A stretch of DNA of 49,290 nt from Bacillota bacterium (GTDB lineage Bacteria > Bacillota > Limnochordia > Darwinibacteriales > Darwinibacteriaceae): positions 1-49,290 of the forward strand of contig JAAYRO010000155.1 of the NCBI GenBank assembly GCA_012518735.1, read 5' to 3'. A program made the position numbers and the translations under genes. Of this stretch, positions 1 through 49,290 are shown piece by piece (positions within the stretch are counted from its first letter, which is position 1; each line of letters opens with the position of its first letter). Under the pieces are notes generated by a model, which made no database searches, was not told the origin of the DNA, and saw only the letters and a program-made list of their open reading frames with translations.

Positions 1-530
1 GCAATAACAAGTCCCTGTCCCCGTTCTTCAGCCTCAATACCGGGGTACGCTCCTACTACATCTATGAGGGTTAGAATGGGTCTACCAAACTTCTCTGCCT
101 GTTTCATAAGACGCAGTGCTTTTCGGTACCCTTCCGGATGAGGGAGACCGAAGTTGCGGGCAATGTTCTCCTTTGTATCTCTACCTTTTTGAGAACCTAT
201 TATTGTAATAGGTTCTCCATCGAAGAGGCCAATTCCCCCAATGATGGCCCCGTCATCGCGAAACACTCGATCACCATGAAACTCATCAAACGAATCAAAA
301 ATCATATCAATGTACTGGGCAGTTGCAGGCCGCCTAGGATGGCGTGCCATCATCACTCTTTGAAAAGGTGTTAGTTTTTCATAAATATCCTTCCTCAGCT
401 GTTCGGCCCGGCGTTCTAGGATGCCAATTTCCCTGCTGAGGTCAATATCATGTGTAACAACAAACCGCCTAAGTTCAGCAATGCGCTGCTCCAATTCAAC
501 GAGAGGCTTCTCCCATTCAAACACCGGCAT
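1..530 (-). CDS. accA: Acetyl-CoA carboxylase carboxyltransferase subunit alpha (5' part, cut by window edge)
   Basis: This is the alpha half of the carboxyltransferase that moves CO2 from carboxybiotin to acetyl-CoA in the first step of fatty acid synthesis. It is absent from the ORF track because it runs off the left edge. Reading the minus strand gives about 176 residues from an N-terminal coiled region ([17 protein letters not shown]) to the conserved [14 protein letters not shown] stretch, with FHGDR and [13 protein letters not shown] on the way. The ATG overlaps the accD stop as TGATG, which fixes the start and implies translational coupling of the two subunits. The C-terminal part lies outside the window. 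Confidence 0.95.
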
Positions 531-1387
531 CAAGATTCACCCCGCCAATGGTATCCCAACAGCCTACCTATAGTGTCACGCATAACGTCTCGCTTTACAA
601 TGGCATCGATCATTCCATTGGCCAAAGCATACTCTGAGGTTTGGAAACCTGCCGGTAATTTTTGACGAGTCGCTTCCGCCACTATCCGTGGACCGGCAAA
701 CCCTATTAAGGCACCTGGCTCTGCAAGAATAATGTCACCTAGAGAGGCAAAGCTGGCATAAACCCCTCCCATTGTGGGATGTGTTAAGACAGAAATATAA
801 AGAAGACCAGCTCGATCGTGCTTACCAACGGCTTGAGCTGTCTTGGCCATCTGCATTAAACTAAAAATTCCTTCATGCATTCGCGCGCCACCACCACCGC
901 CTGAAAAAATCACCACAGGCAGCCTGGCTTTAATAGCCTGTTCAAATCCTCTAGCCAACTGTTCTCCAACAACCGAACCCATACTGCCGCCAATAAACGA
1001 AAAGTCAATAACGCCTAGGACCAGTGGGTACTCCTTCACAGCGGCAGTCCCAATCAGAACAGCGTCATCCAGCGCGGTTTTTTCTTGAGCTTGGCTCACC
1101 TTCTCCAAATATCCAGGAAAACCAAGTGGGTCTTCTGCAAATAGTGGTGGAAATGGATGAAAACTGCCTTCATCTACTGTCATCTCAACTCGCTGCCGTG
1201 CAGAAAGACGAAAATGATGTCCACACTTAGCACATATATAGCCATCCTTCACTAGTTCCTTTTTGTAAATCATTGTTCCACACTCATGACACCGGGTCCA
1301 CAGATCATCAGGATACTGCTTTGTTTCCTCTATTTGATCAGCTTTGACAGTAGCGTACTTGGGTCTGCTCCCGAAAACGTTTAACAT
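530..1387 (-). CDS. accD: Acetyl-CoA carboxylase carboxyltransferase subunit beta
   Basis: This is the beta subunit partner of AccA in the cytosolic acetyl-CoA carboxylase. About 285 residues is the usual family length. The N-terminal four-cysteine zinc ribbon is present (CHECG ... CAKCG near residues 34-56), followed by the crotonase-like carboxyltransferase fold with [13 protein letters not shown] and [12 protein letters not shown]. The ORF track begins at a GTG one codon upstream. The ATG at 1387 sits better behind the GGTGAT ribosome site. accA overlaps its stop codon, and the DUF2007 gene lies 12 bases upstream. Confidence 0.96.
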
Positions 1388-1399
1388 CACACATCACCG

Positions 1400-1600
1400 T
1401 TACGAACCAAAGGAAGTGGCAATAATCTCATTGGCCTCATCCACTTCTGACTCAGGAACTAAGAGCTCAACACTGCCTGCATCACCAAGGTGTGGGGCTC
1501 CAATCGGGCGAAGCATGGCCAAAATCCCGCCGTTTTCCAGCAGCTCCTTCAGCATTTCTGCAACAGGTCGATTTGGAGCAATATATACTACAGTCCACAT
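1400..1600 (-). CDS. DUF2007-family small protein
   Basis: A 66-residue protein resembling the DUF2007 (putative prokaryotic signal-transducing protein) family: an N-terminal WTVVYIAPN strand, an AEMLKELLENGGI helix and a C-terminal VPESEVDEANEII helix, in a ferredoxin-like arrangement. The molecular function of the family is not established. It lies just upstream of accD and just downstream of a good -10 sequence, so it may head an accDA transcript. The family assignment is by sequence feel and moderately sure. Confidence 0.7.
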   Translation of the reverse strand: MWTVVYIAPNRPVAEMLKELLENGGILAMLRPIGAPHLGDAGSVELLVPESEVDEANEIIATSFGS

Positions 1601-1632
1601 TTATGATGTCCCCCTCACACAATCCATCCAAT

Positions 1633-1661
1633 ATTATACAGTATTACAGCCGATTTCACTA
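1633..1661 (-). promoter_or_regulatory. Candidate promoter for DUF2007-accD-accA
   Basis: On the minus strand a perfect TATAAT lies 33 bases upstream of the DUF2007 start, with a poor -35 (TAGTGA or AGTGAA) 17-18 bases further up. It falls in the only gap between mtrB and the acc genes, so acc transcription may be partly independent of dnaE-mtrB. The weak -35 limits confidence. Confidence 0.4.
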
Positions 1662-1883
1662 GAAATTATCCGTTTCAGTGATACCTAACTTTGTAAATAC
1701 CTTGGCCTTCCCCCTTATTTTAATTGCAGAGGTGTGTTCTGTAAACTGGGCAATTAAGACTTCACCCTTATCAAGTTTCTCAGTATGATGAAATTTCGTG
1801 TCAAAACCACGTGTTAGACCAATAATGGTGACCCCATTTTCGAGTGCTTGAACCATTATATAATCGTGCTCCTCGTACACCAT
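1659..1883 (-). CDS. mtrB: Tryptophan RNA-binding attenuation protein (TRAP)
   Basis: TRAP forms an 11-subunit ring that, when loaded with tryptophan, wraps RNA carrying (G/U)AG repeats and attenuates transcription or blocks translation of trp genes. The 74-residue protein has the characteristic core IGLTRG-DTKFHH, EKLDKGEV and AQFTEHTSAIK. By comparison with the Bacillus protein, the RNA-contacting Lys37, Lys56 and Arg58 correspond to K36, K55 and R57 here, and the Trp-pocket threonines and serine are kept. The ATG follows AAGGAGG by five bases. Its place between dnaE and the acc genes differs from the mtrA-mtrB arrangement of Bacillus. No trp gene is in the window. Confidence 0.95.
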   Translation of the reverse strand: MVYEEHDYIMVQALENGVTIIGLTRGFDTKFHHTEKLDKGEVLIAQFTEHTSAIKIRGKAKVFTKLGITETDNF

Positions 1884-1928
1884 ATTCGCCTCCTTAAACG
1901 ATCCGCTTATGATATTTCGTGAATGCTT

Positions 1929-4916
1929 CTAAAATCCCTTCCCCGAAACCCTTTCTTGCCAAGGGTCAAACCATTGATAAACAATCCCCGCTTCGCCTAA
2001 TTTAGCTGTGAGGGCACTTACCGGATCTACCCAAAATTCCTCAGACAAAACATGAAGGAGTTCTTGACTCAGGCGAAAAACTACGGGGGTCGAACCCCTA
2101 CTTGTTTGAAGGATGGCTTCAATTGTCTTCAATTGGGAAGCATGGGGCAGGATTATAAGAACTGGACCTAATGGAAACACAGACTCTACATGAAACTGCC
2201 ACTGGGCAAATGTTCCTAAAAAGGCCGCAAGGGTCCCTACTTCCACAAACTTTCTGCCTTGGCTGCTTTTCATCATAAAAGGTACTAATCCTTGAGGCGT
2301 ATCCAATTTTCCACACAGCTGACCTCTTTGGAATTTAACAGAATCTACTTCACCAACAATACTATCAGATTCTCCCTGAATATGACGGACAAAAGGTAAG
2401 AATCGTTGAGCTGGATGACTCCGAAGATAAATACCAACAAGTTCCCGTTCACGCCTTAATAAATCTAAATCACCTGGTGGTTCAATACCTAAAGCCCGGA
2501 GGCAGTCACTGCGCGATTCGATCCCATCACAGGCACCTGCGTACACTAAAGTCTCTAACACATTCTCCGGTAGAGATACACCCTTTCGAAACTGAGCAAA
2601 ACTCCCATATAAACCTGAATATCTGTTCAGTACAATCGGTTTCACAACATGTGAACTCAGATACTTAATACTGCCCAAACCTACTCGAAGACTATCCCCT
2701 TCTATAGAGCAGTCTACTTCTGAGTAACGAACGTCTGGCGGCAAGATCTCAATACCTAATCCTTGACAATCGAGAAGGTACTCCCGAATTGTATCGATAG
2801 ATGTTACATTGTTTAGGAGGGTTAGAAAGAACTCTAAAGGGTGGTGTGCCTTCAGATACGCCGTGCGCCAAGTCAATAGAGCATAGCTCACACTATGAGC
2901 CTTATTAAAAGCATAACCAGCTGAGTCAGCAATATCTCGAAACAGCTGCTCCCCTTCTTGCTTGGTTAGGCCGTTGCTCTGGGCACCTCGAACAAACTGT
3001 TCCTTTAAGCTCCTAACGGTCGCTTGGTCCTTTTTCCCTAAGGCGGTCCGCAGAAGATCTGCCTGACCTAAAGACAAACGTCCTAAACGATGGGCAACTT
3101 GAATGATCTGTTCTTGATAGACAATTAAACCATATGTTTCCCTAAGAACGTCTTCTACCATTGGATGAAGAGGACGAACCTTCTCTGGGTTATTCCGCAG
3201 CCTAAGGTATTCAGGAAATCGACTTAGGGGACCAGGCCTGCCTAGGGCTAATAAGGCTGCTATATCTTGAAAGGACTTAGGGACCAAAGCACGCAGCAGA
3301 TCTTGATAAAGATCACTTTCCAGCTGAAAAACGCCTAAACTCCGCCCACCAGCTAATAAACTAAAGGTCTTATCGTCATCTAGAGGAATTGTCTCTAAAG
3401 AGAAGCTGGGATCCTTTTCTTGGACAGCTACCTCCATTTCCCTTAACTGGGTCAATGTACGAAGTCCAAGGAGATCAATCTTTAGTACACCTAATTCCTG
3501 CAGACTGTACATATCCAAATGAGTAACAGGTACATCCCGGTCAAGATAAACAGCGGAAAAATTCGTCATGGGCTCATTTGTAATGACAACACCTGCTGCA
3601 TGGGTCGATCGATTCCTCTTCAGCCCTCTGATTCTTCTTGAGAGAAACTCAAATTCATTTGATGTCTGGCCTGGTTCTAACTGTAAAATCTTACGAACTT
3701 CCTGACTGGCAGAACGTTCCCCAAACGTTCCATATGTTCCAATAAGGGCCACATGCTCCCTACCAAAGCGCTTAGTTACGTAATCGATTACTTCACTTCG
3801 CCTTACATAGCAAAAATCCAAGTCTATGTCAGGTAAATTCTGCCGTTCCTTATTCAAGAATCGCTCAAAAACCAGTCCCCAAGCAATTGGGTCTACGTCG
3901 GTAATACCTAAACAATATGCCACTGCACTGCTGGCAGCACTCCCCCGCCCAGGGCCAACTGGGATATTCTGTCTTTTTGCAAAATCTACAATGTCGGCCA
4001 CTATAAGAAAATAATCGGCGAAACCCATTTCCTTAATGACCTGCAGTTCTGCAGCAAGCCTTCCACGAATCTCAGGCGTCATCTCTTTATAGCGCTTACT
4101 CGCGCCCTGCCAAACTAATGTATCTATATCAACAGGCTGGGGCAGTTTTGGAAGTCCTACATGCTGCGGGAGATGAACCTGACAGCGCTCCCCAATAGTT
4201 CTGCTGTTGTCTAAAGCTTGAGGAATACGACTAAAGATATCCTCCATTTCGGCCCACGAGAGAAGGGGTTTTTCAGAAACGGGGAAATCGCTAATTCTCC
4301 CTCGATGCTTGATGGCCTGAAGGGCTTGGACTACCAAATGGTCTTCTGGATGGAGATACCGCACATATTGAGCCGCGGCAAAGGGCCCATCTGAAAATTC
4401 TTCAACCAGCAGTTTATAGTCAAGAACATCTAATTGAATATACCAGCTCGTTCCAAACATTTCCGCAAACCAGTCGTTTAAGGCGTGAGCTGCTGTTCGC
4501 ATACCTACTTCAAGTAGTCTCTGCAGCTGCCCTAATCTTCCTCCCCCTAACACTATAATTCCTGAAGAAAAAGCCTTTATGGAATCAAGAGGTACAGGTA
4601 TGGACTCTGAAGCCAATCGCAGTAGATTCTTGTAGCCCTCGTCATTCTCTGCAAGAAATACAAGGCGAGTCACATCCCCTTTAGGATCTTTACTAAACTG
4701 TGCTGGGTATACTATATCCAGTTCTAACCCAAATATAGGTTTCATATCATGAGCGCGACAGGCACGGTCAAATTCTACATGACCGGCTGTAGTATTGTGA
4801 TCGGTGAGAGCTAGAGCTTGGATACCTATCTCTTTCGCTCGCAGTACAAGGTCTTGAAAGGAAACGCAGGATTCCAACAAAGAATAATCACTATGAATGT
4901 GTAGATGAACTGACAG
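1929..4916 (-). CDS. dnaE: DNA polymerase III alpha subunit (DnaE type)
   Basis: Replicative or lesion-tolerant C-family DNA polymerase. The order is: N-terminal PHP domain (HLHIHSDYS, ALTDHN), palm with GPGRGSAASS and the catalytic PDIDLDF, fingers, then a helix-hairpin-helix/OB-like C-terminus. At about 995 residues it is shorter than typical DnaE (about 1,100 or more), mostly at the C-terminus. The ORF track extends to 5003, but that overlaps the murA terminator. The only start with a ribosome site is a CTG at 4916 (AAGGAG, 8 bases upstream), which gives MSVHLHIHSDYS, the usual family N-terminus. mtrB follows after 45 bases. Confidence 0.9.
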   Translation of the reverse strand: MSVHLHIHSDYSLLESCVSFQDLVLRAKEIGIQALALTDHNTTAGHVEFDRACRAHDMKPIFGLELDIVYPAQFSKDPKGDVTRLVFLAENDEGYKNLLRLASESIPVPLDSIKAFSSGIIVLGGGRLGQLQRLLEVGMRTAAHALNDWFAEMFGTSWYIQLDVLDYKLLVEEFSDGPFAAAQYVRYLHPEDHLVVQALQAIKHRGRISDFPVSEKPLLSWAEMEDIFSRIPQALDNSRTIGERCQVHLPQHVGLPKLPQPVDIDTLVWQGASKRYKEMTPEIRGRLAAELQVIKEMGFADYFLIVADIVDFAKRQNIPVGPGRGSAASSAVAYCLGITDVDPIAWGLVFERFLNKERQNLPDIDLDFCYVRRSEVIDYVTKRFGREHVALIGTYGTFGERSASQEVRKILQLEPGQTSNEFEFLSRRIRGLKRNRSTHAAGVVITNEPMTNFSAVYLDRDVPVTHLDMYSLQELGVLKIDLLGLRTLTQLREMEVAVQEKDPSFSLETIPLDDDKTFSLLAGGRSLGVFQLESDLYQDLLRALVPKSFQDIAALLALGRPGPLSRFPEYLRLRNNPEKVRPLHPMVEDVLRETYGLIVYQEQIIQVAHRLGRLSLGQADLLRTALGKKDQATVRSLKEQFVRGAQSNGLTKQEGEQLFRDIADSAGYAFNKAHSVSYALLTWRTAYLKAHHPLEFFLTLLNNVTSIDTIREYLLDCQGLGIEILPPDVRYSEVDCSIEGDSLRVGLGSIKYLSSHVVKPIVLNRYSGLYGSFAQFRKGVSLPENVLETLVYAGACDGIESRSDCLRALGIEPPGDLDLLRRERELVGIYLRSHPAQRFLPFVRHIQGESDSIVGEVDSVKFQRGQLCGKLDTPQGLVPFMMKSSQGRKFVEVGTLAAFLGTFAQWQFHVESVFPLGPVLIILPHASQLKTIEAILQTSRGSTPVVFRLSQELLHVLSEEFWVDPVSALTAKLGEAGIVYQWFDPWQERVSGKGF

Positions 4917-4994
4917 TGTCCTCTCTCCTTCCGTACAACTGATATATCCTTCTCTCATGATCTGAAGAAATCCTGTCGCTCGTAGAAGAGAAGC

Positions 4995-5024
4995 AAAAAA
5001 CAAGAGGGCTGTGTAAGCCCTCTT
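4995..5024 (-). terminator. Rho-independent terminator after murA
   Basis: On the minus strand AAGAGGGCT and AGCCCTCTT form a perfect 9-bp stem with a 5-base loop, followed by GTTTTTT. It lies immediately after the murA stop and inside the ORF-track extension of dnaE, so it both ends the reoM-murA transcript and argues against the longer dnaE start. Confidence 0.9.
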
Positions 5025-5029
5025 AACAA

Positions 5030-6331
5030 CTATACTTCTATTGGATAACCCTGTTCAAAAAGATCACTGCCTTCAGCTGTTACCTCTCGGCGTACGTCTG
5101 CTCCTAATGCCCGCAGCTTTGTTTCAAAGTGTTCGTACCCTCTGTCGAGAATATCCACACCATAGAGTTCTGTTTCACCTTGGGCAGCAAGGGCTGCAAT
5201 GGCCAAAGCTGCTCCTGCTCGCAGATCGGTTATTTCTACTGGTGCACCCGTTAGTTGTGATACTCCCCGAATAATAGCTGTTTCTCGTTCTGTTTTAATA
5301 TCAGCACCCATCCTCCGGAGTTCATCAACATATCGAAATCGGTCAAATATCGTTTCCCGAACAACACTCGTTCCTTCTGCTACACACATACAAGCAACCA
5401 AGGGCTGCTGTAGATCAGTTGGGAATCCTGGATAAGGCGTTGTCTCCACATCGATAGCTTTTAAACGCTCTGGTGCACGAACCCGAAGCTCGTTTATGCC
5501 TTTTTCCACGATTATACCCGCTTCTTCCATCTTGACAATGGGGACCCGTAAGTGTTCTGCTACAACGTTTTTCAACACCACATCCCCACCAGTAATGGCG
5601 GTCGCACACATGAATGTACCTGCTTCAATACGATCTGGAATAATCGCGTACTCAATCCCCCGCAGTTGGTCGACTCCTTCGATCCGAATTACGTCGGTAC
5701 CTGCACCGCGAATTTTGGCACCCATTCCATTAAGGAAAATGGCCAGGTCCACAACCTCCGGCTCCTTAGCTGCATTCTCCAGCGTAGTCGTTCCCTCAGC
5801 TAATGAAGCCGCTATCATAAGGTTAATGGTCGTACCTACACTGGCTCGATTAATGTAAATCTGAGTCCCTTGGAGGCGTTTCGCCACCGCTTTCATAAAC
5901 CCATGCTCAATGGATACTTCTGCACCCATTTGGGTAAATCCACGAATATGATAATCTACAGGACGTGATCCAATAGCGCACCCACCTGGGAGAGGTACCT
6001 CAGCCCGCCCTAATCTAGCTAATAGAAGACCCGCACAGTAAAACGAAGCCCTCATCTTGCGCACTAAGTCATAAGGGGCCTGAAACTTATTCAGCGTTTG
6101 ACCCTTAACATGAAGAAGACCTTTGTCATCAAACCAGATCTCCACCCCTAAATTGCGCAGTATTAAACATATTGTGCCAATATCAGTCCCCCGGGGGATG
6201 TTTTCAAGCACACTTTCACCCTCTGTAGCCAACGCCGCGGCCACAATAATGGCTAAAGCACTATTTTTTGCACCACTAATATGAATGGTTCCCTCTAAAG
6301 GTCGCCCACCATTTATAATCAAACGAGCCAT
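5030..6331 (-). CDS. murA: UDP-N-acetylglucosamine 1-carboxyvinyltransferase
   Basis: MurA transfers enolpyruvate from PEP to UDP-GlcNAc, the first committed step of peptidoglycan synthesis, in the cytosol. The 433 residues match the family in length. The N-terminal SGAKNSAL substrate loop is present, and the catalytic, fosfomycin-reactive cysteine is C118 in PGGCAIGSRPVDYHI. The C-terminal DLRAGAAL motif is also intact. It begins six bases after the ReoM/IreB-like gene and ends at a strong terminator, so the pair forms a two-gene operon. Confidence 0.97.
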   Translation of the reverse strand: MARLIINGGRPLEGTIHISGAKNSALAIIVAAALATEGESVLENIPRGTDIGTICLILRNLGVEIWFDDKGLLHVKGQTLNKFQAPYDLVRKMRASFYCAGLLLARLGRAEVPLPGGCAIGSRPVDYHIRGFTQMGAEVSIEHGFMKAVAKRLQGTQIYINRASVGTTINLMIAASLAEGTTTLENAAKEPEVVDLAIFLNGMGAKIRGAGTDVIRIEGVDQLRGIEYAIIPDRIEAGTFMCATAITGGDVVLKNVVAEHLRVPIVKMEEAGIIVEKGINELRVRAPERLKAIDVETTPYPGFPTDLQQPLVACMCVAEGTSVVRETIFDRFRYVDELRRMGADIKTERETAIIRGVSQLTGAPVEITDLRAGAALAIAALAAQGETELYGVDILDRGYEHFETKLRALGADVRREVTAEGSDLFEQGYPIEV

Positions 6332-6337
6332 TCTTTC

Positions 6338-6610
6338 CTACACCCCCGCGCCTGAACCGTGTTCTTTTATGTAATAACCAACCATTTCCTCAAGGAGATC
6401 ATTGCGCTCAATTCTCTGCAACATCTGTCTTGCATTCCCGTGAGACGTTATATATGAAGGATCACCTGATACAAGATAGCCTACGATCTGATCGAGAGGC
6501 TCATAACCTTTTTCTTCTAACGCTTTACAGACAGCTCTTAGTGTTTCTGAAATATTGACTTGCTCATTATCTACAGCCGAAAACATTCGGGTATCATCGG
6601 AAACATCCAT
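6338..6610 (-). CDS. ReoM/IreB-family regulatory phosphoprotein (UPF0297)
   Basis: A 90-residue member of the UPF0297 family, called IreB in Enterococcus and ReoM in Listeria. Known members are substrates of the PASTA-domain Ser/Thr kinase, and Listeria ReoM controls ClpCP-dependent degradation of MurA. The core ALEEKGYEPLDQIVGYLVSGDP and the following NARQMLQRIERNDLLEEMV helix are typical. A threonine stands at position 7 (DDTRMF), the position phosphorylated in ReoM. The start has GGAGG upstream. Direct linkage to murA, rather than to ruvX as in many Firmicutes, fits the known role. Confidence 0.93.
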   Translation of the reverse strand: MDVSDDTRMFSAVDNEQVNISETLRAVCKALEEKGYEPLDQIVGYLVSGDPSYITSHGNARQMLQRIERNDLLEEMVGYYIKEHGSGAGV

Positions 6611-6860
6611 CCTTAATCCTCCTCATTTTTACCATATCCATTGCTGAAAACCCCTATTCTGTCCCAGAAACAGAGGTGCTCTGTTTGTAATTTCATCACA
6701 AACGCGCCTAACTCCTGCAGCATTCAAATAGTTCGCAGTTCCTGCAGTTATCCTGAGGGCAATCTAACTAAGGTCTTTCAGACAAGGACTTTAATTTTCC
6801 TTGTTGAATACTATTTCCAACAGTTAGAGCCTAAACTAATAACAGGAAGAAGGTGTGAGT

Positions 6861-7379
6861 ATGAGCGGAAAACGTCTCTATCTCTCTAGAAATAAGATGA
6901 TTGCGGGTGTAGCTGGTGGGATCGGTGAATACTTCGATGTTGATCCTACATTAATCCGCCTAATCTTTGTATTAACATCAGTTGGCGGTGTAGGTATCGT
7001 TCTCTACATTGCGGGCATGATCCTGATTCCAGAAAGACCTATTTACAAGTCAGAACCAACCACAGAGACAGAACAAGAAGCTATCGACGATCTTAAGAAG
7101 GCTGCCAAATCATTAGCTGAAGCCGGTGGTGAAGCAGCACAGGACGTGGCAGAAACAATTCGCCATTCCATTGACAGATTGCGGAATCCCCAATCCACTG
7201 TAGAAACACAAGAACATGGAGATTCGGGCAAAACGTTGGGGATCATTTTGATCATTGTAGGAGGGCTGCTGCTTGTGAAGATCCTCCTGCCCACGTTGCG
7301 GTGGAACATTGTTCTACCCATCGCTCTCATCGTGGCTGGCGTGGGATTAATTATTCGAGGATTTGGTGAAGACAAGTGA
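6861..7379 (+). CDS. PspC-domain membrane protein
   Basis: A 172-residue protein with an N-terminal PspC domain (RLYLSRNKMIAGVAGGIGEYFDVDP), whose transmembrane segment runs through about residue 55. A charged, Ala/Glu-rich helix follows (about 65-105), then two hydrophobic segments near the C-terminus. PspC-type proteins sense envelope stress at the membrane. The ORF track begins at a GTG two codons upstream; the ATG at 6861 is correctly spaced from AGGAAGAAGG. The next gene starts at a GTG overlapping this stop (GTGA), so the two are co-translated. Confidence 0.88.
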   Translation: MSGKRLYLSRNKMIAGVAGGIGEYFDVDPTLIRLIFVLTSVGGVGIVLYIAGMILIPERPIYKSEPTTETEQEAIDDLKKAAKSLAEAGGEAAQDVAETIRHSIDRLRNPQSTVETQEHGDSGKTLGIILIIVGGLLLVKILLPTLRWNIVLPIALIVAGVGLIIRGFGEDK

Positions 7380-8278
7380 ACAGTAGACATCTCACCAACG
7401 GAACCTTCTTAGTTATCATAGGTCTCTTGTTACTGAGCGCGAGCTTAGGAATAACCCCATCTATTCCCTGGTGGAACTTACTATCTTTCTGGCCCATCTT
7501 ATTTGTAATTGCCGGCCTCCGACTCCTATTTCCCCGAGGAGTGCTGGCTTTATTGGCGCCGCTAGTTCTCATCCTAACTATCACTGCAGCCTTTTCCGGC
7601 TATAGCCCAGCGAATTTTACCCGTCAATGGTGGGGTGAATATAAATCTCAGCTCATTCAGGCCGATTCCTTAAAACCTACTGCTTTGCTGAACATTAGGG
7701 ATATTCCCATGGGAAACATTGACTTAAAATCAGATGCAGCACTGCCTGGCGGGACCGTGAAAGTCACCAGCCACAGTAATCTAATTACTGCCAACCAGGT
7801 GCCCAGTATTGGACAGGGCAATTTGTTCACCCTACAGCGTTCATCCAGCCGCAGATTCCCAAACAACCTCAATGCCTTCGTTTCTCAACCCATAGATATT
7901 TCTATAAGTTCAGCAGAACAATGGGATTTCTCCTTCACTATGGGTATTGTTTCAGGTGTGCTGGACCTTACAGATATTCAATGGAACAAACTAAAAGTCG
8001 ATAGCGGCATTAGTCACTTAACACTGAATCTTAAAAACAGCGGAAAAAACCAAGAAATTGAATTTCGCACAGGAATAAGCCACTTAACCCTCTATATTCC
8101 TACCGACATTAATCTGCGAATTACCTCCCAGACACCCTTTTTTCTAAGAAAACTGGAAAAAGAAGGGTTTAAACGGGAACAAGATGTCTATACCTCTCCC
8201 AATTTCTCCCCCACTCTACCCTATCTGGAAATGCACTTAGAAACTGGCATAGGACTAATAAGTGTGCATTGGATATAG
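7376..8278 (+). CDS. LiaF-like / toast-rack membrane protein
   Basis: A 300-residue protein with about three N-terminal transmembrane segments (LiaI/LiaF-like region, roughly residues 8-75) and an extracytoplasmic beta-rich domain. That domain has repeated SGISHLTLNL / TGISHLTLYIP strands of the toast-rack and LiaF C-terminal kind. LiaF-like proteins sit in envelope-stress circuits with two-component systems, but no such regulator is adjacent here. The GTG start overlaps the PspC gene's stop, so the pair probably acts together. The family call rests on topology and the strand repeats. Confidence 0.75.
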   Translation: MNSRHLTNGTFLVIIGLLLLSASLGITPSIPWWNLLSFWPILFVIAGLRLLFPRGVLALLAPLVLILTITAAFSGYSPANFTRQWWGEYKSQLIQADSLKPTALLNIRDIPMGNIDLKSDAALPGGTVKVTSHSNLITANQVPSIGQGNLFTLQRSSSRRFPNNLNAFVSQPIDISISSAEQWDFSFTMGIVSGVLDLTDIQWNKLKVDSGISHLTLNLKNSGKNQEIEFRTGISHLTLYIPTDINLRITSQTPFFLRKLEKEGFKREQDVYTSPNFSPTLPYLEMHLETGIGLISVHWI

Positions 8279-8307
8279 AGATGCCTACAAGGCGTCTCTT
8301 CTTTTTT
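8277..8307 (+). terminator. Terminator after the PspC/LiaF-like pair
   Basis: AGAGATGCC and GGCGTCTCT form a 9-bp stem (one wobble pair) around TACAA, followed by TCTTTTTT. It fills the gap between the convergent LiaF-like and Na/Pi transporter genes. Confidence 0.88.
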
Positions 8308-8309
8308 AT

Positions 8310-9929
8310 CTAATAATCTTGGGGAAATGCTGTTCCTGCCACAGCTTGTGCAATGTTGTTTGCGTGGTCTCCCACCCGCTCTAAGTTACTAACAACATCC
8401 AAAAACAGAACACCGGACTCAGGATGACAGCGTCCTTCATTAAGGCGCTGAATATGATTGATTCGATAACGCTTTTCCATCTCGTCTACAAGGTCGTCTT
8501 CTTCTGTAAGGCGAATGGCCTGGCGAACATTATTATATTTAAGGGCACTGATCGCTTCTTGACAAATACGTACTACAGTGCGGCACATAACCAGCAAATC
8601 TTCAGCCGCTTCCTCGCTCATGGTTAGGTCATGGTCACTTCGCTCAACAGCTAAATCGGCAATGTTGATCGCATGATCTCCCAATCGTTCAACGTCATTT
8701 ACTATATGCATTAGATTGGTTAATTGGCGAGCTTGATTATGGTTCATGGGCTCTTGACTTGCCTCTGCCAGATAGGCAGTAATAGCTTTTTCTAAGTCAT
8801 TGACCACTTCTTCTCTCTGTTCAATGGGAGGAATTAGATCAAGGTCACCACTGATAAAGGAATCTACTGCGTCTTCCACCATCTCAATGGCGATTTCGGC
8901 CATGCGGATTGTTTCTTTACTAGCCCCAAGTAAAGCTGCAGGAGAGCGAACCACACGTCGGTCAAGATACTTAGGCCGGCGCTCTATCACTAGATCCTGC
9001 CCTGGTACAAGTGCAGTGACTAGACGAACAAATGGCTCTATAAAGGGAAACAATATTAGGGTATTGATTACGTTAAAAAAAGTATGAGCGTTGGCAATTT
9101 GGCGTGTAATAGAAGTTCCAGTTAACGCTACCAAACGGGTAAAGGGAGCTCTAAAGACAAGAAACAGAAGAACCCCAAAAGCATTAAATAAAACGTGAGA
9201 AAGAGCAGCTCGCTTTGCTGTAACCGATGCCCCTAATGCGGCCAATAACGCTGTAACACAAGTACCGAGATTGGCCCCGACAATTAAGACTAGGCCTGCG
9301 GAAAGAGAGATAACTCCCTGCAGAGAAAAGGCAATAACCAATCCTGTTGTAGCACTAGAGCTTTGAACTAACACTGTAAACAGCATCCCAGCCAAAATTC
9401 CTAAGAATGGCCTTTCACCTAGATAAATTAATGCATTAAGAAATGGTTCATAGCTTCGTAAAGGATACACCGCACTGCTCATTGTTGACAGACCTAATAA
9501 CAGCAGTCCAAAGCCTAACATCCCAGTTCCCACATAACGGCGCATTTTTTTCCTCTTACCGAAAAAATTTAAACCCGATCCTAATGCAATTAACGGTAGG
9601 GCAAGGGCATATATATCGAATGATACAACTTGTGCTGTAATCGTCGTACCGATATTCGCACCCATTATGGTCCCTACTGCTTGTGAGAGAGTCATCAAAC
9701 CTGAATTGACAAATCCAACAACCATTACTGTTGTAGTTGAACTAGATTGAAGCAGCATTGTAGCCACAGCACCGGTGAACACTGCAGTGATTGGTCTTGA
9801 TGTAAACAATTCCAAGATGCTGCGCAGACGTTCACCTGCAGCTTTTTGAAGCCCTTCTGCCATTATCTGCATTCCAAATAAGAATAACCCTAACCCACCA
9901 AGCAATCCAATTATCATTGTGATTTCCAC
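8310..9929 (-). CDS. Na+/phosphate cotransporter family protein with PhoU-like tail
   Basis: An inner-membrane carrier of the Na/Pi-cotransporter II-related (NptA/YjbB) family, 539 residues. The membrane half has the two inverted Na_Pi_cotrans repeats, each with a QSSS motif (LLQSSSTTT and LVQSSSATT) and a GANIGT/GANLGT element. The C-terminal third (from about residue 340) is a helical PhoU-like domain with two similar halves (NDVERLGDHA and SNLERVGDHANNIAQ). The track start at 9977 is too long: a GTG at 9929 lies seven bases after AAAGGAG. Phosphate import or efflux cannot be told from sequence. Confidence 0.9.
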   Translation of the reverse strand: MEITMIIGLLGGLGLFLFGMQIMAEGLQKAAGERLRSILELFTSRPITAVFTGAVATMLLQSSSTTTVMVVGFVNSGLMTLSQAVGTIMGANIGTTITAQVVSFDIYALALPLIALGSGLNFFGKRKKMRRYVGTGMLGFGLLLLGLSTMSSAVYPLRSYEPFLNALIYLGERPFLGILAGMLFTVLVQSSSATTGLVIAFSLQGVISLSAGLVLIVGANLGTCVTALLAALGASVTAKRAALSHVLFNAFGVLLFLVFRAPFTRLVALTGTSITRQIANAHTFFNVINTLILFPFIEPFVRLVTALVPGQDLVIERRPKYLDRRVVRSPAALLGASKETIRMAEIAIEMVEDAVDSFISGDLDLIPPIEQREEVVNDLEKAITAYLAEASQEPMNHNQARQLTNLMHIVNDVERLGDHAINIADLAVERSDHDLTMSEEAAEDLLVMCRTVVRICQEAISALKYNNVRQAIRLTEEDDLVDEMEKRYRINHIQRLNEGRCHPESGVLFLDVVSNLERVGDHANNIAQAVAGTAFPQDY

Positions 9930-10023
9930 ACCAACACTCCTTTGCCAATCAGCGAAAAGCTGGCAATTTACCATCAATGCGCATAGATTAATTACAGTCG
10001 AAAAAACGGAGGTTCACTTCATT

Positions 10024-11055
10024 ATGAAAATTCTCTTCCTATCTGACTTTTTTCTCAGTGGTCAAACAACCCACGTCCTAGAATTGGCCAAACAGCTCAC
10101 TATGACACAACATGAAGTTCACATTAGTTTTGGACAAATCCATTCTCGTCTATTCTTTACCTACTATGCCCCTCTCTTAAAATCGTGGGGCATTCCCTTT
10201 TCCCAACGGGAAAGGTTGTCCCGGTCCTCGCAGTTTCTAAGCAGATTTAAGCCTGAAATCATTCACTGCCACAGTTCTACTCTGTTTCCGAAGGCAAGGC
10301 AGTTAGCTGATAGATTAGGCATTCCTTATGTACTTACTTGTCATGGACTTGGGTTCAGCCATCCAAAATACACCTTAGATCTTCAATCAGCCAATGGTAT
10401 CATTGCAATTGGAGCCCGAGTTGCAGAGGAGATAATGTCCATTTCTCCTAATGTCGCAATTATACCGAACGGTATTGACACAACCCATTTTGTTCCTCCA
10501 ATTTTTCCAAGCAAACCCCGCAGCAGCATACTTTATGTGGGCCGCATGGATCGGGGACGGCTCCGACCCTTAAGGAAACTTGCACTACTGCTTCAGAATG
10601 AGTTTGGTCTTCCCCTATCGGTCATCGCTGACTGGGACCCAAATATTGAAAACACTAGGTTTACACCATGGCAGGTAAATTTAGTGCCCTACCTGCAGCA
10701 GTCTGGAATTGTAGTAGCTTGTGGAAGAACGGCCAGGGAAGCTCTGAGCTGTAGCAATGCTGTCCTTTTGATGCAGAGAGCCTATGATGGCATCATCTCC
10801 CCATCGCTAATTACAAGGAAAGATTTCGATTTCAGCGGAAACATTGGTCGTTATTCCTTTGACCGCCTAAAAAGAGACCTTAAACGTCTCCTTACATCGC
10901 CCAGCCGCCTAGAAAAACTCCAGACGTGGGGCAGAAATTACGCCATTGAGAACCTTGACAGTTCTCTAATGGCTGACAGTACTTTAAAGATCTACTATGA
11001 AATCCTTGATTCAGATTATGCTTTTACCAACCGATCTCCCAAACCGTCCAGGTGA
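10024..11055 (+). CDS. Glycosyltransferase family 4-like protein
   Basis: A 343-residue GT-B type glycosyltransferase. The N-terminal domain has LFLSDFFLSGQTTHVLELA and an IIHCHSS element; the linker IPNGIDTTHF is the usual entry to the C-terminal nucleotide-sugar domain (SSILYVGRMDRG). The C-terminal domain is short and lacks a clear E-x7-E motif, so donor and acceptor are unknown. The ORF-track start lies in the divergent NptA gene; the ATG at 10024 follows GGAGG by 11 bases. The 3' end overlaps the convergent adenosyltransferase gene by 40 bases. Confidence 0.82.
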   Translation: MKILFLSDFFLSGQTTHVLELAKQLTMTQHEVHISFGQIHSRLFFTYYAPLLKSWGIPFSQRERLSRSSQFLSRFKPEIIHCHSSTLFPKARQLADRLGIPYVLTCHGLGFSHPKYTLDLQSANGIIAIGARVAEEIMSISPNVAIIPNGIDTTHFVPPIFPSKPRSSILYVGRMDRGRLRPLRKLALLLQNEFGLPLSVIADWDPNIENTRFTPWQVNLVPYLQQSGIVVACGRTAREALSCSNAVLLMQRAYDGIISPSLITRKDFDFSGNIGRYSFDRLKRDLKRLLTSPSRLEKLQTWGRNYAIENLDSSLMADSTLKIYYEILDSDYAFTNRSPKPSR

Positions 11056-11564
11056 TTAATAAGGCGGGCCGCTGCAAATAAATAATCACTTAGTCGATTA
11101 AGGAACTGTAATATGACTTCTCCTTGACCTGACTTAAGGGGCTCTAGGCGGCAGATCTCTCTCTCGGCCCGTCGACAGATACTGCGGGCACAGTGAAGTA
11201 ATGCTGCACCTTTAGTACCACCTGGAACAATAAAACTAGTTAATGCCGGTAGAGAAGATTCAAATCGATCAATTTCGTCTTCTAGGACCTTAACATCTGA
11301 TATTGTAAGTTGAGAAATCCCCTGCGGCACACTCATCTTGGGATGGGCTAAAATGACACCAACCACAAACAATCGCTCCTGAATCCAATACAAGGTAGAG
11401 AGAACCTGTTTAGGACAGGATTCAGCCGCGGCTAAGCCAATGAAACTAGATAGCTCGTCTACTGTTCCATACGCCTGTACCCGCAGATCCGTTTTGGCCA
11501 CTGAGGTTCCATCAGCTAGCTCTGTCCAACCCTTATCGCCTTTCTTAGTATAGAGCCTTGCCAT
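11016..11564 (-). CDS. ATP:cob(I)alamin adenosyltransferase (PduO/CobO-like type)
   Basis: Transfers adenosyl from ATP to cob(I)alamin to make coenzyme B12 in the cytosol. The 182 residues have the N-terminal KKGDKGWTEL phosphate-binding loop, YGTVDELSSFIG and the C-terminal RSICRRAEREI ... LNRLSDYLFAAAR helices of the PduO-type family. The ORF track begins 25 codons too early, inside the tRNA terminator; the ATG at 11564 has AGGAGGG six bases upstream. A B12-binding radical SAM protein at the other end of the window is a possible consumer of cobalamin, but the genes are not linked. Confidence 0.93.
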   Translation of the reverse strand: MARLYTKKGDKGWTELADGTSVAKTDLRVQAYGTVDELSSFIGLAAAESCPKQVLSTLYWIQERLFVVGVILAHPKMSVPQGISQLTISDVKVLEDEIDRFESSLPALTSFIVPGGTKGAALLHCARSICRRAEREICRLEPLKSGQGEVILQFLNRLSDYLFAAARLINHLDGLGDRLVKA

Positions 11565-11584
11565 TCCATCCCTCCTATTGACAT

Positions 11585-11613
11585 AAAAAAACCTCACCGC
11601 TGTAGGATGAGGT
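11585..11613 (-). terminator. Terminator of the tRNA-Gln/tRNA-Glu unit
   Basis: On the minus strand ACCTCA and TGAGGT flank an 11-base loop and are followed by seven T residues. It ends the tRNA transcript just before the adenosyltransferase gene. Confidence 0.8.
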
Positions 11614-11627
11614 ATACAATCACATAT

Positions 11628-11703
11628 TGGTACTCCCAAGGGGATTCGAACCCCTGTCTTCGCCGTGAGAGGGCGATGTCCTAGGCCTCTAGACGATGGG
11701 AGC
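11628..11703 (-). tRNA. tRNA-Glu (CTC anticodon)
   Basis: A full cloverleaf on the minus strand: acceptor GCTCCCA/TGGGAGT, D arm GTCT/GGAC, anticodon arm TCGCC-CTCTCAC-GGCGA with anticodon CTC, T arm AGGGG-TTCGAAT-CCCCT, and an encoded CCA end. The first acceptor pair reads as G-U rather than the usual G-C. It follows tRNA-Gln in the same transcript and lies close to gltX. Confidence 0.96.
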
Positions 11704-11710
11704 CTTTATA

Positions 11711-11784
11711 TGGCTGGGGGACTAGGATTCGAACCTAGACTAGATGAGTCAGAGTCATCCGTCCTGCCATTAGACGATCCCCCA
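11711..11784 (-). tRNA. tRNA-Gln (CTG anticodon)
   Basis: A cloverleaf on the minus strand: acceptor TGGGGGA/TCCCCCA, anticodon arm GATGA-CTCTGAC-TCATC with anticodon CTG, T arm CTAGG-TTCGAAT-CCTAG, encoded CCA. First of two tRNAs downstream of a strong promoter. Confidence 0.96.
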
Positions 11785-11796
11785 GCAACATGATTT

Positions 11797-11825
11797 AATA
11801 TACCACATCATCAGGAAAAAGACAA
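11797..11825 (-). promoter_or_regulatory. Promoter of the tRNA-Gln/tRNA-Glu unit
   Basis: On the minus strand TTGTCT is separated by exactly 17 bases from TATATT, ending 12 bases before tRNA-Gln. This is a strong sigma-A-type promoter for the tRNA pair. Confidence 0.85.
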
Positions 11826-11838
11826 GGGCAAAATCGAT

Positions 11839-12252
11839 TTATTCCTGAATCTTTATGCTCCAAGTTATCTCAGCAGTCTTATTAATCATCCCAGCGACCG
11901 AACAATATTTCTCCATAGACAGCCTCACAGCGTCCTCTAACGGTTTATCTTTCAGATTTTCACCTTTAAAGATAAAGGTTACCTCAACATTGTTAAACAC
12001 GCGAGGATGATCATCTGCCCGCTCTGCATGAAGCACAATATCCATGGTCCACAGATTAATCCGTTTCTTACGAAGAATACTAACTACATCCATTCCCGAA
12101 CAGCCAGCCAGCCCCATTAAAACCATTTCCATAGGACTGGCAGCAGCTCCGTCTCCCCCGTTTTCTGGTGACGCATCCATTACAACAGCATGATTGGTTC
12201 CAGAGACTCCCACAAAGCCCATCCTACCATTCCACTGTACTCTAGCTTTCAC
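11839..12252 (-). CDS. OsmC-family peroxiredoxin-like protein
   Basis: A 137-residue OsmC/Ohr-fold protein. The two redox cysteines of the family are visible: C51 in GLAGCSGMDV and C117 in EKYCSVAGMI. Known members reduce organic peroxides in the cytosol, although YhfA-type members have unclear substrates. The start is a GTG after GGAAGGTGG. It lies 15 bases downstream of gltX and probably shares its transcript. Confidence 0.9.
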   Translation of the reverse strand: MKARVQWNGRMGFVGVSGTNHAVVMDASPENGGDGAAASPMEMVLMGLAGCSGMDVVSILRKKRINLWTMDIVLHAERADDHPRVFNNVEVTFIFKGENLKDKPLEDAVRLSMEKYCSVAGMINKTAEITWSIKIQE

Positions 12253-12267
12253 TCAACCACCTTCCCC

Positions 12268-13740
12268 TTAATTCATGTCACTCAACATTTCTAAAGTACG
12301 CTGAATGCGTTCTCTGCTTCTTTCCTGTCCAAGAAGCTCCAAAACCTCATATATGCCAGGGCTCACATTAGTACCAGTCACAGCTACTCGAATTGGCTGG
12401 ATTATTTCACCCATTTTTACCCCGAACTTTTCCTGTCCCTGCACAAATAGTGGTTTTAAGTTCTCTTCACTGAGATCAGGAGCTGATGAAATAGCATCAA
12501 GGGCAAAACGGAGAATATCAGCTGCTTGAGGCTTGGATAAAACCTTTCGAACAGCCTTCTCATTATACTCATAATCGTCAATAAAGAAGTACTCAGCCAT
12601 TTCCACAACATCGCTTACTAATTTCACTCTACTCTGAAGCTCTTTCAGAATACGCAAAACGTAATCCCGTTCTGCTGCACTTGGTTCGGCAGGCAAAAAC
12701 CCAGCTTCTTGCAGGAATGGCAGAGCCCGATCGTAAAACTCTTCAAGAGAAAGCTCACGGATATAGACACCATTCATCCATTCCAGTTTCTTCAAATCAA
12801 ATACAGCAGGATTCTTTGATACTCGTTCGAGAGAGAACTTCTCAATCAGCTCTGATTTCGAGAAAATTGTCTGAGAATCATCATATCCCCAACCTAACAG
12901 AGACAAGTAATTGACCATAGCCTCTGCAAGGTATCCCTCATCATGAAACTGCATAACGGACGTAGCTCCATGGCGCTTACTCAACAGCGACTTATCAGGT
13001 CCAAGAATCATGGGTATATGGGCAAATTTGGGAACTGAAAAGCCTAATGCTTCGTAAATCTGAATCTGCTTTGGTGTATTCGAAAGATGATCTTCTCCTC
13101 GAATAACATGGGTAATTCCCATCAAAGCATCATCGATTACGACAGCAAAATTATATGTGGGCATTCCATCTGATTTGTAAATAACAAAGTCATCGATCTG
13201 GGTGTTTTCAAAACGGACACTGCCGCGAATCATATCAAGTACGTCCGTTGCCCCTTCCTGCTCTGCCCGAAAGCGAACGACAGGCTTACGCCCCTCCGCC
13301 CGGAACTGTGCCTTTTCTTCTTCTGTTAAATGGGCACATCGTCCATCGTAGCGAGTGGCCAAACCCTGCTTCATCTGCTCCTTGCGCTTCTGTTCTAACT
13401 CTTCTGGTGTACAGAAACACTCATAAGCCCGATCAATGGATATAAGTTTTTCCACATATTCTTTATATATATCTAATCTCTCACTTTGATAATAAGGACC
13501 GTAGTCACCGCCTTTTCCAGGACCTTCATCCCAATCCAAACCTAAAAACCGCATCGCATCTAAAATAACCTGCGTTGCTTCGTCAGTGGAACGAGCTAAA
13601 TCCGTATCCTCAATACGTAAGACAAAATCTCCCTCGTGATGGCGAGCAAACAGCCAGTTAAATAGAGCGGTGCGGGCCCCACCTACGTGCAGATATCCCG
13701 TTGGGCTTGGTGCAAACCGCACCCTTACTTTACTCATCAT
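12268..13740 (-). CDS. gltX: Glutamyl-tRNA synthetase
   Basis: Charges tRNA-Glu with glutamate. The 490 residues show the class I signature PSPTGYLHVGGART near the N-terminus and the KMSKS-like LLSKRHGAT near residue 250, with the C-terminal anticodon-binding helical domain. No glnS-type gene is in the window; in most Firmicutes this enzyme also mischarges tRNA-Gln for the GatCAB amidotransferase, which fits the tRNA-Gln/tRNA-Glu pair just downstream but is inference. Two adjacent ATG codons follow GGGAGG; either may start the protein. Confidence 0.97.
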   Translation of the reverse strand: MMSKVRVRFAPSPTGYLHVGGARTALFNWLFARHHEGDFVLRIEDTDLARSTDEATQVILDAMRFLGLDWDEGPGKGGDYGPYYQSERLDIYKEYVEKLISIDRAYECFCTPEELEQKRKEQMKQGLATRYDGRCAHLTEEEKAQFRAEGRKPVVRFRAEQEGATDVLDMIRGSVRFENTQIDDFVIYKSDGMPTYNFAVVIDDALMGITHVIRGEDHLSNTPKQIQIYEALGFSVPKFAHIPMILGPDKSLLSKRHGATSVMQFHDEGYLAEAMVNYLSLLGWGYDDSQTIFSKSELIEKFSLERVSKNPAVFDLKKLEWMNGVYIRELSLEEFYDRALPFLQEAGFLPAEPSAAERDYVLRILKELQSRVKLVSDVVEMAEYFFIDDYEYNEKAVRKVLSKPQAADILRFALDAISSAPDLSEENLKPLFVQGQEKFGVKMGEIIQPIRVAVTGTNVSPGIYEVLELLGQERSRERIQRTLEMLSDMN

Positions 13741-13770
13741 TTCTTCCTCCCTAAGATCTGGTGCTGATAT

Positions 13771-14532
13771 TTACTTTGATTTTACCAGTTCCCGAGCTAA
13801 CTCACGATACGCAAGAGCCCCAGGCACTTGTATTTTTGCCTCAAAAATAGGAACTCGATCGGCTGCGGTCTCTGCAAATCGAATACTGCGAGCAACAATA
13901 TGTGGATACAGGTGAAGATCTGGAAACTCCTCCTCCAGAAGTTTCAGGATCCTTCGCCCGTGTAATGTTCGACTATCGAACATGGTGGGCAGCAGACCTG
14001 CCACAACCAGCTTACTGTTTAGTTGACCCCTAACTTTAGCTATTAGTTTCAGTAAAGCAGTTGTCCCCCGTACACTGAGATACTCACATGAAACGGGGAT
14101 AATGACTTGATCCGCCGCGGCTAAAGCATTCAGGGTCAGCAAACCGAGAGAAGGTTGGCTGTCAATCAGGATAAAATCATACTCATCACGCACTTCATTG
14201 ACAATTTTTGTTACTCGACGTTCTCGTGCAGGTGCATTAATCAATTGAAACTCAGCAATCGATAAATCGATATTCGCTGGTATAAGATGAATACCAAAGG
14301 CATTAGAAACCACCACTTCTTGTGCTGGAGTGTTTCGCAAAAGACAATGGTAGATGGTCTTTTCCAAATCCTCTGGTTCAAACCCAGCGCAAAACGTTAG
14401 GCCACCCTGTGGATCCATATCAACCAATAAGACTTTCTGACCTATATCAGCCAATGCTACACCTAAGTTGTACGTGGAAGTAGTTTTCCCAACTCCTCCC
14501 TTTTGATTGGCAAGCACGAAAACTTCGGCCAA
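13771..14532 (-). CDS. ParA/Soj-family ATPase (orphan)
   Basis: A 253-residue deviant-Walker ATPase: KGGVGKTT at residues 11-18, LLVDMDPQG and FILIDSQPSLG. This class positions chromosomes, plasmids or large protein assemblies. No parB gene is adjacent; the neighbours are gltX and, divergently, an ECF transporter gene. It therefore looks like an orphan or Soj-like paralogue and not part of a partition cassette. The start is a TTG six bases after GGAGGG. Confidence 0.9.
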   Translation of the reverse strand: MAEVFVLANQKGGVGKTTSTYNLGVALADIGQKVLLVDMDPQGGLTFCAGFEPEDLEKTIYHCLLRNTPAQEVVVSNAFGIHLIPANIDLSIAEFQLINAPARERRVTKIVNEVRDEYDFILIDSQPSLGLLTLNALAAADQVIIPVSCEYLSVRGTTALLKLIAKVRGQLNSKLVVAGLLPTMFDSRTLHGRRILKLLEEEFPDLHLYPHIVARSIRFAETAADRVPIFEAKIQVPGALAYRELARELVKSK

Positions 14533-14609
14533 GATAATCCCTCCAGAGTGTCGCTATCAAATAGTTCAACGACTACTCACAGAAACCCTTCTAGCCTTTT
14601 GACTAGAAA

Positions 14610-14638
14610 TTGACAAAATGAGGGATGTTCAATATTCT
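14610..14638 (+). promoter_or_regulatory. Promoter for the RibU-like gene
   Basis: A perfect TTGACA is separated by 17 bases from TATTCT. The ORF-track ATG at 14625 lies inside this promoter, so the real start must be downstream. The leader is only about 30 bases, too short for an FMN riboswitch. Confidence 0.87.
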
Positions 14639-14669
14639 AAAGATAGCATATAGAATGGAGGCATTTTTC

Positions 14670-15209
14670 ATGCAGACGGAAACTCGCCAGCTCGTTAATA
14701 TGGCCGTCCTTGTAACGGCAGCAACTATTCTCATGGTTATAGTTCAAATTCCCCTATTTCCATCAGCGCCGTTTCTGAAATACGATCCAAGCGACATCCC
14801 CCTTCTAATTGGAGGGTTCTGGTTTGGGCCGCTGCCAGGTATTATTATGGTTTTCATGAAGGCCTTTTTCTTTTTGCTGATCAAGGGCGCGGAAGGTCCC
14901 ATTGGCGCCTTTCAAAACTTTATGGCATCTGGTAGTTTCGTCTTCTTTGCTTCCTTGTATTATCAAAAAGCTCGAACACGCCGCGGTGCTATTGTGGCAC
15001 TATTCCTAGGTTCTCTAGCTATGACATTAATCATGATTCCTACCAATTACATAGTTCTGCCAATTTGGGGCATTCCCAAGGAAATAGTACCAGGCTTCAT
15101 TCTTAAAATATCTACACCATTCAATCTAGTAAAGGGACTATTGAGTTCTATCTTCACATACCTGTTATATAAACGAGTGAAGTCCATCTTAGAATCCCTC
15201 TGGTCCTAG
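14670..15209 (+). CDS. ECF transporter substrate-binding component, RibU-like (riboflavin)
   Basis: A 179-residue integral membrane S component that would capture a vitamin, probably riboflavin, and work with the shared EcfAA'T module (not in the window). About five or six hydrophobic segments are visible. The KYDPSDIPLLIGGFWFGPLPG stretch is characteristic of RibU and its relatives. The start was set at the ATG eight bases after GGAGG, because the track's upstream ATG overlaps the promoter. Riboflavin would feed the FMN-dependent proteins elsewhere in the window (inference). Confidence 0.83.
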   Translation: MQTETRQLVNMAVLVTAATILMVIVQIPLFPSAPFLKYDPSDIPLLIGGFWFGPLPGIIMVFMKAFFFLLIKGAEGPIGAFQNFMASGSFVFFASLYYQKARTRRGAIVALFLGSLAMTLIMIPTNYIVLPIWGIPKEIVPGFILKISTPFNLVKGLLSSIFTYLLYKRVKSILESLWS

Positions 15210-15278
15210 TCTCTTAAAAGGACATTCAATAAATACCTCGAAATCTAATTCAATCTCTATAGTAAGGGAAGTGACAGC

Positions 15279-16262
15279 TTGTTTAATGTTTTTGTTTCCA
15301 GACAGCTTCCGGGGAAAGGTCTGGATAAGCTGAAGTCCAGCTGTAATGTGACAGTTTACCCACCTGATCAGAATATTTCTAAAGAAGAACTCTTAACTGC
15401 CGTTAAGGATCAGGATGCAATCATTACAATGCTTTCTGATCCTGTAGACGAGGATGTAATTAAGGCAGGAAACCGCCTGCAGGTAATTGCAAACTATGCT
15501 GTTGGCTTTAATAACATCCATGTTGATGCTGCTACAAGCCGGGGCATAAAGGTGGTTAACACCCCCGATGTATTAACAAACGCCACCGCTGACCTAGCGT
15601 GGGCTCTCTTAATGAGTACTGCCCGCCGAGTCGTTGAGGGAGATCATCTTACAAGAACAGGTCAATTTAAAGGCTGGGAGCCTGAATTACTCTTAGGTGC
15701 AGAAGTCTATGGCAAAACATTAGGAATTGTTGGAGCAGGCCGAATTGGTCAGGCTGTAGCCAAAAGAGCTGTGGGCTTCGGGATGCCTGTTCTATATCAC
15801 AACAGAACGCGGCTTCCAGAGTCCATTGAGAAGGAGTGCAGTATACGTTATGTAAATCTAGACACCCTTCTTACCAATTCCGACTTTGTCTCACTCCACT
15901 GCCCCCTCACCCCTGAAACAAAGCACTTGATTGGGGAAAGAGAACTGGAGCTGATGAAACCAACTGCAGTACTAGTTAACACAGCTCGTGGTCCTGTTGT
16001 AGATGAGAGGGCTTTAGTCCACGCCCTCAAAAATGGTGTAATATATGGCGCTGGTCTCGATGTATTCGAAAACGAGCCAGCCTTACACCCAGGTCTAAGC
16101 GAATTGCCTAATGTTGTTCTTACTCCCCATATTGCCAGTGCTGGTATGGAAACTCGCTTTCGCATGGTAGATATGGTTGTCAATGACGTCCTAGCTGTAT
16201 TGGAAAGCAGGCGTCCCCAGAATCTCGTTAATCCTGAAATTTACCACAAGGAGGAAATCTAA
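15279..16262 (+). CDS. D-2-hydroxyacid dehydrogenase (glyoxylate/hydroxypyruvate reductase type)
   Basis: A 327-residue NAD(P)-dependent reductase of 2-oxoacids. It shows the nucleotide-binding GAGRIGQAVAKRA, the catalytic Arg in NTARGPVVDE, the Glu in ENEPALHP and the His in LTPHIASAG. Similarity runs towards glyoxylate/hydroxypyruvate reductases, but the substrate is not certain. The start is a TTG after AAGGGAAG. The PspC gene follows with a TAATG stop/start overlap. A second, more divergent dehydrogenase of the family lies at 42926-43876. Confidence 0.9.
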   Translation: MFNVFVSRQLPGKGLDKLKSSCNVTVYPPDQNISKEELLTAVKDQDAIITMLSDPVDEDVIKAGNRLQVIANYAVGFNNIHVDAATSRGIKVVNTPDVLTNATADLAWALLMSTARRVVEGDHLTRTGQFKGWEPELLLGAEVYGKTLGIVGAGRIGQAVAKRAVGFGMPVLYHNRTRLPESIEKECSIRYVNLDTLLTNSDFVSLHCPLTPETKHLIGERELELMKPTAVLVNTARGPVVDERALVHALKNGVIYGAGLDVFENEPALHPGLSELPNVVLTPHIASAGMETRFRMVDMVVNDVLAVLESRRPQNLVNPEIYHKEEI

Positions 16263-16450
16263 TGTCTAAGAGGCTCTATCTTTCTTCAACTAACAAGAAA
16301 CTAGCTGGTGTCTGCGGTGGAATAGCGGAGTATTTCAATATTGATCCTACCATTGTTCGACTCATATGGCTCATTGCCGTCTTTGCCTATGGGACTGGAT
16401 TATTGGCATACATTATTTGTTGGGCTGTCATACCCAAGCGGACTATGTAA
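16262..16450 (+). CDS. Small PspC-domain membrane protein
   Basis: A 62-residue protein made of a single PspC domain: RLYLSSTNKKLAGVCGGIAEYFNIDPTIVRLIW followed by one hydrophobic segment and a KR-rich end. It is a clear paralogue of the N-terminal domain of the protein at 6861. The ATG overlaps the dehydrogenase stop (TAATG) and has AAGGAGG upstream. A role in membrane stress is inferred from the family only. Confidence 0.9.
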   Translation: MSKRLYLSSTNKKLAGVCGGIAEYFNIDPTIVRLIWLIAVFAYGTGLLAYIICWAVIPKRTM

Positions 16451-16466
16451 CCGCAGCATATTATCT

Positions 16467-16500
16467 CACCTCTCTTGGATAACCTAATGTAAGAGAGGTG
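16467..16500 (+). promoter_or_regulatory. Perfect hairpin covering the ribosome site of the YyaL-like gene
   Basis: CACCTCTCTT (16467-16476) and AAGAGAGGTG (16491-16500) pair over ten bases with a 14-base loop. The 3' arm contains the GAGAGGTG ribosome site for the ATG at 16509. No T-tract follows, so a plain terminator is unlikely. It could mask the ribosome site in RNA or serve as a DNA operator. Confidence 0.6.
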
Positions 16501-16508
16501 GAAACTAA

Positions 16509-18476
16509 ATGAATCGATTAGGAAATCAAGACTCACCCTATTTACTGAAGCATGCAGCCAATCCTATCCACTGGTATCCATGGAGCAGCGAAGCATTTGA
16601 AATGGCTTCCCAACGGAACTGCCCTATCTTTCTCAGTATCGGCTACAGCACTTGTCACTGGTGTCATGTAATGGCAGAAGAGTCTTTTGAAAACCAAGAG
16701 ATAGCCGAAATATTGAACGATCACTTCATTTCCATCAAAGTGGATAGAGAAGAAAGACCCGATATTGATCACGTTTATATGGCGGCCTGCCAAGCCATGA
16801 ATGGATACGGCGGATGGCCCTTGACTGTAATTTGTACCCCACAAGGAAAACCCTTCTTTGTGGGGACTTATTTTCCGCCTACGGATCAAAACGGACGTCC
16901 TGGTCTAAAAAGCATTCTAAGAATGGCTGCAGACAAGTGGTACAATAGTCCTTCAGACCTAGAGAGAATAGGTCTGCGTATCACTGCCCACTTAAACAGA
17001 CCCCTTCCCTATTCATCCGCTTCTAATTTAGATAAAGCTATTATTGATACAGCATTACAAGATTTCAGGAACGCTTTTGACCCCCATTATGGTGGCTTCG
17101 GTAGCGCTCCAAAATTTCCTACTCCCCATTATATTCTGTTCCTATTAAGAATTTGGGCTCGTAAAAAAGAGCCAGCTCTCCAGACCATGATTGAAACAAC
17201 ATTGGAAAGCATGTATCGTGGAGGAATATTCGACCATATCGGTTTTGGGTTCTGCCGCTACTCAACCGATAATCAATGGTTGGTCCCTCATTTTGAAAAA
17301 ATGCTCTATGACAATGCTTTGTTGAGTATGGCTTATCTTGAAGCTTATCAAGCCTTTAAAAATGAGAACTACAGAAAAATCGCAGAAAGTGTATTCAGCT
17401 ATGTACTAAGAGATATGCAGCATCCCGTAGGAGGGTTTTACTCTGCCCAAGATGCAGACTCGGAAGGAGTCGAAGGGAAATTCTATCAATGGGACTACCA
17501 AGAAGTACTCCAAGTTCTTGGAGAAAAGCTTGGGTCATTATTCTGCAGAATTTATAACATTTCCAGGAACGGGAATTTCCAAGGGACCAATATCCCAAAC
17601 TTAATCGAAACTCCCAAACAAACAGAAATCAACGAACATGAGATAGAGGAACTTCGCAAGAAGCTCTTTCAAGTACGAGAGAAACGTCCCCACCCTTTTC
17701 GAGACGATAAGATACTTACAAGCTGGAATGGTTTGATGATTGGAGCATTAGCTAAAGGAGCACGCATCTTAAGAAACGGGACCTATCTTGAGGCCGCTGA
17801 AAAAAGTATACAATTTGTCTTCGCAAATCTCCAAGACGAAAGAGGAAGACTTTTTGCCAGATACAGAAACGCACCGGCTGTAGCCGGCTTTATAAACGAT
17901 TACGCCTTTCTCATATGGGGTCTTATTGAATTATACGAGGCTACATTTAACGAAGTCTATCTTACAAAAGCCAATGATCTAGGGAAATTAGTGTTAGAGC
18001 TTTTCTCTGACCCTAATTGTCCTGGGTTTTTCTTTACAGAAAAGGATCATTCCGATTTACTAGTTCGACCGAAAGAGTTTTATGATGGGGCACTTCCCTC
18101 GGGAAACTCTATAATGGCGTGGAACTTGTTGCGTCTCCATAACTATCTGCCAAATGAAAATTGGCGGACTGCAGCAGAGGATCTTCTGAAAGTGATGGGA
18201 GTCACTGCAAAAGAAAATCCTATGGGTTACAGTATGTTCTTACTAGCCCTTGATTACGCTTCTTATCCCCTTTCAGAGATAAAAATAGCCGGTTCTTCTT
18301 CAGATCCGACATTCCATCAAATGATTCAACTCGTTACCGAATATTATCTTCCTCACACCATCCTCAGAGTGGTAGAAAATAACGCAAGCCCCCATACTGA
18401 AGCCTTAGTCTGTTCTCATATGGGCTGTTTAGCTCCTATTACGGAGCTTTCTGTCCTCGAAGAGACAATCAGGTAG
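16509..18476 (+). CDS. YyaL/DUF255 thioredoxin-domain protein
   Basis: A 655-residue cytosolic protein of the YyaL / spermatogenesis-associated protein 20 family. The N-terminal thioredoxin-like domain has the signature [15 protein letters not shown] and a redox motif CHWC (C49, C52), followed by GGWPLTV and GTYFPP. The rest is an (alpha/alpha)6 barrel resembling N-acylglucosamine epimerase folds ([24 protein letters not shown]). The reaction is not established. Its ribosome site lies in a perfect hairpin. Confidence 0.92.
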
Positions 18477-18523
18477 GCAGGACTTTCACCGCCAAGTTAC
18501 ACCTCATGTATAGCGCACCATAT

Positions 18524-18555
18524 AAAGAAAACGACCAGCAGTTAGCTGGTCGTTC
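18524..18555 (-). terminator. Terminator after tRNA-Asn
   Basis: On the minus strand AACGACCAGC and GCTGGTCGTT form a perfect 10-bp stem with a 5-base loop, followed by TTCTTT. The stem could also act on the plus strand for the YyaL-like gene, but with a poor T-run. Confidence 0.87.
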
Positions 18556-18561
18556 TCATGA

Positions 18562-18636
<75 letters not shown>

Positions 18637-18647
18637 ACACTAATCAT

Positions 18648-18676
18648 ACTTTAGCATATGTTTCTTTGAAAGTCAA
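18648..18676 (-). promoter_or_regulatory. Promoter of tRNA-Asn
   Basis: On the minus strand TTGACT is separated by 17 bases from TAAAGT, ending 11 bases before the tRNA. A good sigma-A-type promoter. Confidence 0.85.
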
Positions 18677-18773
18677 CCCTCATTGTGCAACTAAGTCACC
18701 AATCCTACCCTAACTTCATATTCTGTTATGAACCGTGATACCACGGTATTGTTAGGCAAAGGAGGATTGCACT

Positions 18774-19727
18774 TTGAAAGATAATGATAAGCTCATTGAG
18801 CAAGTCAAACCAGAACCGCTGAGCGTTCAATCGGAAGCACAGACAGTATGCGGACCAAATACTACACCTTATACGGTGCGTGAAGGTGATACCTTTTTTA
18901 CCATAGCTAGACAATTTGGAGTGAGCCTTGATGCACTAGTGGCCGCCAATCCACAGATTCCCGATCCAAGCCGAATCTTCCCAGGGCAAACTGTTTGCAT
19001 TCCTGGACAACAACCAACCCAATGCCCACCTGGAACATTCAGCTATACAGTTCAACCTGGTGACTCCATGTTTACTATTGCTCAGCGTTTTGGAGTATCC
19101 CTTGATGCCCTCATTGCAGCAAATCCCCAGATTCCCAATCCTAATGTGATTTTCCCTGGACAGATCGTGTGCGTCCCAACGACAGCACCACCCACATGCC
19201 CACCTGGAACATTCAGCTATACAGTTCAGCCTGGTGACTCCATGTTTACTATTGCCCAACGTTTTGGAGTATCCCTTAACGCCCTCATTGCAGCCAATCC
19301 CCAAATTCCCGACCCCAGTTTGATTTTCCCAGGACAGATCGTATGTGTTCCAACAACAGCACCACCTCCACCAACAACATGCCCACCGGGAACGTTCCGT
19401 TATACTGTTCAACCAGGTGATTCCATGTGGAGAATTGCACAGCGCTTTGGAGTGTCCTTAAACGCTCTCATAGCAGCAAATCCACAAATCCCTAATCCTA
19501 GTCTAATTTTCCCTGGGCAGATTGTCTGTGTCCCAACAACAGCACCACCTCCACCAACAACGTGTCCACCTGGAACCTTCCGATATACTGTTCAACCAGG
19601 TGATTCCATGTGGAAAATCGCACAGCGTTTCGGAGTATCGCTCAACGCTCTCATCGCAGCAAATCCCCAGATTTCCGATCCAAGCCGGATTTTCCCAGGG
19701 CAAATTGTTTGTGTACCCAACCGGTAG
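18774..19727 (+). CDS. Five-LysM, cysteine-containing repeat protein (spore-coat type)
   Basis: A 317-residue protein built from five LysM modules of 57-62 residues. Each has YTVQPGDSMFTIAQRFGVSL-like and ALIAANPQIP elements, and ends in GQIVCVP followed by a TCPPG linker, so cysteines mark each module boundary. LysM binds N-acetylglucosamine-containing glycans such as peptidoglycan. There is no signal peptide or membrane segment. SafA-like spore-coat proteins of Firmicutes share this look, so assembly on the forespore is plausible. The start is a TTG eight bases after AAGGAGG; the last four modules are nearly identical. Confidence 0.9.
   Translation: MKDNDKLIEQVKPEPLSVQSEAQTVCGPNTTPYTVREGDTFFTIARQFGVSLDALVAANPQIPDPSRIFPGQTVCIPGQQPTQCPPGTFSYTVQPGDSMFTIAQRFGVSLDALIAANPQIPNPNVIFPGQIVCVPTTAPPTCPPGTFSYTVQPGDSMFTIAQRFGVSLNALIAANPQIPDPSLIFPGQIVCVPTTAPPPPTTCPPGTFRYTVQPGDSMWRIAQRFGVSLNALIAANPQIPNPSLIFPGQIVCVPTTAPPPPTTCPPGTFRYTVQPGDSMWKIAQRFGVSLNALIAANPQISDPSRIFPGQIVCVPNR
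19018..19720 (+). repeat. Tandem repeat of the LysM module
   Basis: Four consecutive copies of a unit of about 177-186 bases, highly alike at nucleotide level (ccacctggaac-att, cagtttggagtatcc-like blocks, ccagggcagat-gt-tgt). The last two linkers carry an extra proline-rich ACAGCACCACCTCCACC stretch. Close nucleotide identity suggests recent duplication or gene conversion. Confidence 0.85.
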
Positions 19728-19786
19728 TTGAATGATTCAAGCCTGCCCCTTCTGGCAATACTAAAAGCGAGGAGGTGCAGGTTTTT

Positions 19787-20035
19787 ATGATCAAAGCAGA
19801 GGTGTCTTTATATCCCGCCCATAACAACACAGCAAGTGAGCTAGCAGGTCTTTCTCTGCGGTTCCTTGATGAACATGGCTTGGACTATGATTTCTACTAC
19901 GGAAACACATCCCTGAATACAACAATATCTGGTCCACCGAAGCACGTCTGGAATGCATTAGAACAGATATTTGAAGAAAACAAGAAAAGAGGACAGGATA
20001 TTGTAATGGTAACTACACTGACTAACTGGGAATAA
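19787..20035 (+). CDS. YkoF/MTH1187-like small protein (putative thiamine-type ligand binder)
   Basis: An 82-residue protein with the ferredoxin-like pattern of the thiamine-binding YkoF / DUF77 group: VSLYPAHNN, a long helix FLDEHGLDYDFY, TTISG and a C-terminal VTTLTNW strand. Some relatives bind HMP or thiamine; others have no known ligand. No thiamine gene or riboswitch is nearby. The track starts at a GTG that overlaps the GAGGAGG ribosome site; the ATG at 19787 is preferred. A terminator follows the stop directly. Confidence 0.65.
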   Translation: MIKAEVSLYPAHNNTASELAGLSLRFLDEHGLDYDFYYGNTSLNTTISGPPKHVWNALEQIFEENKKRGQDIVMVTTLTNWE

Positions 20036-20069
20036 AACCGCCCCTGAGGCGGTTAATTTATTTTTTTTG
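20036..20069 (+). terminator. Terminator after the YkoF-like gene
   Basis: AACCGCC and GGCGGTT pair around CCTGA, followed by AATTTATTTTTTTT. The stem begins at the stop codon of the YkoF-like gene. Confidence 0.92.
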
Positions 20070-20072
20070 ATA

Positions 20073-20101
20073 TTGACTACATACAGTGGCTGTGCTACCG
20101 T
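20073..20101 (+). promoter_or_regulatory. Candidate promoter for the first FMN-binding protein gene
   Basis: TTGACT, a 17-base spacer and TACCGT, about 60 bases upstream of the ATG and directly after the preceding terminator. The -10 is weak. Confidence 0.5.
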
Positions 20102-20162
20102 TAGAATGGGTACGGTTGGTGATTGTCTACACAATAATTACGTTTGGGAGGAATAACAAGAA

Positions 20163-20849
20163 ATGAAGAGAGCCTCTTTTTTGATTAGTCTAGGACTAGT
20201 CCTTGTCATATGTACTACAGCCTTTGCTGCATGGAACGATGGAACCTATGAAGCATGGTCCGATGCAGGCGCACGGAGTACTCAATATGCAAAAGTTTTC
20301 ATTAAGGACGGAAAGATCGCAGCTGTCATTGTACGGGAGTTTACCGACCGCTTGGTTGAGAAGGATTGGACAAACTACAGCTATCCCCCATTTGGTGAAG
20401 CCGCTAGAGCAATTGGCGCTGAATTCGTAAAGGCCCAAAGTGCTGACATTGATGTGATTTCTGGTGCCACCGGTAGTTCTCAAGGCTGGATTCAAGCTGT
20501 AGAGCGAGCTCTGGTTAAAGCTTCTCCTCAGAAACCTGGGAATAAGTATTTTGATGGAACCTTTCTCGGTCGCTCTGATGTAGCTAGTAGAGGTTACTAT
20601 GAGGTGGTATGGGTAACCATCAAGGACGATCAAATTACGGACATTAAAATACAGCGAGTGCTGGAGGACTTATCTATCCTCGATCCAGCAGATTACAACT
20701 ATCCACTTGAAGCAGCTCGTGAAGCCTACGTAGAACAAGCTATTGCAGGCAACACCAGCAGTGTAGATACTATTTCGGGAGCAACTGGCTTGACAGGAAT
20801 GCTTAACATTGCCGTTCAAGATGCTCTAGATAGAGCTGTAATCCAGTAA
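20163..20849 (+). CDS. Exported protein with two FMN-binding (flavinylation) domains, copy A
   Basis: A 228-residue secreted protein: signal peptide (residues 1-22, cleavage near TAFA), then two FMN_bind domains. Each ends in the flavin-transferase motif D-x-x-S-G-A-T: DVISGAT with T103 and DTISGAT with T208. In this family ApbE attaches FMN covalently to that threonine, outside the membrane. The protein lacks a membrane anchor or haem motif, so it may be a soluble extracytoplasmic electron carrier. It is a paralogue of the next gene and has its own terminator. An apbE gene lies at 34541. Confidence 0.88.
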   Translation: MKRASFLISLGLVLVICTTAFAAWNDGTYEAWSDAGARSTQYAKVFIKDGKIAAVIVREFTDRLVEKDWTNYSYPPFGEAARAIGAEFVKAQSADIDVISGATGSSQGWIQAVERALVKASPQKPGNKYFDGTFLGRSDVASRGYYEVVWVTIKDDQITDIKIQRVLEDLSILDPADYNYPLEAAREAYVEQAIAGNTSSVDTISGATGLTGMLNIAVQDALDRAVIQ

Positions 20850-20886
20850 GAAGAAAGAAAGCACATATAGATCCAACCAGTCCCAC

Positions 20887-20915
20887 GAGTGTAGGCAATG
20901 CTTACACTCTTTTTC
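20887..20915 (+). terminator. Terminator after FMN-binding protein A
   Basis: GAGTGTA and TACACTC with inner wobble and GC pairs closing a 3-base AAT loop, followed by TTTTTC. Confidence 0.85.
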
Positions 20916-20924
20916 TAAATATTA

Positions 20925-20953
20925 TTGACTATCGTTGACAAAAGTGATATTCT
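20925..20953 (+). promoter_or_regulatory. Promoter for FMN-binding protein B
   Basis: TTGACT, a 17-base spacer and TATTCT, 64 bases upstream of the start codon. Together with the terminator just before it, this makes copy B a separate transcript from copy A. Confidence 0.78.
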
Positions 20954-21016
20954 TAATTTGGGTAAATGGTGAAAGTATTCACTAGAACACTCTAAACTAA
21001 ACGGGAGGTTGTTTTA

Positions 21017-21706
21017 ATGAAAAGATGTTCTCTTGTTATGGCATTAGTATTAGTCTTATCATTGACAGCAGTATCTGCTGCCGCAACCTGGGTTGATGGA
21101 ACCTATGTTGGATGGTCAGATGCAGGTCCAAAGAGCATTCAGTCGGCAAAGGTTTATATCGAAGATGGCAAAATCGCAGCAGTAACACTTAGAGAGTTCA
21201 CCGACAAACACATTGAGAAAGACTGGAGTACTTATCCTTGGGAACCTGCTGGTGAAGCAGCTCGTACCCTCGGTCAGCAGTTTGTTGCCAATCAAGCAGC
21301 TCAAGCTGACGTTGTAACTGGAGCCACTCACAGCTCTAATGGATGGATTCAAGCAGTAGAAAGAGCTCTAGTTAAGGCTGAGAATAAAGAACACGACAAA
21401 ACATATTTCGATGGCACTTTCCTAGGCCGTTCTGATGTTTCCAGCAGAGGCTACTACAAAGTGGTTTGGGTTACCATCAAAGATGATAAGATTGTCGATT
21501 ACTCGGTACAACGAGTATTGGCAGACCATACTATTCAAGACCCAGAGGAGTACGGATGGCCATTAGAACAAGCTCGTGAAGCTTATAAAGAAGCTGCTAT
21601 GAACAGTACACCTGGATTTGTCGATACAATTACAGGTGCAACTGGCTTAACACAGATGTCTAACATTGCAGTTCGGGATGCACTGGACAAAGCGAGAATT
21701 AAATAG
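21017..21706 (+). CDS. Exported protein with two FMN-binding (flavinylation) domains, copy B
   Basis: A 229-residue paralogue of the preceding gene: signal peptide (1-22), two FMN_bind domains and two flavinylation motifs, DVVTGAT (T104) and DTITGAT (T209). Blocks such as FDGTFLGRSDVSSRGYY are nearly the same in both copies, and all four target threonines are kept. The start has GGGAGG eight bases upstream. It ends at a very strong terminator, convergent with rex. Separate promoters for A and B suggest differential expression rather than simple dosage. Confidence 0.88.
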   Translation: MKRCSLVMALVLVLSLTAVSAAATWVDGTYVGWSDAGPKSIQSAKVYIEDGKIAAVTLREFTDKHIEKDWSTYPWEPAGEAARTLGQQFVANQAAQADVVTGATHSSNGWIQAVERALVKAENKEHDKTYFDGTFLGRSDVSSRGYYKVVWVTIKDDKIVDYSVQRVLADHTIQDPEEYGWPLEQAREAYKEAAMNSTPGFVDTITGATGLTQMSNIAVRDALDKARIK

Positions 21707-21730
21707 TCACCAACCAAAGCCCATTTTGTA

Positions 21731-21768
21731 GAAAACACCCAGATATTCGTATCTGGGTGTTTTCACTT
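21731..21768 (+). terminator. Strong terminator with UUCG tetraloop
   Basis: GAAAACACCCAGATA and TATCTGGGTGTTTTC pair over 15 bases around TTCG. The A-tract/T-tract symmetry allows function in both directions. Confidence 0.93.
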
Positions 21769-21850
21769 CTAGATCCCGACAATATTAAAGTCTGTATCAG
21801 CATAGACTAGCGATAAGAAATTTGCTAGAAGTGCAGCTGCATCTGGTCAT

Positions 21851-21879
21851 AAAAAAAGAGCGTACCAGGAGTACGCTCC
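21851..21879 (-). terminator. Terminator after rex
   Basis: On the minus strand GAGCGTAC and GTACGCTC form an 8-bp stem with a 5-base loop, followed by seven T residues, right after the rex stop. Confidence 0.92.
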
Positions 21880-21882
21880 ATG

Positions 21883-22548
21883 TCAGCTCGACTCTTCTGC
21901 CCGCCATTTCTCATTTAGACGAAATGACAACCGAAGCAGACTATCTGTCAAATGCATATGTTCAACGAGAACATGATCTGGTACATTGAGATGAACTGGG
22001 GAGAAATTCCATATACTAGCTACTCCATTTCTCACAACGATGTCGCATACCTCTTGGCTTGCGCTGCTCGGTGTGGCAATAATCGCGATGTCCGTTGGAT
22101 ATTTTTGCACATACTCTTCAAGATACCATACAGGCTGAATAACACACCCAGCATGATGGTTTCCTAGTAATAACGTATCCACGTCAAAGATGGCCTGAAT
22201 CTTGAAACCCATGTGCTTGAAGTTTTCGTAACTAGCAATAGCTTTTCCAAGGTTTCCGGCACCAATCAATATCATAGAATACACTCGATTGAGTCCTAAA
22301 ATGTTTCTCACCTGCTTAAGCAGATCACTTACATTATAACCATAACCCTGTTGACCAAAGGAACCGAAGAAACTTAAATCGGAACGAACTTGGGCTGCTG
22401 TGAAATCCAAACCCTCTCCGAGTTGGGCTGAAGAAACTCGTGTTTCACCCTGTTCCTCTAATTCCAATAAGTAGCGGTAATAAACAGGCAGACGGGATAC
22501 GACCCCTTGGGGAATCCCAGAGTCTTTTTTACGTCCTCTAGCAGACAT
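21883..22548 (-). CDS. rex: Redox-sensing transcriptional repressor Rex
   Basis: Rex represses fermentative and respiratory genes when NADH is low and leaves DNA when it binds NADH. The 221 residues have an N-terminal winged helix (VSRLPVYYRYLLELEEQG, SSAQLGEGLDFTAAQVRSDLSFFG) and a Rossmann domain with ILIGAGNLGKAIASY, ending in the domain-swapped helix. The track start is nine codons too early: the ATG at 22548 has AGGAGG six bases upstream. A Rex-box-like sequence lies upstream. Rnf and the exported flavoproteins nearby are plausible targets. Confidence 0.97.
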   Translation of the reverse strand: MSARGRKKDSGIPQGVVSRLPVYYRYLLELEEQGETRVSSAQLGEGLDFTAAQVRSDLSFFGSFGQQGYGYNVSDLLKQVRNILGLNRVYSMILIGAGNLGKAIASYENFKHMGFKIQAIFDVDTLLLGNHHAGCVIQPVWYLEEYVQKYPTDIAIIATPSSASQEVCDIVVRNGVASIWNFSPVHLNVPDHVLVEHMHLTDSLLRLSFRLNEKWRAEESS

Positions 22549-22610
22549 CTCACCCCTCCTTGATTTATCCATATATTACCTAGTATTTGAGTTATTTCGA
22601 CACAAGAGGC

Positions 22611-22628
22611 TTGTATCCTTTTTCACAA
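22611..22628. promoter_or_regulatory. Candidate Rex operator upstream of rex
   Basis: TTGTATCCTTTTTCACAA (plus strand) resembles the known Rex site TTGTGAAATATTTCACAA, with an exact TTGTGAAA half on the minus strand and a weaker second half. It sits 63 bases upstream of the rex start, just downstream of a TTGACA (22637-22642, minus strand), where it would block polymerase. Autoregulation is inference. Confidence 0.45.
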
Positions 22629-22664
22629 TCATTTATTGTCAAATAATCCCATGGCGAGAGATCG

Positions 22665-23138
22665 TCACTCCACTCGAATCTCCTTACCCTCTATCAATGT
22701 TTCCTCGCTGATCAGGTCTCGTACAACCACCTCTGCTAAATAGGTAACTCGAGGTGCCCAGCGTGGAATGTCTACCCAAATGTAGAACCATAAATTATCA
22801 GGAGGAGAATCTGTATAAGCCAAATCATATTCCACAAGGTTTTTCTGAGTAAAAAGGCGAAGTCCTCCTTTGGTACGTAATACTACATCTACTGCTAATT
22901 GAATTACATAGAGTCCATCGTCCTCACCTACCTCGAACCCTTCCAGTTCTAAATAGGCATAGCCCCGCTCACCCCGGGCAAACACTCCTGTCGGATTAGG
23001 GTCGTAATCATCCTGACCCCTCACATCGTACGCCCACTCTGCAGTAGTAAAATACATCTCCGTTTTCTCTTCTGCAAGAGCAGGTTGGGGCAGAATAGGA
23101 CATAAAACCAACATGGTGATCAGCAGTACAGTAAACAT
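22665..23138 (-). CDS. Secreted protein of unknown function
   Basis: A 157-residue protein that I do not recognise. It has a signal peptide (about residues 1-22, ending PALA-EE) and a mature part rich in aromatic and acidic residues with alternating strand-like segments (GYAYLELEGFEV, LYVIQLAVDVVL, LWFYIWVDIP). This suggests a beta-sandwich, outside the membrane. The track start is 17 codons too early; the ATG at 23138 is seven bases after GGAGG. It is divergent from the 105-aa gene, with only 73 bases between starts. Confidence 0.7.
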   Translation of the reverse strand: MFTVLLITMLVLCPILPQPALAEEKTEMYFTTAEWAYDVRGQDDYDPNPTGVFARGERGYAYLELEGFEVGEDDGLYVIQLAVDVVLRTKGGLRLFTQKNLVEYDLAYTDSPPDNLWFYIWVDIPRWAPRVTYLAEVVVRDLISEETLIEGKEIRVE

Positions 23139-23211
23139 ATGGAGACCTCCAAATAAGATCGGACTAGGAAAAACAATCATTATATGCAATAATGTATATG
23201 GAAAGGATGAG

Positions 23212-23529
23212 ATGATGCTTAAGGAACTTAATCAAGGAAAATGGAGTCGACCAACAGATCGGTCTGCAGTATATCTGGAAATTGCCCCTGGCAAACGTTG
23301 GGGCATCAGAGTCACCCTCATTGACGATTACGCAAAAGTTGAAGCAGTGGACGGCCCCAAAGGCACTTGGTATAAAGGTCCACAGCGTTATTGCTCCACG
23401 ATTTATCCCCCTAATATCATTGAAAGGCTGCGGGGAATTACCCTAGAACAAAAAATCATGGCAGCTGTAGAGGAAAAACGGAGAGTTGCTCAAGAGGAAA
23501 ACGCACTCATCAATGATTCTACCTCATAA
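23212..23529 (+). CDS. Conserved-looking protein of unknown function (105 aa)
   Basis: A 105-residue protein that I cannot assign. The N-terminal two thirds look like a small beta domain (SAVYLEIAPGKRWGIRVTLIDDYAKVEAVDGPKGTWYKGPQRYC); the end is a charged helix (LEQKIMAAVEEKRRVAQEENAL). No signal peptide. Two ATG codons stand behind GAAAGGATGAG; the first is used here, and the track's earlier start lies in the divergent gene. It heads a three-gene plus-strand set with a phosphoesterase and a ParB-like protein. Confidence 0.65.
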   Translation: MMLKELNQGKWSRPTDRSAVYLEIAPGKRWGIRVTLIDDYAKVEAVDGPKGTWYKGPQRYCSTIYPPNIIERLRGITLEQKIMAAVEEKRRVAQEENALINDSTS

Positions 23530-23612
23530 CCTTGTTTCCCTGCAGGAAATATCACCATGTTGAAAGAACTATTCATATGTATGATGTGAATAGATGTTGG
23601 GAGGATCTAAGT

Positions 23613-24215
23613 TTGAAGCTATTGATTGTAGGTGACACTGTTGACCCACAATTGTATGATCATTTTCGGAGAGACCGCTTCCCGGAAACGATTGACCTTA
23701 TTCTCTCTGTGGGCGACCTTCCCGCCTGGTATTTATCATACTTAATGTCTGTTTTCAATGCCCCTCTTTTCTACGTACGAGGTAACCATGATGATTCATA
23801 CGACATTAACCCACCTGAAGGGGGCGAAAACATTCATGGTAAAGTGGTTAACTATAGAGGATTAACCATTATTGGATTTGAAGGCTCTATGTTCTACCAC
23901 CATCCCACTGCTGTACAATATACCGAGCGGCAAATGCGGTGGATATGGATGAAAATGCGTTGGCGTTTCATGTTCGGTCGCAAGATAGATATCATTCTTA
24001 CTCATGCCCCTCCATTTGGAATTCATGATGCAGAAGACCAATGCCATAAGGGTTTCTTAACGTTCTCGAAAATGATTCACAAATACAAACCCAGATATTT
24101 CATCCATGGCCACACCCATCTTAACTATGGACTCAAGCAAAAACGTATTGACGTGGTAAATGATACCACAGTAATCAATGGCTATGGCTTTTACGTCCTG
24201 GATATTGATAAATAA
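23613..24215 (+). CDS. Metallophosphoesterase (COG2129-like)
   Basis: A 200-residue calcineurin-like phosphoesterase, probably cytosolic, substrate unknown. Visible metal motifs are GDLPAWYL, GNHDDSYD, LTHAPP and HGHTH. The first motif, usually D-x-H, reads GDTVDP and lacks the His, and the second lacks the trailing Asp/Asn of GDxxD; a GDLPxxYL version is common in the COG2129 group. The start is a TTG seven bases after GGGAGGA; the track's earlier ATG has no ribosome site. The ParB-like gene follows after 26 bases. Confidence 0.85.
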   Translation: MKLLIVGDTVDPQLYDHFRRDRFPETIDLILSVGDLPAWYLSYLMSVFNAPLFYVRGNHDDSYDINPPEGGENIHGKVVNYRGLTIIGFEGSMFYHHPTAVQYTERQMRWIWMKMRWRFMFGRKIDIILTHAPPFGIHDAEDQCHKGFLTFSKMIHKYKPRYFIHGHTHLNYGLKQKRIDVVNDTTVINGYGFYVLDIDK

Positions 24216-24241
24216 TGCTGTAGCCAGGAGTGTGAATATGA

Positions 24242-25171
24242 TTGATACTAAGAGGAAACGCAGAATCTTTTGCAGCACCAAAAGAGAAATATCAGCTTAC
24301 TGATTCTATCGACCTAGGCCTGCGCACTGTACCGGTAGATAACATTGTTGGATCGGTCAACCGCTGGCGTGATTTTGATGCCCAGTTTCGGATTAAGAAC
24401 CGGTCTACAATTCATCGTTATCGCCGAATTAAACATGCCGTAGAGCGCGGAGAGATTATGCCCCCCGTAATTTTGTACAAAGTACGGGAAAAATACTATG
24501 TAGTAGATGGCAATCACCGTGTTTCAGTCGCAAAGGAAGTTGGTCAGAAATTCATTGATGCGGAAGTAATTGAATTTCTACCGCCTAGCGATAGTGAGCC
24601 CAATCTAATTTGGCGAGAGCGCTCAGCATTTGAGCGAAAAACTGGCCTTTCAGATATTGAGTTTACAGAGCTGGGCGCGTACGATAAACTCCTCATTCAA
24701 ATTGAGGACTTTCGTGAAGAGGAATCGGAAGCAATGGGATACCAAATGACCCTTGAGGAAGCCAGTGCCAGTTGGGAGCAGGAGATCTATAAGCCAGTCG
24801 TCAACCTTATCCGTAAACAAAGACTCCTAGACGATTTTCCCGGACGAACAGAAGCAGATCTCTTCTTGTACGCATCGTATCACAAGGTAGCCAAGAGCAG
24901 GCTAACTCAACAGAACATCTCCTATCGGGAGGCACTAAAGGACTTCCGAGTAGAACAACCTTCTAAAACTCTCGGAGAGCTCATTAGGGAGACAATTACC
25001 AGTCTGTTTAGTATTCCTGATGAATATGACCACTGTCCACAAGGGCTGATTGTTGATGAAGACGGATTGGTAAGGGTTACACAGGGATGTCGAGGATGTG
25101 GACGCTGTCAGGAAAAATACCGGGATCAAGACGTAGTTATTAGTGATGAAGACCAGTTTCTTCATCACTAG
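24242..25171 (+). CDS. ParB-like domain protein with C-terminal cysteine cluster
   Basis: A 309-residue protein. Residues about 30-115 form a ParB/sulfiredoxin-like domain (VPVDNIVG, MPPVILYKVREKYYVVDGNHRVSVAKEVG), where such proteins bind nucleotide or DNA. A helical middle resembling DUF4032-type proteins follows. The end carries four cysteines, C265, C283, C286 and C289 (C-x17-C-x2-C-x2-C), suitable for zinc or an iron-sulfur cluster. A TTG directly after an in-frame stop is the only upstream start, with AGGAG 11 bases before. It is not a typical chromosome-partition ParB, and function is unknown. Confidence 0.75.
   Translation: MILRGNAESFAAPKEKYQLTDSIDLGLRTVPVDNIVGSVNRWRDFDAQFRIKNRSTIHRYRRIKHAVERGEIMPPVILYKVREKYYVVDGNHRVSVAKEVGQKFIDAEVIEFLPPSDSEPNLIWRERSAFERKTGLSDIEFTELGAYDKLLIQIEDFREEESEAMGYQMTLEEASASWEQEIYKPVVNLIRKQRLLDDFPGRTEADLFLYASYHKVAKSRLTQQNISYREALKDFRVEQPSKTLGELIRETITSLFSIPDEYDHCPQGLIVDEDGLVRVTQGCRGCGRCQEKYRDQDVVISDEDQFLHH
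25141..25170. repeat. Perfect 11-bp inverted repeat at the 3' end of the ParB-like gene
   Basis: TAGTGATGAAG (25141-25151) and CTTCATCACTA (25160-25170) pair around an 8-base loop and run into the stop codon. There is no T-run on either side, so it may be an mRNA-end protection structure. Confidence 0.55.
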
Positions 25172-25175
25172 ATGT

Positions 25176-25207
25176 AAAAAAGGGGCTGTTCCCATCGGGG
25201 ACAGCCC
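25176..25207 (-). terminator. Minus-strand terminator upstream of nth
   Basis: GGGCTGT-TCCC and GGGG-ACAGCCC form an 11-bp stem (one wobble). The T-tract (CTTTTTT) exists only on the minus strand. It would end leftward transcripts coming through nth from the penicillin-binding protein gene. Confidence 0.8.
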
Positions 25208-25239
25208 TCTAACCTTCCATATTTCTGAGGTGATATACT

Positions 25240-25866
25240 ATGCACACTATTCTCTCCCTGCTAGAAACCATGTATCCCAATGCCAAGACTGCTCTGAACC
25301 ATGAAACCCCATTTCAGCTTTTAGTCGCCACTATCTTATCGGCACAATCTACTGATGAGCAAGTGAACATGATTACCTCTGACCTGTTTAGAGTGTATCC
25401 AGACGCCTTCACCCTGGCGCAAGCATCAGAAGAATCTGTGGGAAAGCTCATCAAGAGCGTAGGATTATGGCGGACGAAAGCCCGTAATATTGTAGCCACA
25501 GCTGAGATACTGGTTAGGGAATACGATGGAAAAGTGCCTCAAACCCGGACCGAATTGGAAAAGCTCCCTGGAGTAGGACGAAAGACAGCTAATGTAGTAT
25601 TGGCTAACGCTTTTGGTGTTCCAGCTATTGCCGTGGACACCCATGTTTTTCGCGTTTCCAATCGTCTAGGGTTGGCTCAAGCAAAGAATCCACTGCAGAC
25701 AGAAAAACAGCTCATGAAAGTGATCCCCAAAGACCAGTGGATTAAGGCCCACCATTGGCTGATCTACCACGGACGGGCAATCTGCAGAGCTCGTAACCCC
25801 CAGTGCGAAATATGTCCTCTCAATCCCCATTGTCAATACTACCAAACTAGGCACCAATCGGATTAG
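25240..25866 (+). CDS. nth: Endonuclease III
   Basis: A DNA glycosylase/AP lyase that removes oxidised pyrimidines in base excision repair. The 208 residues have the helix-hairpin-helix LPGVGRKTANVV with the catalytic Lys, the catalytic Asp in VDTHVFRV, and the C-terminal [4Fe-4S] ligands C182, C189, C192 and C198 (C-x6-C-x2-C-x5-C). It is convergent with the PBP gene and shares its last 20 bases with it. Confidence 0.97.
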   Translation: MHTILSLLETMYPNAKTALNHETPFQLLVATILSAQSTDEQVNMITSDLFRVYPDAFTLAQASEESVGKLIKSVGLWRTKARNIVATAEILVREYDGKVPQTRTELEKLPGVGRKTANVVLANAFGVPAIAVDTHVFRVSNRLGLAQAKNPLQTEKQLMKVIPKDQWIKAHHWLIYHGRAICRARNPQCEICPLNPHCQYYQTRHQSD

Positions 25867-27775
25867 GAATTTCAGTTGTTGCTTCAAGATAGTCTAGGTC
25901 TGTGTAAATATAAATCAAAGTGCCATAATCTACCTCAGCAGCTGAAGCCGGAACCTGCCCAACGATTCTAGATCCTTGCCCCACTACCCCCACTCGAAAT
26001 CCTCCCTTTTCAAGTAAGGATTGGGCCTCTGTAAGACTCATTCCATTCACATCAGGGACTTTAACCTGACGAGTCTTTGAAGGTGAAGAGGTTCTTTTCT
26101 CCACCCCAAGATAAGGCAGAATCTGTGCAGCTAGACGACTGAACACAGGTGCAGCAATAATTCCTCCATAGAAAGCTCCCTGCGGTTCCCACAAGACCAG
26201 CAATCCAGCCATAGCAGGATCATCATATGGAGCAAACCCTGCAAAGGAAGTAACCGTTTTCGAATGGGAATAGCGCCCGAATTCTACCAGCTGGGCTGTG
26301 CCTGTTTTGCCTGCTACCAAGTATCCCTCTACATCTGCTCGCTTTCCCGATCCCCGTTCAATAGCGGAACGGAGTACATCTCGTACAACATCTGCTGTCT
26401 TTGTACTGATAACATGACGCTGTTCAGGAATATTTGGCCTAAATACGCCATCTTCTGTTATGAGTTCTTTTGCATAATGAGGAACGGAGTAGATACCGCG
26501 GTTAGCAATCGCACCAAAGGCAGCCAAGAGCTGTAGTGGAGTAACGGTTAAACCTTGACCAAAGCCCATATTGGCCCAAGTCACTAAGGGAATACTGTCT
26601 GATGGAGGACGTACAGTGCCTGGTGCTTCACCTGGAAAATCTACACCCATTTTGTAACCTAAGTTAAAGTCTGTTAATCCCTTATAGAAACGCTCTCCAC
26701 CTAAATCAATACCCAGCTTTGCGTAAAATGGATTACAGGAATTCTGCATTGTCTCCGTAAAGCTTTGAGAACCGTGTCCCCCCCGATTCCAGCACTTGAT
26801 GGTCCACCCAGATACCTTAATGTAACCAGGATCAAAGAAACCTGTGTTTAGAGTGGCCACACCTTCTTGTAGAGCTATGGCTGCAGTAACGGCTTTAAAC
26901 GTTGACCCTGGTTCATATGTATCAGTAACTGCGATATTTTTCCGATTCGCCACTGGATAGTTTTGAAAATCCTCTATATCGAAATTGGGGTAAACAGCAT
27001 TGGCCAGAATTTCACCAGTCATAGGATCACTAATTATAATCAAACCAAGTCGAGAACCTGTCTCCCTAGCGGCCCGCTCCACTTCCCGCTGGACGATCTG
27101 CTGGATAAAATAATCAATGGTGAGAACAATATCTCCTCCCTTGGCTCCAGGAACATATCCCCGTACCCCATTTTCTATTTCATGCCCTACTGCATCCCTC
27201 TCAAAAATCGTCTCGCCTCGTTTTCCCCGTAAGAAGTCGTCATAATACAGCTCAATCCCTTCTAACCCTTGGTTATCAATTCCTACAAAACCTAACACCT
27301 GTGGTGCTACCGAACCATAGGGATAGAATCGCTCAGAATTCTCAACCACACCAATACCTGGTAGATTAAGAGTGACAATTTGACGTGCTTCTTCATCTGC
27401 TGCCTTTTTCTTAAGCCATTCACTAGCTGAGCGTTTGGTTATCCGCTGCAGAACGAATTCATAGTCTAGATTGAGAATCTCTGAGACTTTCCGAGCAGTG
27501 GCTTCCTTGTCCTTCACTTGAGCTGGAACGGCGTACACTGCATTTGCACTTACACTAACAGCTAAGGGAATCCCATTACGATCAAAGATAGTTCCCCGCC
27601 GCCCTTCTACAGGAATGCGCTGAATTCTCTGTTCTAGTGCTTTCGACTGAAAAAAACTATTCTGCCACATCTGTAGATAGGCCAAGCGGAAAGAGAGTAA
27701 TGCGGCAGCAATAGTAATCACAAAGAGCATAACCATAATCCGTCTTTGGACAAATACATTCGACAGCTTCCCCAT
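25847..27775 (-). CDS. Class B penicillin-binding protein with PASTA domain (SpoVD/FtsI-like)
   Basis: A septal or sporulation-specific peptidoglycan transpeptidase, 642 residues. The order is: one N-terminal transmembrane anchor (about residues 12-34), a pedestal domain with RRGTIFDRNGIPLA, a transpeptidase domain with the active serine in PGSTFK, SCN and KTGTAQ, and one C-terminal PASTA domain (VPDVNGMSLTEAQSLLEKGGF). The single PASTA domain favours SpoVD over PBP2-type rod enzymes, but FtsI cannot be excluded. The ATG at 27775 is preferred over the track start, which overlaps dacF. It is eight bases after the DacF-like gene. Confidence 0.92.
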   Translation of the reverse strand: MGKLSNVFVQRRIMVMLFVITIAAALLSFRLAYLQMWQNSFFQSKALEQRIQRIPVEGRRGTIFDRNGIPLAVSVSANAVYAVPAQVKDKEATARKVSEILNLDYEFVLQRITKRSASEWLKKKAADEEARQIVTLNLPGIGVVENSERFYPYGSVAPQVLGFVGIDNQGLEGIELYYDDFLRGKRGETIFERDAVGHEIENGVRGYVPGAKGGDIVLTIDYFIQQIVQREVERAARETGSRLGLIIISDPMTGEILANAVYPNFDIEDFQNYPVANRKNIAVTDTYEPGSTFKAVTAAIALQEGVATLNTGFFDPGYIKVSGWTIKCWNRGGHGSQSFTETMQNSCNPFYAKLGIDLGGERFYKGLTDFNLGYKMGVDFPGEAPGTVRPPSDSIPLVTWANMGFGQGLTVTPLQLLAAFGAIANRGIYSVPHYAKELITEDGVFRPNIPEQRHVISTKTADVVRDVLRSAIERGSGKRADVEGYLVAGKTGTAQLVEFGRYSHSKTVTSFAGFAPYDDPAMAGLLVLWEPQGAFYGGIIAAPVFSRLAAQILPYLGVEKRTSSPSKTRQVKVPDVNGMSLTEAQSLLEKGGFRVGVVGQGSRIVGQVPASAAEVDYGTLIYIYTDLDYLEATTEIPNPIGA

Positions 27776-27783
27776 TCTACCAC

Positions 27784-28929
27784 CTACGAAATTCGCTGGA
27801 AAAAGCGAATAATTTGATTGATTAGCCGCCGCAGCCATGAGGATAATCCCGTTCCTTGTTGGGCGACCAAATTAAGACGGGCAAACTCTTGACGGTCTTT
27901 ATAGACGATTAATTCCCCAACAACATCCCCTTGTTCTACAGGGGCTCGAATACCCTGTCTCAACTCTACTTTTGTTGCAATATTCCGATCCGTATCATTG
28001 CGAATAAACAACGAGAAATCTCGTTCTAAAACCGCGTTAATCTGGTGCTGTACCCCATCAGGAACCACTACCGGTGTAATCACCTTGGTTTTAGGAATAA
28101 GTACTTCTAAATTGTCATACGCCCAAGCAATCAGCTTTTCACTTTCGTCATTACGAACCTCTCTGCTCCGTGCACCTAATACTACTGTAATGAGACGCCG
28201 CCCATTATAAACCCGTGAGGTAGTGAGAGTGTGACCTGCCGGTGTCGTAGCCCCAGTTTTGCCCCCTTCAACCCCTTCCATTTCTAGTAGGGGATGGGTA
28301 TTTGGAATAGTGCGGGCTTGTGATGGCAAATAGTATTCCTTTGTGGATATGATTTTAAGGAACAGGTCGTGTCTAAGTGCAAGCTGCATCAGTCTTGCTT
28401 GTTCATAAGCGGTTGAGTAGTTGCCACTAAAAATAGACAGCAAGCCAGTAGAATCGACATAATTTGTATTGGTCAATCCTAACTCCTTCGCACGCTGCGT
28501 CATAAGTTCAGAAAACCTCGCTTCTGAACCTCCAACATATTCTGCAATGGCTACCGCGGCATCATTGGCCGAAGCGAGTGCTGCAGCATAGAGCAATTCC
28601 TCCAGGGTAAATGTATCACCTGCTCGCAGCCGAATCTGAGTGCCTTCTCGGCTTGCTGCTCTGGCACTGGCTGTGATCTCATCACTGAGGGAGATTATCC
28701 CCTGTTCAACGAGTTCGATGGTGTACAGCAGTGTCATTACTTTAGTAATACTGGCAATCGACCGCTGTTGATGGGCATTTTTCTCCAGAATCACCTGACT
28801 GAAATCTGCATCATATACTACATATGCAATGGAGCTGATCTCGGGGATTGGAGTTGGCCCAGCGGCACAGACGCACCCACATAGTGTAATGTAAATCACG
28901 AGTACCTCGCAGAGTCTTGAGAATCTCAC
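27784..28929 (-). CDS. D-alanyl-D-alanine carboxypeptidase (DacF-like, S11)
   Basis: A low-molecular-weight PBP that trims the terminal D-Ala of peptidoglycan stems outside the membrane. The 381 residues have a signal peptide (1-23), the active serine in SIASITKV (S-x-x-K), S-x-N in ASANDAA and KTG in GGKTGATTPAG. A beta-rich C-terminal domain (PBP5_C type) and an amphipathic helix (SSWLRRLINQIIRFFQR) for membrane binding follow. The start is a GTG behind AGGAGGG. It precedes the PASTA PBP gene in one operon, as in sporulation or division clusters. Confidence 0.94.
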   Translation of the reverse strand: MRFSRLCEVLVIYITLCGCVCAAGPTPIPEISSIAYVVYDADFSQVILEKNAHQQRSIASITKVMTLLYTIELVEQGIISLSDEITASARAASREGTQIRLRAGDTFTLEELLYAAALASANDAAVAIAEYVGGSEARFSELMTQRAKELGLTNTNYVDSTGLLSIFSGNYSTAYEQARLMQLALRHDLFLKIISTKEYYLPSQARTIPNTHPLLEMEGVEGGKTGATTPAGHTLTTSRVYNGRRLITVVLGARSREVRNDESEKLIAWAYDNLEVLIPKTKVITPVVVPDGVQHQINAVLERDFSLFIRNDTDRNIATKVELRQGIRAPVEQGDVVGELIVYKDRQEFARLNLVAQQGTGLSSWLRRLINQIIRFFQRIS

Positions 28930-29026
28930 AGCTATCTTCCCTCCTATGATTCTTCTCTAGATAATACGTTCCAAATGACCTAATTAGTACATATACTAGG
29001 ATTGGTACGTTGAAAGGAGGAGCAAT

Positions 29027-30073
29027 GTGGGAACGAGACTGTTCTTCGAACACGAATCTGTATTTAACCATTATGCAGCTTCCCACCGACACGGAGATGT
29101 TCTCCAAACCACCCATTGGGGAAAGCTTAAAGGCACCACAGGATGGGATTATTATCCTTTAGCTGTTGAGGACAATGGCGCCATTCAAGCATCAGCCCTA
29201 ATCTTAGCAAGAAAACTCCCCCTACCAGGTCAAACCCTTTTTTATTCGCCACGAGGTCCACTTTTTTCCTCACTTGAAGCGTTAAGAAAACTGTTAAGCG
29301 CAGGTCGTGAACTTGGGCATGAAAAAAAAGCAATCCTCTGGAAGATGGACCCTCCCTTACCGGCAGGCGATTCCATCTGGCAGGATTGCTGTGTTGAACA
29401 TAAGCTGATCCCCATCGACACAGGATTGAATTTCGAAGGAGTCCAACCTCGATTTATCATGGACTTAGATATTAGTAAGCCGCTGGACACCCTCTTAGAG
29501 GAAATGAAAAGCAAAACTCGGTACAACATTCGCTATGCAGAACGAAAAGGGGTACAGATTGTCCGCTCCATCCGCAAGAGTGAGTTAGGCGTTTTCTATG
29601 CTCTACTCCAAGAAACGGCCCAAAGGGACAAGTTTACAATTCGACCTCTCACATACTTCGAATCATTGTGGGATCACTTAGTTGAAAACAAGTTAGCCCA
29701 GCTGTTTCTTGCCTATCACAACGACACCCCCTTAGCCGCCTCTATTGCCTTTCGGTTGGGAGACAAAACCTGGTACGTATATGGTGCCTCCAGTAACAGT
29801 AACCGCAATCTCCAGGCCAGCCACTTGATTCAATGGGAGATGATTAGGTGGGCAAAAGGGTTAGGATGTAAGGTATACGATTTCCGGGGTGTTTCTGGCG
29901 ATCTAAATCCAGATAATCCCCTCTACGGCCTGTACCGATTTAAGGAAGGATTTGGTGCTCAGCTCAGTGAATACGTAGGTGAATATGATCTTCCCCTTGA
30001 TACTCTGAGATATCCTCTTTGGAGAAAGGGCTTAGCCTTTCACAATTGGCTGCGGGCGAAACGGCGATCTTAG
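29027..30073 (+). CDS. FemAB-family peptidoglycan bridge / lipid II aminoacyltransferase
   Basis: A 348-residue protein of the FemABX type: double GNAT fold with TTHWGKLK at the start, LEEMKSKTRYNIRYAERKGV in the middle and YVYGASSNSNRNLQASHLIQWEMIRWA near the end. Known members add amino acids to lipid II stem peptides from aminoacyl-tRNA in the cytosol; the amino acid here is unknown. A GTG start follows AAAGGAGG by six bases. The alanine racemase gene follows after one base, supporting a cell-wall role. Confidence 0.9.
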   Translation: MGTRLFFEHESVFNHYAASHRHGDVLQTTHWGKLKGTTGWDYYPLAVEDNGAIQASALILARKLPLPGQTLFYSPRGPLFSSLEALRKLLSAGRELGHEKKAILWKMDPPLPAGDSIWQDCCVEHKLIPIDTGLNFEGVQPRFIMDLDISKPLDTLLEEMKSKTRYNIRYAERKGVQIVRSIRKSELGVFYALLQETAQRDKFTIRPLTYFESLWDHLVENKLAQLFLAYHNDTPLAASIAFRLGDKTWYVYGASSNSNRNLQASHLIQWEMIRWAKGLGCKVYDFRGVSGDLNPDNPLYGLYRFKEGFGAQLSEYVGEYDLPLDTLRYPLWRKGLAFHNWLRAKRRS

Positions 30074-30074
30074 T

Positions 30075-31256
30075 ATGAAATGGCCTTCTTGGATCCAAAT
30101 CGATCTCGACAGCATAGCCCACAACCTAGCCCAAATTAAACAGCATACCAAAGCAGAAATATGTCCCATTCTAAAAGGTGATGGTTACGGTCATGGGGCA
30201 CCTGTCCTCAGTGCTTTCCTCCAGACACAAGGTGTGAACATCATCGGTGTCAGTGATTTAGAAGAAGCCCTTGCCATCTTGGACGTTCATCCCATCACCA
30301 TTCTCCTCCTCACACCTCCCCTTGATTCCCAATTAGAAACAATTCTCCAATATAAAATCATATCTACCGTCACTTCAGAAAAGACCATTGTATCCCTAGG
30401 CGAATTAAGTACGAAACGTCGACAGTATGCTGCGGTTCACTTAAAGGTAGACACTGGACTGAACCGATTAGGCGCGTCCCTCTCAGAAGCTCTCCATCTT
30501 GCAGATCTTATCAAAAAATACCCCTACATGCGGCTGAAAGGAGTCTTCACTCATTTTGCAGCTGCATTTAAAGATCAAAGCTTAACAGAACGACAATTTC
30601 AAAAGTTCAAGGAGCTGCAGACCGCCTTTTACAAACAGGGCTGGTCCGATTTGGTTTGGCATGCTGCCAACAGCGCCGCCCTGGTTACAGCACCTGCCAC
30701 TCATCTTGATCTAGTCAGGATAGGGACACTTCTTTTCGGTCAATCGCCTGTTCCCCTTGATAGCTCTTGGGATTTAGAGAACACATGGAGTTTCCATACA
30801 CGTCTCATTCAGGTACGGCAGGTTCAGGCAGGAACAGGAGTTGGATACGGTCACTCCTATCACACAAAGGAACAGACAACTATCGGTGTCATTCCTGTAG
30901 GATATGGGGACGGACTCGATCTCGATCCAATTTCAACACCTGCTCGGCAGCTCCGCCATGCCATCGGTCGAATCTTAAGACGACACCAAGCAGCAGTGTA
31001 TGTTAATGGGACACCTGCCCCTATTATTGGAAGAATAGGTATGGGCCTAACTTCCATTGATCTGTCCCTTGTGCCAAATCCAACCGTCGGTCAAGAAGTC
31101 ATCGTACCCATGAGACGAGTTACCTGCAGTCGGCGTATACCAAAGGTATACATCCAGACCGATCGCATCGTTTGCATATGGTGGGAAAATAAAGCGTATG
31201 CTAAAGGACGTCGAATTCCCAGTCTAAGGGGGATCTTTCAATCTGCCCTACACTAG
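30075..31256 (+). CDS. alr: Alanine racemase
   Basis: A PLP enzyme that makes D-alanine for peptidoglycan, 393 residues. The PLP lysine is K34 in LKGDGYGHG, with Gly for the usual Ala of KADAYGHG, and the catalytic tyrosine is in GVGYGHSY. The C-terminal CMD-like element reads IGMGLTSID, with Gly for the usual Asp. These changes are mild, and the N-terminal barrel (NRLGAS, GVFTHFA) is typical. Another amino-acid substrate is possible but less likely. It is translationally coupled to the FemAB gene and overlaps the convergent hydrolase by nine bases. Confidence 0.92.
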   Translation: MKWPSWIQIDLDSIAHNLAQIKQHTKAEICPILKGDGYGHGAPVLSAFLQTQGVNIIGVSDLEEALAILDVHPITILLLTPPLDSQLETILQYKIISTVTSEKTIVSLGELSTKRRQYAAVHLKVDTGLNRLGASLSEALHLADLIKKYPYMRLKGVFTHFAAAFKDQSLTERQFQKFKELQTAFYKQGWSDLVWHAANSAALVTAPATHLDLVRIGTLLFGQSPVPLDSSWDLENTWSFHTRLIQVRQVQAGTGVGYGHSYHTKEQTTIGVIPVGYGDGLDLDPISTPARQLRHAIGRILRRHQAAVYVNGTPAPIIGRIGMGLTSIDLSLVPNPTVGQEVIVPMRRVTCSRRIPKVYIQTDRIVCIWWENKAYAKGRRIPSLRGIFQSALH

Positions 31257-32132
31257 ACTGCTTACAAGGATCTCTTCCTCATTGTGAGTTTGAGCCCGGC
31301 TTACATATCCAGACGTGCTGATAATGCTGGATTGGCCCTCAAACTCTAGCTCCCACATTCCCCCTACCAGCATGGGATTGATCGCGAGAGGAAACCGCTT
31401 TTGGCTGTAGACAGCCTTATAACTGCTGTTAAGCCAATCCTCCTTCTGCCATTCGTTCCATGGACCGTTATTTGCAGAAGGCTGAATAAGAATCTTTACA
31501 TCCAAATCCTGCAGCCGATTCCACACATCTTCTTTGAATGCATCTAAACAGATAGCAATACCTAAACGTCCAAAAGGGCTTTCTACAGCACTCAAGTAAT
31601 TGACTGGAGCTGGCGCTATATCTAATCCCTCAGGCCCCTCCATATCAACTAGGTGTACTTTGTGCTGACGATGAACGAGCTCTCCAAAGGGATTAAACAC
31701 AGGAGAGGAATTGTATACAGTGTTAGTCTGTCCCCAGCGAGTCATACCTGACCCGGCCACTATCCAAGCACCGAATTCCCGGGCCGCCTTACTGAAAGTG
31801 GACAGATAAATACGTTCGGCTTCTCCAGACTTTACTAAGGCAAGACTCCGAATCCACGATTGACGTCGAAAAAGCCGATAGCCACTAATAGACAGGAAAT
31901 GGGCCTTAATTATTTTAGATACAGCTTTAGAAAATGAACCGCTAGACCAGACTTCTGCCGACTCATTACATAATAAACAAAAAGTGCCAATGTGTTCAGG
32001 AAAAACAACAAGGAGCTGTCCTTTCCCCGCCTGCTGGCGGGTCCGCTTCATTAAATCGAAGATCTTGTCCTCGAAGGTCTCTTGAGTACGGTAATCATCT
32101 GCCGATAGTTTCATCTGAATACAAGCTATCAT
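31248..32132 (-). CDS. Carbon-nitrogen hydrolase (nitrilase superfamily)
   Basis: A 294-residue hydrolase or amidase of the nitrilase superfamily. The catalytic triad is visible: Glu in VVFPEHIG, Lys in HRQHKVHLVDMEG and Cys in LGIAICLDAFKED. The cysteine region departs from the usual CYD by reading CLD. The substrate is not clear. The track start is a TTG two codons upstream; the ATG at 32132 stands behind an almost ideal AGGAGGTGAT ribosome site. Confidence 0.9.
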   Translation of the reverse strand: MIACIQMKLSADDYRTQETFEDKIFDLMKRTRQQAGKGQLLVVFPEHIGTFCLLCNESAEVWSSGSFSKAVSKIIKAHFLSISGYRLFRRQSWIRSLALVKSGEAERIYLSTFSKAAREFGAWIVAGSGMTRWGQTNTVYNSSPVFNPFGELVHRQHKVHLVDMEGPEGLDIAPAPVNYLSAVESPFGRLGIAICLDAFKEDVWNRLQDLDVKILIQPSANNGPWNEWQKEDWLNSSYKAVYSQKRFPLAINPMLVGGMWELEFEGQSSIISTSGYVSRAQTHNEEEILVSSLV

Positions 32133-32193
32133 CGCCAATCACCTCCTATAGATCCTTCGCTTTCGAACTCCTTTTTCCTTGCCAAATAGAGAT

Positions 32194-32222
32194 TTGACAG
32201 ACACTAAGGCAATGGGTATTAT
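32194..32222 (+). promoter_or_regulatory. Promoter of the CsoR-like gene
   Basis: A perfect TTGACA, 17-base spacer and TATTAT, about 25 bases upstream of the start codon. No clear GC-rich CsoR operator overlaps it. Confidence 0.87.
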
Positions 32223-32246
32223 GAGAAACAAGAGGGGGCAATTGAG

Positions 32247-32519
32247 ATGAGTAGCAATAACAGTGATAAAGACAAATTACTGCAGCGATTGAAGCGAATT
32301 GAAGGTCAAATTCGGGGTATCCATCGGATGGTTTCGGAAGAACAATACTGTGTAGACATTCTAACTCAAGTCGCTGCCGCGAGAGCGGCCTTGGATCAAG
32401 TAGGCTTAGCTATTTTCGAGAACCATACTCGGGAATGTATTATGAAGGCGCTAAGCGAAGATGAGAGTGAAAAGGCCATCGGTCAACTGATGGAAGCCAT
32501 GAACCGCTTTCTTAAATAA
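32247..32519 (+). CDS. CsoR/FrmR-family metal- or thiol-sensing repressor
   Basis: A 90-residue all-helical repressor of the DUF156 family (RLKRIEGQIRGIHRMV). The copper ligands of CsoR are all present: C35 (QYCVDI), H60 (ENHTREC) and C64. This favours Cu(I) sensing over the persulfide-sensing CstR type. No copper ATPase or chaperone gene is adjacent, so its target lies elsewhere or is its own promoter. It ends at a terminator shared with the convergent peptidase. Confidence 0.9.
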   Translation: MSSNNSDKDKLLQRLKRIEGQIRGIHRMVSEEQYCVDILTQVAAARAALDQVGLAIFENHTRECIMKALSEDESEKAIGQLMEAMNRFLK

Positions 32520-32520
32520 C

Positions 32521-32548
32521 AAAAAGAGCAGAAACACTGCTCTTTTTT
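32521..32548. terminator. Bidirectional terminator between CsoR-like and M23 peptidase genes
   Basis: AAAAAGAGCAG and CTGCTCTTTTT pair over 11 bases around AAACA, with T-tracts on both strands. It overlaps the last bases of the peptidase gene. Confidence 0.92.
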
Positions 32549-33401
32549 ACGGTAACCATTCTAAAGGATCAACAGTTTGATCCTTTATTTTTATCCGGAA
32601 ATCCAAGTGAGGACCTGTAGCCAGTCCCGTACTGCCTACTTGAGCAATGGTCTGACCCCTTTGAACTAGATCGCCTACCCTGACTAAGAGTTTAGAGTTA
32701 TGGCCGTACCAAGAGGTATAACCATTGCCGTGGTCAATTACTATTCCAAGACCGTAGTTTCCCATCCTGCCTGCCCGAATCACCTTACCACCTGCCCCTG
32801 CCCGAACTGCCGTTCCTTGTGGAGCAGCTATGTCGATTCCACCATGAAAGTGACGAACCTTAGTGATGGGATGAATCCGCCATCCATAGCCTGAACTGAT
32901 GGATCCTTTGACAGGCCATGAAAACATCTGCCGATACATTAGACCGCTGCTCACCACAGCCAAACTGCTGGTAGGGATCAGGATCTGCTGCCCTGGCAGT
33001 AATCGATCTGGATTGGGTAGAGCGTTAAAATCGGCGATTTGACTCACAGTCGTACCATACTGGTTGGCCAGTTTCGTTAGATTATCACCTGACTTGATAG
33101 TATATGATACCACCCTTTCCTTTAATAGGGTGAGTATCTCGTTGGTTTTTGCTCCTACAATCCCATCTGGCACAATTCCTGCTTGCTGCTGAATCTGTTT
33201 TACCAAAGCTTCGGTCTTCCGCCCAAATATTCCATCGACCGTAAGATCATACCCTAAGTCCACCAGAAGCTCTTGGAGAGCACGTACATCTGAACCTCTC
33301 ATGCCATTCTGCAGATCCCGGGCATCCACAGTAAAACCAGGCATACTGCTGGGAGTTATAAAGACCAAACAGGTAATAACCGCTCCTAGAACTATTCTCA
33401 T
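32547..33401 (-). CDS. Secreted peptidoglycan-binding / LysM / M23 endopeptidase-like protein
   Basis: A 284-residue exported protein: signal peptide (1-27), peptidoglycan-binding_1 domain (MRGSDVRALQELLVDLGYDLTVDGIFG), one LysM (YTIKSGDNLTKLANQYGTTV ... LLPGQQILIP) and an M23 domain. The M23 ligands are HFHGGIDI and HGNGYTSWYGH, but the final motif reads GPHLDF: the usual H-x-H is H265-x-D267. This swap of a zinc ligand may alter or abolish endopeptidase activity. The usual role would be peptidoglycan cross-link cleavage in growth or spore cortex. Confidence 0.92.
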   Translation of the reverse strand: MRIVLGAVITCLVFITPSSMPGFTVDARDLQNGMRGSDVRALQELLVDLGYDLTVDGIFGRKTEALVKQIQQQAGIVPDGIVGAKTNEILTLLKERVVSYTIKSGDNLTKLANQYGTTVSQIADFNALPNPDRLLPGQQILIPTSSLAVVSSGLMYRQMFSWPVKGSISSGYGWRIHPITKVRHFHGGIDIAAPQGTAVRAGAGGKVIRAGRMGNYGLGIVIDHGNGYTSWYGHNSKLLVRVGDLVQRGQTIAQVGSTGLATGPHLDFRIKIKDQTVDPLEWLP

Positions 33402-33476
33402 GGATTACCCTCCCGCAACCTCTTTCAAATAGTATAAGTTGGCTGCGGGATAAATATACCAGTTTGGACCTAATTT

Positions 33477-34385
33477 CTAAAGGCTCTCAATATACTGATA
33501 GGCAGTCATAGCTGCGATGGCTCCATCACTTGCGGCAGATACAATCTGACGCAGGGGTGTTGTTCGTACGTCACCAGCAGCAAAAACACCAGGGACCTTA
33601 GTACTCATGTCCGCGGCAGTTTCAATGTAGCCCTCTTTATTCAGAATTACACTACCAGCTAGAAACGAAGTATTGGGGTAAAAACCGATGTAAATGAATA
33701 CACCGTCACCGTTCAAAACAGCGGTAGAGTCATCCTTTACATTGCGTGTAAGAACCCCTGTAACCTTATGGTCACCTTCAATCTTCTCCACAACTGTATT
33801 CCAGACAAACTTTATTTTCGGATTGGCAAAAGCCCTTTCTTGGAGAATGGGCTGTGCTCGCAGTTCATCTCGTCTGTGAATTATAGTTACAGTTCGAGCA
33901 TGACGGGTTAGGAACAGACCTTCCTCCACAGCAGAATCGCCACCACCGATTACAAAAACATCCTTATCCGCATAAAAAGCACCATCACAGGTAGCGCAGT
34001 AAGAGACCCCTCGCCCAGCTAACTCTTTCTCACCTGGTACGTTTAGGTACTTAGGCTGTGCTCCCGTCCCAATGATAACTGCTTTAGCCTCAATGGTCTC
34101 AGAACCTATAGTCAGGATTTTAGGGTTTCCTTCCAACTCAATAGCTGTCACTGTTCCTGTCTTCCATTCTACCCCCAGGTCTAGTGCTTGTTGATACATC
34201 TGCTCAGATAGATCTGGACCAAGGATATGCTTAAACCCAGGATAGTTCTCAATTTCCAGTGTGTTCTGCATTTGACCTCCTGGCAAGCCTTGTTCAATAA
34301 CAAGGGTCTTCAGATGGGCCCGTGCACCATATAAACCAGCAGCCAGACCCGAAGGTCCCCCTCCAACAATTGCTAAATCATACAT
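33477..34385 (-). CDS. trxB: Thioredoxin-disulfide reductase
   Basis: An FAD enzyme that passes electrons from NADPH to thioredoxin. The 302 residues have the FAD motif VGGGPSGLAAGLYGAR, the redox pair C130/C133 (SYCATCDGAFY), GGGDSAVEEGLFL for NADPH and GVFAAGDVR at the end. The HRRDE sequence supports NADPH preference. The second in-frame ATG (34385) is correctly spaced from AAGGAGG; the track's first ATG is too close. No thioredoxin gene is adjacent. Confidence 0.94.
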   Translation of the reverse strand: MYDLAIVGGGPSGLAAGLYGARAHLKTLVIEQGLPGGQMQNTLEIENYPGFKHILGPDLSEQMYQQALDLGVEWKTGTVTAIELEGNPKILTIGSETIEAKAVIIGTGAQPKYLNVPGEKELAGRGVSYCATCDGAFYADKDVFVIGGGDSAVEEGLFLTRHARTVTIIHRRDELRAQPILQERAFANPKIKFVWNTVVEKIEGDHKVTGVLTRNVKDDSTAVLNGDGVFIYIGFYPNTSFLAGSVILNKEGYIETAADMSTKVPGVFAAGDVRTTPLRQIVSAASDGAIAAMTAYQYIESL

Positions 34386-34489
34386 GTCCATCCCTCCTTG
34401 TGTTTAGCTCAAATCTTCCACAAGCTTAGGCATTTTACCTGCAAAGTTCGGATACCTTAATGCTTTACCCTCTCCTCTCAAGTGTATTA

Positions 34490-34530
34490 TTTGACAAAAT
34501 ACGGGCTCCCACAAAAGTGATAGCCCGTAT
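34490..34530 (-). terminator. Terminator of the rnfCDGEAB-apbE operon
   Basis: On the minus strand ATACGGGCT and AGCCCGTAT pair over nine bases with a 14-base loop, followed by TTTGTC. It lies directly after apbE. Confidence 0.8.
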
Positions 34531-34540
34531 GAAAACGCAA

Positions 34541-35569
34541 TCAAAGTATTTGTTCTTCCAATTCTGGTGATATCCATACCCCGTCCTGGGAAACAATAAT
34601 AGCTTCCACGCCCGCCATTTCTTCAACCAGCCGACTGCCTGCTTCCATTCCTAAGACAAAGATGGCTGTTGAAAGTGCATCTGCCACTGTAGCGCTTTCT
34701 GTAACAACCGTCACACTCTTCAGCTCACGGGCTGGGTACCCAGTCCTAGGGTCGATAATATGATGCCATTTTTGATCGTTAAAAACAAAGTAACGCTGAT
34801 AATCTCCAGACGTTACAACACTGCTGTCTTCTAAAGGCAAGATCCAACGTATATCCGCTGGATTATCTGGATTCTGCACACCAACCCGCCACGGCGTATC
34901 ATCTGGACGTCTTCCAATTACAGATATGTCACCACCGGCGTTAATAATGGAACGCTTCGCATTGCTTTTCCTTAACAACCTAGAAGCCTGATCTACTGCA
35001 TAGCCTTTAGCAATTCCACCTAGGTCCAAAATGGTCCCTTCTGGAATTCGCACTTTTCGCTCTGCTTCATCAATCTCTACTTTTTCGTAGCCTACAGTCT
35101 TTAGAGCCTGTACTATTTCTTCTTCACTAGGAACTTTATAGTCTCCTGTACCAAATCCCCACAGTTCTATTACGGCACCAATCGTTACATCAAAAGCTCC
35201 ATCACTCAGTTCTGAAATACGCAGCGCTTCTTTTACTAAATCGATGGTGAATTGGGAAACCTCCACCCACTGTCCTGCATGGGCATTAATCTTTGACACC
35301 TCACTTGTGTCAACATAACGGGATAGTGACTTCTCGATGCCTTCAATTTCAGCAAAAGCCTGGTTCACCAGTTCCTCTGAATTTCGAGCATCAACACGTA
35401 TATCCACAGTGGTGTCCATGAGAATTCTTGATCGTTGATTAGTGGTAGTATGGCTCTCTACATAAGGCACATAAACCCCATAATAGGCCACTACGCACAA
35501 AACGGCCACCCCAATGAATATCCCCACAATAACTAGGAAGTGATTCCGTGATTTTGACAATCCCCTCAC
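34541..35569 (-). CDS. apbE: FAD:protein FMN transferase (flavin transferase)
   Basis: ApbE splits FAD and attaches FMN to Thr/Ser of D-x-x-S/T-G-A-T/S motifs on exported domains, here expected on RnfG and RnfD. The 342 residues start with a membrane anchor (about 11-33) and contain MDTTVDIRVDA, GAFDVTIGAVIELWGFG, LDLGGIAKGYAVD, NAGGDISVIG and HHIIDPRTGYPA. It is the last gene of the rnf operon, 14 bases after rnfB, with a GTG start behind GGAGGTG. The two exported double-FMN-domain proteins at 20-22 kb are further likely substrates. Confidence 0.96.
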   Translation of the reverse strand: MRGLSKSRNHFLVIVGIFIGVAVLCVVAYYGVYVPYVESHTTTNQRSRILMDTTVDIRVDARNSEELVNQAFAEIEGIEKSLSRYVDTSEVSKINAHAGQWVEVSQFTIDLVKEALRISELSDGAFDVTIGAVIELWGFGTGDYKVPSEEEIVQALKTVGYEKVEIDEAERKVRIPEGTILDLGGIAKGYAVDQASRLLRKSNAKRSIINAGGDISVIGRRPDDTPWRVGVQNPDNPADIRWILPLEDSSVVTSGDYQRYFVFNDQKWHHIIDPRTGYPARELKSVTVVTESATVADALSTAIFVLGMEAGSRLVEEMAGVEAIIVSQDGVWISPELEEQIL

Positions 35570-35583
35570 CAGAACACCTCCCC

Positions 35584-36414
35584 TTAACTCGCCGATTTTT
35601 TCTTGATAACAGGTTTTCCTTCTTGCGCTTCAATTGTGTTCATTGGGCAGACTTCCACACACTTGCGGCAGTTAATACACTTATCGTAGTCGATTCTTGC
35701 CAGATTGTCTTCTACAGTAATAGCACCTGTGGGACAAGCCTTTTCACAGCGGCGGCAGGCAATACATCCTACAGAACAAACGGAACGAACAGCTCGCCCT
35801 AGTTCCTCGGAGCGGCAGCGAATGTGGACACCCTGCACTTCGTCTACAAGGACAATTATATCTCGAGGACAAGCGGCAACACATTTACCGCAGGCAGTAC
35901 ATTTATCTTCCAAGACCACTGGTAAACCGTTCTCATTCATGACTATGGCATCAAAAGGACAGACAGAGGCACAGGTTCCATATCCTAGACAACCATAGCT
36001 GCATCCTTTGTCTCCACCCTGCACAGCATTGGCAATTCGGCAGTCCTGAGGACCCATATAGTCTCCTCGCCGTTTTGCTTCTTCATGTCCACCTTTACAC
36101 AGCACCTGAGCTACTTTGCGACCAGCGCTGCCTTGATCCTCCACTCCCAAAATCTCTGCCACCAGCTTGGCTACACGTGCCCCGCCTACAGGACAGCCGT
36201 TTGTAGGCGCTTTCCCCGAAGCTACACCCTCAGCGAAACTGCGGCACCCTGCAAACCCACACGCGCCACAATTAACACCAGGTAATACCTCTTCTATTTC
36301 ATCGACCCGAGGGTCGGTTTCTACAGCGAATTTCTTCGAAGCTACCGCAAGTCCAAGTGCAAAAAGTGCACCCATGGTACCCATGCTGATGAGGGATACT
36401 ACAGTAGTGCTCAC
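35584..36414 (-). CDS. rnfB: Rnf complex subunit B (iron-sulfur)
   Basis: The electron-entry subunit of the ferredoxin:NAD+ oxidoreductase, which couples electron flow to Na+ or H+ export. The 276 residues have an N-terminal membrane helix (about 5-27), the Fe-S motif CGACGFAGC with a downstream Cys, then ferredoxin-like clusters (CSYGCLGYGTCASVCP, CTACGKCVAACP, CIACRRCEKACP, CINCRKCVEVCP). A GTG start follows GGGAGGG. It stands between rnfA and apbE. Confidence 0.96.
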   Translation of the reverse strand: MSTTVVSLISMGTMGALFALGLAVASKKFAVETDPRVDEIEEVLPGVNCGACGFAGCRSFAEGVASGKAPTNGCPVGGARVAKLVAEILGVEDQGSAGRKVAQVLCKGGHEEAKRRGDYMGPQDCRIANAVQGGDKGCSYGCLGYGTCASVCPFDAIVMNENGLPVVLEDKCTACGKCVAACPRDIIVLVDEVQGVHIRCRSEELGRAVRSVCSVGCIACRRCEKACPTGAITVEDNLARIDYDKCINCRKCVEVCPMNTIEAQEGKPVIKKKSAS

Positions 36415-36444
36415 GTTAAACCCTCCCTAAATATGCAATCTCTA

Positions 36445-37017
36445 CTAAACAAGGCCTGCAAATCCGCTGAAAGCTAAGGACAGCAATCCAGCTACAATAA
36501 AGGCGATTCCTGCACCTTGTAAAGGCTTGGGAACATCAGAAAACCGCAGTTCTTCTCTAATCCCTGCCAAGAGGACCAAGGCAAGGGTAAAGCCTAAACC
36601 GCCGCCCAACCCAAATACGACCGACTCAATGAACGTATAACCGCCCTGTACAGCCATAATAGCTAAACCTAAGATGGCACAGTTTGTCGTAATAAGAGGC
36701 AGGAAGATACCCATGGAGCGGTATAAACTAGGACTCGTCTTGTGGAGAAACATCTCCACAAGCTGAACCATTGAGGCAATGACCAGAATAAACGCAACAT
36801 TTTGCAGAAACGGTAATCCAAAAGGTTCTAATATGAACCACTGAATCAACCAAGTAGCAGCGGAAGCAACCACCATGACAAACGTTGTCGCTAGTCCCAT
36901 TCCTAAAGCAGTTTCTACCTGTTTAGATACACCCATAAAGGGGCAGATTCCTAAAAACCTAACCAAAACGAAATTGTTGACCAAAATAGCACTAAGCAGT
37001 ATTACTAACAAGTTCAT
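36445..37017 (-). CDS. rnfA: Rnf complex subunit A (membrane)
   Basis: A 190-residue polytopic membrane subunit with six hydrophobic segments, homologous to RnfE. The conserved [19 protein letters not shown] near the N-terminus carries the Cys that, with its RnfE counterpart, holds the intramembrane Fe-S cluster known from Rnf structures. TTNCAILG is the second conserved cysteine motif. It is followed by rnfB after 30 bases. Confidence 0.96.
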
Positions 37018-37033
37018 AGTGAGTCACCTCCCC

Positions 37034-37639
37034 TTAACTAACCTTATTTTGACGAGCAGCGATCATGTTCATTAACGCCATTAATATTCCAAGTGTAATA
37101 AAGGCACCTGGAGGAAGTCCCATAATACCAAGGGTGGGCGTGCCCTCCGGGAGCAGTTGTTTTCCAAAAATGGAGCCTGCACCGAGAATCTCCCTAATTG
37201 AACCTAACAGTGTTAATGCCCACGTAAAGCCAAGACCCATTCCTAAGCCATCAAAAATGGAGTTAATAACAGGCATTTTCGATGCATAAGCTTCTGCACG
37301 ACCTAACACAATACAGTTCACCACAATCAAGGGAATAAATAGACCCAAGACACGGTGCAGATCTGGCAGAAGAGCATTCATAAACAAATCTACAATCGTA
37401 ACAAAAGTAGCAATGATGATAATGAACGAAGGAATCCGTACCTTATCGGGAATGAGATTCTTCAACAGGCTGATCAGGGCACTCGAACACACCAAAACAA
37501 ACGTGGTAGCCAATCCCATAGACATACCGTTAATGGCACTTGTCGTGACTGCCAAAGTAGGGCACAGTCCAATCATAATTCTGAATGTGGGGTTTTCGGA
37601 CCACAGACCACGTCTTAAGTCATTTAAGATACCTTTCAT
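37034..37639 (-). CDS. rnfE: Rnf complex subunit E (membrane)
   Basis: A 201-residue membrane subunit, paralogous to RnfA in inverted topology. The conserved MIGLCPTLAVTTSAINGMSMG near the N-terminus and IVVNCIVLGRAEAYAS further on carry the cluster cysteines. Its start has AAGGAGG upstream, two bases after rnfG. It forms the ion-translocating core with RnfA and RnfD. Confidence 0.96.
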   Translation of the reverse strand: MKGILNDLRRGLWSENPTFRIMIGLCPTLAVTTSAINGMSMGLATTFVLVCSSALISLLKNLIPDKVRIPSFIIIIATFVTIVDLFMNALLPDLHRVLGLFIPLIVVNCIVLGRAEAYASKMPVINSIFDGLGMGLGFTWALTLLGSIREILGAGSIFGKQLLPEGTPTLGIMGLPPGAFITLGILMALMNMIAARQNKVS

Positions 37640-37641
37640 GC

Positions 37642-38235
37642 TTAGTTCCCTCCTTTATAAGCAGCAGTCGCCTCGTCAAATCCACGACGAACAGCTTCAC
37701 TAACGGCCCGACTGGAAACAGTAGCACCGGAAATACTGTCAATATCTTTACCCAACGCAATAGGATCTTGGACAGACTTACCAATGAACTGACTGCGGAA
37801 CGTTTCCTCTTCAATGCGGGACCCTAACCCGGGGGTTTCAGCATGACTCAAAATCTTGAGCCCTACAATCTTGTTTGTCTCTTCCCCAACACCCACCAAT
37901 ACACGAACAGCCCCTCCGTATCCATTAGCTTCACCTACGAAGGCATAGCCTACGGCCTTACCAGAATCATCGAGTCCCTGATAAATAAGGGTAATGCGCT
38001 GTTCTTCTTCACGCATCTCTTTCGGATCATCTTCCACCAACCGATCTTGCGGGCTGGCCTTAATTATCTCAACCTTTGAGATCCCAGGAAGAACTTCGAA
38101 GACAGAACTTTCTAGTTCTCGAGCAGCGTTCTCTTCAATTATACCACTAGTAACACTGTATACCTGCGACAAAATACCTGCAGATACCATAGCAATTACT
38201 GTCAATACCACGACCATGCGTACAGACTCACTCAC
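37642..38235 (-). CDS. rnfG: Rnf complex subunit G (covalent FMN)
   Basis: A 197-residue subunit anchored by one N-terminal helix, with an extracytoplasmic FMN_bind domain. The flavinylation motif DSISGATVSS places covalent FMN on T172. Electron transfer runs through it between RnfD and RnfC/RnfB sites. The GTG start overlaps the end of rnfD by eight bases. It is the in-operon substrate of ApbE. Confidence 0.96.
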   Translation of the reverse strand: MSESVRMVVVLTVIAMVSAGILSQVYSVTSGIIEENAARELESSVFEVLPGISKVEIIKASPQDRLVEDDPKEMREEEQRITLIYQGLDDSGKAVGYAFVGEANGYGGAVRVLVGVGEETNKIVGLKILSHAETPGLGSRIEEETFRSQFIGKSVQDPIALGKDIDSISGATVSSRAVSEAVRRGFDEATAAYKGGN

Positions 38236-39151
38236 TAGCCTTCACCCCCTGGCCATAAATGCGAGGACGCGTCCAGCGATTCAGCAGCGGTGTTACAGCA
38301 TTCATAATCAAAATGGCGAATGTAACTCCTTCTGGATAGCTTCCCCACAGTCTAATCAGCATAATGATCAGACCAACACCAATTCCAAAAATCCACCGAC
38401 CAATCGGTGTCACTGGTGAAGTCACCATATCGGTAGCCATAAACACAGCACCAAATAAGAGACTTCCAGACAGAAGATGGAATACAGGATTCTGCCCAGC
38501 AAGTAGACTAATAACAATGGTAGAACCGAATATACCTAAGGGAATCCGATAATCTAGGGCACCTCGGTAAAACAGATAAATTCCACCTAATAAAATGGCA
38601 AGTGCAGAGGTCTCACCAAGAGAACCAGCAACAGAGCCAAAAAACAAGTCTGGCAAACTAGTACGGGCAGCTCCAAGGGCCAATGGTGTTGCAGCTGAAA
38701 CTGTATCAAATGGTCCAGTCCAAGCTGTCATGGGAACAGCAAAGGACGCTGTCAAAAACGCCCGTCCAACTAAGGCTGGGTTAAATGGATTTTGTCCCAA
38801 CCCGCCAAAAACCTGCTTACCAATGGCAATGGCAAATACAGAACCTAAGACCACCATCCAACTGGGCAGCGTTGGAGGAACGATCAATCCCAAGAGCATC
38901 CCAGTAACTAACGCACTCCCATCCCACACAGTAATGGGCTTCTTGCGCAGCTTTTGAAATACTGCTTCTGTTGCTACTGCTGCAGCCGATGATAGAACTA
39001 CCAGCCGCAGGGCATTTAAACCGAAAAAGTACACAGCTGCAACCAGTACGGGCAGCAGCGAAACAAGCACTGAAAACATAATATTTTGTGTCGTATCTTT
39101 ATCCCGGATATGGGGAGACGGTGAAATCACCAATTTTAAATCTTCCATCAT
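38228..39151 (-). CDS. rnfD: Rnf complex subunit D (membrane, covalent FMN)
   Basis: A 307-residue integral membrane subunit of the NqrB/RnfD family with about nine hydrophobic segments. GGLGQNPFNPALVGRAF and the SAATPLALG stretch, whose Thr is the expected FMN attachment site, are diagnostic. It starts with ATGATG after GGAGGG, 14 bases downstream of rnfC. Confidence 0.96.
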   Translation of the reverse strand: MMEDLKLVISPSPHIRDKDTTQNIMFSVLVSLLPVLVAAVYFFGLNALRLVVLSSAAAVATEAVFQKLRKKPITVWDGSALVTGMLLGLIVPPTLPSWMVVLGSVFAIAIGKQVFGGLGQNPFNPALVGRAFLTASFAVPMTAWTGPFDTVSAATPLALGAARTSLPDLFFGSVAGSLGETSALAILLGGIYLFYRGALDYRIPLGIFGSTIVISLLAGQNPVFHLLSGSLLFGAVFMATDMVTSPVTPIGRWIFGIGVGLIIMLIRLWGSYPEGVTFAILIMNAVTPLLNRWTRPRIYGQGVKASE

Positions 39152-39165
39152 TGCCCAACCCTCCT

Positions 39166-40482
39166 CTAGCTTGATTTTCTACGATTTGCGGCAGCGATCT
39201 CCCTCTTAGCTAAGCGAATATACTGCAGCAGAGGACGTTTTGAAGGACATATATATGAACAGCAGCCGCACTCAATACAGTCCATTGCTCCATACTCAGC
39301 TGCTTCATCCCACATCTCATTCATGCCAAATGCTTCCAACCGTAAAGGCATTAAATAAGCTGGACAAACATCTACACAACGAGCGCACTTAATGCAGGGA
39401 ATAGACTCTGGTAAGCTGCTATCATCTTTACTCAGGGCAACTAATCCTGTAACGGTCTTAACAACAGGAGTATCCAAACTGATTTGAGTTACACCCATCA
39501 TAGGTCCGCCTACTAGGATCTTCCCAGGCTCTTCCTTAAATCCACCGGCAGCCTCAAACAAATACTCAAATGGAGTACCGATTCTAGCAAGAAAGTTCTT
39601 TGGTTCATTGACGACACCACCAGTGACTGTCACAACTCGCATTATAGATGGTTCCCCATCTCGAACAGCTCTAGTAACAGCTAGTGCAGTACTTACGTTA
39701 TGGACGATAGTACCGGCTTGGAACGGCAGGCCTCTGCTGGGCACTTCTCGGCCTGTTACAGCCTTTATTAACTGTTTTTCGCCACCTTGAGGATACTTCG
39801 TGGCTACTGGCACAATCTCAATTGCACCGGCCCTCTCCTGCAGTGCAGTAATGGCGTCTGGCTTATTATCCTCCACCGCAATTATAATCTTGCGAGCCCC
39901 GCATACCTTAGCCATGAGCTTGGCTCCTAAGATTACATCATCTGCATATTCTACCATGACACGATGGTCAGCTGTTAAATAGGGTTCGCACTCACTTCCA
40001 TTAAGAATCAGATAATCGATAACTGCGTTTTTCGGAGGACTAAGTTTAACTGCAGCTGGAAATCCCCCTCCACCCATTCCAACGATGCCTGCATCCTTAA
40101 TCTTCTGAAGGATGGTATTTCTGTCAAGTTGGACAGGATCGTTATGATTCTCTCGTTCAACCCATTCGTCTCGGCCATCATTCTCTATGACAACGGCCAT
40201 TCTTGAACTTCCACACGGATGAAGCCTAGGCTCCACCGCTGTTACCTTTCCTGATACTGGGGAGTGAATAGGAGCACTGATGCCATGGCTTGTCTCGCCA
40301 ATGACTTGTCCAACCTTAACTGTATCTCCCTTAGCTACAACTGGTGCAGCTGGCGCACCCGTATGCTGATCCATAGACACTACTAGTGTCTCGGGTGCCG
40401 GGAGAATTTCGATAGGACTCCCTGCAGTGGTCTCCTTTTCGTATTTCGGATGAATCCCTCCGAAAAACGTTTTAACTCGCAT
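39166..40482 (-). CDS. rnfC: Rnf complex subunit C (NADH/FMN/iron-sulfur)
   Basis: A 438-residue peripheral subunit that reacts with NAD(H). The N-terminal barrel (GGIHPKYEKETTAGSPIE) is followed by the NADH/FMN-binding GMGGGGFPAAVKL and LNGSECEPYLTADHRVM, and two ferredoxin-like clusters (CIKCARCVDVCP and CIECGCCSYICPSKRPL). It is the first gene of the rnfCDGEAB-apbE operon; no strong promoter is obvious in the 78 bases upstream. Confidence 0.96.
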   Translation of the reverse strand: MRVKTFFGGIHPKYEKETTAGSPIEILPAPETLVVSMDQHTGAPAAPVVAKGDTVKVGQVIGETSHGISAPIHSPVSGKVTAVEPRLHPCGSSRMAVVIENDGRDEWVERENHNDPVQLDRNTILQKIKDAGIVGMGGGGFPAAVKLSPPKNAVIDYLILNGSECEPYLTADHRVMVEYADDVILGAKLMAKVCGARKIIIAVEDNKPDAITALQERAGAIEIVPVATKYPQGGEKQLIKAVTGREVPSRGLPFQAGTIVHNVSTALAVTRAVRDGEPSIMRVVTVTGGVVNEPKNFLARIGTPFEYLFEAAGGFKEEPGKILVGGPMMGVTQISLDTPVVKTVTGLVALSKDDSSLPESIPCIKCARCVDVCPAYLMPLRLEAFGMNEMWDEAAEYGAMDCIECGCCSYICPSKRPLLQYIRLAKREIAAANRRKSS

Positions 40483-40560
40483 GTATCATCTCACCTCACA
40501 CCCATGAATTTAAAATAGACATACGAAATATACATTCGGGACAGCTAGAACATATCCTGC

Positions 40561-41025
40561 CTAAATCAAATTTTTCACGTTAACGAAACCTAGCTGACGC
40601 CATGCTTCATAAACAACGATAGCAACCGTATTAGAAAGATTCAGCGATCGGACATCCATTTGGGGAAGGGAGATTACCCTATGGGCCATTTTTTTTGTTA
40701 TTCGAGAAGACAACCCCTTCGTTTCACTCCCAAAAATAACAAAATCACCGGGACCAAAGTCCACCTCTGTATACAGACGCTCTCCACCTGTTTCTACTAA
40801 GTAAATCTGCTCCATTGACACACTGCTTTCAAAATCATCCCAGCTGTCATGAACGGTGAGGTCCAGGTATTCCCAATAATCCAAACCTGCACGTTTCAGC
40901 CGCTTATCATTTAGGAAAAAACCTAAGGGTCGAACGAGATGGAGCTTCGATCCTGTTGCAACACAGAGTCGTGCAATATTACCTGTATTGGCCGGTATCT
41001 CAGGTTCAACTAGTACTACATTCAT
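40561..41025 (-). CDS. trmL: tRNA (cytidine/uridine-34-2'-O)-methyltransferase (SpoU family)
   Basis: A 154-residue minimal SPOUT methyltransferase that methylates the wobble ribose of certain tRNA-Leu species. Motifs are EPEIPANTGNIARLC, LVRPLGF, DFVIFGSETKGL (motif 2) and LSNTVAIVVYEAWRQL (motif 3) forming the SAM-binding trefoil knot. The start follows GGAGGTGAGG. It lies between the barrel-like gene and rnfC on the same strand. Confidence 0.95.
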   Translation of the reverse strand: MNVVLVEPEIPANTGNIARLCVATGSKLHLVRPLGFFLNDKRLKRAGLDYWEYLDLTVHDSWDDFESSVSMEQIYLVETGGERLYTEVDFGPGDFVIFGSETKGLSSRITKKMAHRVISLPQMDVRSLNLSNTVAIVVYEAWRQLGFVNVKNLI

Positions 41026-41097
41026 ATCCTCACCTCCCCTTGCTCAGACGCGAAGAACGAGGGCATCTCGCCCCCCGTTCACTATCATTACACATAT

Positions 41098-41799
41098 TTA
41101 AAACACGTATCGAATAAAACCCTGGAGCTGCTCTCCATTCCACCCAGCGCCCACAGACATAGGTTGATCAGGAACCTCTATCAAACCGTGGGCACTAAAC
41201 CCTTCTTCGTCATAAGCCAAATCGATTTTCAAGCTCTCCGTTGGCTCTAAATATGAAATTCCTACACCAAAAGTGGAGCCTAAAATGGCTGAGAGACGCC
41301 ATGTACCGCCTCGTTTCAGCTGAAGATATGGTTTAATGGAATAGTCAACCCCGCCTGAATCATCCACAAATATCTGGGCAGTCCCACTTAGACCGTGACC
41401 GTATTCACCGTACATTCGATTGTACTCGCCATACGCTCCTATATGAGGGGCAACATTGTCTAAGAATGTTGCTAAAATGGGACGTTGCGTATTAGCCACG
41501 AACACCTCCAAAGTGTATCCCACATTACCTACATAGACCTGCTTATGTCCGCCAATCCAACTTGAAAATTGATCAACATCCACGTCATGTGAAAGATAAC
41601 CAGCAACTCCAGTCTTTTCGTACCCAAAGAAACCTAGAGGTTTAATGCTCTCCTGGCTCAAACCAAGTCCAGCCTGCCATCCAGAAGCCCCGTACCCGAA
41701 CAGCATATCACCCGTTACGGATGCGGCTGTACACGGAGTTGGTGTTAAGTATAGAACTAGATAGAAAATAATCAAGATAAAAAGCTGGGGCGTTCGCAC
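41098..41799 (-). CDS. Exported putative beta-barrel protein
   Basis: A 233-residue protein that I do not recognise by family. It has a signal peptide (1-25, ending CTAAS) and a mature chain of alternating strands rich in Gly, Tyr and Trp, ending in QLQGFIRYVF. A final aromatic strand with C-terminal Phe is the hallmark of outer-membrane barrels. It follows a LolA-like gene by 11 bases. In a single-membrane cell this would be odd, so it hints at a diderm envelope. The start is a GTG after AGGAGGG. Confidence 0.65.
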   Translation of the reverse strand: MRTPQLFILIIFYLVLYLTPTPCTAASVTGDMLFGYGASGWQAGLGLSQESIKPLGFFGYEKTGVAGYLSHDVDVDQFSSWIGGHKQVYVGNVGYTLEVFVANTQRPILATFLDNVAPHIGAYGEYNRMYGEYGHGLSGTAQIFVDDSGGVDYSIKPYLQLKRGGTWRLSAILGSTFGVGISYLEPTESLKIDLAYDEEGFSAHGLIEVPDQPMSVGAGWNGEQLQGFIRYVF

Positions 41800-41810
41800 T
41801 TCTAACCCTC

Positions 41811-42608
41811 CTATAGACGTGTTTCTTTGGCTTTAGGAAGCTGCTTTATTTCCTCCTCGGTGAAGGATTGATCGAGTTTTGCATTTATGAACAAAAGCTC
41901 GCCAAACAAAAGTCCGTCCTCATAAACTGTAATTTCATAGGGAATCCATGTATCACTTCCCACCCGCACATACTGAACTTGATCATCATATCCCGTAATC
42001 TGCAGTAAATAGTGCTGGACTTCATCGATTGTGGAACTCTCAAGTACCTCAACAGCGTACTGTGAAAAATCAAAAAGGGTAGACACGTCTGTAACGTTTA
42101 TGTAGGCCGCAGCCTCTTCACCCATATCGCTCATGCTCTGAATGGCAATCTCGTTTGTTACAGGCATATAGACACGGACTTCCATATTTCCCTGATCAGC
42201 CAGAATAATCTGCCCTCGCAGGGCACTTGGAGAATTAAATTCTAGACGAGCTGCCTTATGTACCGCGCTGACCATGAGATGACCTGTTACTTTATCTGCC
42301 CGTTCCCCTTTATACTGAGTGACTTCAATATCAGCTGAAAGATCTTGTAGACTGCTGATCGTTTCACTGATGCTTTTCACGACTTGACTCGCTTCTTCCG
42401 AAATATGTACTTCATCAAGGAGCTCTTGGTACAATTTCTCAATAGACTCTACTGCCTCTTCCACCGTTGGACTAGATTCCAGGTTCAAATTTAGTTTCTT
42501 CGGAGTCTCTACTCCTTCTGCAGCCCCCACAGTAGAACTGAGAAATAGGACGAATAAAATAAGAATGATTCCAAAATATCTACCTTTAGCTTTCCCATTA
42601 TTTATCAT
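41811..42608 (-). CDS. LolA/LolB-like outer-membrane lipoprotein-sorting family protein
   Basis: A 265-residue exported protein: signal peptide (about 1-31), a helical stretch (VEEAVESIEKLYQELLDEV), then a LolA-type half-barrel core (LSADIEVTQYKG, GHLMVSAVHKAARLEFNS, VYMPVTNEIA, YLLQITGYD, WIPYEITVY). Family members carry lipoproteins or hydrophobic ligands across the periplasm; monoderm relatives exist. The track start is 16 codons too early; the ATG at 42608 follows GAGGAG. The barrel-like gene follows in the same operon. Confidence 0.72.
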   Translation of the reverse strand: MINNGKAKGRYFGIILILFVLFLSSTVGAAEGVETPKKLNLNLESSPTVEEAVESIEKLYQELLDEVHISEEASQVVKSISETISSLQDLSADIEVTQYKGERADKVTGHLMVSAVHKAARLEFNSPSALRGQIILADQGNMEVRVYMPVTNEIAIQSMSDMGEEAAAYINVTDVSTLFDFSQYAVEVLESSTIDEVQHYLLQITGYDDQVQYVRVGSDTWIPYEITVYEDGLLFGELLFINAKLDQSFTEEEIKQLPKAKETRL

Positions 42609-42711
42609 AACAAATTGCTCCTCACTATTTGGTAAAACAGTCAAACCTGGTTGCATTAATGGCTAACAAGTTGTAGAATATTCCCTAGATGCTAGAAAGG
42701 GGGGATGCCAC

Positions 42712-42915
42712 ATGCCAATGTATGATTATCACTGCTCGAATTGCGGCCGCTTTGAGTTAAAACAAAGCATGAAGGACGAGCCTCTAACAATTTGTCCTAC
42801 CTGCGGTGGCAAAGTCCAGCGTCTAATTAGTAAAAATGTGGGTATTATTTTTAAGGGTTCTGGTTTTTATATTAACGATAGTAAATCAGATTCCCACGAT
42901 TCTTCCGCCTCGTAA
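42712..42915 (+). CDS. FmdB-family zinc ribbon protein
   Basis: A 67-residue protein with the FmdB/CxxC zinc ribbon: YDYHCSNCGRFEL and ICPTCGGKVQRLISKNV give two CxxC pairs in the first 40 residues, followed by a GSGFYIND element and a Ser/Asp-rich tail. Members are often called regulatory proteins, but the function is poorly known. The start stands behind GGGGGG. The stop codon lies in the loop of the terminator hairpin. Confidence 0.92.
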   Translation: MPMYDYHCSNCGRFELKQSMKDEPLTICPTCGGKVQRLISKNVGIIFKGSGFYINDSKSDSHDSSAS

Positions 42916-42927
42916 GAGGCGTTTTTT
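42906..42927 (+). terminator. Terminator overlapping the FmdB stop codon
   Basis: CGCCTC and GAGGCG pair around GTAA, followed by TTTTTT. The TAA stop is inside the tetraloop region. Confidence 0.88.
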
Positions 42928-43876
42928 AATACCCCCGTTTCGGATCGACCACATTTCGTTTCGGCTTCCCATGAATCTGAAAATGCTCCCAATTCTCAAA
43001 AAAGATATGAAAAGCACGCTCTCTGTGAAATGGTGTCCGCCCACTATTATGAGGGGTAATAATTACATTCTCCATTGCCCACAAGGGACTACTCTCTGGT
43101 AGTGGCTCTTGAGGAGTTACATCTAAAGCAGCCCCTTGAATCCATCCTTCTTCCAAAGCCAGCAGTAGGTCTGCTTCTGGAATTAGAGAACCACGTCCCA
43201 CATTAATTACGACAGCATGTTTCGGCAGTTTTTGAAGACGATGTCGATTCAAAAACCCAACAGTTTGAGTTGTATGAGGCAGGGCGCAGACTAAATAATC
43301 TAACATCCCTGCGTAAGAATGAAATTCGTCTATACTGTAAACTTGCTGAGCATATTTTTCCATACCCTGCGGATTTCGACGAAAACCTATAACATTACAA
43401 TCAAAACCTTCGAGACGTTTCCCTACTTGTTGACCGATGTCACCATATCCTAAGATACCAACAGTTGAACCAGTAAGCTCTCGGAAAGGATAGAAAACAT
43501 CCCAAGACCACTGTCGTTTTGACTGAAAATCACGGGCCAGATGAATTCCCCGATTAAAAGCTAAGAGCAGACCTATGACGTGTTCTGCAATATTAGGTCC
43601 AAAAATACCACTTCCATTTGTCAGCACCATTTGGGGATTGCCCCATTCAGCTGCAAGAATTCTCTCTACACCAGCATAAGGAATTTGAAGCCATTGGCAT
43701 TTTTTCGCTTTTACCAAAACCTCAGGTGAGACAAACCCAAAAATCACATGAGCCTCTTCAACTAAAGCCCACGAATCCTCTTTATTCTCACAAACGGTTA
43801 CATTAGCACCAGTCTTGCTGCGGATTAAATCCACATCCTGATCCTGCAGCTCATTCCAGCAGACTAAAAGATTCAT
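42926..43876 (-). CDS. D-2-hydroxyacid dehydrogenase (second, divergent)
   Basis: A 316-residue NAD-dependent dehydrogenase: GYGDIGQQVGKRL for the nucleotide, Arg in NVGRGSLIPE, Glu in TPQEPLPESSP and His in ITPHNSGRTP. The N-terminal catalytic domain (VTVCENKEDSWALVEEAHVIFGF) is divergent, and the protein belongs to the GhrA-like side of the family. Substrate unknown. The start follows AAGGAGAGG. It is clearly not a recent copy of the 15279 gene. Confidence 0.9.
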   Translation of the reverse strand: MNLLVCWNELQDQDVDLIRSKTGANVTVCENKEDSWALVEEAHVIFGFVSPEVLVKAKKCQWLQIPYAGVERILAAEWGNPQMVLTNGSGIFGPNIAEHVIGLLLAFNRGIHLARDFQSKRQWSWDVFYPFRELTGSTVGILGYGDIGQQVGKRLEGFDCNVIGFRRNPQGMEKYAQQVYSIDEFHSYAGMLDYLVCALPHTTQTVGFLNRHRLQKLPKHAVVINVGRGSLIPEADLLLALEEGWIQGAALDVTPQEPLPESSPLWAMENVIITPHNSGRTPFHRERAFHIFFENWEHFQIHGKPKRNVVDPKRGY

Positions 43877-43900
43877 AAACCTCTCCTTATGTATCCTCAG

Positions 43901-45307
43901 TTATGGAACAGATAACTTAGGTCGTGTAAGAGTGATTGTGTTTCCCTCTCGAATTACAGTAGGAGACAAAAACGTCTTTCTCTCTACGACTCTAGGTACA
44001 GGATTATGGATTACGACTGGCTGCACATCAGGGCTCCTAACAAAGTAAGACCCGCCGCTGCCCACAAACCCAATCCCATCGTCACACCAAATAGGTTGAC
44101 TACCACTCTTACCTTGACTTACGGCAATATCTACATTTCCAGCAAGATAACCTACAACAATATCAGAGTGAGTTCCATCACTAACAGTCATAGCTACCAT
44201 ATTACCCTGGGGAGACCAGACAACCTCTTCAACATGACGATCTGAATAGTGACGTAGTTTTTTCGCCACATTACCCATTCGGTCGATCAACCACAGACCT
44301 TTAGTCTCCTTTTCCTCTACAATGACGGCAAGGTACTTCCCGTCTGGGGACCACGCTGCGTCAAATACCTTGTGGTCTGGCAGCCAAGTAAGGGCTAAAT
44401 CCTGCTGGGTGTCTTCTATTTCCAATCCCCACTGAAATGAAGAATTTCCCTCAACTGTGAGCACAAAACGCCCCATTGGATCCATTCGAGGGTCTAAAAT
44501 AGAATTCCTTCTGCTATTTAGTACTTCTAACCATTCTTGGTCAGAAATTTTTTGAGGACTGCTCCAAAATGACAAAAGATTGGCTGCCACTCTCTCCCGC
44601 CTTTCATAACTTTCGGGATGAGTTCGAAATACCCGCAGAGGCTGATCGGCTGACTCAATCTGCAGCAAATAGTCCATAAGTAGAACTGATCCAGCCCCGT
44701 CAAATCCCGCTTCTACAGCATACTCTTGACCTAATATGTCTGCCTCGTATTCAGCCTCCCGGCCCCAACCAAGCTGGAGAAGCTGAAGTGCGGTAGTACT
44801 AGCTATTCGAACAATTTCAGTGGATGCCATATCCAACCAAAACATTCCTACTTCCATCAGGACAGTCAAGCCCATCTGCCGCAAAACTGCATTAAGCCCA
44901 TGTTTGCATTCTACGTGTGCAATCTCGTGCCCTAAGACGGCTGCTACTTGACTCTCATCATTCCCTACAGCCCTTAACAATCCTCTTGTAACAAATATGT
45001 ATCCTCCTGGTAGAGCAAACGCATTCATTTCCTGCGTATTTAGGACTGTTAAAGTATATTCGATTTCCGTTCTTTTCGTAACATCAACTAAACGCCGAAA
45101 AATCTCATCAAGCCACAACCGCTCCTGAATGGGTAAAACATATTCGCCCCCATATTGTTTAACTAATTCAGGGGCAGCACCCCGACCTATCCCCCGCTCA
45201 AATTGGGTCAAAAGATTATGAAACGCTTCCCCACTGCCTGAACAGCTCACCACTACTATGAACACCATAAGCACTACATACAGATTTCTCGTCTTATGAG
45301 ATGTCAT
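43901..45307 (-). CDS. M48 metallopeptidase lipoprotein with TolB/WD40-like C-terminus
   Basis: A 468-residue envelope protease. A hydrophobic N-terminus ends in a lipobox-like VVSC (C22). The M48 domain has the zinc motif HEIAH (127-131) and the third ligand in EYEADILG. The C-terminal half has TolB-like repeats (DAAWSPDGKYLAVIVEE, EVVWSPQGNMVAMTVSD). BepA/YfgC-like quality control of envelope proteins is a possible role. The start at 45307 is fixed by an ATGA overlap with the upstream gene, 15 codons inside the track start. Confidence 0.88.
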   Translation of the reverse strand: MTSHKTRNLYVVLMVFIVVVSCSGSGEAFHNLLTQFERGIGRGAAPELVKQYGGEYVLPIQERLWLDEIFRRLVDVTKRTEIEYTLTVLNTQEMNAFALPGGYIFVTRGLLRAVGNDESQVAAVLGHEIAHVECKHGLNAVLRQMGLTVLMEVGMFWLDMASTEIVRIASTTALQLLQLGWGREAEYEADILGQEYAVEAGFDGAGSVLLMDYLLQIESADQPLRVFRTHPESYERRERVAANLLSFWSSPQKISDQEWLEVLNSRRNSILDPRMDPMGRFVLTVEGNSSFQWGLEIEDTQQDLALTWLPDHKVFDAAWSPDGKYLAVIVEEKETKGLWLIDRMGNVAKKLRHYSDRHVEEVVWSPQGNMVAMTVSDGTHSDIVVGYLAGNVDIAVSQGKSGSQPIWCDDGIGFVGSGGSYFVRSPDVQPVVIHNPVPRVVERKTFLSPTVIREGNTITLTRPKLSVP

Positions 45308-45825
45308 TGTGACCACCGCCAGTTTGATATTACTGTTTGAAAAACGGCACAACTATCCTCAAAAGAATCTTCACTATCACTAATGGTAATGACAATCCCC
45401 TGCTCATCTTCAAGTACAATAAATATTCTGTACTCCCATTGTCGAGCTTTTGAATCGAGAAGGTATGAATAAACGCTGGAAGCAGCTGCAACTCCATCGA
45501 TCATTAGTTCAGTTACAGGCTCCTCCAATTGAAACCCGCGCAGACCTCCTGGTGCCTCATAAAGACTCAAGGTACGTTCAGCAAACGATCGGGCATTATC
45601 ATCTAGGATATGCTGTAACCGCTCTATATATAAAAGATTGCTTTCGTCTGGTCCATAAAAAACAACTAAATGATTGTCACTTTGGTGAGTCTGATACACC
45701 CATTGTTCAGGGATCACCGTTTGATAATACCCACCAGGTTCTGTAAACATAAACCCATTCCCCAAAGCTTGTGACGCAGCTAGTATTATAAGCGCTGCTG
45801 CAAGCCCCAGACGATAACGAACCAT
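45304..45825 (-). CDS. Secreted protein of unknown function, coupled to the M48 peptidase
   Basis: A 173-residue protein with a signal peptide (1-22, ending QALG-NG). The mature part is a mixed alpha/beta domain with PGGYYQTVIPEQWVYQ near the start and FQTVISNWRWSQ at the end, reminiscent of PsbP/DUF1795-like folds, but I do not claim the family. Its stop overlaps the M48 start (ATGA), so the two are made together, and it may be a partner or regulator of the protease. Confidence 0.78.
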   Translation of the reverse strand: MVRYRLGLAAALIILAASQALGNGFMFTEPGGYYQTVIPEQWVYQTHQSDNHLVVFYGPDESNLLYIERLQHILDDNARSFAERTLSLYEAPGGLRGFQLEEPVTELMIDGVAAASSVYSYLLDSKARQWEYRIFIVLEDEQGIVITISDSEDSFEDSCAVFQTVISNWRWSQ

Positions 45826-45849
45826 TCTCTCACTCCTATCCTGCCGAAC

Positions 45850-46857
45850 CTAACAGGAATCACGTATTACTAACCCTGCAGGGAGAATCTGATGATCTGG
45901 ATGAACCCCTGTTCCATAAATCTGAGCCACAAGCATCTGCACCGCAATCTGACCCAACTCATAAATCGGTACATTCACAGAGGTGAGAGCTGGCTTAATA
46001 CACGCGCCTAACATAGTATTGTTAAACCCAATTACCCCTACATCTCGCCCCACCACGAGTCCCCGTTCATGAAGAGCCTGCATCGCACCGATGGCCAGCA
46101 GATCATCTACGGAAAAAACGGCTGTAAATGGTATATTTCGTTCTAAAATGCGGTTCGTAGCTTCATAGCCACCTTCTACTGAAAAATCCGAATGCTCCAC
46201 TAAATTAGGATCTATTTCTATACCACGTTCAGTTAAGGCATCACAATATCCTTGAAAGCGATCTGTGCTCACAACATAATCAGGATTTCCGTCAAGACAC
46301 GCGATTGCACGATGACCCTTGTCCATCAGATACTGTACAGCCGTGCGAGCCGCAGCCACATTATCATTGTTCACCCATGAGATCTCTTCTGGACCATCAT
46401 ATCGTCCTACCAAAACAAAGGGAAATCCTTCTTCCGCCAATACAGGTATAAGTTGATCATTGCGATGAGATGCTAAAAGTATCACCCCATCCACCCTTCT
46501 CTGGCGGAGGAGATTCAAACATTCTTCCTCTTCTTGCTCTCGGGTGTTACTTGTCGATAGGAGCAGATTCAGTCGATGTTTGTTTGCAATGGACGAAATT
46601 CCGCGAATGACGTCTGGAAAAAAGGGGTTAGCAAACGTCTGCTCCGTAGTGCGCGATCGAATCACGCCAAGGCTGTTGCTGGTTCTGTTAACTAAACTGC
46701 GAGCTATAGCATTAGGGTAATAACCTAATTCCCGCATAGCCTCTCGTACTTTTTCTTTTGTTGCCTGACTAATCCGAGGATGATCAGCAATAACCCTACT
46801 GACGGTTGAAGGAGAAACATGGGCCAATTTGGCAACATCCTTAATTGTAACACTCAT
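45850..46857 (-). CDS. LacI-family transcriptional regulator
   Basis: A 335-residue repressor: N-terminal helix-turn-helix (TIKDVAKLAHVSPSTVSRVI) and hinge (YYPNAIARSL), then a periplasmic-binding-protein-like sugar sensor (GVILLASHRNDQLIPVL, DGNPDYVVSTDRFQGYCDAL). The effector is unknown. The ATG at 46857 is better spaced than the track's GTG. It is divergent from the glutamate-synthase-like gene, with a palindrome between them. Confidence 0.95.
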   Translation of the reverse strand: MSVTIKDVAKLAHVSPSTVSRVIADHPRISQATKEKVREAMRELGYYPNAIARSLVNRTSNSLGVIRSRTTEQTFANPFFPDVIRGISSIANKHRLNLLLSTSNTREQEEEECLNLLRQRRVDGVILLASHRNDQLIPVLAEEGFPFVLVGRYDGPEEISWVNNDNVAAARTAVQYLMDKGHRAIACLDGNPDYVVSTDRFQGYCDALTERGIEIDPNLVEHSDFSVEGGYEATNRILERNIPFTAVFSVDDLLAIGAMQALHERGLVVGRDVGVIGFNNTMLGACIKPALTSVNVPIYELGQIAVQMLVAQIYGTGVHPDHQILPAGLVIRDSC

Positions 46858-46914
46858 TTGCACACATCCTCAACCTAACTAAGTCAAATTAATCATTATG
46901 TTATATACCACATC

Positions 46915-46925
46915 TTACCGGGTAA
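46915..46925. promoter_or_regulatory. Candidate LacI-type operator
   Basis: TTACCGGGTAA is a perfect palindrome with a central G, in the intergenic region between lacI-like and glutamate-synthase-like genes. It overlaps a possible -35 (TTTACC, 17 bases from TAACAT) of the regulator on the minus strand, so autoregulation is plausible. Confidence 0.4.
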
Positions 46926-46972
46926 ATCCTTCACTAAGCTGTGAACCACACTTCTGTCTGGAGAGATAATGA

Positions 46973-48382
46973 ATGGATAAAATCACTAAATGGGTATGGA
47001 CAGGAACCTTAACCCTAATGGGAGGATTAGCTCTCACCAGATTCATCACATCCCAGGTCAGCAAAGGTATGATCCACACCATTATGACCGATCCCTATGC
47101 GAAGAATTTAGCCGAATTCTATTCTGCCACTAGCCGCACGGGCATTCAAGATATTATCGAAACCAATTTAAGAGCAGAAGAAGGCAGACTAATTCTCAGA
47201 CCGCTCGGAAGCCCTCGAAAATTCGTTGATTTCGACGGTCTCATGTTTAACACTGCCCATCTATCTCCAATGTCTACGCCCCTCACAGAACATATTGATA
47301 CATCGATCACTATTGGCAAACGAGCTCCCCATCCATTACGTATTAACACACCGCTCCTCATCTCTGGAATGGCTTATGGTCTCGGTGTTTCAGAAAAGTT
47401 CAAGTACGCTTTGGCTTACGGAAGTACACTGGCCGAAACCGCTTCCAATACAGGTGAAGGGCCTTTTCTACCTTATGAACGGGAGCTGGCCAACAACCTG
47501 ATAATTCAGTATCCTCGTGCTCCGTGGAATCGAAATCCCAGTATTCTACAACAAGCTGATGCAGTGGAAATCCAAATCGGACAGGGGGCTTCTGCAAGTA
47601 CGGCTCATAGAACACCACCTGGAAAAATCAACACCCGTCTAAGAAGGAGATTAGGGATTGCCCCAAGTCAGCAGGCTGTTATTCATGCCCACATGCCAGA
47701 ACTAGATTCTTTTGACGGACTGCCAAAACTGGTCGCCTATTTAAGGGACCTTACAGATGGAGTTCCCATTGGTATCAAGTTCTCCTTTACCCATGGACTT
47801 GAAGAAAATATAGACCTTTGTCTGGAAGCAGATGTTGATTATCTCGCACTGGAAGGAGCTCAGGCAGCAACTATTGGAGCTCCTCCAATTTTAGAGGATG
47901 ATTTTGGACTTCCGACCCTGATTGGTCTTTGTCGAACTGTAGATCATCTTCGCAGACGGCAAGCTCAAGACCATATCAGCCTCATTGTTGGTGGAGGATT
48001 TAAGTCGCCTGGTCAATGTCTGAAAGCCCTAGCATTAGGAGCTGATGCTGTTTACCTTGGCACGACTGTTCTATTTGCCGCTTCCCATACCCAAATCCTT
48101 CACGCCCTACCCTGGGAACCTCCAACACAGTTAGTGATCGAAGGTGGCAAAGCGAGTTCTAAGTTTAACTGGAAAAAAGGTGCCCAGTCCTTAGCTAAAT
48201 ACCTCCAGTCAGCGAATGCCGAGATTAAGGAAGGAATAAGGGCCCTAGGCAAACACTCTCTTTCTGAGATTAACGAAGAAGATCTGGTGGCACTGGACAA
48301 AACAACCAGCGAAATCACGGGCATACCGTTAGCCTATTCCAGTCGAAACGTACAAGCCGTTTTTCGACCTGGTTCAAAATAA
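46973..48382 (+). CDS. FMN-binding glutamate synthase family protein (membrane-anchored)
   Basis: A 469-residue protein with an N-terminal transmembrane segment (about 6-28) and a glutamate-synthase central/FMN domain: TPLLISGMAYGLGVSEKF, VEIQIGQGASAST and LIVGGGFKSPGQCLKALALGADAVYLGT. It lacks the amidotransferase and the NADPH subunit. Such stand-alone, membrane-linked archaeal-type GltB homologues have uncertain reactions and may be FMN oxidoreductases. The start has GGAGAG upstream. The 3' end overlaps the convergent radical SAM gene by 49 bases. Confidence 0.88.
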   Translation: MDKITKWVWTGTLTLMGGLALTRFITSQVSKGMIHTIMTDPYAKNLAEFYSATSRTGIQDIIETNLRAEEGRLILRPLGSPRKFVDFDGLMFNTAHLSPMSTPLTEHIDTSITIGKRAPHPLRINTPLLISGMAYGLGVSEKFKYALAYGSTLAETASNTGEGPFLPYERELANNLIIQYPRAPWNRNPSILQQADAVEIQIGQGASASTAHRTPPGKINTRLRRRLGIAPSQQAVIHAHMPELDSFDGLPKLVAYLRDLTDGVPIGIKFSFTHGLEENIDLCLEADVDYLALEGAQAATIGAPPILEDDFGLPTLIGLCRTVDHLRRRQAQDHISLIVGGGFKSPGQCLKALALGADAVYLGTTVLFAASHTQILHALPWEPPTQLVIEGGKASSKFNWKKGAQSLAKYLQSANAEIKEGIRALGKHSLSEINEEDLVALDKTTSEITGIPLAYSSRNVQAVFRPGSK

Positions 48383-49290
48383 AACAAAACTGTTTGTGAC
48401 TGGCCCTCAAAACGAAACTGCTCTACGAATATCCGCCGACCAATTTCTCGAGTTGGTAATGATTTCAGCTTAGGAAGGTAATCAAACACTCGTCCAGAGC
48501 GGATCAGCTCATTTTCCAGACTTCGATTAGGCAGTCCTCCCATCCACCGAGGTGTCCCTCGCCGTGGTTCATTGAGACGAAAATCCCAGCGCAGATATGA
48601 AATTAAGTCAGGATTCTCTTTTGCGTAAAAGTCTGCCAAGATCTTGTACAAAGTCATTTGAGAGTGGTTCAGCCAGTGATATCCTCTCTCTTCCCAGCGC
48701 TCAGCGAAATCGTTGAAGAACCAGAAGGGTGACTTCCCATCCTGAAGTAGATACTCTAGGGATCGTTCAAAACGGCCGCTCACATATTTGTCAACTAGAT
48801 CCTCAATGGTGTGCAGTCGACACAGTTCCTCATAAGATAAGTCATCCGTCTGAAGTACTTCATAGGGAGCCCGCTCCCGATAGACACAGCCAAAACTGTC
48901 CGCCTCTTTTCTTAAGCGTGAGCCGCGCAGCAATTTTAGGAATCCAAGGTGAATTCTCGTCGGCTTTAAGGAATATACGTAGTCAAAGGATTGACCAAAT
49001 CGATGAAACCCTTCCTTGGGTAAACCAGCAATGAGATCCAACAAGACTCGAACATGGGTCTTGGTTCTCAAGAATTCTACAACCTCTCCCAGACGTTCCA
49101 GATCTGAATTGCGAGATACTGCCTCTAATGTTTCTTCATTGGTAGACTGAACTCCAATTTCAAATTGGAAACGGTTAGGTGGAGCTGTCGTAAGCAGCTG
49201 GAGTACGTCATCTGTAAGAATGTCACCACTGACCTCAAGTTGAAATCGGGTGGTTGTATCAAGACTAATCATAAACTCCAATAGATCATA
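48334..49290 (-). CDS. B12-binding-type radical SAM protein, DUF4080-like (C-terminal part, cut by window edge)
   Basis: The minus-strand frame stays open to the right edge (Y-D-L-L-E-F-M-I), so the 5' part, including any CxxxCxxC cluster and B12-binding domain, lies outside. The visible about 318 residues include the radical SAM barrel end (FQFEIGVQSTNEETLEAVSRN, VLLDLIAGLPKEG, RIHLGFLKLLRGSRLR) and a C-terminal domain typical of DUF4080 proteins. The reaction is unknown. The TTG in the ORF track is internal and not a real start. Confidence 0.87.
   Translation of the reverse strand, partial: YDLLEFMISLDTTTRFQLEVSGDILTDDVLQLLTTAPPNRFQFEIGVQSTNEETLEAVSRNSDLERLGEVVEFLRTKTHVRVLLDLIAGLPKEGFHRFGQSFDYVYSLKPTRIHLGFLKLLRGSRLRKEADSFGCVYRERAPYEVLQTDDLSYEELCRLHTIEDLVDKYVSGRFERSLEYLLQDGKSPFWFFNDFAERWEERGYHWLNHSQMTLYKILADFYAKENPDLISYLRWDFRLNEPRRGTPRWMGGLPNRSLENELIRSGRVFDYLPKLKSLPTREIGRRIFVEQFRFEGQSQTVLFYFEPGRKTACTFRLE

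Follow-up and report, generated by a model that had tools for sequence, protein, structure and literature searches.

A tandem pair of exported two-domain FMN_bind proteins in a Bacillota genome and their possible coupling to Rnf

Two adjacent genes in the window, as we call the whole stretch of 49,290 nucleotides that was analyzed, come from an uncultured anaerobic bacterium and encode exported proteins with two FMN_bind domains each. The sequences indicate that both products, ORF1 and ORF2, are likely exported carriers of two flavins each, and we lean slightly toward the view that they are soluble periplasmic two-FMN electron carriers coupled to Rnf. What is new here is the order-wide single-copy orthology of the gene, its homologues in Rnf operons, the lone ApbE gene in the window's rnf operon, the presence of Omp85, and a palindrome that is nearly private to the gene.

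The gene pair and its predicted flavinylation sites

The two genes are as follows.

20163..20849, + strand: ORF1, exported protein with two FMN_bind domains; signal peptide, residues 1-22; sites DVISGAT (97-103) and DTISGAT (202-208)
21017..21706, + strand: ORF2, exported protein with a signal peptide and two FMN_bind domains; sites DVVTGAT (98-104) and DTITGAT (203-209)

Good Shine-Dalgarno sequences precede both genes, and the products, of 228 and 229 amino acids, are paralogues with 62% identity (dN 0.32; dS is saturated, so no dN/dS ratio is given). Pfam FMN_bind, with a cut-off of 22 bits, matches ORF1 and ORF2 at 56.1 and 46.6 bits over two stretches per protein, confirming the sequence-only reading of two paralogues with a signal peptide and two FMN_bind domains each. 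The four ApbE-type sites that it had named are all present and canonical, D-x-x-[ST]-G-A-T being perfect at four of four, with one site per domain. The looser pattern D-x-x-[ST]-G-A-[ST] occurs five times among the called proteins of the window, at these four sites and in RnfG, while the chance expectation is 0.06 over the 14,549 amino acids of the window and 0.002 in the 457 amino acids of ORF1 and ORF2. A PHROGs search gave no match.

The N-termini read as typical signal peptides of the signal-peptidase-I type, ending AFA↓A and SAAA↓T. A signal peptide can be read in all 30 sequences of the order set (ORF1, ORF2, and 28 from other genomes), and a lipobox is absent from all 30. Neither ORF1 nor ORF2 has a membrane helix beyond the signal peptide, a CxxCH motif, or a fused partner domain, which bears out the earlier statement that membrane helix, haem site, and fused redox partner are lacking. 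In the AlphaFold model of ORF2 (pLDDT 88.4), the protein folds into two alpha/beta domains, and each acceptor threonine is found where a helix begins; in the PDB, the closest folds are those of the FMN_bind proteins 3o6u, 8p2a, and 8p2b. The circularly permuted two-domain form (PMC11334425) was ruled out, as each domain in the model has its own C-terminal helix.

What could load these sites with flavin? The relevant genes also lie in the window.

34541..35569, − strand: apbE, FMN transferase (316 bits), the sole hit in the assembly; predicted loader of the FMNs
35584..40482, − strand: rnfC-D-G-E-A-B, just upstream of apbE on the same strand; the proposed electron donor

The only ApbE gene detected in the genome is part of the window's own rnf operon, 13 kb from ORF1 and ORF2. 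The RnfG of this operon (37642-38235) scores 120 bits against TIGR01947. The sequence features, together with the ApbE gene, support the claim that these are soluble exported proteins with two predicted covalent FMNs each.

Other flavin-related genes were seen in the same genome, which has two rnf operons. In the second operon (L043:2796-6094 in C32 and L046:1-1422 in C232), a single gene joins RnfD to RnfG and no fewer than three FMN_bind domains, and the assembly probably breaks within this fusion gene. A two-domain FMN_bind protein of 215 amino acids, exported or anchored, is encoded directly after a trpB-like gene (L044:3291-3938 in C196) and is only distantly related to ORF1 and ORF2. A single FMN_bind protein of 142 amino acids (L010:1312-1740 in C15) is probably membrane-anchored. 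Within the window, 14625-15209 encodes an ECF-type transporter S component of the riboflavin type (PF12822, PF07155), which might supply flavin.

Comparison with known flavinylated proteins

By their sequences, ORF1 and ORF2 belong to the recognised class of multi-flavinylated extracytosolic proteins, since each has more than one FMN_bind domain, a motif in every domain, and an export signal, and ApbE is encoded in the genome. Free-standing members of this class have been described, amounting to 2081 proteins in 1530 genomes (Meheust 2021, PMC8238504; also PMC11334425), and the soluble multi-FMN proteins SaFMN3 and CbFMN4 have been purified, and ApbE was shown to flavinylate them in E. coli (PMC10339131). 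The PplA protein of Listeria carries FMN on Thr143 and Thr265 (PMC8906456). Furthermore, two-domain homologues are widespread in the phylum and most of them are lipoproteins, with a lipobox in 17 of 19 more distant relatives. Thus, the earlier view that this kind is familiar chiefly from domains within larger proteins is not supported. ORF1 and ORF2 share with the class the export, the several FMN_bind domains, the ApbE motifs, the absence of any other domain, and the fold (3o6u, 8p2a, 8p2b), but they differ in having two domains each, in being tandem paralogues, and in that the gene stands alone beside rex rather than apbE. Directly downstream of phylum-level two-domain relatives (L104, L106, L109), the gene found is apbE.

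Could ORF1 and ORF2 serve extracellular electron transfer as PplA does, taking electrons from a membrane system other than Rnf that oxidises quinol or NADH and handing them on to soluble flavins or metals on the outside? PplA (NF041941) is their best NCBIfam match, and it likewise has two FMN_bind domains with two FMN threonines (PMC8906456). However, the scores of 30.4 and 27.5 bits are far below the cut-off of 325, and PplA, encoded with eet genes, is a lipoprotein some 300 amino acids long, whereas ORF1 and ORF2 are without a lipobox. No NapH-like Fer4_5 protein was found in the source genome, and a NapH-like donor was dropped from consideration on this ground. In addition, the homologues in class relatives accompany rnf, with no eet cluster. 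We therefore regard a PplA-like role as rather improbable; identity with PplA itself is rejected by the score and by the missing lipobox in the order sequences. Identity with RnfG was rejected as well, as ORF1 and ORF2 score 19.4 and 16.5 bits against TIGR01947, for which the cut-off is 102.

Gene context, transcription signals, and the Rnf operons of relatives

The gene is a single-copy syntenic orthologue across the order. The 28 further genomes of the order have one copy each, and the tandem is restricted to the source genome; a widespread tandem arrangement is ruled out, as 34 of the 35 genomes with the family in the source class (73 genomes) have a single copy. Those relatives that have names are uncultured Bacillota MAGs. 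Synteny is mostly conserved as LysM - ykoF - gene - (one or two genes) - rex - hypotheticals - metallophosphatase - ParB-like - nth - ftsI - dacF. The LysM protein of the window (18774-19727), syntenic with the flavin gene throughout the order, consists of five near-identical LysM repeats. In the tree, ORF1 lies outside the other family sequences and ORF2 inside; the branch excluding ORF1 has a support of 92/77. This position would reflect either an old duplication followed by loss elsewhere or fast change in ORF1.

Across the 30 order sequences, neither site varies at its Asp, Ala, or Thr, and Asp and the terminal Thr are kept at both sites in every homologue that was aligned. A different residue stands in place of the Gly at a single site in 7 of the 30 order sequences, and at both sites in none. 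This replacement, and the frequent loss of strict motifs in the Rnf-operon homologues described below, might be taken to mean that the sites are without flavin and the FMN_bind domains have another role. We consider this very unlikely, given that the window's four sites are all canonical, that every order sequence retains at least one strict site, and that ApbE is encoded in the genome.

In the order, the gene is located beside rex with its own promoter, outside the rnf operon and some 13 kb or more away from it. By eye, the genes between it and rex in relatives resemble those for a FabI-type reductase and a membrane protein of the DUF554 type, and none is an obvious redox partner. One may ask whether the proteins instead act as the periplasmic redox partner of one particular reductase or oxidase whose gene lies elsewhere, such as a fumarate-reductase-like enzyme, with Rnf as only one of several donors. 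The gene is solitary in the order, and FMN_bind domains in other systems connect membrane donors with extracytosolic reductases encoded at distant loci (PMC8238504). No such reductase or oxidase adjoins the gene in 18 order loci, where neighbours were compared with the window genes and by eye only. This role appears unlikely to us.

The signals around the gene pair, and the neighbouring rex, are the following.

20073..20101, + strand: ORF1 promoter, probable and weak, TTGACT-17-TACCGT (from alignment of upstream regions; missed by the consensus scan)
20117..20134, + strand: degenerate palindrome TGGTGATTGTCTACACAA ahead of ORF1, by itself not above chance
20887..20909, + strand: intrinsic terminator of ORF1, between the two genes (terminator scan)
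20925..20953, + strand: ORF2 promoter, sigma-70-like, TTGACT-17-TATTCT (scan; layout kept in relatives)
20967..20984, + strand: palindrome TGGTGAAAGTATTCACTA, 32 nt ahead of ORF2, kept across the order and almost exclusive to the gene
21731..21764, + strand: probable ORF2 terminator, a perfect 15-bp inverted repeat with a TTCG loop (read from the sequence; missed by the scan)
21883..22572, − strand: rex, for the redox-sensing repressor; converges on the gene pair and keeps its synteny with the gene throughout the order

Separate promoters and terminators for the two genes, as the sequence-only reading had it, are thus plausible; the promoter of ORF1 is weaker than that of ORF2. The upstream regions of the orthologues have in common TTGACG/T-17-TAnnCT followed by the palindrome TRGTGAANNNNTTCACYA, which sits 25-42 nt ahead of the start codon. 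With at most one mismatch, TRGTGAANNNNTTCACYA is found at no other place in 286 kb of syntenic loci. Exact matches in 37 whole genomes number 16, of which 13 are ahead of this gene, and the reversed control gave none. The palindrome is not common to the rnfC upstream regions. An mRNA hairpin of -5.7 to -8.1 kcal/mol can form at this 5′ position, and the palindrome may be either an operator or a 5′ hairpin.

The palindrome differs at 2 positions from TTGTGAANNNNTTCACAA, and rex is a syntenic neighbour, so one could read it as a Rex operator that places the gene in an NADH-responsive Rex regulon, which would be compatible with any of the roles considered. This seems doubtful. Matches to the Rex consensus are no more frequent in the genome than chance would give (11 sites, and 12 in the reversed control), and the variant palindrome is almost private to the flavin gene, unlike the sites of a global regulon; for these two reasons, Rex regulation is not claimed. 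The rex upstream region carries another conserved element, and the 5′ mRNA hairpin is a possible alternative to an operator. That element, CTTGTGAAAAaGGATACAAG, lies at 22590-22630, recurs across the family, and is possibly autoregulatory.

The strongest functional clue comes from outside the order. In six of six class relatives there that encode a homologue, from three families, it is the first gene of a co-directional FMN2-rnfC-D-G-E-A-B-apbE cluster (in L067 and L068, one rnf subunit was uncalled by the simple ORF filter). The six proteins match the ORF1/2 profile at E-values from 1e-32 to 1e-42, far better than do the other FMN_bind proteins of the same genomes. Three of them group with the order at moderate support (86/93), but the six form no single clade. 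Their motifs are weakened (AKAT, AQAT, GST), and none of the six keeps both strict sites, which makes flavinylation at both sites less sure in these homologues; in a model protein, a Gly-to-Ala change at this motif position brings flavinylation down to about 50% (PMC12052999). Class relatives carry both a double-domain RnfG and the separate two-FMN protein. Several families have Rnf without the two-FMN protein, so the protein would be an Rnf accessory at most. The operon position thus suggests a function with Rnf, tempered by the weaker sites, the lack of a single clade, and the occurrence of Rnf without the protein.

Proposed role in the periplasm

Omp85 is encoded in 71 of the 73 class genomes, including the source genome, so an outer membrane and hence a periplasm are likely in the source bacterium. 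The source class is Limnochordia, which we take to be a diderm lineage of Bacillota. The window also encodes, at 41098-41799, an exported protein with no Pfam match and an aromatic last residue like that of an outer-membrane barrel; it adjoins a LolA-like gene.

In the mechanism that we slightly favor, ORF1 and ORF2 would be exported and then cut by signal peptidase I. The ApbE of the rnf operon would add one FMN each to Thr103 and Thr208 of ORF1 and to Thr104 and Thr209 of ORF2. The two-flavin protein would then dock at the outward-facing flavins of Rnf, on RnfG and RnfD, and exchange electrons with them. Rnf would thereby gain a branch that sends reducing equivalents into the periplasm in addition to NAD+. 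The basis for this mechanism is the two domains, four sites, signal peptides, single ApbE gene, Omp85, and the Rnf-operon position of the homologues; from these we infer the covalent FMN, the periplasmic location, the contact with Rnf, and the direction of flow.

A second outlet for Rnf has already been proposed for multi-flavinylated RnfG in RNF clusters (PMC8238504), and the Rnf-to-periplasm idea is the same here. There, as proposed here, extra FMN_bind domains are tied to Rnf, but here they are on a separate soluble protein. More tentatively, we suggest that in diderm Bacillota the soluble periplasmic two-FMN protein could be a dedicated, detachable branch of Rnf with its own operator, duplicated in this genome into two carriers. 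If so, Rnf could release electrons beyond the cytoplasmic membrane. Of exported proteins with several flavins, about two thousand have been catalogued, and for most of them no partner is known. A family of small, soluble proteins, usually single-copy, whose genes head rnf-apbE operons in six relatives offers a simple test case for whether Rnf can feed electrons to the periplasm.
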